37,509 bases of DNA from Acidobacteriota bacterium (lineage in GTDB: Bacteria > Acidobacteriota > Vicinamibacteria > Vicinamibacterales > UBA2999). A program made the position numbers and the translations under genes. This document shows, piece by piece, positions 1 through 37,509 of the stretch (position 1 is the stretch's first letter; each line of letters begins with the position of its first letter). The stretch lies in NCBI GenBank assembly GCA_023265015.1, contig JAHFUO010000006.1, positions 1-37,509 on the forward strand, read 5' to 3'. Under the pieces are notes generated by a model, which saw only the letters and a program-made list of their open reading frames with translations, made no database searches and was not told where the DNA came from.

Positions 1-309
1 CTTGCCGAGCCGGTCGGCCAGCGTCTCCCCCTCGAGGTACTGCATGACGAGGAACGACGTCCCCTGCTCCTCCCCCACGTCGTAGAGCGCGCAGATGTGC
101 GGGTGATCGAGCTGGGAGATCGTCCGCGCTTCACGCTCGAAGCGGTCACGGAATTGAGGGTCGGACGCCAATTGCGCGGGCAGCACCTTGATCGCGACCG
201 TGCGATCGAGGCGGGTGTCGCGGGCTTTATAGACCTCGCCCATGCCCCCCGCGCCGATGGGGGACTGGATCTCGTACGGGCCAAGCCGTCGGCCTGGTTC
301 GAGCGGCAT
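1..309 (-). CDS. Serine/threonine protein kinase, N-terminal part (runs off window start)
   Basis: Reverse translation from ATG at 309 gives MPLEPGRRLGPYEIQSPIGAGGMGEVYKARDTRLDRTVAIKVLP..., with a typical glycine-rich loop and catalytic Lys. Confidence 0.85.
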   Translation of the reverse strand, partial: MPLEPGRRLGPYEIQSPIGAGGMGEVYKARDTRLDRTVAIKVLPAQLASDPQFRDRFEREARTISQLDHPHICALYDVGEEQGTSFLVMQYLEGETLADRLGK

Positions 310-391
310 GTGGTTGTTGAGGGGCGGATTATATAGCCAATGTCCGTGCAACCTGTGTAGACAGCGCCCGGGGCATCGGCTCTACTGAGAA

Positions 392-1687
392 TTGAGAATG
401 ATGTCCTCCCGGGAGGGGCGGCGCGTCGTCTGGCTGATCCTGGTGGTTGCGCTGCTCGGGCCGCCTGTGGCGGCGTTTGCCCTCCAGCCCTCGCCGGATC
501 TGCTGCGCGGCATTCACAGCACGCTGAGCAGCATCCCGACTCCACAACCGATCGAGATCCGGCCGCGGCTCTTTACCGCCTACGGCGCGCTGGTGGCCGC
601 CGCGACGCTTGGCATCCTCTACCTGTACCGGGGGCGCGCGTTCGTCGTGTACTGGATTGCAAGCTGGACGCTGTTGGCGGGGTCGTACATGCTGATCGCG
701 CGAGGATACGAGGACGTGCGCCTCGGCAGCGTGATGATCGGCTTGTCGCAGCTGCTGGGCGTCTGGGCCGCCGGTCTCCTGCTGCTCAGCATCGACGCGT
801 TCTCGGAGGAGCGGCACCGCTGGAATATTCCGGTGCAGGCGGGGGCCGCCTCCGCCGTCTGGTTCCTGGCGGCGCCGTTCATCCTGCCGCTCAGCGCCGT
901 GCTGTTTACCGGGCCCGCGGCATCCGCTGTGCTGCGCGGGTGGGCGTCGTTCCGGTATGCGCGCCTGACGAAGCGGACGCCGATCATCGGCGCGTTCATG
1001 ATCAGCGCGGCGCTCGCGGTCATGAGCGCATGGGACGGCGCCGGCGCGATCATGATCCTCCGGCCGGCCTGGGGCGTGTCGTACGCCAACGGCCTTCTCG
1101 CCTTCAACGTGGTCACCAGCATCTTCATCGCGCTGGGCATGCATCTCCTCGTCTTCGAGGACATGACCGATGAAATCCGGCGGACGAACCTGGCGCTGGC
1201 GCTCGCGAACGAGCAGGTCAGACAGCTCGCGATCACCGATCCGCTGACCGGCTGCCACAACCGGCGTTCCTTCGACGAGATCGAGCGGCGGGAGATGGGA
1301 CGCCATCGGCGGTACGACCGGCCCCTGTCGGTGGTCTTCGTCGATCTGGACCGGTTCAAGCAGCTCAACGACACGTTCGGCCACGACACCGGCGACAAGG
1401 TGCTGCGCACGTGCGGGGAGCTGCTGCGCGAGCAGGTGCGACAGTCCGACTACGTGATCCGGTGGGGCGGCGACGAGTTTATCCTCCTGCTCTCGTGCAC
1501 GGGCGACGAGGCGCTCGTGAAGGCCAGTGAGCTCAAGGCGGCGTTTGCCCTCGAACGCGAGGCGGCGGGGCTGCCCGCGACCACCGGGTTGAGCGTCGGC
1601 GTGGCGGAGGTGCAGAAAGACTCGGAAACGCTCGTGGACGCCATCCGCGCCGCCGATGCCCAGATGTACCGGGACAAACCGGGCTGA
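392..1687 (+). CDS. Membrane-anchored diguanylate cyclase (GGDEF)
   Basis: Several hydrophobic N-terminal segments, then DPLTGCHNRR...DLDRFKQLNDTFGHDTGD...RWGGDEF. Confidence 0.9.
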   Translation: MRMMSSREGRRVVWLILVVALLGPPVAAFALQPSPDLLRGIHSTLSSIPTPQPIEIRPRLFTAYGALVAAATLGILYLYRGRAFVVYWIASWTLLAGSYMLIARGYEDVRLGSVMIGLSQLLGVWAAGLLLLSIDAFSEERHRWNIPVQAGAASAVWFLAAPFILPLSAVLFTGPAASAVLRGWASFRYARLTKRTPIIGAFMISAALAVMSAWDGAGAIMILRPAWGVSYANGLLAFNVVTSIFIALGMHLLVFEDMTDEIRRTNLALALANEQVRQLAITDPLTGCHNRRSFDEIERREMGRHRRYDRPLSVVFVDLDRFKQLNDTFGHDTGDKVLRTCGELLREQVRQSDYVIRWGGDEFILLLSCTGDEALVKASELKAAFALEREAAGLPATTGLSVGVAEVQKDSETLVDAIRAADAQMYRDKPG

Positions 1688-1727
1688 GCGGGCAGAGACT
1701 TGCGTAAGTTGTTCTGCTATAGGATAT

Positions 1728-1785
1728 TGATCGCCGATCGGCGATCCCCGATCCCCGATCCCCGGTCCCCGGTCCCCGGTCCCCA
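1728..1785 (+). repeat. 7-bp tandem repeat, GATCCCC/GGTCCCC type
   Basis: cgatcggcgatccccgatccccgatccccggtccccggtccccggtcccc. Confidence 0.85.
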
Positions 1786-1797
1786 GGAGTAGCCAAC

Positions 1798-2541
1798 ATG
1801 CGACGTCTTCCGTTTCTCGTCTTCGCAGCCCTGAGCCTGGCCCTCGCCTCGTCTGCCGCAGCGCAGACCGGCCGCATCACCGGCACGATCAAGGATGCCG
1901 ACGGCAAGGCGATCAAGGGCGCGATCGTGCGCGCCGCCAACGACGCTTCGGCCGCGAAGGTCACGTCGACGACCGACGACAAGGGCCGCTTCGCGATGAT
2001 CGGCCTGCGCAGCGGCGAGTGGAAGATCACGATCGAGGCGCCGAATTTTCTGACGCTTCAGGGGCAGGCGGCAGTCAGCGCCGGCGTCGCCCCGGTGCTG
2101 GCCCTCGTCATGCTGCGCGATCTCGGACCGATCCCAGGTGCGCTCTCCAAGACGATCGGCGATGAAATCACCGCTGCGGAAACGCTGAGCAAGGCGGGGC
2201 GCTACGACGAAGCGATCGCCGCGTACCAGGCCATCCAGTCGAAGAACTCGAAGCTGACGAGCGTGAGCCTGCTGCTGGCCGCTCTGTATCGCGAGAAGGC
2301 GCAGCAGGAGAAGGACTCCACCGCTCGACAGGCGCTGCTCGGCCGCGCCATCACCGCCTACAGCGACGTGCTGAAGAGCGACGAGACGAACACGCGCGCG
2401 CGCATCGAGCTCGGCATGACGCAGATGGCGGCCGGCAACGCTGACGCCGCCGCCAAGACGTTCCAGGATGTGATTACCGCGAACCCGAAGGGCTCTGCGG
2501 CCGTCGAAGCGGCCGCGCATCTTCAAGAAATCAGAAAATGA
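1798..2541 (+). CDS. Secreted carboxypeptidase-regulatory-like / TPR protein
   Basis: Signal peptide, then GRITGTIKDADGKAIKGAIV (CarboxypepD_reg-like), then TPR-like C-terminus; GGAG upstream of ATG. Confidence 0.7.
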   Translation: MRRLPFLVFAALSLALASSAAAQTGRITGTIKDADGKAIKGAIVRAANDASAAKVTSTTDDKGRFAMIGLRSGEWKITIEAPNFLTLQGQAAVSAGVAPVLALVMLRDLGPIPGALSKTIGDEITAAETLSKAGRYDEAIAAYQAIQSKNSKLTSVSLLLAALYREKAQQEKDSTARQALLGRAITAYSDVLKSDETNTRARIELGMTQMAAGNADAAAKTFQDVITANPKGSAAVEAAAHLQEIRK

Positions 2542-4745
2542 ACCGCACGTCTGTCGCGCCGAGACGCTGGCAGGCTACTTTCATCATCACGCTGTTCATG
2601 CTTGCCGTGGCCGGCGCGGCATTCACCGGCTGGCGGTTCGCGCGCGAGTCGACCCCGCACCAGGGTCCCATCGTTCTGATCTCCGTTGACGGCCTGCGTG
2701 CCGATCGCCTGACGGCGTACGGCGCGCGTCCCGGCGCCACGCCCGCCATTGACGCGCTCGCGGCCGAGAGCATCGTGTTCGATCGCGCCTATGCGCACTC
2801 GCCTCAGACGCTGCCGGCGCACGCCGCGCTCCTCTCCGGTCAGCTTCCCGTCGACAACGGCGTGAGAGACGACGCGGGATATGCGCTGAAGGGCGGCGCG
2901 CGGACCATCGCTGCGCTGCTGAGGAATCGCGGCTTCAACACGGGCGCGGCTGTCTCCTCGTTCCTGCTGCGACGCACGACCGGCGTCGCGCAGGGCTTTT
3001 CGTTCTACGACGCCGACATCCCCGACGAGCCGCTCGAAGATGGCGGCCTGCCCGAGCGCGCCGGCGGCGCCACGTTCGAGGCGGCGGACCGTTGGCTGAA
3101 GACGCAGAGCGGGCAGCGGTACTTCTTGTTTCTCGAGATCGATACCCGCTCCGCCGACGCCGTGGTTGGCCGGCTGGTCGAAGAGCTGAAGAAGACCAGG
3201 CGCTACGGGGACGCCACGATCTTCCTGACGGGGGATCACGGAGATGCGGGCAACGGCGCCTCGCTCGACGACGGCACGCTGCGGGTGCCGCTCGTCGTGA
3301 AACAACCGGGAGGGGCCGGTGCCGGACGCCGCGTCGTGCAGCCTGTGCAGCACATCGACCTGCTGCCGACGATGCTCGACCTGGTGCGTGCGCCGACGGT
3401 CTCGGGCCTGCGTGGGCGATCGCTGCGCGCGATTCTCGACAAGACCAGCGGCTTCGTCCCCGACCAGCCGATCTACGCCGAATCGCTGGCCGCGCAATTC
3501 AGGTTCGGTGGCCGTCCCGTGTTTGCGTTGTCCGGTGGCGCGTATCGAATCGTCCGCGGCCCGGATGACCAGCTTCAGCGCCTCGTGCCCGAGGCTGCGG
3601 CCATCGATCCCGCGCGGCTGGCTCAGTTGAACGCATCCCTCGATCGCCTGCTCCAGGGACGGGCGATAGAGCCGCCGGCGCGTCCGGCGCAGGCGGACGA
3701 GGATCGGCTCGCGGCATTCGGCTACCTGCAGGGCCTTCGCACTTTCGCACCTCTCGCACCTCTCGCAGCTCTCGCACCCCTCGCACCGCTCGCACCGCTC
3801 GCACCCCTCGCACCCCTCGCACGCCTCGCACCCCTCGCACCGACAATGGATGCGGCGGATCAGGCATCCCTGGTCGCCGCTCATCGCGTCGCTGTCCTGC
3901 TCGTCGCGCAGAAGCGATTCTCCGCGGCGCTCGATGGCCTGCGCGCGATTGCGGCGGAGCACCCGGATCTCGCTGCCGTGCAGTATCAAATCGGTTCGCT
4001 GCTCGCGCGGATCGGCCGATTCGACGAGGCCACGAAGACACTGCAGGCGGTGGCGGCGCTGAGGCCGGACGATCCTGAAGTGCCGATGGCGCTCGCCTCC
4101 ACGATGCTGCGCGCCCGCCGCCTGGACGATGCCTCGATGCAGGCGGATCGCGCCGTGGAGCTCGCGGAGGCCGGCGGCGACACGCGGATGAAGGCGGGCG
4201 CGCATGAAATCGCGGCGCGCGTAGCACTCGCGCGCGACGACGCCGGTGGCGCAAACGCTCACGCGCTCGAGGCGCAGAAGGCCGACCCCTCGCTGCCGCT
4301 GCCCCAGTTCGTTCATGGGCGGCTCCTCTACGAGGATGCGCGGTACGAGCAGGCGCTCGCGGCGTTCAAGGACGCTGAGCGCGCGCTCAAGCCGGAGGGC
4401 CGCTCGATCGCGGAGCTGCACCTGTATCTTGGAAATGTCTTCGCGAGGCTGGACAGGTACATGGAGGCCGAAGCCGAATTCCGGGAGGAGCTGCGCGAGT
4501 TCCCGCAGAACATCGGCACCTACGCGAGCCTGGCGATGCTCTATCGCGCGTCGAACCGAGCCCAGGCCGTGGAGCACGTGATCGGCGATCTCGTCGAAAC
4601 CACGCCGACGCCGGAGGGGTACTCGATGGCCGCGCGGCTCTTGACGATCGTCGGCGAGCGCGCCCGCGCGGAGGCCCTCAGGTCCGACGCGCGGCGAAAG
4701 TTCCGCGGCGATCCCTCGCTCGCGCTGCTCGGACGATCCCGGTAG
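2538..4745 (+). CDS. Alkaline-phosphatase-superfamily (sulfatase-like) hydrolase with C-terminal TPR domain
   Basis: LISVDGLRADRLTAYG, HSPQTLPAHAALLSG, LTGDHGD motifs; TPR repeats after a LAP-repeat linker; ATGA overlap with previous gene. Confidence 0.85.
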   Translation: MNRTSVAPRRWQATFIITLFMLAVAGAAFTGWRFARESTPHQGPIVLISVDGLRADRLTAYGARPGATPAIDALAAESIVFDRAYAHSPQTLPAHAALLSGQLPVDNGVRDDAGYALKGGARTIAALLRNRGFNTGAAVSSFLLRRTTGVAQGFSFYDADIPDEPLEDGGLPERAGGATFEAADRWLKTQSGQRYFLFLEIDTRSADAVVGRLVEELKKTRRYGDATIFLTGDHGDAGNGASLDDGTLRVPLVVKQPGGAGAGRRVVQPVQHIDLLPTMLDLVRAPTVSGLRGRSLRAILDKTSGFVPDQPIYAESLAAQFRFGGRPVFALSGGAYRIVRGPDDQLQRLVPEAAAIDPARLAQLNASLDRLLQGRAIEPPARPAQADEDRLAAFGYLQGLRTFAPLAPLAALAPLAPLAPLAPLAPLARLAPLAPTMDAADQASLVAAHRVAVLLVAQKRFSAALDGLRAIAAEHPDLAAVQYQIGSLLARIGRFDEATKTLQAVAALRPDDPEVPMALASTMLRARRLDDASMQADRAVELAEAGGDTRMKAGAHEIAARVALARDDAGGANAHALEAQKADPSLPLPQFVHGRLLYEDARYEQALAAFKDAERALKPEGRSIAELHLYLGNVFARLDRYMEAEAEFREELREFPQNIGTYASLAMLYRASNRAQAVEHVIGDLVETTPTPEGYSMAARLLTIVGERARAEALRSDARRKFRGDPSLALLGRSR
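3735..3842 (+). repeat. 12 x 9-bp in-frame minisatellite (CTCGCACCN)
   Basis: Units such as ctcgcaccc/ctcgcaccg encoding (LAP)n inside the phosphatase-TPR gene. Confidence 0.95.
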
Positions 4746-4803
4746 CCACGAAGATCACGAAGACGGTTTCAACCACGAAGGTCACGAAGGTCGCGAAGGA
4801 AAG
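4746..4803 (+). repeat. CACGAAGRT repeat after phosphatase stop
   Basis: ccacgaagatcacgaagacggtttcaaccacgaaggtcacgaaggtcgcgaaggaaagca. Confidence 0.9.
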
Positions 4804-4821
4804 CAGTTCACAAAGAAACTC

Positions 4822-5778
4822 TTGTTTAAAATGATCGCTCGTCGCACTTTCATCAAGCGCGTGTCGATGGCGGCTGTCGCGGCAACCGCCTCGGGAATGT
4901 CCGTTCGACGAAGCGATGCCGGGCAGCTGCCGAACTCGTCCGGCAACGAGCGGCCGAGAACCAAGGCGCCCGCAAACGCGGCCGACTGTCACGTCCATAT
5001 CTACGACGCGCGCTTTCAGTCGGCCCTCGCGGCGCTCCCGGGCGCCACGGTGCGGGACTACCGCCTGTTGCAGCAACGCAACGGCACATCGCGCGTGGTT
5101 ATCGTCACGCCTCGCAACTACGTGACCGACAACGCCGTGACGCTCGACGCGATCAGACAGTTCGGCGCCAACGCGCGAGGGGTTGCTGTCCTCCGTCCCA
5201 CCGTCACGGATGCCGAACTCAAGAGTCTCAATGAGGGCGGCATTCGGGGCATCCGGTTCACGGTGGCCGATCCGAGCGTCGCTGTTGTGTCGATCGACAT
5301 GATCGAGCCGCTCGCCGGACGTGTTGCCGATCTGGGCTGGCATGTTCAGTTGAACATGGCGCGCGAGCAGATCGTGGACAACGCGGAACTCCTGCGGCGT
5401 CTGCCTGTTCCCATCGTGTTCGACCATCTCGGAAGGCTTACACCGCCGGCAGGCATCGAACATCCAGCCTACGGAGTCATTCGTGGACTCATTGACAAGG
5501 GCCGCACGTGGGTGAAGCTGTCAGGTGCGTATTCCAACAGCTCAATAGGGCCACCGACGTACGCGGACGCGACCAGAGTCGCGCAGGCGTACGTCAAGGC
5601 GGCGCCGGAGCGTCTGGTATGGGGCAGCGACTGGCCGCACCCGAGCGAGACGGAACATAAGCCCGACGACGCGTTGCTGTTCGACCTGCTCGCCACGTGG
5701 GCGCCCGACGAGACGACGCGCAATCGCATCCTCGTGCAGAATCCCGAGTCGCTCTACGGCTTCGTCGCTCGCACGTAA
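4822..5778 (+). CDS. TIM-barrel amidohydrolase (2-pyrone-4,6-dicarboxylate lactonase-like), Tat-type signal
   Basis: ARRTFIKR twin-arginine leader; ADCHVHIYD; FDHLGR; WGSDWPHP motifs. Confidence 0.8.
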   Translation: MFKMIARRTFIKRVSMAAVAATASGMSVRRSDAGQLPNSSGNERPRTKAPANAADCHVHIYDARFQSALAALPGATVRDYRLLQQRNGTSRVVIVTPRNYVTDNAVTLDAIRQFGANARGVAVLRPTVTDAELKSLNEGGIRGIRFTVADPSVAVVSIDMIEPLAGRVADLGWHVQLNMAREQIVDNAELLRRLPVPIVFDHLGRLTPPAGIEHPAYGVIRGLIDKGRTWVKLSGAYSNSSIGPPTYADATRVAQAYVKAAPERLVWGSDWPHPSETEHKPDDALLFDLLATWAPDETTRNRILVQNPESLYGFVART

Positions 5779-5895
5779 GCCACGGAGAGCACGGAGAGCA
5801 CGGAGACGATTTCAACCACGAAGGTCACGAAGGAAAGCAGTGCTTCGTGCTCTTCGTGACCTTCGTGGTTTAGACCGTCTTGGTGGCCTTCGTGG
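5779..5895. repeat. CACGGAGAG/CACGAAGGT repeat with perfect 19-bp inverted arms
   Basis: AACCACGAAGGTCACGAAG (5814-5832) / CTTCGTGACCTTCGTGGTT (5852-5870). Confidence 0.92.
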
Positions 5896-6853
5896 CGGCG
5901 TCAGCCTCGGCAGGATGCGCGGCGATCAGCATCAGCCCAATCGCCGCCCAGAAGAGATTCCTCACCTTCCGAACCACCGCGAGCGCGACACCGGCCGCAG
6001 GATTGACGGCCAGGATCGGTGCGAGCGCGCCTGTCAGCGCTTCGTCGACGCCGACGCGGAACGGCACGAACTTGAACGCGACTGTGACTCCGCGGTTGAG
6101 CGCCTCGAAGGCGATCGCCTGGACGAGCGTGGGGCTGCGGTCGCCGAGCAGCCACCGCAGCGTGAGAAAGACTTCGAGCACGGCGAGCGCGTGAAACACG
6201 AGGTCGAGCACGAAGACCCGCCACAGCCGGCGCGGGTATCCGCCTGAGAACCGCAGCACCTCTTCGCGCACGCCCGCCAGCCGCTCGCGCCAGCGTGGAC
6301 GCTCGCCGCGCCGCGGATCCCAGGTGCCGCGGATGGCGCGCACGACGATCGCTGGGCCGGCCGCCATCGCGACCAGCGCGGCGACGATGATCGCGAGCCA
6401 GGCGCGCGGCATCGGCACCGTGGCCATCACGACGACGAGGCCCACGGCGATCATCCCGACCACGGACGCGGCGTAGACGAGGTTCTCGACGGCCAGCGAC
6501 GACACCGACTCGCGCGTCGCGAGGTGATGCCGCGTGAGCAGCACCTTTGTCGGCTCGCTGGCGAGAAGGCCGAGCGGCGTCACGTTCCCTACGGCGTCGC
6601 CGGCGAGGAATGCGGCGAGCGCGCGGCGCAGCGGAAGCTGCGTGCCCGGCGGCAGGCACGAGCGCCAGCACTCCGCGCGCACGATGAAGCGCAGCCCCGC
6701 CAGCGCGAGGACCGCCAGCAGGCCCCAGCCGACCCGGCGGACGCCGCCGACGATCTCACCAGCGCCCGCGCGCTCGACGGCGTAGTAGAAAAGAATCGCG
6801 CCCGCGGCGGCGCCACCATACGTCAGGGCGCGCCGGCGGGACGCGGAAGGCAT
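5870..6853 (-). CDS. Lysylphosphatidylglycerol synthase TM region / UPF0104-like flippase-domain membrane protein
   Basis: Multiple TM segments; FLAGDAVGNVTPLGLLASEPTK and FVPFRVGVDEA motifs. Confidence 0.7.
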   Translation of the reverse strand: MPSASRRRALTYGGAAAGAILFYYAVERAGAGEIVGGVRRVGWGLLAVLALAGLRFIVRAECWRSCLPPGTQLPLRRALAAFLAGDAVGNVTPLGLLASEPTKVLLTRHHLATRESVSSLAVENLVYAASVVGMIAVGLVVVMATVPMPRAWLAIIVAALVAMAAGPAIVVRAIRGTWDPRRGERPRWRERLAGVREEVLRFSGGYPRRLWRVFVLDLVFHALAVLEVFLTLRWLLGDRSPTLVQAIAFEALNRGVTVAFKFVPFRVGVDEALTGALAPILAVNPAAGVALAVVRKVRNLFWAAIGLMLIAAHPAEADAATKATKTV

Positions 6854-6881
6854 GAACGAGAGCGGAAGGCTCAGCGGGGTC

Positions 6882-7229
6882 TTATCCCCCGAACGGCTTG
6901 AGGAAGAACAGGATCAGCGAGATGAGCAGCACGTAGATCACGAGCGACTCCATCAGCACGAGGCCGAGAATGAGCGCGCCGCGAATCTCGCCCGCGGCGC
7001 TCGGATTCCGCGCGAGCGCTTCCGTGGCCCTGCCGACGCTGAGCCCCTGTCCGATCGCGGCCAGTCCCGCGGCAATCCCGAGCGGGAAGCCGGCGGCGAA
7101 GATGGACGCGAACGCGATGTCAGTGGCGCCTGCGCCTGCGGCGGCGGCGGTCTCCTGAGCGAATGCGGGGGACAGCGCGCCCAGCGCCACGAATACGAAA
7201 AGGGTTGTCAGAACGGACCGTGTGCTCAC
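6882..7229 (-). CDS. atpE: F-type ATP synthase subunit c with signal-peptide-like N-terminal extension
   Basis: GTG start at 7229 with GGAGG upstream; GLAAIGQGLSVGRATEALARNPSAAGEIRGALILGLVLMESLVIYVLLISLILFF. Confidence 0.9.
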   Translation of the reverse strand: MSTRSVLTTLFVFVALGALSPAFAQETAAAAGAGATDIAFASIFAAGFPLGIAAGLAAIGQGLSVGRATEALARNPSAAGEIRGALILGLVLMESLVIYVLLISLILFFLKPFGG

Positions 7230-7288
7230 GTCGAAAGCCTCCTGCAGCGTGTAACTGGTGGGACTGACTCGCGGAGTGATCGTGGATC

Positions 7289-7744
7289 TCAACATCGGGT
7301 GCGGAACTGGCGCACGGCCTCGACCATCACTGCAGCCACCAGCGACGTTGCGCCGGCCAGCATCCACATCGGCTGCGCGCGCAACCGGACCATCATCACA
7401 TACGCGATCCCAGCGAGTATAGCGTATCTCGTGATGTATTTCACAAGACGCCACCACCTCGAAGCACGCCGATGGTCGGGCTGATCTGCGGCAGCAGCCG
7501 GCAACTGCATCGCGGCGTCGACCGCGGCGCGCAGCGCGCCGTAGCTCATCGCGATGAGGGCGCCGCCGCCAACGACGGCCGCCGCCGATCGCCATCCGTT
7601 GTCGGTCACCGCGCCGACGAGGGCGATCGCCGCGCACGCGATGACGCCGGTCCGCTCGATGCGTCGCAGCTGCGGATCGCGTTCAATCCCGAGCCCTGAG
7701 CCCTGGGCCTTGAGCCCTGAGCCCTGAGCCCTGAGCCTTCTCAT
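7289..7744 (-). CDS. ATP synthase subunit I-like small membrane protein; N-terminus encoded by a heptamer repeat
   Basis: ATGA overlap with upstream atpZ-like gene; ~4 hydrophobic segments; position in atp cluster. Confidence 0.6.
   Translation of the reverse strand: MRRLRAQGSGLKAQGSGLGIERDPQLRRIERTGVIACAAIALVGAVTDNGWRSAAAVVGGGALIAMSYGALRAAVDAAMQLPAAAADQPDHRRASRWWRLVKYITRYAILAGIAYVMMVRLRAQPMWMLAGATSLVAAVMVEAVRQFRTRC
7688..7739 (-). repeat. 7-bp repeat AGGGCTC in 5' end of subunit I-like gene
   Basis: gagccctgagccctgggccttgagccctgagccctgagccctgagcctt. Confidence 0.92.
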
Positions 7745-7968
7745 TGTCTCGGACTGGATGCCTGTCCGGCCGTGCGGAAGACGTTGACGGCGCCCGCGGC
7801 GAGTCCAAGAAAAAAGAACAGGAACGTCAGCCAGGGCCGCGTGCCGAGCCACCGGTCGAGCGTCGATCCGATCCACCATCCCATGACGACGGCAATCACG
7901 AACGCAAAGCCGACCGATCCGACGGTCCCCAGCGCCTTCAGAGCGCCATCAGACTTCGCCATACCCAC
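7741..7968 (-). CDS. AtpZ/AtpI-family protein
   Basis: Short two-TM protein GFAFVIAVVMGWWIGSTLDRWLGTRPWLTFLFFFLGLAAGAVNVFR, typical of genes heading atp operons. Confidence 0.75.
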   Translation of the reverse strand: MGMAKSDGALKALGTVGSVGFAFVIAVVMGWWIGSTLDRWLGTRPWLTFLFFFLGLAAGAVNVFRTAGQASSPRQ

Positions 7969-8011
7969 CCCAAGTCTAGTCTTTTCAATGAGTTTGAGCT
8001 ACGGGTCGCCC

Positions 8012-8041
8012 TTGACCCGCCGGAATCGCGGGACCTATACT
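8012..8041 (+). promoter_or_regulatory. Candidate sigma70-type promoter upstream of VWA gene
   Basis: TTGACC - 18 bp - TATACT, 35 bp before ATG at 8076. Confidence 0.4.
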
Positions 8042-8075
8042 GCCCTAATCGATCGCCTCGAGCATCAGACGATCC

Positions 8076-8984
8076 ATGTGCAGAACCTCACGGCTTCATC
8101 GGGCCTCCGCAGTGGCTCTGGCGATCGCATCGGCGTGCATCGTCGTCGAGCGCGCGGCGCTTCGCGCTCAGGGCGGGCGCGAGCGAACGCTCTTCGTCAG
8201 CGCGGTGGATCAGAAGGGCGAGCCGGTCGATCGTCTTGGCCCGAACGATTTCATCGTTCGCGAAGATGGCGCGGCGCGCGAAGTGCTGCGCGTCACGCAC
8301 GCGACCGAGCCGATTGACATTGCCATGCTCGTCGACGACAGCGCCGCCTCGGAAGGCGTGATCCCGCGCGTCCGCGAAGGGCTCACGGCGTTCTTCGGCG
8401 CGATGGCGAAGGGCAACCAGATTGCGCTCGTCGGCCTCGCCGATCGTCCGACCATCCTGGTCAACTACACAGCGAACACGAAGCTGCTGCAGGACGGTAT
8501 CGGCCTGCTGTGGCCGCGCACGCACGCGGGAGCGACGTTCATGGACGCGATCTACGAGGTCGCACTCGGCCTCGAGAAGCGCGACACGCCGCGCGCGGTG
8601 ATGGTGCCGGTCATCACGGACGGCGCCGATTTGAGCAACCGCCAGTACATCCAGGTGACTGCCGCGCTGAAGCGCGCCGGCGCCGCGGTCCACGCGATCA
8701 CGGTCGGCGACTTCGGCGCGACCGATGACGACGACCTTCGGAATCGCGCGCGCGTCCTGGCGGAAGGGACGCGGATGACCGGCGGCCAGCGCGTCAACCT
8801 GCTCACCCCGAGCGCAGTGCAGCAGGCGCTCGAGCGGCTCGGCCGCGAGCTGTCGTCGCAATACAAGGTCGTGTACGGCCGGCCGGAGTCGCTCATCCCG
8901 CCGGAGAAAATCGAGGTGAGCGCGCGGCGCCCCGAGGTGACCATGCGAGGCACACCGGAGCGCGGAACGGGGAGCTCGAAGTGA
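8076..8984 (+). CDS. Secreted VWFA-domain protein (acidobacterial VWFA-related type)
   Basis: Signal peptide; FIVREDGAAREVLRVTHATEPIDIAMLVDDSA; VPVITDGAD. Confidence 0.75.
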   Translation: MCRTSRLHRASAVALAIASACIVVERAALRAQGGRERTLFVSAVDQKGEPVDRLGPNDFIVREDGAAREVLRVTHATEPIDIAMLVDDSAASEGVIPRVREGLTAFFGAMAKGNQIALVGLADRPTILVNYTANTKLLQDGIGLLWPRTHAGATFMDAIYEVALGLEKRDTPRAVMVPVITDGADLSNRQYIQVTAALKRAGAAVHAITVGDFGATDDDDLRNRARVLAEGTRMTGGQRVNLLTPSAVQQALERLGRELSSQYKVVYGRPESLIPPEKIEVSARRPEVTMRGTPERGTGSSK

Positions 8985-9895
8985 AGCGTGTTGCTTTTCT
9001 CGCCGCCGCCGTCGTTGCGGCGCTCGTGTCTGCGCCGTCGGCGCAGGCTCCAGGCACATTCCGCGCGGCGATTGACGTCGTCTCGCTCAACGTCACGGCG
9101 ATGGACGCGTCGAACCATTACGTCACCGACCTCGACGAAAAGGATTACTCCGTATTCGAGGACGGCGTGAAGCAGGACCTGACGTTCTTCACCCGCAAGC
9201 AGCAGCCGATCGCGTTGTCGCTGCTCCTCGACAGCAGCGCCAGCATGGAAGACAAGCTGGCCACGCTGCAGACGGCCGCGACGAATTTCGTGCGCCGCCT
9301 GAAGTCGAACGACCTCGCGCAGGTCATCGACTTCGACAGCCGCGTCGAGATCCGCCAGGCCTTCACCTCGACTCAGGGCGAGCTCAACTCGGCCATCCTG
9401 CAGACGCAGGCGGGCGGATCGACGTCGCTCTACAACGCCGTCTACATCTCGCTGAAGGAGCTCGCCAAGGTCCGCGCGACGGGCGATGAAGACGTCCGGC
9501 GCCACGCGCTCGTGCTGTTTTCCGACGGCGAGGACACGTCGAGCCTGATCTCGTTCGACGAGGTGCTCGAGCTCGCCAAGCGCGGCGAGACGGCGATCTT
9601 CACCATCGCGCTCCGCGGCGCCGACACGCAGAGCAAGGGCTTTCACGAGGCCGAGTTCGTGATGCGCCAGCTCGCCCAGGAAACGGGCGGACGCTCGTTC
9701 TTCCCGGCCAAGATCGACGACCTGAACGGCGTCTATGCGGAGATCGCCGACGAGCTCGCCAGCCAGTACACGCTGGGGTACTCCTCGAAGAACATCAAGC
9801 GCGACGGTGCGTTCCGCCGAATCGTGGTGCAGATCGACAGGCCGAACGTGACGCCGCGCACCAAGCGGGGCTACTACGCCCCGACAACGCGTTGA
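8981..9895 (+). CDS. Secreted VWFA-domain protein, paralogue of preceding gene
   Basis: YSVFEDGVKQDLTFFTRKQQPIALSLLLDSSASM (MIDAS DxSxS), LFSDGEDTS; 4-nt overlap with upstream gene. Confidence 0.85.
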   Translation: MKRVAFLAAAVVAALVSAPSAQAPGTFRAAIDVVSLNVTAMDASNHYVTDLDEKDYSVFEDGVKQDLTFFTRKQQPIALSLLLDSSASMEDKLATLQTAATNFVRRLKSNDLAQVIDFDSRVEIRQAFTSTQGELNSAILQTQAGGSTSLYNAVYISLKELAKVRATGDEDVRRHALVLFSDGEDTSSLISFDEVLELAKRGETAIFTIALRGADTQSKGFHEAEFVMRQLAQETGGRSFFPAKIDDLNGVYAEIADELASQYTLGYSSKNIKRDGAFRRIVVQIDRPNVTPRTKRGYYAPTTR

Positions 9896-10719
9896 ACACG
9901 CTCCCGCTGCTGCTGTACGCGGCCGCAGGCGTCGCGTACGCGATCCACTTCGCGCGGCGGGATCCTTCGATCGGCCGGACGGCCACCACGCTCCTCCTCT
10001 TCGGCGCGCTCGTGCACACCTTCGTGATCGGGATGCAGACGATGGAGGTGAGGCATGTGCCGTTCACCAACCCGTCGCGCGCGGTCTCGACGTTCGTGTG
10101 GCTGCTGGCGCTGTCGTATCTCTACCTCGAGCTCACGACCGATGAGCGCTCGATGGGCGTCTTCATCCTTCCCGTCGTCATCGGCCTGCAGGTCATCCCC
10201 GCGATCTACCCCGGCATGGAGTACGCCGACCCGGTGCTCGACAGCGCGTGGTTCTGGGTGCACGTCTCCTCGCTCCTCTTCGCGTACGCCAGCTTCGCGC
10301 TGGCAGGGGTGCTGGGGGTCACGTACATGCTGCAGTTCAAGGAGATCAAGAAAAAACATCTCGGCTATTTCTACACGCGGCTGCCGTCGCTGCAGATTCT
10401 CGACGTGATGAACTCGCGCGCGGTGGCGGTCGGCTGGCTCTTTCTCACCATCGGCGTCATCGTCGGCGCGGTGTGGACGGCGCAGGCGCGCGCCGCGGCG
10501 CCCGACGACCCGAACCTGCAGGCGATGTCGCTCAACGACCCGAAGATTTTCATGGCGATGCTGACGTGGGTGGTCTACTCGTTCGCGGTGTTCGCACGCC
10601 GCACGATGGGATGGACCGGGCGGCGCGCCGCGTGGCTGTCGACGGTCGGGTTCGCCTTCGCGATGTTGAACTTCCTGCCGATCAAGTACTTCGTGAACAC
10701 GAGCCACACGTTCTACTGA
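9892..10719 (+). CDS. HemX/CcsA-like cytochrome c assembly family membrane protein
   Basis: Multi-TM; WFWVHVSSLLFAYASFALAGVLGVTYMLQ; immediately upstream of hemA; TTG start overlapping previous stop. Confidence 0.75.
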   Translation: MNTLPLLLYAAAGVAYAIHFARRDPSIGRTATTLLLFGALVHTFVIGMQTMEVRHVPFTNPSRAVSTFVWLLALSYLYLELTTDERSMGVFILPVVIGLQVIPAIYPGMEYADPVLDSAWFWVHVSSLLFAYASFALAGVLGVTYMLQFKEIKKKHLGYFYTRLPSLQILDVMNSRAVAVGWLFLTIGVIVGAVWTAQARAAAPDDPNLQAMSLNDPKIFMAMLTWVVYSFAVFARRTMGWTGRRAAWLSTVGFAFAMLNFLPIKYFVNTSHTFY

Positions 10720-10720
10720 C

Positions 10721-12025
10721 GTGGATTTCTTCCTTCTCGGCGTGAGCCACCGGACGGCGCCCATCGACCTCAGGGAGCGCCTCGACTTCTCCAGCCGCGA
10801 CGTCGGCGCGGCAGTGGAGGCGGTGTCCGCGCGGCCGTTGATGGCCGAATCGGTCGTGCTGTCGACGTGCAACCGCTCGGAGATCTACGGCGCGAGTGAC
10901 GATCCGACGCGCGCGCGCGAGGAGCTCGTGGCGTTCCTCAGCGACTACCACCACCTCCCGGCCGGCGCGTTCCTGCCGCACCTCTTTGCCCTCGAGAACA
11001 GCGCGGCGGTGACACACCTGTTCCGAGTGGCCGCGGGGCTCGACTCGCTGGTCGTGGGCGAGCCGCAGATCCTCGGCCAGGTGAAGGACGCCTTTCAGGC
11101 CGCGGCCGAGAGGCGCTGCGCCGGACCGATTCTGAGCAAGGTGTTCCGCTGGTCGTTTGCCGTCGGCAAGCGCGTCCGCACGGAGACGGCGCTCGGCGAG
11201 GGCGCGGTGTCGGTGAGCTTTGCGGCGGTCGCGCTCGCCCGCAAGATCTTCGGCCGCCTGCAGGGACGCCACGTGCTGGTCGTCGGCGCCGGCGAGATCA
11301 GCTCGCTCACCGCGCAGCACCTGCGCAGCCACGGGGTCGGCGAGATCGTGATCACGAGCCGCACCCTCGCGCATGCCGAGGCGCTGGCGGCCGAGGTCGG
11401 CGGCAGGGCCGTGCCGTGGGACGGGATGATCGCGGCGCTCGGCGCCAGCGATATCGTCATCACCGCAACCGGATCGCAGCGGCCGATCATCACGCGCGCG
11501 CAGCTCGAGACGGTGAAAGGACGGCGCCGCAGCGACACGCTGTTCATCATCGACATCGCCGTGCCGCGCGACGTCGATCCGGCGGTCGGCGACATCGAGC
11601 AGGTGTTCCTCTACAACATCGACGATCTGCAGTCAATCGTGCAGGAGAACCTGTCGCGGCGCGCAGGGGAAATCGAGCGCGCGGAATCGATCGTGTCCGA
11701 AGAGGTGACGAAGTTCGCGTCGTGGCAGCGATCGCGGGGCGCCGTGCCGACCGTCATCGCGCTCCGGCAGCGCTTCGACGCCATCCGCCGCGCCGAGCTG
11801 CTGCGCCTCGAAGGCAAGCTGGGGGCGCTTCCGCCGGAGGCGCGGGCGCGCGTCGACGAAGTCACCCGACTCATCGTCGAGAAGCTGCTCGTCGAGCCGA
11901 CCGAACAGCTCAAGGCGCTGCCCGACGAAGAGACCCAGGCCGCCTACACCGAGGCGATCAACCGGCTGTTCCGGCTGCGCGAAGAGGAAGACGAGTCCAG
12001 CACGAGGGAGCCGCGCGGGCAATGA
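10721..12025 (+). CDS. hemA: Glutamyl-tRNA reductase
   Basis: GVSHRTAPIDLRERLDF, STCNRSEIYG, VGEPQILGQVKDAF; GTG start. Confidence 0.95.
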   Translation: MDFFLLGVSHRTAPIDLRERLDFSSRDVGAAVEAVSARPLMAESVVLSTCNRSEIYGASDDPTRAREELVAFLSDYHHLPAGAFLPHLFALENSAAVTHLFRVAAGLDSLVVGEPQILGQVKDAFQAAAERRCAGPILSKVFRWSFAVGKRVRTETALGEGAVSVSFAAVALARKIFGRLQGRHVLVVGAGEISSLTAQHLRSHGVGEIVITSRTLAHAEALAAEVGGRAVPWDGMIAALGASDIVITATGSQRPIITRAQLETVKGRRRSDTLFIIDIAVPRDVDPAVGDIEQVFLYNIDDLQSIVQENLSRRAGEIERAESIVSEEVTKFASWQRSRGAVPTVIALRQRFDAIRRAELLRLEGKLGALPPEARARVDEVTRLIVEKLLVEPTEQLKALPDEETQAAYTEAINRLFRLREEEDESSTREPRGQ

Positions 12026-13020
12026 CCCTGAAGCTCGGGACGCGCGGCAGCCAGCTCGCGCTCTGTCAGGCCAACGCCGTCGCGGCGCTGCTGCTGGGTC
12101 GCGCGGGCATCGAGTGCGAGATCGTCATCATCAAGACGTCGGGCGACCAACTGGCGGAGGCGACGCTTGCGCAGATCGGCGGCAAGCGGCTGTTCGTGAA
12201 GGAAATCGAGGATGCGCTGCTCGGGGGCGAGATCGACCTCGCCGTGCACAGCAGCAAGGACATGCCGGCCGTGTTGCCCGACGGCCTGGCGATCGGCGCG
12301 GTGCTGCCGCGCGAGGACGCGCGCGATGCGGTCGCGCTGCCGGCCGACGGCGCGAAGGTCCGCCGGAAAACGGACAGGGGCGACGTCGGCGTCTCGCTCG
12401 AGGAGCTCGTCGCGCGGTTGGGGCAGGGCCCCCGCATCGGCACGAGCAGCGTGCGGCGGACGGCGCAGCTCACGCGCCTGTTTCCCCGCGCGTGCTTTCT
12501 CCCCATTCGCGGCAACCTCGACACGCGTCTTCGCAAGCTGGATGCAGGCGAGTACGATGCGCTCGTGCTGGCATCCGCCGGGCTGATTCGGCTGGAGCAT
12601 CGCGCGAGGATCTCCACGGCGCTTCCCGTCCCGGCCTGCGTGCCTGCGCCCGGCCAGGGCATCATCGCACTCGAGGTGCGTGCCGACGATGACCGCATGG
12701 CGCGGGCGTCGGCCGCGATCAACGATGCCCGCGCGAGAGCCGCGCTCGACGCCGAGCGCGCGGTCGTCATCAGGCTTGGCGGCGGCTGCCAGATGCCGAT
12801 CGGCGCGCATGCGCAGGTCGTGGGAGGCACGCTGCACATGACGGCCATCGTCCTGTCGCTCGACGGGGCGCAAGCGGTGCGCGCGGAATCGTACGGGGCG
12901 ATCGGGGACGGTCGGACCGTCGGGAGCGCCGCGGCCGAACAGCTGCTCGAGCAGGGCGCCGAGGACATTCTCGCGGACGTCGAGCGCGCGCACGCGGCGG
13001 TCGAAGGTCTCCAGCCATGA
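12022..13020 (+). CDS. hemC: Porphobilinogen deaminase (hydroxymethylbilane synthase)
   Basis: LGTRGSQLALCQAN, AVHSSKDMPA, GTSSVRR, RGNLDTRLRKL, GGGCQMPIGAHA; ATGA overlap with hemA. Confidence 0.95.
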   Translation: MTLKLGTRGSQLALCQANAVAALLLGRAGIECEIVIIKTSGDQLAEATLAQIGGKRLFVKEIEDALLGGEIDLAVHSSKDMPAVLPDGLAIGAVLPREDARDAVALPADGAKVRRKTDRGDVGVSLEELVARLGQGPRIGTSSVRRTAQLTRLFPRACFLPIRGNLDTRLRKLDAGEYDALVLASAGLIRLEHRARISTALPVPACVPAPGQGIIALEVRADDDRMARASAAINDARARAALDAERAVVIRLGGGCQMPIGAHAQVVGGTLHMTAIVLSLDGAQAVRAESYGAIGDGRTVGSAAAEQLLEQGAEDILADVERAHAAVEGLQP

Positions 13021-14570
13021 GGCACCCGGCTGTCTACCTGATTGGCGCGGGCCCCGGAGATCCGGGTCTCATCACCGCGCACGGGCTTCAGTACCTTCGC
13101 GCTGCGGACGTCGTCGTCTACGACCACCTCGTTCCGACGCGTCTGCTCAAGTACGCGCGACAGGGAGCCGAGTTGATTGACGTCGGCATCGCCGCCCCGC
13201 AGGCCATGGCGCAGGAGGCGATCAACTACCTGCTGGCCGAGAAAGCGCGCGAAGGGAAGCTCGTGGCGCGCCTCAAGTGGGGCGATCCGTTCGTGTTCGA
13301 TCGCGGCGGCGAGGAGGCGCTCTTCCTGCACGAGAACGGTGTGCCGTTCGAAGTCGTGCCGGGCATCCCGGCGGGCCTCGCGGTCCCCGCGTACGCGGGT
13401 GTGCCGGTGACCTATCCCGGCGGCGGCGACACGATCACGCTCGTCCGCGGGTACGAGGACGAAAGCCGCACGCTGCCGAACATCGATTGGGCGAGCCTCG
13501 CGCGGCTCGAGGGGACGGTCATCTGCTACGCCGGGTCGCAGCAGCTGCCCCGCATCCTCGAGGCGCTCATCTCGAACGGCTGGCCCGCTGACGGTCCCGC
13601 CGTCATCGTCTACAACGGGACGCTGCCCAGCCAGGAAACCGTCCCGGGTTCACTCCGCGAGCTGCTGGGGAGCGTGCGGGAGAGCCCGCGGAAGCGCGAG
13701 GGCGCGATCCTCGTCGTCGGGCGGGTCGTCGGGCTGCGCGAGCATCTTCGCTGGTACGACTCGCGGCCGCTGTTCGGCAAGCGCGTGCTCGTGACGCGGC
13801 CGCGCGACCAGGCGGCCGAGTTGACCGATTTGCTGACCGCGCTTGGCGCCGACTCGATCGAGGCGCCGATGATCCGGATGGCTCCGCCCGAGGATCCCGG
13901 TCCGCTGCTGCACGCGGCGTCGCGCCCGGAAGCGTTCGACTGGATCGTCTTCACGAGCGCGAACGCGGTGGATGCGTTCATGACGGCGCTCCTCGACGGT
14001 GAGCGCGACGTCCGCGCGCTCAAGGGACCTCGCCTCTGCACGTCGGGAACCGCCACGGCGGACAAGCTCGCGGCGTACGGCATCAAGGTGGATCTCATCC
14101 CGAACGAGTTCCGCGCGGATGCCGTGGCCGCGGCGCTCGTCGCCACGGGGTCCATGCAGGGCGTGCGCGTGCTGCTGCCGCGCGCGGACATCGGCCGCGA
14201 AGTCATCGCCGAGCAGCTGCGCGAAGCGGGGGCGGTGGTGACGGAAGTGATCGCGTATCGCACGATCCTCGAGGACACGCAGCGCGAAGGGGATCCTGAC
14301 GTGTACGGCATGCTGCTCGAAGGGCGCATCGACGTCGTCACCTTCACGAGCCCGTCGGCGGTGCGCAACTTCGCGAAGATCTACGGGGCCGAGCAGACTG
14401 CGGATCTGCTGAAAAACACCGTGGTCGCCACGATCGGACCGGTCACGGCCGACGCCGCGCGGCAGCTCTCGATTCCGGTCACCGTTCAGCCCCGGACGTA
14501 CACCATTCCGGCGCTGGTGGATGCAATCGCCGCGCATTACGCGCCCACCAAGAGCACGAAGACGGCTTAG
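13017..14570 (+). CDS. cobA-hemD: Fused uroporphyrinogen-III C-methyltransferase / uroporphyrinogen-III synthase
   Basis: YLIGAGPGDPGLITAHGLQYLRAADVVVYDHL (CobA/SUMT); C-terminal half FGKRVLVTRPRDQAAELTDLL...FTSANAV... (HemD); overlaps hemC stop. Confidence 0.92.
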   Translation: MRHPAVYLIGAGPGDPGLITAHGLQYLRAADVVVYDHLVPTRLLKYARQGAELIDVGIAAPQAMAQEAINYLLAEKAREGKLVARLKWGDPFVFDRGGEEALFLHENGVPFEVVPGIPAGLAVPAYAGVPVTYPGGGDTITLVRGYEDESRTLPNIDWASLARLEGTVICYAGSQQLPRILEALISNGWPADGPAVIVYNGTLPSQETVPGSLRELLGSVRESPRKREGAILVVGRVVGLREHLRWYDSRPLFGKRVLVTRPRDQAAELTDLLTALGADSIEAPMIRMAPPEDPGPLLHAASRPEAFDWIVFTSANAVDAFMTALLDGERDVRALKGPRLCTSGTATADKLAAYGIKVDLIPNEFRADAVAAALVATGSMQGVRVLLPRADIGREVIAEQLREAGAVVTEVIAYRTILEDTQREGDPDVYGMLLEGRIDVVTFTSPSAVRNFAKIYGAEQTADLLKNTVVATIGPVTADAARQLSIPVTVQPRTYTIPALVDAIAAHYAPTKSTKTA

Positions 14571-14586
14571 AGCTTTTCTTTCGTGA

Positions 14587-14694
14587 TCTGCCGCGATACA
14601 CGTCACCAATGCCGCCCGCCCCGAGCGAGCCGGTGATCTCGTACGGCCCGAGCCGCGTGCCGACGCTCAGGGACATCGACGCAAATTCTGCCAT
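14587..14694 (-). pseudogene. Truncated 5' end of a Ser/Thr protein kinase gene
   Basis: MAEFASMSLSVGTRLGPYEITGSLGAGGIGDVYRGR, then homology stops at a CACGAA-type repeat. Confidence 0.7.
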
Positions 14695-15404
14695 GGAGGA
14701 CCCGCGCGCGCGGTGAAATATCTGCGATCCCCGGCGATGCGGCCGACCGGAGTCGCGCGCCGTTCGTGGTGCGGCCGTGATGGCAGGCTCCATGCTTCGT
14801 CAACGGCTACAATGAGCCGATGTCCGGGAGCGATCGCGTGAAGCCGGCCAGCCCTGGCTTGAGGCTCACCTACGACGACTTCGTGCTCTTCCCCGACGAC
14901 GGGAAGCGACACGAGCTCATCGACGGAGAGCATTACGTGACACCGTCGCCGAACCTTAAACATCAGAAAGTCTCTGGCAACGTCCATTTACTGATCGGCG
15001 TCTGGCTGGAAGACCATCCGATCGGCCAGATCTTCTACGCCCCGTTCGACGTGGTGTTCTCCCGGTACGACGTAGTGGAGCCCGACCTGCTCTACGTGTC
15101 GAACGCGCGGTCGGCCGAGGTGCTGACGCCAGCGAACGTGAAGGGCGCGCCTGACCTCGTCATCGAAATTGGCTCGCCGAGTACTCGGAAGCGCGACGAG
15201 ACCATCAAGCGACATCTATACGAGCGTTCTGGCGTATCCGAATACTGGGTCGTGGATCCCGACCTGGACATCGTCCGCGTCTACCGCAGGGAGGCAGAGG
15301 GCTTCGGTCGGGCGATTGAGGTGTCGGCTGACGCCGGGGACATCCTTACGACGCCCCTGCTGCCAGGCCTGGCACTGCCGCTCGCGCGCGTCTTCAAGAC
15401 GTAG
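14665..15404 (+). repeat. Direct repeat copy 1 (kinase head / spacer / Uma2 gene)
   Basis: High identity to 17240-17978, beginning at GCTCAG(G/C)GACATCGACGCAAATTCTGCCA and continuing through the Uma2 gene. Confidence 0.85.
14820..15404 (+). CDS. Uma2 family (DUF820, PD-(D/E)XK-like) protein, copy 1
   Basis: LTYDDFVLFPDDGKRHELIDGEHYVTPSPN...PDLVIEIGSPSTRKRDETIKRHLYERSGVSEYWVVDPD. Confidence 0.9.
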   Translation: MSGSDRVKPASPGLRLTYDDFVLFPDDGKRHELIDGEHYVTPSPNLKHQKVSGNVHLLIGVWLEDHPIGQIFYAPFDVVFSRYDVVEPDLLYVSNARSAEVLTPANVKGAPDLVIEIGSPSTRKRDETIKRHLYERSGVSEYWVVDPDLDIVRVYRREAEGFGRAIEVSADAGDILTTPLLPGLALPLARVFKT

Positions 15405-15470
15405 TCGCTCTCAACTCCCGGCCTCCTGCGGCTCCCGCCTCCCTCTCCTGCTCAGGATCGCCGACGGGGG

Positions 15471-17180
15471 TTATTCCTCCCCCAGCGCGAACACCATCAG
15501 AACGTTGCTGCCGGTGGGAGTCTTCAGATCCGCGTACAGTTGGGACAGGTGGCGCTGGCCCACCGAGCCGCCACCGGCCGACACCGCGACGTACTGGCGT
15601 CCATCGACCGCGTAGCTGATCGGATAGCCTTCCACCGGCCCGTTCAGCGGAATCTCCCACAGCACTTTTCCGTTCTCCGCATCGAAGGCCCTGAAGTATC
15701 GATGGAAGTCGCCGGCAAACACGAGGCCGCCCCCCGTGGTCAACACCGACCCGATCGCGACCCGTTGATCGTAGGTCCATAGGATCTCGCCGGTGGACGC
15801 ACGGACGGCCACGAGCCGCCCGACGTTGCCGTTGGACCCCGGCATGGGCTCCATGCGGTCCCAGTTGAAGCCGGATGCGCTCTTGTCGAGCGGCAGGATC
15901 TCGAAGTTGCTGCACGCCAGGCTTACGGCGCTGTAGACGGCGTCGGTGCGCGGGTTGAACGCCTTCGACTGGAAGATCTTCCCGCCTCGCATGCCGGGGC
16001 ACACGAGCTGAAATGTGCCGACCGCCTTCGGGATGATTTCCTCATTCATCGTGATCGCGCCCGTCTTCTCGTCGATCTGCTTGTAGATGTTCTGAGAGGG
16101 GACGACGAGCCGGTGCAGCAGATGCTCGCCGGTTCGCCTGTCGAATGCCCACAGCACCGATGGCTTGCCCATCGTGTAGACAACCTGGCGTCTCGTGCCG
16201 CGGATCATCACGTCCGCCAGGATCGGGTTGTCGGCGTGATCGAGGTCGAAGTTGTCGCGTGGCACCATCTGCTTGTACCACGCGATCTCGCCCGTCTCGG
16301 CCTTGAGCGCCAGGATCGACTGCGTGTACAGGTTCGAGCTGCCCGGTGTGCCTTTCGCCAGCTCGGTGTACGGAAACGCGCTCCCCGTCGTCCAGTACAC
16401 CATCTTGAGATCGGGATCGTAGCTGCCGGTCATCCACATCGACGCTTTGATGCGACGCTCGTACGCGAGTCCCTTCCACGTGGCGTTGACCTCCGGTGAG
16501 TCCGTGGGCCCGGCAACGGTCTCGCGTCGCCAGAGTTCTTTACCAGTGGCCGCATCGTGCGCCGCAAGGAAGCATCGCGCGGGGCCGTTTCCTCCGCACG
16601 TGAGGCTCGCGAATACGCGGCCGTCACCCGCGATCGGACCCGCTGTGTAGCTGATGCCCTGACGCGAGTCGGCGACCGCAACGTCCCAGACCGGACGTCC
16701 GGTCCGTGCATCGAGCGCGACCAGATGAGCGTCGCTCGTGCCCACGAACACTTTGTCCTGATAGAGCGCAAGATTTCGACTGACGCCGAGGCCGCCGCCC
16801 CGCGCATCCTTGGGTCGCTCGCGGCGGTATTCCCAGATGGGCGCGCCCGTCCGTGCATCGAGCGCCTGCACCACGTCACCCGGGTGCGGAAGGTACATGA
16901 CGCCGTTGTAGACGAGCGGTTCCGGCTCGAGCGAGCCCGGCTCAAGCGTCGACGCCCACGCCAGGCGCAGACGACGCACGTTGCCACGATTGATCTGGTC
17001 GAGGGGACTGTAGCCCGTTCCCGCGCGATCGCGCCGCCAGGCCGGCCAGTCGGCGGCATTCGGCGATCGCAGCGCCTCGTCGGTCACCGGCGTGAAGCGC
17101 GGGCCTTGCGCGTAGGTGAGAAGCGACGCCGTGGCAACCAGCGCGACAATCCAAGGCGCAATCACAAGCAGTCGTTTCAT
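15471..17180 (-). CDS. PQQ-binding-like beta-propeller protein (quinoprotein alcohol/glucose dehydrogenase type)
   Basis: Signal peptide MKRLLVIAPWIVALVATASLLTYAQ; repeated ALDARTGxPxW, AFDAENGKVLWEIPLNGPVEGYP. Confidence 0.88.
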   Translation of the reverse strand: MKRLLVIAPWIVALVATASLLTYAQGPRFTPVTDEALRSPNAADWPAWRRDRAGTGYSPLDQINRGNVRRLRLAWASTLEPGSLEPEPLVYNGVMYLPHPGDVVQALDARTGAPIWEYRRERPKDARGGGLGVSRNLALYQDKVFVGTSDAHLVALDARTGRPVWDVAVADSRQGISYTAGPIAGDGRVFASLTCGGNGPARCFLAAHDAATGKELWRRETVAGPTDSPEVNATWKGLAYERRIKASMWMTGSYDPDLKMVYWTTGSAFPYTELAKGTPGSSNLYTQSILALKAETGEIAWYKQMVPRDNFDLDHADNPILADVMIRGTRRQVVYTMGKPSVLWAFDRRTGEHLLHRLVVPSQNIYKQIDEKTGAITMNEEIIPKAVGTFQLVCPGMRGGKIFQSKAFNPRTDAVYSAVSLACSNFEILPLDKSASGFNWDRMEPMPGSNGNVGRLVAVRASTGEILWTYDQRVAIGSVLTTGGGLVFAGDFHRYFRAFDAENGKVLWEIPLNGPVEGYPISYAVDGRQYVAVSAGGGSVGQRHLSQLYADLKTPTGSNVLMVFALGEE

Positions 17181-17239
17181 ACGCTCTCCTCGATCGCAGA
17201 GATCACCTGCCTCGCCGGCACGCACGCCTTCAGCTCCTC

Positions 17240-17978
17240 GCTCAGCGACATCGACGCAAATTCTGCCACGGACGACCCGTGCGAGCTGCGAAATATCTGC
17301 GATCCCGGCGATGCCGCCGACTGGAGTCGCACGCTCTTCGTGGTGCGACCGTGATGGCAGGCTCCGTGCTTCGTCAACGGCTACAATGAGCCGATGCCCG
17401 GGAGCGATCCGGTGAAACCAGCCCACTCTGGGGTGAAGCTCACCTACGACGACTTCGTGCTCTTCCCCGACGACGGGAAGCGACACGAGCTCATCGACGG
17501 AGAGCACTACGTGACGCCTTCACCGAATATGCGGCATCAGCAGATCGCCGGCGACCTTTTTGGACTGATGTGGACGTATCTCGAAGCGCATCCGGTCGGC
17601 CGCGTATTCGTCGCCCCCTTCGACGTCGTCTTCTCTCAGTTCGACGTGGTGGAGCCAGACATCCTCTATCTCTCGCACGATCGCGCGGCACGTGTGCTCA
17701 CGCCAGCGAACGTGCAGGGCGCGCCGGATCTCGTGATCGAAGTTGGCTCGCCGGGCACTCGGCAGCGCGACGAGACGATCAAGCGCCGCCTGTACGAGCG
17801 CGCGGGCGTGTCGGAATACTGGGTCGTCGATCCCGGCACGGATATGGTTCGCATCTACCGGCGAACCGGCGACGGATTCGGCCGGGCGATCGAGCTCTCG
17901 CGCGACGCCGGCGACGTCCTCGCAACACCGCTGCTGCCCGGGCTGGATCTGCCGCTGGCGCGCATCTTCCGGGACTAG
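17240..17978 (+). repeat. Direct repeat copy 2 (kinase head / spacer / Uma2 gene)
   Basis: See copy 1; offset about 2574-2575 bp. Confidence 0.85.
17394..17978 (+). CDS. Uma2 family (DUF820, PD-(D/E)XK-like) protein, copy 2
   Basis: LTYDDFVLFPDDGKRHELIDGEHYVTPSPNMRHQQ...PDLVIEVGSPGTRQRDETIKRRLYERAGVSEYWVVDP. Confidence 0.9.
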   Translation: MPGSDPVKPAHSGVKLTYDDFVLFPDDGKRHELIDGEHYVTPSPNMRHQQIAGDLFGLMWTYLEAHPVGRVFVAPFDVVFSQFDVVEPDILYLSHDRAARVLTPANVQGAPDLVIEVGSPGTRQRDETIKRRLYERAGVSEYWVVDPGTDMVRIYRRTGDGFGRAIELSRDAGDVLATPLLPGLDLPLARIFRD

Positions 17979-18198
17979 CCATCCCGCCTCGCTGACCAAG
18001 GACGCGTGACGCCATCGACGCGTGTCTTGCCTCCTCGAGCCCCGGAGTTCGCTGGTGTCGTCAAGACGCGGCGGGGCCCGACCCGACCACACGGTCGCTC
18101 GAATCGAAGCTCCAGTCCCGCCGCGGATTGCCAACACCAGTGAGCTCGGGGGTCAGTGGCCAATTCGTCTTTAGGATCTTTGTGGCAAGATCGCGGAT

Positions 18199-19209
18199 AT
18201 GGCAACACACACCTCCACCGCCCGGCTCGCGCTGACGCGCCGCCCGCGCCGCCTGCGGCGCACCGAGGCGATCCGCAGCCTCGTGCGCGAGACGCGGCTC
18301 ACGCCCGACTGCTTCATCCTTCCGCTGTTCGTCTGCGAAGGGCGCGGCGTGCGGCGCGAGGTCAGCTCGATGCCTGGCGTGTTCCAGCTCTCGGTGGACG
18401 AGGCGGTGAAGGAAGCGGCAGCGGCAAAGGCGGACGGCGTGCCGGGCGTGCTGCTGTTCGGGCTTCCCGACAGCAAGGATGCGACGGGCTCGAAGGCGTC
18501 CGATCCCGATGCTCCCGTCCAGAGCGCGGTCCGCGCGATGAAGCGCGAGATCCGGGATCTCATCGTCATCACCGACGTATGCCTCTGCGAATACACGTCG
18601 CACGGGCACTGCGGCATTCTCGAGGGCGAGGAGATCCTCAACGACGTCACGGTCGCGCACGTCGCGGATGCCGCGCTGTCGCATGCCGTGGCGGGCGCGG
18701 ATTTCGTCGCCCCCTCGGACATGATGGACGGGCGCGTGGCGGCCATCCGGACGCTGCTCGACGAGCGCGGCCTCGATCGCACCGGCATCATGTCGTATGC
18801 GGCGAAGTACTGCTCGGCCTTCTACGGGCCGTTCCGCGATGCCGCCGATTCGGCGCCGCAGTTCGGCGACCGGCGCAGCCACCAGATGGATCCGGCCAAC
18901 GTCGAGGAGGCGCTGCGCGAGGTCGAGACCGACATCGAGGAAGGCGCCGACATCATCATGGTGAAGCCGGCGCTGCACTACCTCGACGTGATCTCGCGCG
19001 TGAAAAGGCAGTTCAACCAGCCGACCGCCGCGTACCACGTAAGCGGCGAGTACGCGATGCTCAAGCTCGCGGTCGCGAAGGGCTGGATCGACGAACGGCG
19101 CGGCATGCTCGAGACGCTCACGGCGATCAAGCGCGCCGGCGCGGACATCATCATCACGTACTACGCGCGTGATGCTGCGCGCGCCCTTCATGAAAAACCC
19201 CGAGCGTAG
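18199..19209 (+). CDS. hemB: Delta-aminolevulinic acid dehydratase (porphobilinogen synthase)
   Basis: [62 protein letters not shown]. Confidence 0.95.
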
Positions 19210-20485
19210 CAAGAAGCTTTTCGCGCGCGCCTCTCAGATCCTTCCCGGCGGCGTGGACAGTCCCGTGCGCGCGTTCAGGAGCGTCGGCGGAACGCCTCTG
19301 TTCATCAGCCGCGCCTCGGGCGCCACAATCGAGGACGTCGACGGCAACCGCTTCATCGATTACGTGATGTCATGGGGTCCGCTGGTCCACGGCCACGCCC
19401 CGCGCGGCCTGGTGAAGGCGATCGCCGCGGCAGCCAGGCGCGGAACGAGCTTCGGCGCCCCAAGCCCGCTCGAGCACCGGCTCGGCGGGCTCGTGCGCAC
19501 GCTGATGCCGTCGATGGAGCGCGTGCGCTTCGTCAGCTCCGGGACCGAGGCGGCGATGAGCGCGCTGCGCGTGGCCCGCGCGTTCACCGGGCGCGACCGC
19601 ATCATCAAGTTCGAAGGGTGCTACCACGGACACGCGGACGCGTTTCTCGTCAAGGCGGGCTCCGGCGCGACGACGCTGGGGATTCCGACGAGCCCCGGCG
19701 TGCCGGCGGCGGTGGCGGCCGACACGCTGCTGGCCCGCTACAACGATCTCGCCTCCGTCTCCGCCCTCTGCGCGGCGCAGGCGGGCAGGATCGCGGCCGT
19801 TATCGTTGAGCCGATCGCCGGCAACATGGGGCTCGTCCCGCCGTCGGACGGCTTCCTGTCCGGCCTGCGCGATCTCTGCTCACGCCACGCCGTCGTGCTG
19901 ATCTTCGACGAGGTGATCTCGGGGTTTCGCGCATCGGCGGGGGGCGCCCAATCGATCTTCGGGATTCGGCCGGATCTCACGTGCCTGGGCAAGATCATCG
20001 GCGGCGGCCTGCCGGTGGGCGCGTACGGCGGCCGCGCCGACATCATGGATCTCGTCGCGCCGGCCGGCGCCGTCTACCAGGCAGGCACGCTGTCGGGCAA
20101 TCCCATCGCGATGACCGCCGGCCTCTGGGCTCTCGAGCACTTGTCACCCAGGCTCTACAAGAATCTGGCGCACCGCGGATCGATGCTCGCCGAGGGCCTG
20201 GCCGACGCGGCTCGGGCGGCGAAGGTGTCGCTGCAGGTCAACGCGTTCGGCTCGCTGGTGACGCCGTTCTTCAGCTCGTCGCCTGTTCGCGATTACGCCT
20301 CCGCGCTCAACGCCAATACCTCCGCCTACGCGACGTTCTTCCGCGGCATGCTGGCGCGCGGTGTCTATCCACCGCCATCGCAGTTCGAGGCGTGGTTCCT
20401 GTCTGCGGCGCACACCGATCGTCATGTGAAGAAGACGATCGCCGCGGCGAGACTTGCGATGAAGGATGTCGCGAGGACGATCTGA
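19190..20485 (+). CDS. hemL: Glutamate-1-semialdehyde 2,1-aminomutase
   Basis: [72 protein letters not shown]; overlaps hemB end. Confidence 0.95.
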
Positions 20486-20490
20486 CGGAA

Positions 20491-20566
20491 AGGTGCGAGG
20501 GTGCGAGTCGTGCGAGGGTGCGTCCGAGGGTGCGAGGGTGCGACAGTGGGTTCGAGGGTGCGAGGC
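20491..20566 (+). repeat. 9-bp GTGCGAGGG repeat upstream of DUF1572 gene
   Basis: aggtgcgagggtgcgagtcgtgcgagggtgcgtccgagggtgcgagggtgcgacagtgggttcgagggtgcgagg. Confidence 0.92.
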
Positions 20567-20567
20567 A

Positions 20568-21131
20568 ATGACAGATTTCGTCGGTTCCATTGCGGCGGAG
20601 TTTCATCGTTATAAGGCGCTTGGCGACTCTGCCCTGGCGCAGCTCGCGGACGACCAGCTCTCGACGACGGGACCGAACGGAGGGAATTCCGCGGCCGTGC
20701 TCGTCTGGCATATCGGCGGCAACCTGTCGTCGCGCTTCAGCGATTTCCTGACGAGCGACGGGGAGAAGCCGTGGCGTCATCGCGACGAGGAGTTCGTTCA
20801 ACGCACGGTGACGCGCGAGGAGCTGTTCGAGAAATGGAACGGCGGCTGGAGCGTGCTGTTCAGCGCCCTGGACGCGCTGGCCGACGACGACCTCGGAAAG
20901 ACGGTGAAGATTCGCGGCCAGTCATTCGAGGTGCACGACGGCCTGCATCGAGCGCTCGGCCACATCTGCTATCACGTCGGCCAGATCGTCTACCTGGCGA
21001 AATCGCTGCGGGGCGACTCGTGGAATTGTTTGAGCATTCCGGTCGGAGCCTCGGAGGCCTACAACCGGAACCCGACGCTTCAGGATCCAGCCGCGCATGC
21101 AGCGGCGGTCACACGACAATCCGGACGGTGA
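20568..21131 (+). CDS. DinB-like / DUF1572 family protein
   Basis: Conserved H...DGLHRALGHICYHVGQIVYLAKSL; ATG directly after repeat tract. Confidence 0.7.
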   Translation: MTDFVGSIAAEFHRYKALGDSALAQLADDQLSTTGPNGGNSAAVLVWHIGGNLSSRFSDFLTSDGEKPWRHRDEEFVQRTVTREELFEKWNGGWSVLFSALDALADDDLGKTVKIRGQSFEVHDGLHRALGHICYHVGQIVYLAKSLRGDSWNCLSIPVGASEAYNRNPTLQDPAAHAAAVTRQSGR

Positions 21132-21160
21132 AGTGCGACGGTGCGAGCCGCTGCGCTGCG

Positions 21161-22480
21161 CTAATTTCGCCACGGCATCAGCCGCGCGATCCAGCTGATG
21201 CGCGTGAGGTCGTTGTAGATGACCGTCACCATGAGCAAGAGGATGACCGCGAACCCCGCGAGCAGCATCTTCTCCTTGACCCGCGCGCTGAAGTCGCGGC
21301 GCGCGATGCCTTCGAGCGCCATGATGAGGATGTGACCGCCGTCGAGGACAGGAATCGGCATCAGGTTGAGCAGGCCGAGGTTCAGGCTGATCGACGCCAT
21401 CAGCATGAAGAGCGCCATCCAGCCGGCCTGCGCTGACTCGCCCGAGAGCTGCGCAATCGCGACCGGCCCCATCAGCTGGCGCGGCGAGGTCGTGCCGACG
21501 AACAGGCCGCCGAGCGTCTTGAAGATCAGCGCGCCCATCTCGACATTGCGCTGCACGCTCAGCGTCAGGGCGTCGATCGGCCCCGGCTTGAACGATTTCG
21601 TCGGCTCGGTGAGGACGATGCCGATCATGCCGCGGTCACCCCGCTTCTGCGGGGTCACCTGGATGTGCATCTCCTGCCCGTTCCGCCGGATGGTGAGGTC
21701 GGTGGGGCGATCCGCGTTGCGCGAAATCGCGTCAATGAGCTGCGCGCGCTGCGCCATCCCCTCGCCGTTGACGGCAACGACGACATCGCCCGCCTTCAGT
21801 CCGGCTTTCTCGGCAACGTCCCCTGTGACGAGCGACGCCACGATCGGCGTTGAGTTCGGAAGGACGCCGATGTCCCCCACCTCGAACTTTGTCTGCGAGT
21901 CGGGACGCAGCGTCACCGACTGCGTGCGCCCATCGCGCAGGAACGTCAGCGACACATCCCGGCTGGGCCGCGTGCCGATCTCGATGTCGAGCCTGTCCCA
22001 TGTGGGGACCTCGTTGCCGGCCACCGTGAGGATCCGATCGCCGCGCTGGAGATCGGCCTTGTCCGCGGGAGATCCCGGCTTCACGGCGCCAATCACCGGT
22101 GGCTGGTCGTGATACGCGGGCACCTCGGCGCCCTGGGCGAGCACCACGGCCATGACGATCACCGCCAGCAGCAGGTTCATCACCGGGCCCATGATGAGCA
22201 CCTGGAAGCGCTGCCACTTGGTCTTCGACAGGAATTCGTCCGGCGCCCCGTTCCGCGGATCTTCCATGCTCTCGCCGGCCATCTTCACGTAGCCGCCAAG
22301 CGGGATCGCGCTGATGGCGTACTCGGTATCTCCTCGGCGCGTCGTCAGCAGCTTCGGGCCGAACCCGAACGAAAAGGTCAGCACCCGGACGCCGATGCGC
22401 CGCGCCGCCATGAAGTGACCGAGCTCGTGCACGAACACGAGCACGCCCAGTACGAACAGGAAAGCAAGAATGGTGGTCAC
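21161..22480 (-). CDS. rseP: RIP metalloprotease (site-2 protease, M50) with PDZ domains
   Basis: VFVHELGHFMAARRIGVRV (HExxH), LMPIPVLDGGHI; GTG start overlapping dxr stop. Confidence 0.93.
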   Translation of the reverse strand: MTTILAFLFVLGVLVFVHELGHFMAARRIGVRVLTFSFGFGPKLLTTRRGDTEYAISAIPLGGYVKMAGESMEDPRNGAPDEFLSKTKWQRFQVLIMGPVMNLLLAVIVMAVVLAQGAEVPAYHDQPPVIGAVKPGSPADKADLQRGDRILTVAGNEVPTWDRLDIEIGTRPSRDVSLTFLRDGRTQSVTLRPDSQTKFEVGDIGVLPNSTPIVASLVTGDVAEKAGLKAGDVVVAVNGEGMAQRAQLIDAISRNADRPTDLTIRRNGQEMHIQVTPQKRGDRGMIGIVLTEPTKSFKPGPIDALTLSVQRNVEMGALIFKTLGGLFVGTTSPRQLMGPVAIAQLSGESAQAGWMALFMLMASISLNLGLLNLMPIPVLDGGHILIMALEGIARRDFSARVKEKMLLAGFAVILLLMVTVIYNDLTRISWIARLMPWRN

Positions 22481-23643
22481 GCGCTCAATTCTAAAGCCTG
22501 CGCCGCGTCCCGGGCGCAATCGCGCGCCCACGCGTCCACGCGCCGCACGATCTCGAGGGTCGTCACGTTTTCGACATCATGCGCGCCAATCGCCTTCTCT
22601 ATGACGCGCGGGATGGCCGTAAAGCCGAGTTTTCCGTCAAGAAATGCGTCGACCGCGATCTCGTTGGCCGCGTTCAGGACGACCGGCAGGGTGCCGCCGG
22701 TTCGCAGCGCCCGGTAGGCCAGATCGAGACATGGAAAGCGGTCGCGTGCCGGTGCATGAAATTCCAGGCGTCCGGCGCGGGTCAGGTCGAGCGGCGGCAG
22801 CGCCGCCTCCCAGCGCTCGGGGTAGGAACAGGCGTACTGGATCGGCAGCCGCATGTCGGTCACCCCGAGCTGCGCGATGACGGAGCCGTCGGTCAGCTCC
22901 ACCATCGAGTGGACGATCGACTGCGGGTGGATCACGACGTCGATCTGATCGGCGGATACGCCGAACAGCCAGTGAGCCTCGATCACTTCGAGTCCCTTGT
23001 TCATCAGCGTCGCCGAGTCGATCGTGATCTTGCGGCCCATCCGCCACGTCGGATGCCGCAGCGCGGCGTCCGCATCGACCTTCTCGAGCGCATCCGCCGG
23101 GAGCTCGCGGAACGGGCCGCCCGAGGCCGTCAGGATCAGCCGGCGGATCTCGCGGCGATCGCGTCCGTGCAGGCACTGATGGATGGCGTTGTGCTCGCTG
23201 TCGACCGGAAGGATGGCCACGCCCTTGCGGCGAGCCGCCTCCGTCACGAGCGCTCCGGCCATCACGAGGACTTCCTTGTTGGCGAGCGCGACGGTCTTGC
23301 CGGCATCGATTGCCGCAAGCACCGCTTCGAGCCCCGCCGTGCCCGCGGAGGCGCAGATGACGATGTCGACCGGAGGATGGGTCGCAACCGCAACGAGGCC
23401 CTCGGCGCCGCCGACAATCGTCGGTGCGTTCGCGCCGCACGCTTGGCGCAGGCGATCCGCGCCCTCAGCGGTGGCCATGCCGACGACGGCCGGACAGTAC
23501 CGCGCCACCTGCTCGGCGAGCAGCGCGGCATTGTCGCCGGCGGCGAGCGCAGCCACGCGCAGCCGACCGGGGTGGGCGTCGACGACGGCGAGCGCGCTCT
23601 GTCCGATCGAGCCGGTGGATCCGAGAATCGCGAGGTTTTTCAT
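22477..23643 (-). CDS. dxr: 1-deoxy-D-xylulose-5-phosphate reductoisomerase
   Basis: MKNLAILGSTGSIGQSALAVVDAHP, LANKEVLVMAG, LPVDSEHNAIHQCL, LTASGGPFR. Confidence 0.95.
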   Translation of the reverse strand: MKNLAILGSTGSIGQSALAVVDAHPGRLRVAALAAGDNAALLAEQVARYCPAVVGMATAEGADRLRQACGANAPTIVGGAEGLVAVATHPPVDIVICASAGTAGLEAVLAAIDAGKTVALANKEVLVMAGALVTEAARRKGVAILPVDSEHNAIHQCLHGRDRREIRRLILTASGGPFRELPADALEKVDADAALRHPTWRMGRKITIDSATLMNKGLEVIEAHWLFGVSADQIDVVIHPQSIVHSMVELTDGSVIAQLGVTDMRLPIQYACSYPERWEAALPPLDLTRAGRLEFHAPARDRFPCLDLAYRALRTGGTLPVVLNAANEIAVDAFLDGKLGFTAIPRVIEKAIGAHDVENVTTLEIVRRVDAWARDCARDAAQALELSA

Positions 23644-23652
23644 ATCCCTCAC

Positions 23653-23739
23653 GGCGCCCCGTAAAGGGGCGCCCTACGTGCCGTGGCGCCCCGCAAGGGG
23701 CGCCCTACGTGCGGCCGCGGCACCCCGTGAAGGGGCGCC
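23653..23739 (-). repeat. Three tandem GC-rich palindromic repeats between cdsA and dxr
   Basis: Hairpins GGCGCCCCgtaaaGGGGCGCC (23653-23673), GGCGCCCCgcaaGGGGCGCC approx. (23685-23704), GGCACCCCgtgaaGGGGCGCC (23719-23739), each followed by CTAC. Confidence 0.9.
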
Positions 23740-24522
23740 CTACAGTCCCCCACTGCCGTGAAGATAGACGTAGAAGGGCGGCACGGCGAAGAGCAGCGCG
23801 TCGATGCGATCGAGGACGCCGCCGTGACCGGGAATCAGCGAGGAGCTGTCCTTCAACCCCGCGGCGCGCTTCAGGCGCGACTCGAACAGGTCACCGCCGA
23901 TGCCGAGCACCACGATCGCCAGGCCAAGCCCCGCGAGTGACGTGATCGATCGCCCGGGCAGTACGCGCTGGCCTGCAAGCGCCATGAACAGCGTGCCGAC
24001 GATCACGCCGCCGACCGCGCCTTCGATCGTCTTCTTCGGGCTGATCGCGGGCGCAAGCGGATGGCGTCCGAACATCCGCCCCGAGTAGTACTGCGCCGAG
24101 TCGCTGACAACGACGGTGGCCATCAGCAGCAGCGTGGCCGTGCGGCCGCCGAGCATCTGGACGCTCACGAGCATGCCGAGCGGCATGCCGAGATACCAGG
24201 GCGCGAAGAAGCGCGCGGCGGCGTCGCCGATCGGCCGGGCGCGGAGCAGGACCTCCACGCCGACCCAGACCACACCGAACAGGACGAGCACGACGAGATG
24301 CGCCGGCACCGGCTCGGCCATCCACCAGCACGTCAGCGCGACGATCAGGAGCGCCGGCACTTCGCCGCGCGTGGAGCGGCCGCCGGAGACGACATGGACG
24401 TATTCGTGCGCGGCCAGCGCGGCGACCGCACACGCAAGCAGGCGGAGGCCGATGAGAGGGAGAAAGAGAATCGCGGCGAGGGCTGCGGCAGCGAGAAACA
24501 CCCCGCTGATGACGCGCGTCAT
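23740..24522 (-). CDS. cdsA: Phosphatidate cytidylyltransferase
   Basis: MTRVISGVFLAAAALAAILF...SDSAQYYSGRMFGRHPLAPAISPKKTIEGAVGGV...ESRLKRAAGLKDSSSLIPGHGGVLDRIDALLF. Confidence 0.95.
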   Translation of the reverse strand: MTRVISGVFLAAAALAAILFLPLIGLRLLACAVAALAAHEYVHVVSGGRSTRGEVPALLIVALTCWWMAEPVPAHLVVLVLFGVVWVGVEVLLRARPIGDAAARFFAPWYLGMPLGMLVSVQMLGGRTATLLLMATVVVSDSAQYYSGRMFGRHPLAPAISPKKTIEGAVGGVIVGTLFMALAGQRVLPGRSITSLAGLGLAIVVLGIGGDLFESRLKRAAGLKDSSSLIPGHGGVLDRIDALLFAVPPFYVYLHGSGGL

Positions 24523-25310
24523 TTCGCGCTGGCGACCGCCGGGGACGGGCTGATGCCGCCATAGCGCCGCTCGCGCTTCTGGTACGCCTGCACCGCCTCG
24601 AGCAGATGCCAGCGGCGGAAGTCGGGCCACAGCGTCTCGGTCACGTAGATCTCCGCGTACGCGATCTGCCAGAGCAGGAAGTTGCTCACGCGCATCTCGC
24701 CGCTCGTGCGGATGAGCAGATCCGGATCGGGCTGGCCAGCGGTATACAGGAAATCCGCGAAGCGCTGCTCGTCGAGGTCGTGCGGGCGGACGCCCGACTC
24801 GATCGCCCGGCGCGCCGCGTCGACGATCTCGGCGCGCCCTCCGTAGTTCAGCGCGATGTTGAACAGCATGCCGCTGTCGCTCGCCGTGCGGTCGATCGCG
24901 GCGTGCAGCTCATCCTGGATGTCGCGCGACAGGTCGTCCATCCGCCCGATCACGCTGAACCTGATGTCGTTCCTGAGGAGCGTGTTCAGCTCGGAGCGGA
25001 GATAGCGCTTGAGCAGCATCATCAGCGTGCTGACTTCCGCCGCCGGTCGCTTCCAGTTTTCCATGGAGAACGCGTAGAGCGTCAGGACCTCGATGCCGAG
25101 GCGCGCGGCGGTTTCAACCGTGTCGCGCACCGCGTCGATGCCGGCGCGGTGACCCTCGACGCGCGGCAGGTGGCGCTGCGCGGCCCACCGGCCGTTGCCA
25201 TCCATGATGATGGCGATGTGCGCCGGGAGGCGGTCGAAGCTGATCTGGCGGGCGAGCGTTTCATCCGGATGGCCGGCCGGAATCCACGCCAGGAGTTCCT
25301 CACGGGACAT
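24519..25310 (-). CDS. uppS: Isoprenyl (undecaprenyl) diphosphate synthase
   Basis: HIAIIMDGNGRWAAQRHLPRVEGHRAG, YAFSMENWKRP, PDPDLLIRTSGEMRVSNFLLWQIAYAEIY. Confidence 0.95.
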   Translation of the reverse strand: MSREELLAWIPAGHPDETLARQISFDRLPAHIAIIMDGNGRWAAQRHLPRVEGHRAGIDAVRDTVETAARLGIEVLTLYAFSMENWKRPAAEVSTLMMLLKRYLRSELNTLLRNDIRFSVIGRMDDLSRDIQDELHAAIDRTASDSGMLFNIALNYGGRAEIVDAARRAIESGVRPHDLDEQRFADFLYTAGQPDPDLLIRTSGEMRVSNFLLWQIAYAEIYVTETLWPDFRRWHLLEAVQAYQKRERRYGGISPSPAVASAK

Positions 25311-25318
25311 CGGGACTT

Positions 25319-26176
25319 TTAATCATAGTCCACCCGGACCAGGAACAGCCCGTGCGCGGGAGCCGTGGCGCCCGCGTCCGCGCGGGTGCCGCGCGTGATC
25401 AACTCGGCCATCGTCGTCGCGGGACGCCGGCCGCGGCCGATCTCGACGAGCGTGCCGACGATGGCGCGAACCATGTGACGAAGGAAGCCGTCGCCGGTAA
25501 TTTCATAGGCGAGACACTCACGCGGACCCACCCCGACTTCGCTCGCCCAGCTTCGTCGCGCAAGAGGGTCCGCGCCGCATGGGAGTGGAAACCGCGCCAC
25601 AGGGTCGGCGCCGCCTGGGTGTGAAACGAGCTCCGAGCGAAACACCGTGCGGACCGTGCTGCTGGTTTCCCCTCCGGTGCTCTGGAACGCCGCGAAGTCG
25701 TGCGTGCCGGCCAGTACCGCGGCCGCCTGCCGCATGACGTCGACGTCAAGCCCAGCGCCGACATGCCACACGTACGCGCGATCAAATGGATCGGCAACCG
25801 GTGAGATGCGAAGGCCGTATCGATACGTCTTGGACCGGGCACTGAAGCGAGCATGAAAATCAGCCGGGGCGTCGGCGACGTCGACGACACGAATGTCCTG
25901 GGGCAGCTGCGCGTTGAGCGCGCGCGCCAGCGTGGCGGTGTCGTGCGTGAAGGTCACGCGTGCGCTCGCGACCTGGCCGAGCGCGTGCACGCCGGCGTCG
26001 GTGCGTCCCGCGCCATGAACGGTGACCGGCGCGCCCTCGAGCCGCGCGAGCGCCTCCTCGAGGAGGCCCTGGATGGACTCGCCTTCCGCCTGACGCTGCC
26101 AGCCGACGAAGCGCGTGCCGTCGTAGGCGACCGTGAGTTTAAGACACCGGGTGTGATGTACAGGATTTTCACGCAT
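25319..26176 (-). CDS. truA: tRNA pseudouridine(38-40) synthase with in-frame insertion
   Basis: LTVAYDGTRFVGWQRQ, VHGAGRTDAGVHALGQVA, EITGDGFLRHMVRAIVGTLVEIG. Confidence 0.93.
   Translation of the reverse strand: MRENPVHHTRCLKLTVAYDGTRFVGWQRQAEGESIQGLLEEALARLEGAPVTVHGAGRTDAGVHALGQVASARVTFTHDTATLARALNAQLPQDIRVVDVADAPADFHARFSARSKTYRYGLRISPVADPFDRAYVWHVGAGLDVDVMRQAAAVLAGTHDFAAFQSTGGETSSTVRTVFRSELVSHPGGADPVARFPLPCGADPLARRSWASEVGVGPRECLAYEITGDGFLRHMVRAIVGTLVEIGRGRRPATTMAELITRGTRADAGATAPAHGLFLVRVDYD
25520..25573 (-). repeat. Palindromic coding element copy A (in truA)
   Basis: Minus strand GCGGACCCTCTTGCGCGACGAAGCTGGGCGAGCGAAGTCGGGGTGGGTCCGCGT; arms GCGGACCC/GGGTCCGC. Confidence 0.85.
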
Positions 26177-26213
26177 GCTCTCGGAACATTCCGTCAATCA
26201 CACCCGGTGTCTT
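26141..26213. repeat. Inverted-repeat element between pyrE and truA
   Basis: Perfect 17-bp arms AAGACACCGGGTGTGAT (26141-26157) / ATCACACCCGGTGTCTT (26197-26213) around a 39-bp centre. Confidence 0.9.
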
Positions 26214-26794
26214 TACAGGCGCGAGCCGGGCTTCACGACAAGCCTTCCGGCAGCGCAGAGCGGGCAGGACTCGGGCTCGTACGTCGGCAGCGCGACGGTC
26301 GCCAGCGCGTGAAACGACACGTCGATCCGCTGCTGGCCTCCGCTGCGGTCGATGATCGCGGCGGCGCCTACGACCTGCGCGCCCGCCGCGCGCGCAACCT
26401 CGATCGTTTCCTGCGTCGACCCACCGGTCGTCACGACGTCCTCGACGACAAGGACCTTCTCGCCCGGCGAGAGCGAGAAGCCGCGCCGCAGCGTCAGCGT
26501 GCTGTCCTGCCGCTCCGCGAAGATCGCTCGAACGCCGAGCGCGCGCGCGACCTCCTGGCCGATCACGATCCCGCCAAGCGCCGGCGACAGGATCGCCTGC
26601 GCGCCGAGCTGGCGCGTGCGCTCCGCGATCGCGGCGCCGAGCGCTTCCGCTTCGCGCGGATGTTGAAGGACGAGCGCGCACTGAAGATACCCGGGGCTGT
26701 GCAGACCCGAGGTCAGGCGGAAGTGCCCGTCGAGCAGCGCGCCCGCCCGGCGAAAACGATCGAGCACGGCGTCGACGGTCACAAATGTCATCAT
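26213..26794 (-). CDS. pyrE: Orotate phosphoribosyltransferase
   Basis: FRLTSGLHSPGYLQCALVLQHP, VLVVEDVVTTGGSTQETIEVARAAGA. Confidence 0.88.
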   Translation of the reverse strand: MMTFVTVDAVLDRFRRAGALLDGHFRLTSGLHSPGYLQCALVLQHPREAEALGAAIAERTRQLGAQAILSPALGGIVIGQEVARALGVRAIFAERQDSTLTLRRGFSLSPGEKVLVVEDVVTTGGSTQETIEVARAAGAQVVGAAAIIDRSGGQQRIDVSFHALATVALPTYEPESCPLCAAGRLVVKPGSRL

Positions 26795-26832
26795 ACGTTC
26801 ATATATCTGCCGTACGCGAGATGCGAGACTGA

Positions 26833-28482
26833 ATGGATACGCCAATGCGAATGACATTGCTTCGAAGCGCCCTCGTGATCGTGACCCTTGCGATCTGGAA
26901 CGTCCCGCCTGCATCGGCGCAGCAGGCGCAACAGCCCGTCCAACGCCTGACCGTCGACGATGCGGTGAGGCTGGCGCTGGAGAACAATCTCGGGATTCAG
27001 ATCGTGAGGTTCAGCCCGCAGATCCAGGACCTCGCCGTCGCGCTCGCGCGATCCGCGTGGATCCCGACGTTCACCAGCACCCTGCAGGGGGCCAGCACCG
27101 ATACGCCGAACACGAGCTTCCTGTCGGGCAGCCAGGGCAACAAGACCACCGACCGCCGGCTCACCGACAACGTCGGCGTCACGCAGTTCACGCCGTGGGG
27201 CGGCAGCTACAACGTCGGATGGGACAGCTCGCGCGCCACGACCACGAACCTCTTTTCCAACTTTTCGCCGACGCTTCGGTCCTCGCTGTCCTTGCACATC
27301 CAGCAGCCGCTCATGCGCAACTTCGACATCGACAGCTTCCGGCAGCAGCTGCTCGTCAGCCAGAAGAACCGGGAAACCTCGGACGTCGAGGTGCAGCAGA
27401 CGGTCGCCACGACGTCGAGGGCCGTGCGTGACGCCTACTGGGACCTGGCGTACGCGAACGCGTCGCTCGTCGTGCAGCAGCAGTCGCTCGACCTGGCGCG
27501 CGAATCGCTCCGCGAAACCAACTCGCGCATCGAGATCGGCACAACTCCCCCAATCGACGCCGTCGAGGCGCAGGCCGAGGTCGCCCTGCGCGACGAGGCG
27601 GTGATCGTGGCGCAGGCCCAGATTGAAACCGCGCAGGACGCGCTCCGCGCGCTCATCTTGAACCAGTCATCGCCCGACTTCTGGACGACGCGGATCGAGC
27701 CGTCGGATCTGCCCGCGTTTCAGCCGGTGACCGTCGACGTCGATGCGGCCGTGCGGAACGCGCTGCAGATGCGCACCGACCTGCAGCAGGCGCGCAAGTC
27801 GATCGAGGCGAACGACATCAGCATCCGCTACTTCCGCAACCAGACGCTGCCCGACGTCACCGCGGCGTTCGACTACGGGTTGACGGGCCTTGGCGGCACG
27901 CAGTTCGTGCGCGGCGCCGGGTTCCCGGGACCGATCGTCGGCCAGACGCAGCGCAGTTTTGGATCCGTCCTCGGCGATCTGTTCCAAAACCAGTTCCCGA
28001 GCTGGACGCTCTCGCTCAACGTCAGCTACCCGCTTGGCAACAGTCAGCAGGCGGCCAGCCTGGCGCGCGCGCAGCTGCAGAGCAGCCAGGCAACGACGCA
28101 GTTGAAGAATGCCGAGCTTCAGGTCGTGACGCAGGTACGCACTATCTCCAGGCAGGTGCAGACCAATCAAAAGCGCGTCGACAGCACGCGCGCGTCACGG
28201 GGTCTCTCCGAGCAGAAGCTCGACGCGGAGCAGAAGAAGCTGGCGGCCGGCACGTCGACGACGTTCATCGTGTTCCAGGCGCAACGCGACCTGGCGCAGG
28301 CACGCAACAACGAGCTGAGCGCCATCCTCGATTACAACCGCTCGGTCGTCGATTTCGAGACGATCCAGCTGGCGCCGATTGCTGGAAGCGCGGGCGGCGT
28401 CACGAGCGTGACTGCCGCGGCCGCCACGACAATCACCGCGGCCGGCGCAGGAACGACCGCGACGGCAGGCGCGACACGATAA
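26833..28482 (+). CDS. TolC family outer-membrane efflux protein
   Basis: Signal peptide, LTVDDAVRLALENNLGIQI; duplicated coiled-coil OEP pattern; QRDLAQARNNELSAILDYNRSVVDFE. Confidence 0.85.
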   Translation: MDTPMRMTLLRSALVIVTLAIWNVPPASAQQAQQPVQRLTVDDAVRLALENNLGIQIVRFSPQIQDLAVALARSAWIPTFTSTLQGASTDTPNTSFLSGSQGNKTTDRRLTDNVGVTQFTPWGGSYNVGWDSSRATTTNLFSNFSPTLRSSLSLHIQQPLMRNFDIDSFRQQLLVSQKNRETSDVEVQQTVATTSRAVRDAYWDLAYANASLVVQQQSLDLARESLRETNSRIEIGTTPPIDAVEAQAEVALRDEAVIVAQAQIETAQDALRALILNQSSPDFWTTRIEPSDLPAFQPVTVDVDAAVRNALQMRTDLQQARKSIEANDISIRYFRNQTLPDVTAAFDYGLTGLGGTQFVRGAGFPGPIVGQTQRSFGSVLGDLFQNQFPSWTLSLNVSYPLGNSQQAASLARAQLQSSQATTQLKNAELQVVTQVRTISRQVQTNQKRVDSTRASRGLSEQKLDAEQKKLAAGTSTTFIVFQAQRDLAQARNNELSAILDYNRSVVDFETIQLAPIAGSAGGVTSVTAAAATTITAAGAGTTATAGATR

Positions 28483-28483
28483 T

Positions 28484-28566
28484 GCACGATTCAAAATGCA
28501 ACATGCAAACACACCATACTTCGCCGCACGCGTTGTTTGCATCTTGAATTTTGTGTTTTGAATTAC
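28484..28566. repeat. AT-rich ATTCAAAATGCA-type inverted repeat
   Basis: atgcacgattcaaaatgcaacatgcaaaca ... tgtttgcatcttgaattttgtgttttgaattacatgc. Confidence 0.75.
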
Positions 28567-29358
28567 ATGCGTAAGAAGCTGTCGGTCACGATCATCGCGC
28601 TCAACGAAGCCGAGCACATCGCCGCCGCCATCGAGTCCGCCTCCTGGGCGGACGAAATCTTCGTCGTCGACTCCGGAAGCAGCGATGGAACGGCGGCGAT
28701 CGCCCTCGAGAAGGGGGCGCGGCTGCTGACGCGCGAGTGGACCGGGTACGTCGATCAGAAGAATTACGCGGCCACGGCGGCAGCCAACGACTGGATCTTC
28801 TCGCTCGACGCCGACGAGCGGATCCCGCCGGCGCTGGCCGATGAGATTCGATCCGTGCTCGCGACCGAGCCACCGGCCCACGCGTACCGGGTGCCGCGCG
28901 TCACGCGTCACCTCGGGCGGTGGATACGCACCACCGACTTCTATCCCGATTTCCAGACGCGCCTCTACGACCGCCGCTTCGCGCGGTGGCGCGGGCGCTA
29001 CGTCCATGAATCGGTCGTCGTTGATGGACCGTCGGGCCGGTTGAAGAACGACCTCGAACACCACTCGTTCCGCGACTTGGGCGATCAGGCCAAGCGGATC
29101 AACCACTACTCCACGCTCGCGGCGCTTCAGATGTACGAGGCCGGCCGGCGGACGGGACCGGTCGAGATCCTCGTCCATCCGGTTGCGGCGTTCCTGCGGA
29201 ATTACGTGTTGCGGAGGGGGTTCCTCGACGGGACGGCCGGACTCACGATCTCGTTGATGAATGCGTGGTCGGTCGCGCTGAAGTTCGCGAAGCTCTGGGA
29301 GTTACAGCAACAAGCACGAAGACGCGAAGATCTCGAAGGTCACGAAAAACCAAAATAG
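28567..29358 (+). CDS. Family 2 glycosyltransferase (LPS core WaaE-like)
   Basis: KLSVTIIALNEAEHIAAAIESASWADEIFVVDSGSSDGT, DWIFSLDADERI, FYPDFQTRLYDRR. Confidence 0.9.
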   Translation: MRKKLSVTIIALNEAEHIAAAIESASWADEIFVVDSGSSDGTAAIALEKGARLLTREWTGYVDQKNYAATAAANDWIFSLDADERIPPALADEIRSVLATEPPAHAYRVPRVTRHLGRWIRTTDFYPDFQTRLYDRRFARWRGRYVHESVVVDGPSGRLKNDLEHHSFRDLGDQAKRINHYSTLAALQMYEAGRRTGPVEILVHPVAAFLRNYVLRRGFLDGTAGLTISLMNAWSVALKFAKLWELQQQARRREDLEGHEKPK

Positions 29359-29398
29359 TTTTCGTGGTCATCGCGACTTTCGTGATCTTCGTGGTTTG
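29312..29398. repeat. CACGAAGA-type repeat between convergent genes
   Basis: cacgaagacgcgaagatctcgaaggtCACGAAAAaccaaaatagTTTTCGTGgtcatcgcgactttcgtgatcttcgtgg. Confidence 0.88.
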
Positions 29399-30291
29399 AG
29401 CTGACGACCCTTGGGGCGGCAGACACCACGGAGCGGACACTGCCGATCGCCCTGGGCGCGGCGGTAGCCGCACGCGTTCATCATCCCGACGTGGCAGAGG
29501 GAGAAGTCGTATCGGACCGGATCGGCTGCATCGATGGTGCGCAGCGAGGCGGTGATCTCCGCCGCCATCTTCCAGCCGGGCGTCGCGTAGCGCGTGAGGC
29601 GAAGGCAACGACCGAGCCGGATCACGTGCGTGTCGAGCGGAACGATGAGCTGCGAAGGGGACACCCGTGTCCACACGCCGAGATCGATCGCGTCGCGGCG
29701 GACCATCCATCTCAGAAACAGGTTGAGCCGCTTGCAGGCGCTGCCCGCCGACGGCCGCGGAAAGAAATAGCAGACGCCGGGCCGTTTCGGCACGCGGCCG
29801 TACGCGGGGCGGAGATCGGTCTGCAGCGCGCGGGTCGAAAACGCGTCGAGCGCAGGGCCGATGTCGGGCGCCCGCGGATCGTCCCCCACGACGAAGAAAC
29901 CCTCAATCGACCCAGACTCGCGCAGCATGCGCTGCAGGATCAGCAGTAACGCCACCAGATCGCGCCCGCGGATCCAGCGATGCACGAGCGGATCGAGACG
30001 CTCGCGATGCCGCGCGGGATCAAACGCGCGGACAAACGCTGCGGGCCTCGGCCCCATGACGGCGAGCAGCGATTCGATCGAGTGCAGCACGCTCGCGACG
30101 CGGCCGAACGCCAGGGCGGAGGCGCAGAAGCCGACCACCTCCCGGTCCTCCCGCGCCTCGTAGCGCCGGACGATGTGGATCGGGTCGGTGGCGGAATTGA
30201 CGTGATCGAAGGTGCGGTACAGGTCATCGAGACGAGGACCGAAGTCGGTTCGTGGGTGCACGGGTGCACGGGTGCACAAGGTTCGGTTCAT
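29368..30291 (-). CDS. TIGR02757 family protein (HhH-GPD-like fold)
   Basis: VGFCASALAFGRVASVLHSIESLL, KRLNLFLRWMVRRDAIDLGVW, LIVPLDTHVIRLGRCLRLT; C-terminal Cys cluster. Confidence 0.8.
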   Translation of the reverse strand: MNRTLCTRAPVHPRTDFGPRLDDLYRTFDHVNSATDPIHIVRRYEAREDREVVGFCASALAFGRVASVLHSIESLLAVMGPRPAAFVRAFDPARHRERLDPLVHRWIRGRDLVALLLILQRMLRESGSIEGFFVVGDDPRAPDIGPALDAFSTRALQTDLRPAYGRVPKRPGVCYFFPRPSAGSACKRLNLFLRWMVRRDAIDLGVWTRVSPSQLIVPLDTHVIRLGRCLRLTRYATPGWKMAAEITASLRTIDAADPVRYDFSLCHVGMMNACGYRRAQGDRQCPLRGVCRPKGRQLKPRRSRKSR

Positions 30292-30420
30292 GGGTGCGCC
30301 GGTTCGGGTTCGGGATGGGTTCGGGATGGGTTCGGGGTTCGTTCCGGGGTTGAATCCGGGGTTGAATTCAGGGTAGGGCTTCGAACCTGTGCACCCGTGA
30401 ACCCGCGCACCCGCGAACCC
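30248..30420. repeat. GGGTGCAC/GGTTCG inverted repeat with tandem centre
   Basis: Left ggttcgtgggtgcacgggtgcacgggtgcacaaggttcg; right, reverse-complemented, ggttcgcgggtgcgcgggttcacgggtgcacaggttcg; centre gggttcgggatgggttcgggatgggttcgggg. Confidence 0.88.
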
Positions 30421-31067
30421 TATTTCGGAAACGGCTTGAGCGCGGGCGTGCTGCCCGCCGGCAGCGGCGTCCGCGCGACGTTGAGCACCATCGAGATCAT
30501 CGAGTAGTAGCCGTTCACGCCGACCAGGTCCATCATCCCCTGCTCGCCGAACTTCGCCACCGCCCGCGCATACGTGCGATCGGTGACGCTGTGGAGCTCG
30601 TTCAGCTCCGTGCTGAACTCGTAGACGATTTCCTGCTCGTCGGTCATGTTCTCCGGACGACGGCCGTCCGCAACCGCCTGGATGATCGCGTCGCTCAGGC
30701 CGGCCGTCTTCGCGTCGGCGGCGTGCACGTACCATTCGTACTCCTGCGTCCAGCGTCGCGACTGCAGCAGGATCGCGAATTCGCTGACCGCGCGCGGCAG
30801 CGCGTTGCCGAGGCGCAGGTAGATGCCCATCCGGGCGGCCGTCAGCATGAACTGCGGGCTGCGGCTGAGCGCGATGAATGGGCCGAAGACCTCCTGCTTG
30901 CGCTCCGCCAGGAAGTCGGCCGCCGCCTGCTTCTGCGCGGCGGTCAGCTTGTCCGCGGGAATCGGCGGAAGACGATCTTGCGCGGCACCGTCCGAAACAA
31001 ATGCACAAAGGGACATCACGATGAGAGTCGACGCGGCGACGATGATTTTCATGTGATTGAAATCCAT
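30420..31067 (-). CDS. Secreted carboxymuconolactone decarboxylase family protein
   Basis: N-terminal signal; SRSPQFMLTAARMGIYLRLGNALPRAVSEFAILLQSRRWTQEYEWYVHAADAKTAGLSDAIIQAV. Confidence 0.8.
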   Translation of the reverse strand: MDFNHMKIIVAASTLIVMSLCAFVSDGAAQDRLPPIPADKLTAAQKQAAADFLAERKQEVFGPFIALSRSPQFMLTAARMGIYLRLGNALPRAVSEFAILLQSRRWTQEYEWYVHAADAKTAGLSDAIIQAVADGRRPENMTDEQEIVYEFSTELNELHSVTDRTYARAVAKFGEQGMMDLVGVNGYYSMISMVLNVARTPLPAGSTPALKPFPK

Positions 31068-31073
31068 GATCTC

Positions 31074-31148
31074 CTACTGCGTGGAGCGCATCGAAATCAT
31101 GAGCGCGACGGCGGCGAACCCGGCGCTCATCAAGACTTGCTTTTTCAT
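31074..31148 (-). CDS. Possible 24-aa hydrophobic small ORF
   Basis: MKKQVLMSAGFAAVALMISMRSTQ with AAGGGG ~8 nt upstream of ATG; no homology available. Confidence 0.2.
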   Translation of the reverse strand: MKKQVLMSAGFAAVALMISMRSTQ

Positions 31149-31250
31149 CTCATACCCCTTCGTCACGTTCCACCAGGACACGAGGCCGACGCTTCGTTTG
31201 CGCTGAGAGCTTAATCCAATTTCCGCCGTCCACGTCGCCGGTATTGGCGT

Positions 31251-32966
31251 TCAGGGATCAGACGGGTTCGCCCGCAGAAAATCGAAATCGCAGCCCAGTT
31301 CCGGACCAAGAACTGCCTGCGCGTACAGCCGTGCGTAGCCGCGCGACGGCACCGTCCTCGATGGGACGTGATGACGCCTGGCCGCCAGCTCGCTGTCGGA
31401 CAGCAACACTTCGAGACGCTGCTCTTTCACGCTGAGACGGATCCGATCGCCGTTGCGCACCAATCCGAGCGGGCCACCGATCGCAGACTCCGGCGAGATG
31501 TGGAGCACAACCGTTCCGAACGCGGTTCCGCTCATCCGGGCGTCGGAAATGCGAAGCATGTCCTTCACGCCCGCGCGCGCGAGCTTCGCCGGAATCGGCA
31601 GATACCCGGCCTCCGGCATCCCGGCCCCGACCGATCCGGCATTCTGGAGCACGAGCACGTCGGTCGGGGTGACGTCCAGCGCCGGATCATCGATGCGATT
31701 CGAGAGGTCGTCGAGATCAGTGAACACGACGGCGCGGCCGACGTGCTCGAACAATCGCTCGTCGGCGGCGCCGCGTTTGAGGACGCAACCGTTGGGCGCG
31801 ATGTTTCCAAAGAGCGCAATCAGCCCTCCGGTCGCGCGGAACGGCTCCGCGAGCGGCCGCACAACCGAGCGATCGACGAAGCGGCGCCGACTCCGCAGGC
31901 GATCGCCGAGCGTGTCGCCCGTCACCGATCGGCAGTCGAGGTGGAGCAAGGGCTCGAGCTCCTGCAGGACCGCGTGCACGCCTCCGGCCGCGTGAAAGTC
32001 CTCCATGTAGTGCTCGCCGGTCGGCTTGAGATTCACAAGAACGGGAGTCGATTCGCTCAGCGCGTTCAACGCTCGAAGATCGAGCTGCAGCCCGACCCGG
32101 CCGGCGATGGCCGCGAGATGAATGACACCGTTCGTAGATCCGCCGATGGCGAGCAGCATTCGCGCCGCGTTTTCGATCGCATCGCTGGTGACAATCGCGT
32201 TCGGCGCGATTCCCGAATGCGACAGGCGTACCGCTTCCGTCCCTGTCGCTTCGGCAATCCTCAACCGATCGGCGTGGACCGCCGGCGCGGCCGCGCTGTC
32301 GGGCAGCGTCATCCCGAGCGTTTCGCTGATGCACGCCATCGTGCTGGCCGTGCCCATGACTGCGCAGGTTCCGGCAGTCACGGCCAGATTGTTCTCGACG
32401 TCCTCGATTTCCGCTTCGGTTGTCTCGCCCGAACGGAAGCGTGCCCAGAAGCGTCGGCAGTCCGTACACGCGCCGAGCCGCTCGCCGTTGTAGCGACCCG
32501 TCATCATCGGCCCGACGACAAGTTGGATCGCAGGCACGCCGGCGGAAAGAGCCCCCATCAGCTGCGCCGGCACGGTCTTGTCGCAGCCGCCGATGAGAAC
32601 CGCCGCGCTCATCGGCTGCGCCCGGATCATCTCTTCGACGTCCATCGACATCAGATTGCGAAAGACCAGGCTCGTCGGACTGAGGAACACCTCCCCGAGC
32701 GAAATCGTGGGGAACGGCAGCGGAAGCCCCCCCGCGGCGAGGACCCCCCTGCTGACCGCCTCGACGAGCTCGGGTGTCAACCGATGGCAGTTGTTGAATC
32801 CGCTTGCTGCGGTGGCGATCCCGATAATGGGCCTCTTCAGCATGTCGCCTGAATAGCCCATCGACTTGGCGAACGACCGCCGTAGATAGCTCGCGAACTC
32901 CGGATCCCCGTAGTTCGTCAGACCTTTGTTCAGATCTCCGCGGCGGGTTCTACTGGTTGTCGTCAA
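31251..32966 (-). CDS. IlvD/Edd family dehydratase (probable sugar-acid dehydratase)
   Basis: LIGGCDKTVPAQLMG, GACTDCRRFW, GTCAVMGTASTMACISETLGMTLP, LGLVRNGDRI. Confidence 0.92.
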   Translation of the reverse strand: MTTTSRTRRGDLNKGLTNYGDPEFASYLRRSFAKSMGYSGDMLKRPIIGIATAASGFNNCHRLTPELVEAVSRGVLAAGGLPLPFPTISLGEVFLSPTSLVFRNLMSMDVEEMIRAQPMSAAVLIGGCDKTVPAQLMGALSAGVPAIQLVVGPMMTGRYNGERLGACTDCRRFWARFRSGETTEAEIEDVENNLAVTAGTCAVMGTASTMACISETLGMTLPDSAAAPAVHADRLRIAEATGTEAVRLSHSGIAPNAIVTSDAIENAARMLLAIGGSTNGVIHLAAIAGRVGLQLDLRALNALSESTPVLVNLKPTGEHYMEDFHAAGGVHAVLQELEPLLHLDCRSVTGDTLGDRLRSRRRFVDRSVVRPLAEPFRATGGLIALFGNIAPNGCVLKRGAADERLFEHVGRAVVFTDLDDLSNRIDDPALDVTPTDVLVLQNAGSVGAGMPEAGYLPIPAKLARAGVKDMLRISDARMSGTAFGTVVLHISPESAIGGPLGLVRNGDRIRLSVKEQRLEVLLSDSELAARRHHVPSRTVPSRGYARLYAQAVLGPELGCDFDFLRANPSDP

Positions 32967-33837
32967 GGAACCGGAGCAAACGCTTCAGCCGTTCATTGGC
33001 AGCAACCGGAACCGTGTCCGCGTCGCCGGCCTGCCATTGGTAAAACCCTTTGCCGCTGCGGATGCCGACATCCCCGCGCGCAACCATGTCCTGCAGCAGC
33101 GCCGTCGGCACCCCGGTATGTGACAAGGTGGGAACGATTGACCGCTGCGCCTGCGCATGCATCTCGAGACCGGCGATGTCCTTTTGTTCGAGCAGGCCGG
33201 TGATGCACATACGTGGTCCCAGGAGCCGCTTGGCGACCTTGTCGATCATCTCCGCGCTGGCGATTCCGTCTTCGATCAAGTGGTAGGCCTCGTGCAGAAT
33301 CGAATGCTGCAAGCGATTGATCAGGTAACCGTTGATCGGCCTCTCCAGCAGCACTGGCTCGCGGCCCGACTTTTTCACCGCGCAGACGGCGACGGCCACG
33401 GCGGCATCCTCGGTGCGCGATCCGCGTACGACCTCGATCATCGGAAACAGGTCCGCCGGCATGAAAAAATGCATCGCGAGAAAACGACCGGGAAACCTCA
33501 GGCCTTCGGCGAGCTCGTCCAGCGGCAGACCGGACGTATTCGTCGCCACGACGGGCGCTCCCTTATAGGCGACCTCGATCTGCTCATACACGGACCGCTT
33601 CACCGCGCGATCTTCGAAGACCGCCTCGATCACGAGATCGGGCACGTTATCGAGAGGCGGTTGGCGGACAACATGCACGGCGGGATGTGGAGCGATGATG
33701 TCGCGCGTGTCCATCAACGTCACCGCCATGTTCGCCCCCGCCATGAGTCGGGCAATCCCTTGACCCATGACTCCCCCGCCGGCGACCAGGACGCGACGGC
33801 AGAGAGCCGTGTCGAGCTGTTGATCGGTGATGGTCAT
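32950..33837 (-). CDS. 3-hydroxyacyl-CoA dehydrogenase family NAD(P)-dependent dehydrogenase
   Basis: VLVAGGGVMGQGIARLMAGANMAVTLMD, ATNTSGLPLDELAEGL, GRFLAMHFFMPADLFPMIEVV. Confidence 0.88.
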   Translation of the reverse strand: MTITDQQLDTALCRRVLVAGGGVMGQGIARLMAGANMAVTLMDTRDIIAPHPAVHVVRQPPLDNVPDLVIEAVFEDRAVKRSVYEQIEVAYKGAPVVATNTSGLPLDELAEGLRFPGRFLAMHFFMPADLFPMIEVVRGSRTEDAAVAVAVCAVKKSGREPVLLERPINGYLINRLQHSILHEAYHLIEDGIASAEMIDKVAKRLLGPRMCITGLLEQKDIAGLEMHAQAQRSIVPTLSHTGVPTALLQDMVARGDVGIRSGKGFYQWQAGDADTVPVAANERLKRLLRFLDDNQ

Positions 33838-33858
33838 CCAGCGAGGCTCACGATGGTG

Positions 33859-35190
33859 TCAACAGTCGGTGGCCATTTGCACGTGTGGCTGAGGCGCAGA
33901 GCCAATCCGCGCAAAACCCGACCTCATTGCCGCGTAGCAGGCGATGGCAAGCGTCGCCATCATGGCCATCCCCACCATCCCCGAAAGCCAGATTCCGCGA
34001 TAGTCCGCCAGGGCATTTCCGGGCTGCGAGTTGAGGGAGATTCCGACATAGCCGCTGACGGCGAGAACGCTCGCGCCCGCAAGTTGCCCGAGTGTGTTGG
34101 TGAAAGACGCGATCGACGCGGTTCGCAGCGGTCCGTACGTCTCGGAGATCGCGGCGGGCACCAGCGAAAACAGATTCACCGACATGCCGAGAAGGGCCGC
34201 GATCAGCACCAGCGACCAGACAGTGGACACACCCGCCGACAGAATCAGCAACAGGACGATGCCGGCGAGCAGCCATCCGATGAGCACGACAGTGCGCGAG
34301 ATGCCCCGCCTGGCAAGCACATCCGATAGCTTTCCGGCGAGAGGACAACCCACGGCTCGCCCTAACAGCGAATACGCGCCAAGCGCGAGCAATCCGCCGG
34401 CGACGACGGCCTGATTCAGTGACATTCCATATCTGGCGATGTAGACGTCCGCCGCGTAGACAGCCATCCACGTTTGTGTTCCGCGAATGCCGACGATGAA
34501 CCCTGAATAGATCATCGCGTAGCACCAGAGCTGCACGTCCCGGAGCAATGCCCGGTCGAACGGCTTTCTGATGGTGGCCGGCTCGTCGGCCGGGGCGGAT
34601 TTCAGCAACGCCACGCAGAGCAGGCCCATGGCGGCGATCACCAGGGCGACGGTCCTCATGCCCTGACGCCACCCGGAGGCGAAGTAGATCGAGAGCACCG
34701 GCAACAGAAAGAAGGCCATCCCTTCGCCAAGAGAGCCGCCCACACCGCCAAGGGTCGCCTGGCTCAGGCCACGTTGTGTGCTCGGAAACCACCGAGCAAT
34801 CGTGCCGGTCAGTGGGATATAGACGGCGGCGGCGGCGATACCGGCGCCGACGCGCCACAGGAGGAGCGACTGTTCGGTCTGTCCCGTCGCGAATCCGAGC
34901 GTGGTTCCAGCCGTCAGAAGAATCCCAAGGCCGATGACCCACCGGCTGCCGAATTTATCCGATGCGACGCCCCACGGCATTTGAAAGAACGCGTATGAAT
35001 AGAAGAACACCGACGCGAGGAGGCCCAGCGCTCCCTTGTCCATATGCAGATCGGCCGCGACGAACTTCTGAATCCCGGCGAAGTTCTGCCGTGAGAACTG
35101 GCTGGTGCCGTAGGCCAGGATGCCGACACAGAGGATGACCCAGCGATAGGCTGTTTGTTGGCGTGCTTCGAAGGTGCGAGCGCTGGACAC
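33859..35190 (-). CDS. MFS transporter, anion:cation symporter/hexuronate-transporter-like
   Basis: 12-TM MFS pattern; SQFSRQNFAGIQKFVAADLHMDKGALGLLASVFFYSYAFFQMPWGVASDKFGSR; GTG start with AGGAGG upstream. Confidence 0.85.
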   Translation of the reverse strand: MSSARTFEARQQTAYRWVILCVGILAYGTSQFSRQNFAGIQKFVAADLHMDKGALGLLASVFFYSYAFFQMPWGVASDKFGSRWVIGLGILLTAGTTLGFATGQTEQSLLLWRVGAGIAAAAVYIPLTGTIARWFPSTQRGLSQATLGGVGGSLGEGMAFFLLPVLSIYFASGWRQGMRTVALVIAAMGLLCVALLKSAPADEPATIRKPFDRALLRDVQLWCYAMIYSGFIVGIRGTQTWMAVYAADVYIARYGMSLNQAVVAGGLLALGAYSLLGRAVGCPLAGKLSDVLARRGISRTVVLIGWLLAGIVLLLILSAGVSTVWSLVLIAALLGMSVNLFSLVPAAISETYGPLRTASIASFTNTLGQLAGASVLAVSGYVGISLNSQPGNALADYRGIWLSGMVGMAMMATLAIACYAAMRSGFARIGSAPQPHVQMATDC

Positions 35191-35306
35191 GGTGCCTCCT
35201 GCCGGAAGACAGAGGTTTCGAATACCGCGGTGTAGGAGATTTCGTGGGGCGGCACACGCTATCAGATTGAACACGACAGCGCAAACGACAAGAGCGCTTG
35301 CCCATC

Positions 35307-35332
35307 GCGGAAGGCTGACTTCAGCCGTCCGC
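35307..35332. repeat. Palindrome overlapping btpA-like stop codon
   Basis: GCGGAaGGCTGActTCAGCCgTCCGC; one mismatch in 12-bp arms. Confidence 0.75.
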
Positions 35333-36124
35333 GCCTGTTGAGTACCGACGAGCGAAGGCCGCGACCCGCGCTTCGTCAACGAAGTTGCCGCCGACGCCAT
35401 CTTTCTTGAAATAGCTGCCGACAATCAAGCCGTTCACCTTCGGCAGCACCGTGTGCATGTTCTCCGGCGTCGCTCCGCTCCCAATCAGCAGCGGCAGCGT
35501 CGTCGCCGCGCGCACGACATCCACATCGTCTGCGCGGGTTTCCGCGCCCGTGCGGTCGCCGGAGACGATGATCGCGTCCGCCAGACCGCGCTCCGCCAGA
35601 TCGCGCGTTTCGCTGGTGAGGCCGCGATCCGCGAGCGACGCGGCATGCTTGACGCCCACATCCGCGAAGATCAGCGCCCGCGACCTGAGCGCCGATCGCA
35701 GCCGGACGGACAGGTGGCTCATGCCCTGGATGATCCCCTGCTCAGACACCACCGCGCTCATGTGGACGTTGACCCGGACGTACTGCGCGCCGGAGGCGGC
35801 CGCGATGGCGATCGCCGCCTCGCCATCGCTCCGCAGCACGTTGATCCCGACGGGCATGGCCGCCGCGCGGACGACCTCGCGCGAGACACCGGCCAGCGCA
35901 GCAACCGTTTCGGCCGGGACGCGCCCCGGGTAGTACGGCACGTCGCGGAAGTTCTCGACGATGACCGAATCAATCGAGTTCCTTTTGAAGATCTCGAGCT
36001 CGGAGAGCGCCTGGTCGTACACCTTCTGCATCGCACCGTCGTACAGCGGCGAGCCTGGCAGCGCCAGCAGGTGCAGGACTCCAATCAAGGGTTTCTTCGA
36101 GCCGAACAGATCCGTGAAGGTCAT
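35321..36124 (-). CDS. BtpA/SgcQ family TIM-barrel protein
   Basis: KKPLIGVLHLLALPGSPLYDG, DSVIVENFRDVPYYPGRVPAETVAAL, VGINVLRSDGEAAIAIAAASGAQYVRVNVHMSAVVSEQGIIQG. Confidence 0.92.
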   Translation of the reverse strand: MTFTDLFGSKKPLIGVLHLLALPGSPLYDGAMQKVYDQALSELEIFKRNSIDSVIVENFRDVPYYPGRVPAETVAALAGVSREVVRAAAMPVGINVLRSDGEAAIAIAAASGAQYVRVNVHMSAVVSEQGIIQGMSHLSVRLRSALRSRALIFADVGVKHAASLADRGLTSETRDLAERGLADAIIVSGDRTGAETRADDVDVVRAATTLPLLIGSGATPENMHTVLPKVNGLIVGSYFKKDGVGGNFVDEARVAAFARRYSTGADG

Positions 36125-36126
36125 GT

Positions 36127-37509
36127 ATGAGTAAGATCCGAGGCGATCACGTGAGACGCTCGCCTGTCGTTGCCGCGGCCGCGTCCCTCGTCTCGGCCGC
36201 CGTCATTGTCTACCACAACGCGCTGTCGGCGTATTTCTTCGACGACGACTTCCAGTGGCTCGTCGGGTCGTGGTCGTTTCATCCCGCACAGCTGGTGGCG
36301 TTCGGCAGCCTGAGTCACTTCTACCGGCCGCTCATCGACGTCTACTTCGCCGCCGCGACGCCGCTCTTCGGCGGATCGCCCGCGCTGTTTCACCTGGCCG
36401 GCATCATGCTGCACGCCGCGAACGCGCTGGTCGTGTTCGCGCTGGCGCGGACCGTGTCGCGTGCCGGGCCGGCTCCCGACTTCGCTCTTCGAGCTACGTC
36501 GGGCAAGGAAGCCGGCCCCCACGATCTGTATGGCTTTGTCGCGGCGCTGTTCTTCGTCGTGCAACCGTCGGACATCGACGCGATCGCGTGGGTCAGCGCG
36601 GTGTCGGAAGGGGCGGGTACGTTCTTCGGATCTCTCAGCCTGCTGTGCTTCCTCGAGTGGCTGCACACCGCACGCCCGCGATGGCGCCAGCTCTCGGCGC
36701 TCGCTTTCCTGCTCGCGCTGTTGTCGCACGAAAGCTCGGTGATGTTCCTGCCGGTCATCGCCCTGGCGGATTGGGCCTTCACCCGCGGCCCGAGGCGGGT
36801 CATCCAGGTCAGCGGCGCGGACGTTCCAGGTCAGGTCGGCGGCGCGGGCCTTCCCTTGTCCGCCGAAGCTCGCAGAGCGAAGGCGGAAGGTCCGCGAGAC
36901 ACGCGACACATCGTCCGCATCTACGCGCCCTACGTCGTGCTGACGCTCATGTACCTCGCGGTCGATGTCGTCGTGAACAGCAGGAACTACGTCGTCTCGC
37001 AGGGGCACTACACGATAGGCGTGCACGTCGTCCAGAACGCGCTCGACTACATCGACGCCTTGTATGTCGGCAGGCGCGACGGCGTGAACTACGCGGTCAT
37101 CGGGATCGGGCTCGCGTTGCTTCTGCTGCGCGGCAGCCGGCGCGTGAAGTTCGCCACCGGCTGGATGCTGCTCGCGCTCGCGCCGTTCGTCTTCTTCAAC
37201 TGGGCGAACACGTCGCGGTATCTCTACCAGCCCGCGATCGGATTCTCGATGCTGCTCGCGGAAGCGGTGGTCCGGCTCGACCGGCTCCTGGCGGGGCGGA
37301 TGCCCGGCCTCGCGCGGGCGACAATCGTCGCCGCCGTGGTGGCGGGGATCACGATTCGATTCGCGCTGTTTGCAATGGCCAACGTGACGAGCTTCGCAGC
37401 GCGCACCGAGACGTATCGGACCTACATCGCGTCATTCAGGGAGATTCATGGCGACATCCCGAGCCACACGGTGGTCCCGCCGGACCCGCGGCTCGACGTG
37501 AAGTTGCCC
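36127..37509 (+). CDS. Multi-TM membrane protein, glycosyltransferase-C/TMTC-like (incomplete at window end; not in ORF track)
   Basis: Open frame from ATG 36127 to the window end (461 codons): MSKIRGDHVRRSPVVAAAASLVSAAVIVYHNALSAYFFDDDFQWL...SHFYRPLIDVYFA... Confidence 0.8.
   Translation, partial: MSKIRGDHVRRSPVVAAAASLVSAAVIVYHNALSAYFFDDDFQWLVGSWSFHPAQLVAFGSLSHFYRPLIDVYFAAATPLFGGSPALFHLAGIMLHAANALVVFALARTVSRAGPAPDFALRATSGKEAGPHDLYGFVAALFFVVQPSDIDAIAWVSAVSEGAGTFFGSLSLLCFLEWLHTARPRWRQLSALAFLLALLSHESSVMFLPVIALADWAFTRGPRRVIQVSGADVPGQVGGAGLPLSAEARRAKAEGPRDTRHIVRIYAPYVVLTLMYLAVDVVVNSRNYVVSQGHYTIGVHVVQNALDYIDALYVGRRDGVNYAVIGIGLALLLLRGSRRVKFATGWMLLALAPFVFFNWANTSRYLYQPAIGFSMLLAEAVVRLDRLLAGRMPGLARATIVAAVVAGITIRFALFAMANVTSFAARTETYRTYIASFREIHGDIPSHTVVPPDPRLDVKLP
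36466..36518 (+). repeat. Palindromic coding element copy B (in membrane-protein gene)
   Basis: GGGCCGGCTcccgacttcgctcttcgagctacgtcgggcaaggAAGCCGGCCC; opposite orientation to copies A and C relative to the host gene. Confidence 0.85.
36843..36895 (+). repeat. Palindromic coding element copy C (in membrane-protein gene)
   Basis: GCGGGCCTTcccttgTCCGCCgaaGCTCgcaGAGCgaaGGCGGAAGGTCCGC. Confidence 0.85.

Follow-up and report, generated by a model that had tools for sequence, protein, structure and literature searches.

A palindrome of GGTKC words at a Vicinamibacterales gene junction is probably a diverged copy of a dispersed MITE-like foldback element

In a 37,509-nucleotide stretch of DNA (the window) from the Vicinamibacterales MAG of a soil acidobacterium, a long palindrome lies between two minus-strand genes, which raises the question of what such a structure is and how it came to hold the candidate start codons of one of them. 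The sequence at 30244–30422 is an imperfect palindrome with a tandem centre. Inverted-repeat and tandem-repeat analysis places the left arm at 30247–30278 (plus strand), where it consists of GGTTCGT and three GGGTGCAC words (30254–30277); the right arm at 30388–30419 (minus strand) is its inverse, and the two are 32 nt each, 91% complementary and 109 nt apart. The centre (30301–30374, plus strand) is made of 2.8 copies of GGGTTCGGGAT (30306–30336) and 2.7 copies of a 12-bp unit of the TTGAATCCGGGG type (30343–30374). A pattern match alone marks a G-quadruplex-type motif, GGGTTCGGGATGGGTTCGGG, at 30306–30325 on the plus strand, the template strand for both genes. The first-pass annotation had described inverted arms around a tandem centre that take up the whole space between two codirectional genes, with the last base of the upstream TAG as the first base of the right arm, and all of this is borne out, the last at 30420.

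The upstream gene (30420–31067, minus strand) is carboxymuconolactone decarboxylase/alkylhydroperoxidase-like (CMD-like) by a weak family match only (TIGR04030, E 0.0007, far under the family cut-off), and a Pfam search with it gave no match. Its TAG stop (30420–30422, minus strand) forms the edge of the element, with the last base within the arm, and the same-genus relative G002 has the same stop. The other gene, TIGR02757/DUF2400 (29368–30291, minus strand), is intact (NCBIfam E 2.7e-51; Pfam DUF2400 E 7.1e-68). All of its usual in-frame starts ahead of the conserved domain (ATG 30291, TTG 30279 and GTG 30261) are inside the element, and between the arm and the domain the only candidate is CTG 30222. 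Translation from ATG 30291 does yield the N-terminus MNRTLCTRAPVHPRTDFGPR given in the first-pass annotation, but a codon-usage gene caller written for this analysis prefers GTG 30261, which is also in the arm. Many homologs have a start about 11–16 residues ahead of LYRTFDH. A second TIGR02757 gene in the same genome (contig C135; locus L306, 1648–2472) is 81% identical to the window copy and has an ordinary start; it is either a paralog or MAG contamination. At three loci in other Vicinamibacteria (L062, L065 and L066), other tandem words, TGTCTCTG, GGGGTGCGG/CCGCGTCC and GTGCAAGGTGCA respectively, abut or enter the TIGR02757 start.

The palindrome is not confined to this junction. We surveyed the genome of the source MAG (G000, 92% complete) by searches and by inspection of genome stretches, and the recurrence for which the first-pass annotation had proposed a scan is plain: GGGTGCACGGGTGCAC with up to two mismatches has 37 matches in the genome vs 3 for a reversed control, and three GGGTKCNN units have 27 vs 0. 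These belong to a family of 150–240 bp foldback repeats that are near-palindromic end to end and carry no transposase gene, and whose arms are made up of repeated GGTKC(N)3 words, with GGTKC first and GMACC last. A covariance model (R1) built from 11 copies, the window copy included, finds about 21 places (42 strand matches, since a palindrome is matched on both strands) with E down to 3.5e-37, and many of these had not gone into its construction. Copies of the main subfamily carry YTAANSC-RGTTCTCNGGTTGCTC as an inverted repeat at each terminus and end in YTA(A/G); a search with this repeat gave 44 matches vs 0 for the reversed control, mostly as facing pairs about 130–166 bp apart. It brought in additional copies, of which two are shortened in the middle and retain both ends, and two contigs that terminate inside a copy. 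By our count over model and terminal-repeat matches, the genome has copies in roughly 30 or more places. The first-pass annotation thus had the structure, the position and the starts within the arm, but missed that the palindrome is one copy of a dispersed foldback family. It is a diverged one, at most about 82–84% like any other copy, with the terminal repeat reduced to its word part and TA at one end only; it scores 80.3 bits against R1 on the minus strand, to which we assign it, and 63.9 bits on the plus strand, the window copy being among those from which the model was built. Judged by its sequence, the window copy is an older member of the family or one of a different subfamily.

Across a 376-kb genome sample, which was picked for containing word arrays and so gives no array density, 36 of 39 arrays are intergenic. 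Where neighbouring arrays run in opposite directions, GGTKC comes first and GMACC second in all cases (10 of 10 in this sample, 5 of 5 in genome G058). One-sided and unpaired word arrays are also present. The window itself has other arrays. One, a one-directional GGTGCGAG array at 20492–20587, begins 6 bp past the stop codon of a gene whose end is at 20485 and extends into the start of the following gene, with the layout of the GGTKC arrays and a different word. Others are a tandem array of TCGCACCCC (10.8 copies) in a predicted coding region at 3745–3841, a 31-bp tandem repeat at 23652–23743 that contains the palindrome CGGCGCCCCGTAAAGGGGCGCC and separates two minus-strand genes, and short arrays with 7–9 bp units (CACGAAGGT, CACGGAGAG, GAGCCCT and GATCCCC), mostly intergenic, at 4774–4799, 5781–5806, 7691–7737 and 1729–1784.

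A family of this kind could arise by expansion in place, with replication slippage and hairpin-templated copying building inverted tandem arrays at gene junctions out of short GGTKC words, and the likeness of copies reflecting shared mutational bias and conversion without transposition. The variable number of tandem words is consistent with this, as are the one-sided pure arrays, the window centre, which is itself a tandem expansion, and the different word palindromes that other genera have at the same junctions. However, some full-length copies, found in either orientation and with unrelated flanking sequence, share 92–98% identity across about 180 bp, and aligned copies share both the phase-shifted word order and the two ends. 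The arms within one copy also match no better than arms between copies (p 0.10–0.16, permutation), and expansion in place is an unlikely account of the family.

A comparison with G002 bears on how the copies reached their sites. Orthologous gene pairs in relatives were located by querying with a composite of pieces from the flanking proteins, and seven junctions, that in the window included, have 153–242 bp in G000 vs 0–34 bp of unaligned sequence in G002. At one of these (L350) the G002 gene seems to be several codons longer, and in G000 its stop is the terminal TAA of the element. At the window junction, the TIGR02757 coding sequence of G002 follows directly after the CMD TAG, a TTG within CMD is its sole usual in-frame start codon, and the two genes apparently overlap. 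Because the genes join without it in G002, with TIGR02757 apparently starting inside CMD, the element was most likely inserted at this junction in G000 and now supplies the N-terminus of the protein from one of the candidate start codons. Overall, the comparisons argue for movement of elements into the G000 sites, with loss in G002 possible at individual sites; movement is favored because near-identical copies occupy unrelated sites.

The same junctions bear on whether the palindromes are instead RNA structures kept by selection, as 3′-end hairpins for termination, for protection of mRNA ends or for repression of TIGR02757. The folds are certainly strong: the minus-strand RNA of the window element folds at −84.7 kcal/mol (z −8.6), with none of 200 dinucleotide shuffles as low (−52.2 ± 3.8 kcal/mol), and the DNA fold has a z of −6.8. 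Only 1 of 500 shuffles reaches the covariation score, although that score derives mainly from a few columns of word type, may reflect subfamily descent and is not an independent test. Copies are also enriched between convergent genes (10 of 22 copy contexts vs 23 of 158 intergenic regions, p 0.0016, with gene calls of our own and two compared sets that overlap), which favors this reading. Against it are the lack of the element in same-genus G002 at all seven compared junctions and the lack of excess arm coupling (p 0.10–0.16): because the arms of one copy match no better than those of different copies, pairing upheld by selection is unsupported. A scan of 30150–30550 in the window found no intrinsic terminator (a GC-rich stem followed by a T-run) and no promoter, and an Rfam search gave sub-threshold matches only (best 32.8 bits vs 78). 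We regard selection for RNA structure as quite unlikely to explain these repeats.

The ends of the copies point to a site preference. Of 42 ends, 25 have a TA exactly 6 nt ahead of the terminal word, vs a background of 1.24%, and by our count a pyrimidine precedes it in 24 of these 25. Among 30 stop-facing ends, the stop codon is no more than 12 nt from the terminal word in 19 and exactly at the terminus in nine; it is TAA or TAG in 17 of the 19 vs 170 of 323 genes (binomial p 0.0008, Fisher p 0.001). Elements of the IS630/mariner type insert at TA, which is duplicated (PMC2170065), and the reference list of that paper includes work on an IS630 preference for CTAG; the target of MITEPsy1 is CTAG or YTAA (PMC3189936). 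Targeting of TA or YTAR in a GC-rich genome would favor TAA and TAG stop codons. Most main-subfamily copies have TA at both ends, and the empty sites are too diverged to separate a duplication from a conserved end.

We conclude, with a probability of roughly 0.78, that the palindrome in the window represents a diverged member of a family of non-autonomous, MITE-like foldback elements. The family is short, without a transposase gene, dispersed, has terminal inverted repeats and has empty sites in relatives, and the label MITE-like fits its structure, copy pattern and empty sites; we go no further than this label and name no family because no partner IS was found and a target duplication is only a possibility at these ends. 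In the mechanism we propose, a transposase acting in trans, either IS630/mariner-like or IS5-like with a 4-bp duplication, would place the element at the TA within YTAR. Since TA is rare in this GC-rich genome and part of TAA and TAG, insertions would land on, or survive at, stop codons, and the terminal TAA or TAG of the element could itself act as a stop. In the window, the element would have landed at the CMD TAG, separating TIGR02757 from its start inside CMD, and may now provide its leader and first codons; a long hairpin could form in the mRNA over the TIGR02757 start, with reduced or uncoupled translation predicted. The transposase as mover is something we infer, because none was found: searches for an IS630-type transposase (PF13358) gave no match in G000 or in G024, a genome of another genus, the G000 MAG being 92% complete and the search confined to the IS630 type, and no IS-sized pair of matching ends was seen in the terminal-repeat searches of this incomplete MAG. 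A full-length copy had no match in plasmid and phage collections. Slippage or some other additional step would be required to account for the one-sided and unpaired arrays.

Mobilization by a REP-associated Y1 (RAYT) transposase, which would make these REP/BIME-type repeats, is very improbable. The repeats are indeed palindromic, intergenic and adjoin stop codons, and G000 has six Y1_Tnp genes, but the number of Y1_Tnp genes does not follow copy number across 59 genomes (Spearman 0.14, p 0.29), no copy lies near any of 13 Y1_Tnp loci inspected, and the copies far exceed the 20–40 bp of a REP; being too long and with no Y1 link, they are not assigned to this class. We also set aside integron attC sites: the repeat is dispersed through the genome, in many cases between convergent genes, and its sequence has no evident core of the GTTRRRY type.

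GGGTKCNC word triplets are present in nine of the 59 genomes of the relatives set and in six genomes of a 396-genome phylum sample, only one of which is outside the order and has a single array. R1 has strong matches in G024 (E 1e-32) and weaker ones in further genera. The word dialects differ between genomes and include 8-bp GGTGCTC/GGTTCTC, 9-bp GGTTCTTCG, 9-bp GGTGCACNN and unrelated GTTCGGAAC words. At some junctions shared with other genera the palindromes differ, those of G006 being built of GGTTC words and those of G016 of GTTCGGAAC words. Such junctions, which carry an element in G000 and other palindromes elsewhere, are seen at L407 (G016) and at L409 and L410 (G006); one palindrome, of GTTCGGAAC words, is directly past a TAG stop. 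In G036, GAATGTC/GACATTC arrays, a second word family arranged in the same way, adjoin GGTTC arrays (L146 and L152), and that at L146 is immediately 3′ of an apparent TAG stop. One could read such patterns as a lineage-wide process that places palindromic word arrays on Vicinamibacterales stop codons, with genome-specific dialects and sometimes independently at one junction across genera, in which case this would be a stop-codon-addressed system and no single ordinary MITE family; we think this improbable.

Our search covered the open literature, and no earlier description of these repeats turned up in it. In kind, they most resemble the TA-ended Correia, RUP and ERIC elements, and in appearance the GGGAATC inverted repeats of Xanthomonas. 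Correia/NEMIS, RUP and ERIC/RU-1 are likewise short, non-coding and multicopy, with inverted ends that have a terminal 5′-TA-3′ and long stem-loops, and RUP is thought to be mobilized by an IS630 transposase at TA targets (PMC2229807). The family described here differs in its tandem GGTKC arms, its tendency to lie on stop codons and in that a partner IS was not found, and the likeness is one of features, without a known sequence relation. The GGGAATC heptamers of Xanthomonas and Nostoc are also G-rich tandem words, often in convergent inverted pairs, intergenic and with G-quadruplex potential, and lie on the coding strand just past or overlapping the stop codon; they are of another word and phylum and no mobile-element association was found for them, whereas here there are a full-length consensus, defined ends and empty sites (PMC4692102).

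Other systems share single features. BrickBuilt of Porphyromonas gingivalis is also a MITE around tandem repeats and always intergenic, but has 23-bp unidirectional units with small inverted ends, in contrast to a full-length foldback of octamer words (PMC4596501). MITEPsy1 of Pseudomonas syringae has a target, CTAG or YTAA, of the class of the YTAR ends seen here, but is 100 bp long with other ends and a demonstrated 4-bp duplication, and is likely IS5-derived (PMC3189936). Enterobacterial RU elements are likewise mobile repeats within coding sequence, among them one at an N-terminus and one at a 3′ end with an altered stop; their sequences are different, and the fused part in our case is predicted coding only (PMC2759123). 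The TAACTGA heptamers of Beggiatoaceae are dispersed intergenic arrays of short words that are patchy among relatives, as here, but the arrays are direct, save for one inverted example, lie mostly ahead of start codons and have no predicted secondary structure (PMC4679880).

These observations provide a concrete account of why gene ends carry word arrays in a soil group that is abundant and little cultured. Gene starts beside such repeats are possibly mis-annotated, and MAG contigs can break within copies. A short mobile hairpin that sits on stop codons, or supplies them, can split overlapping genes and, at the junction described here, likely becomes the first codons of one.
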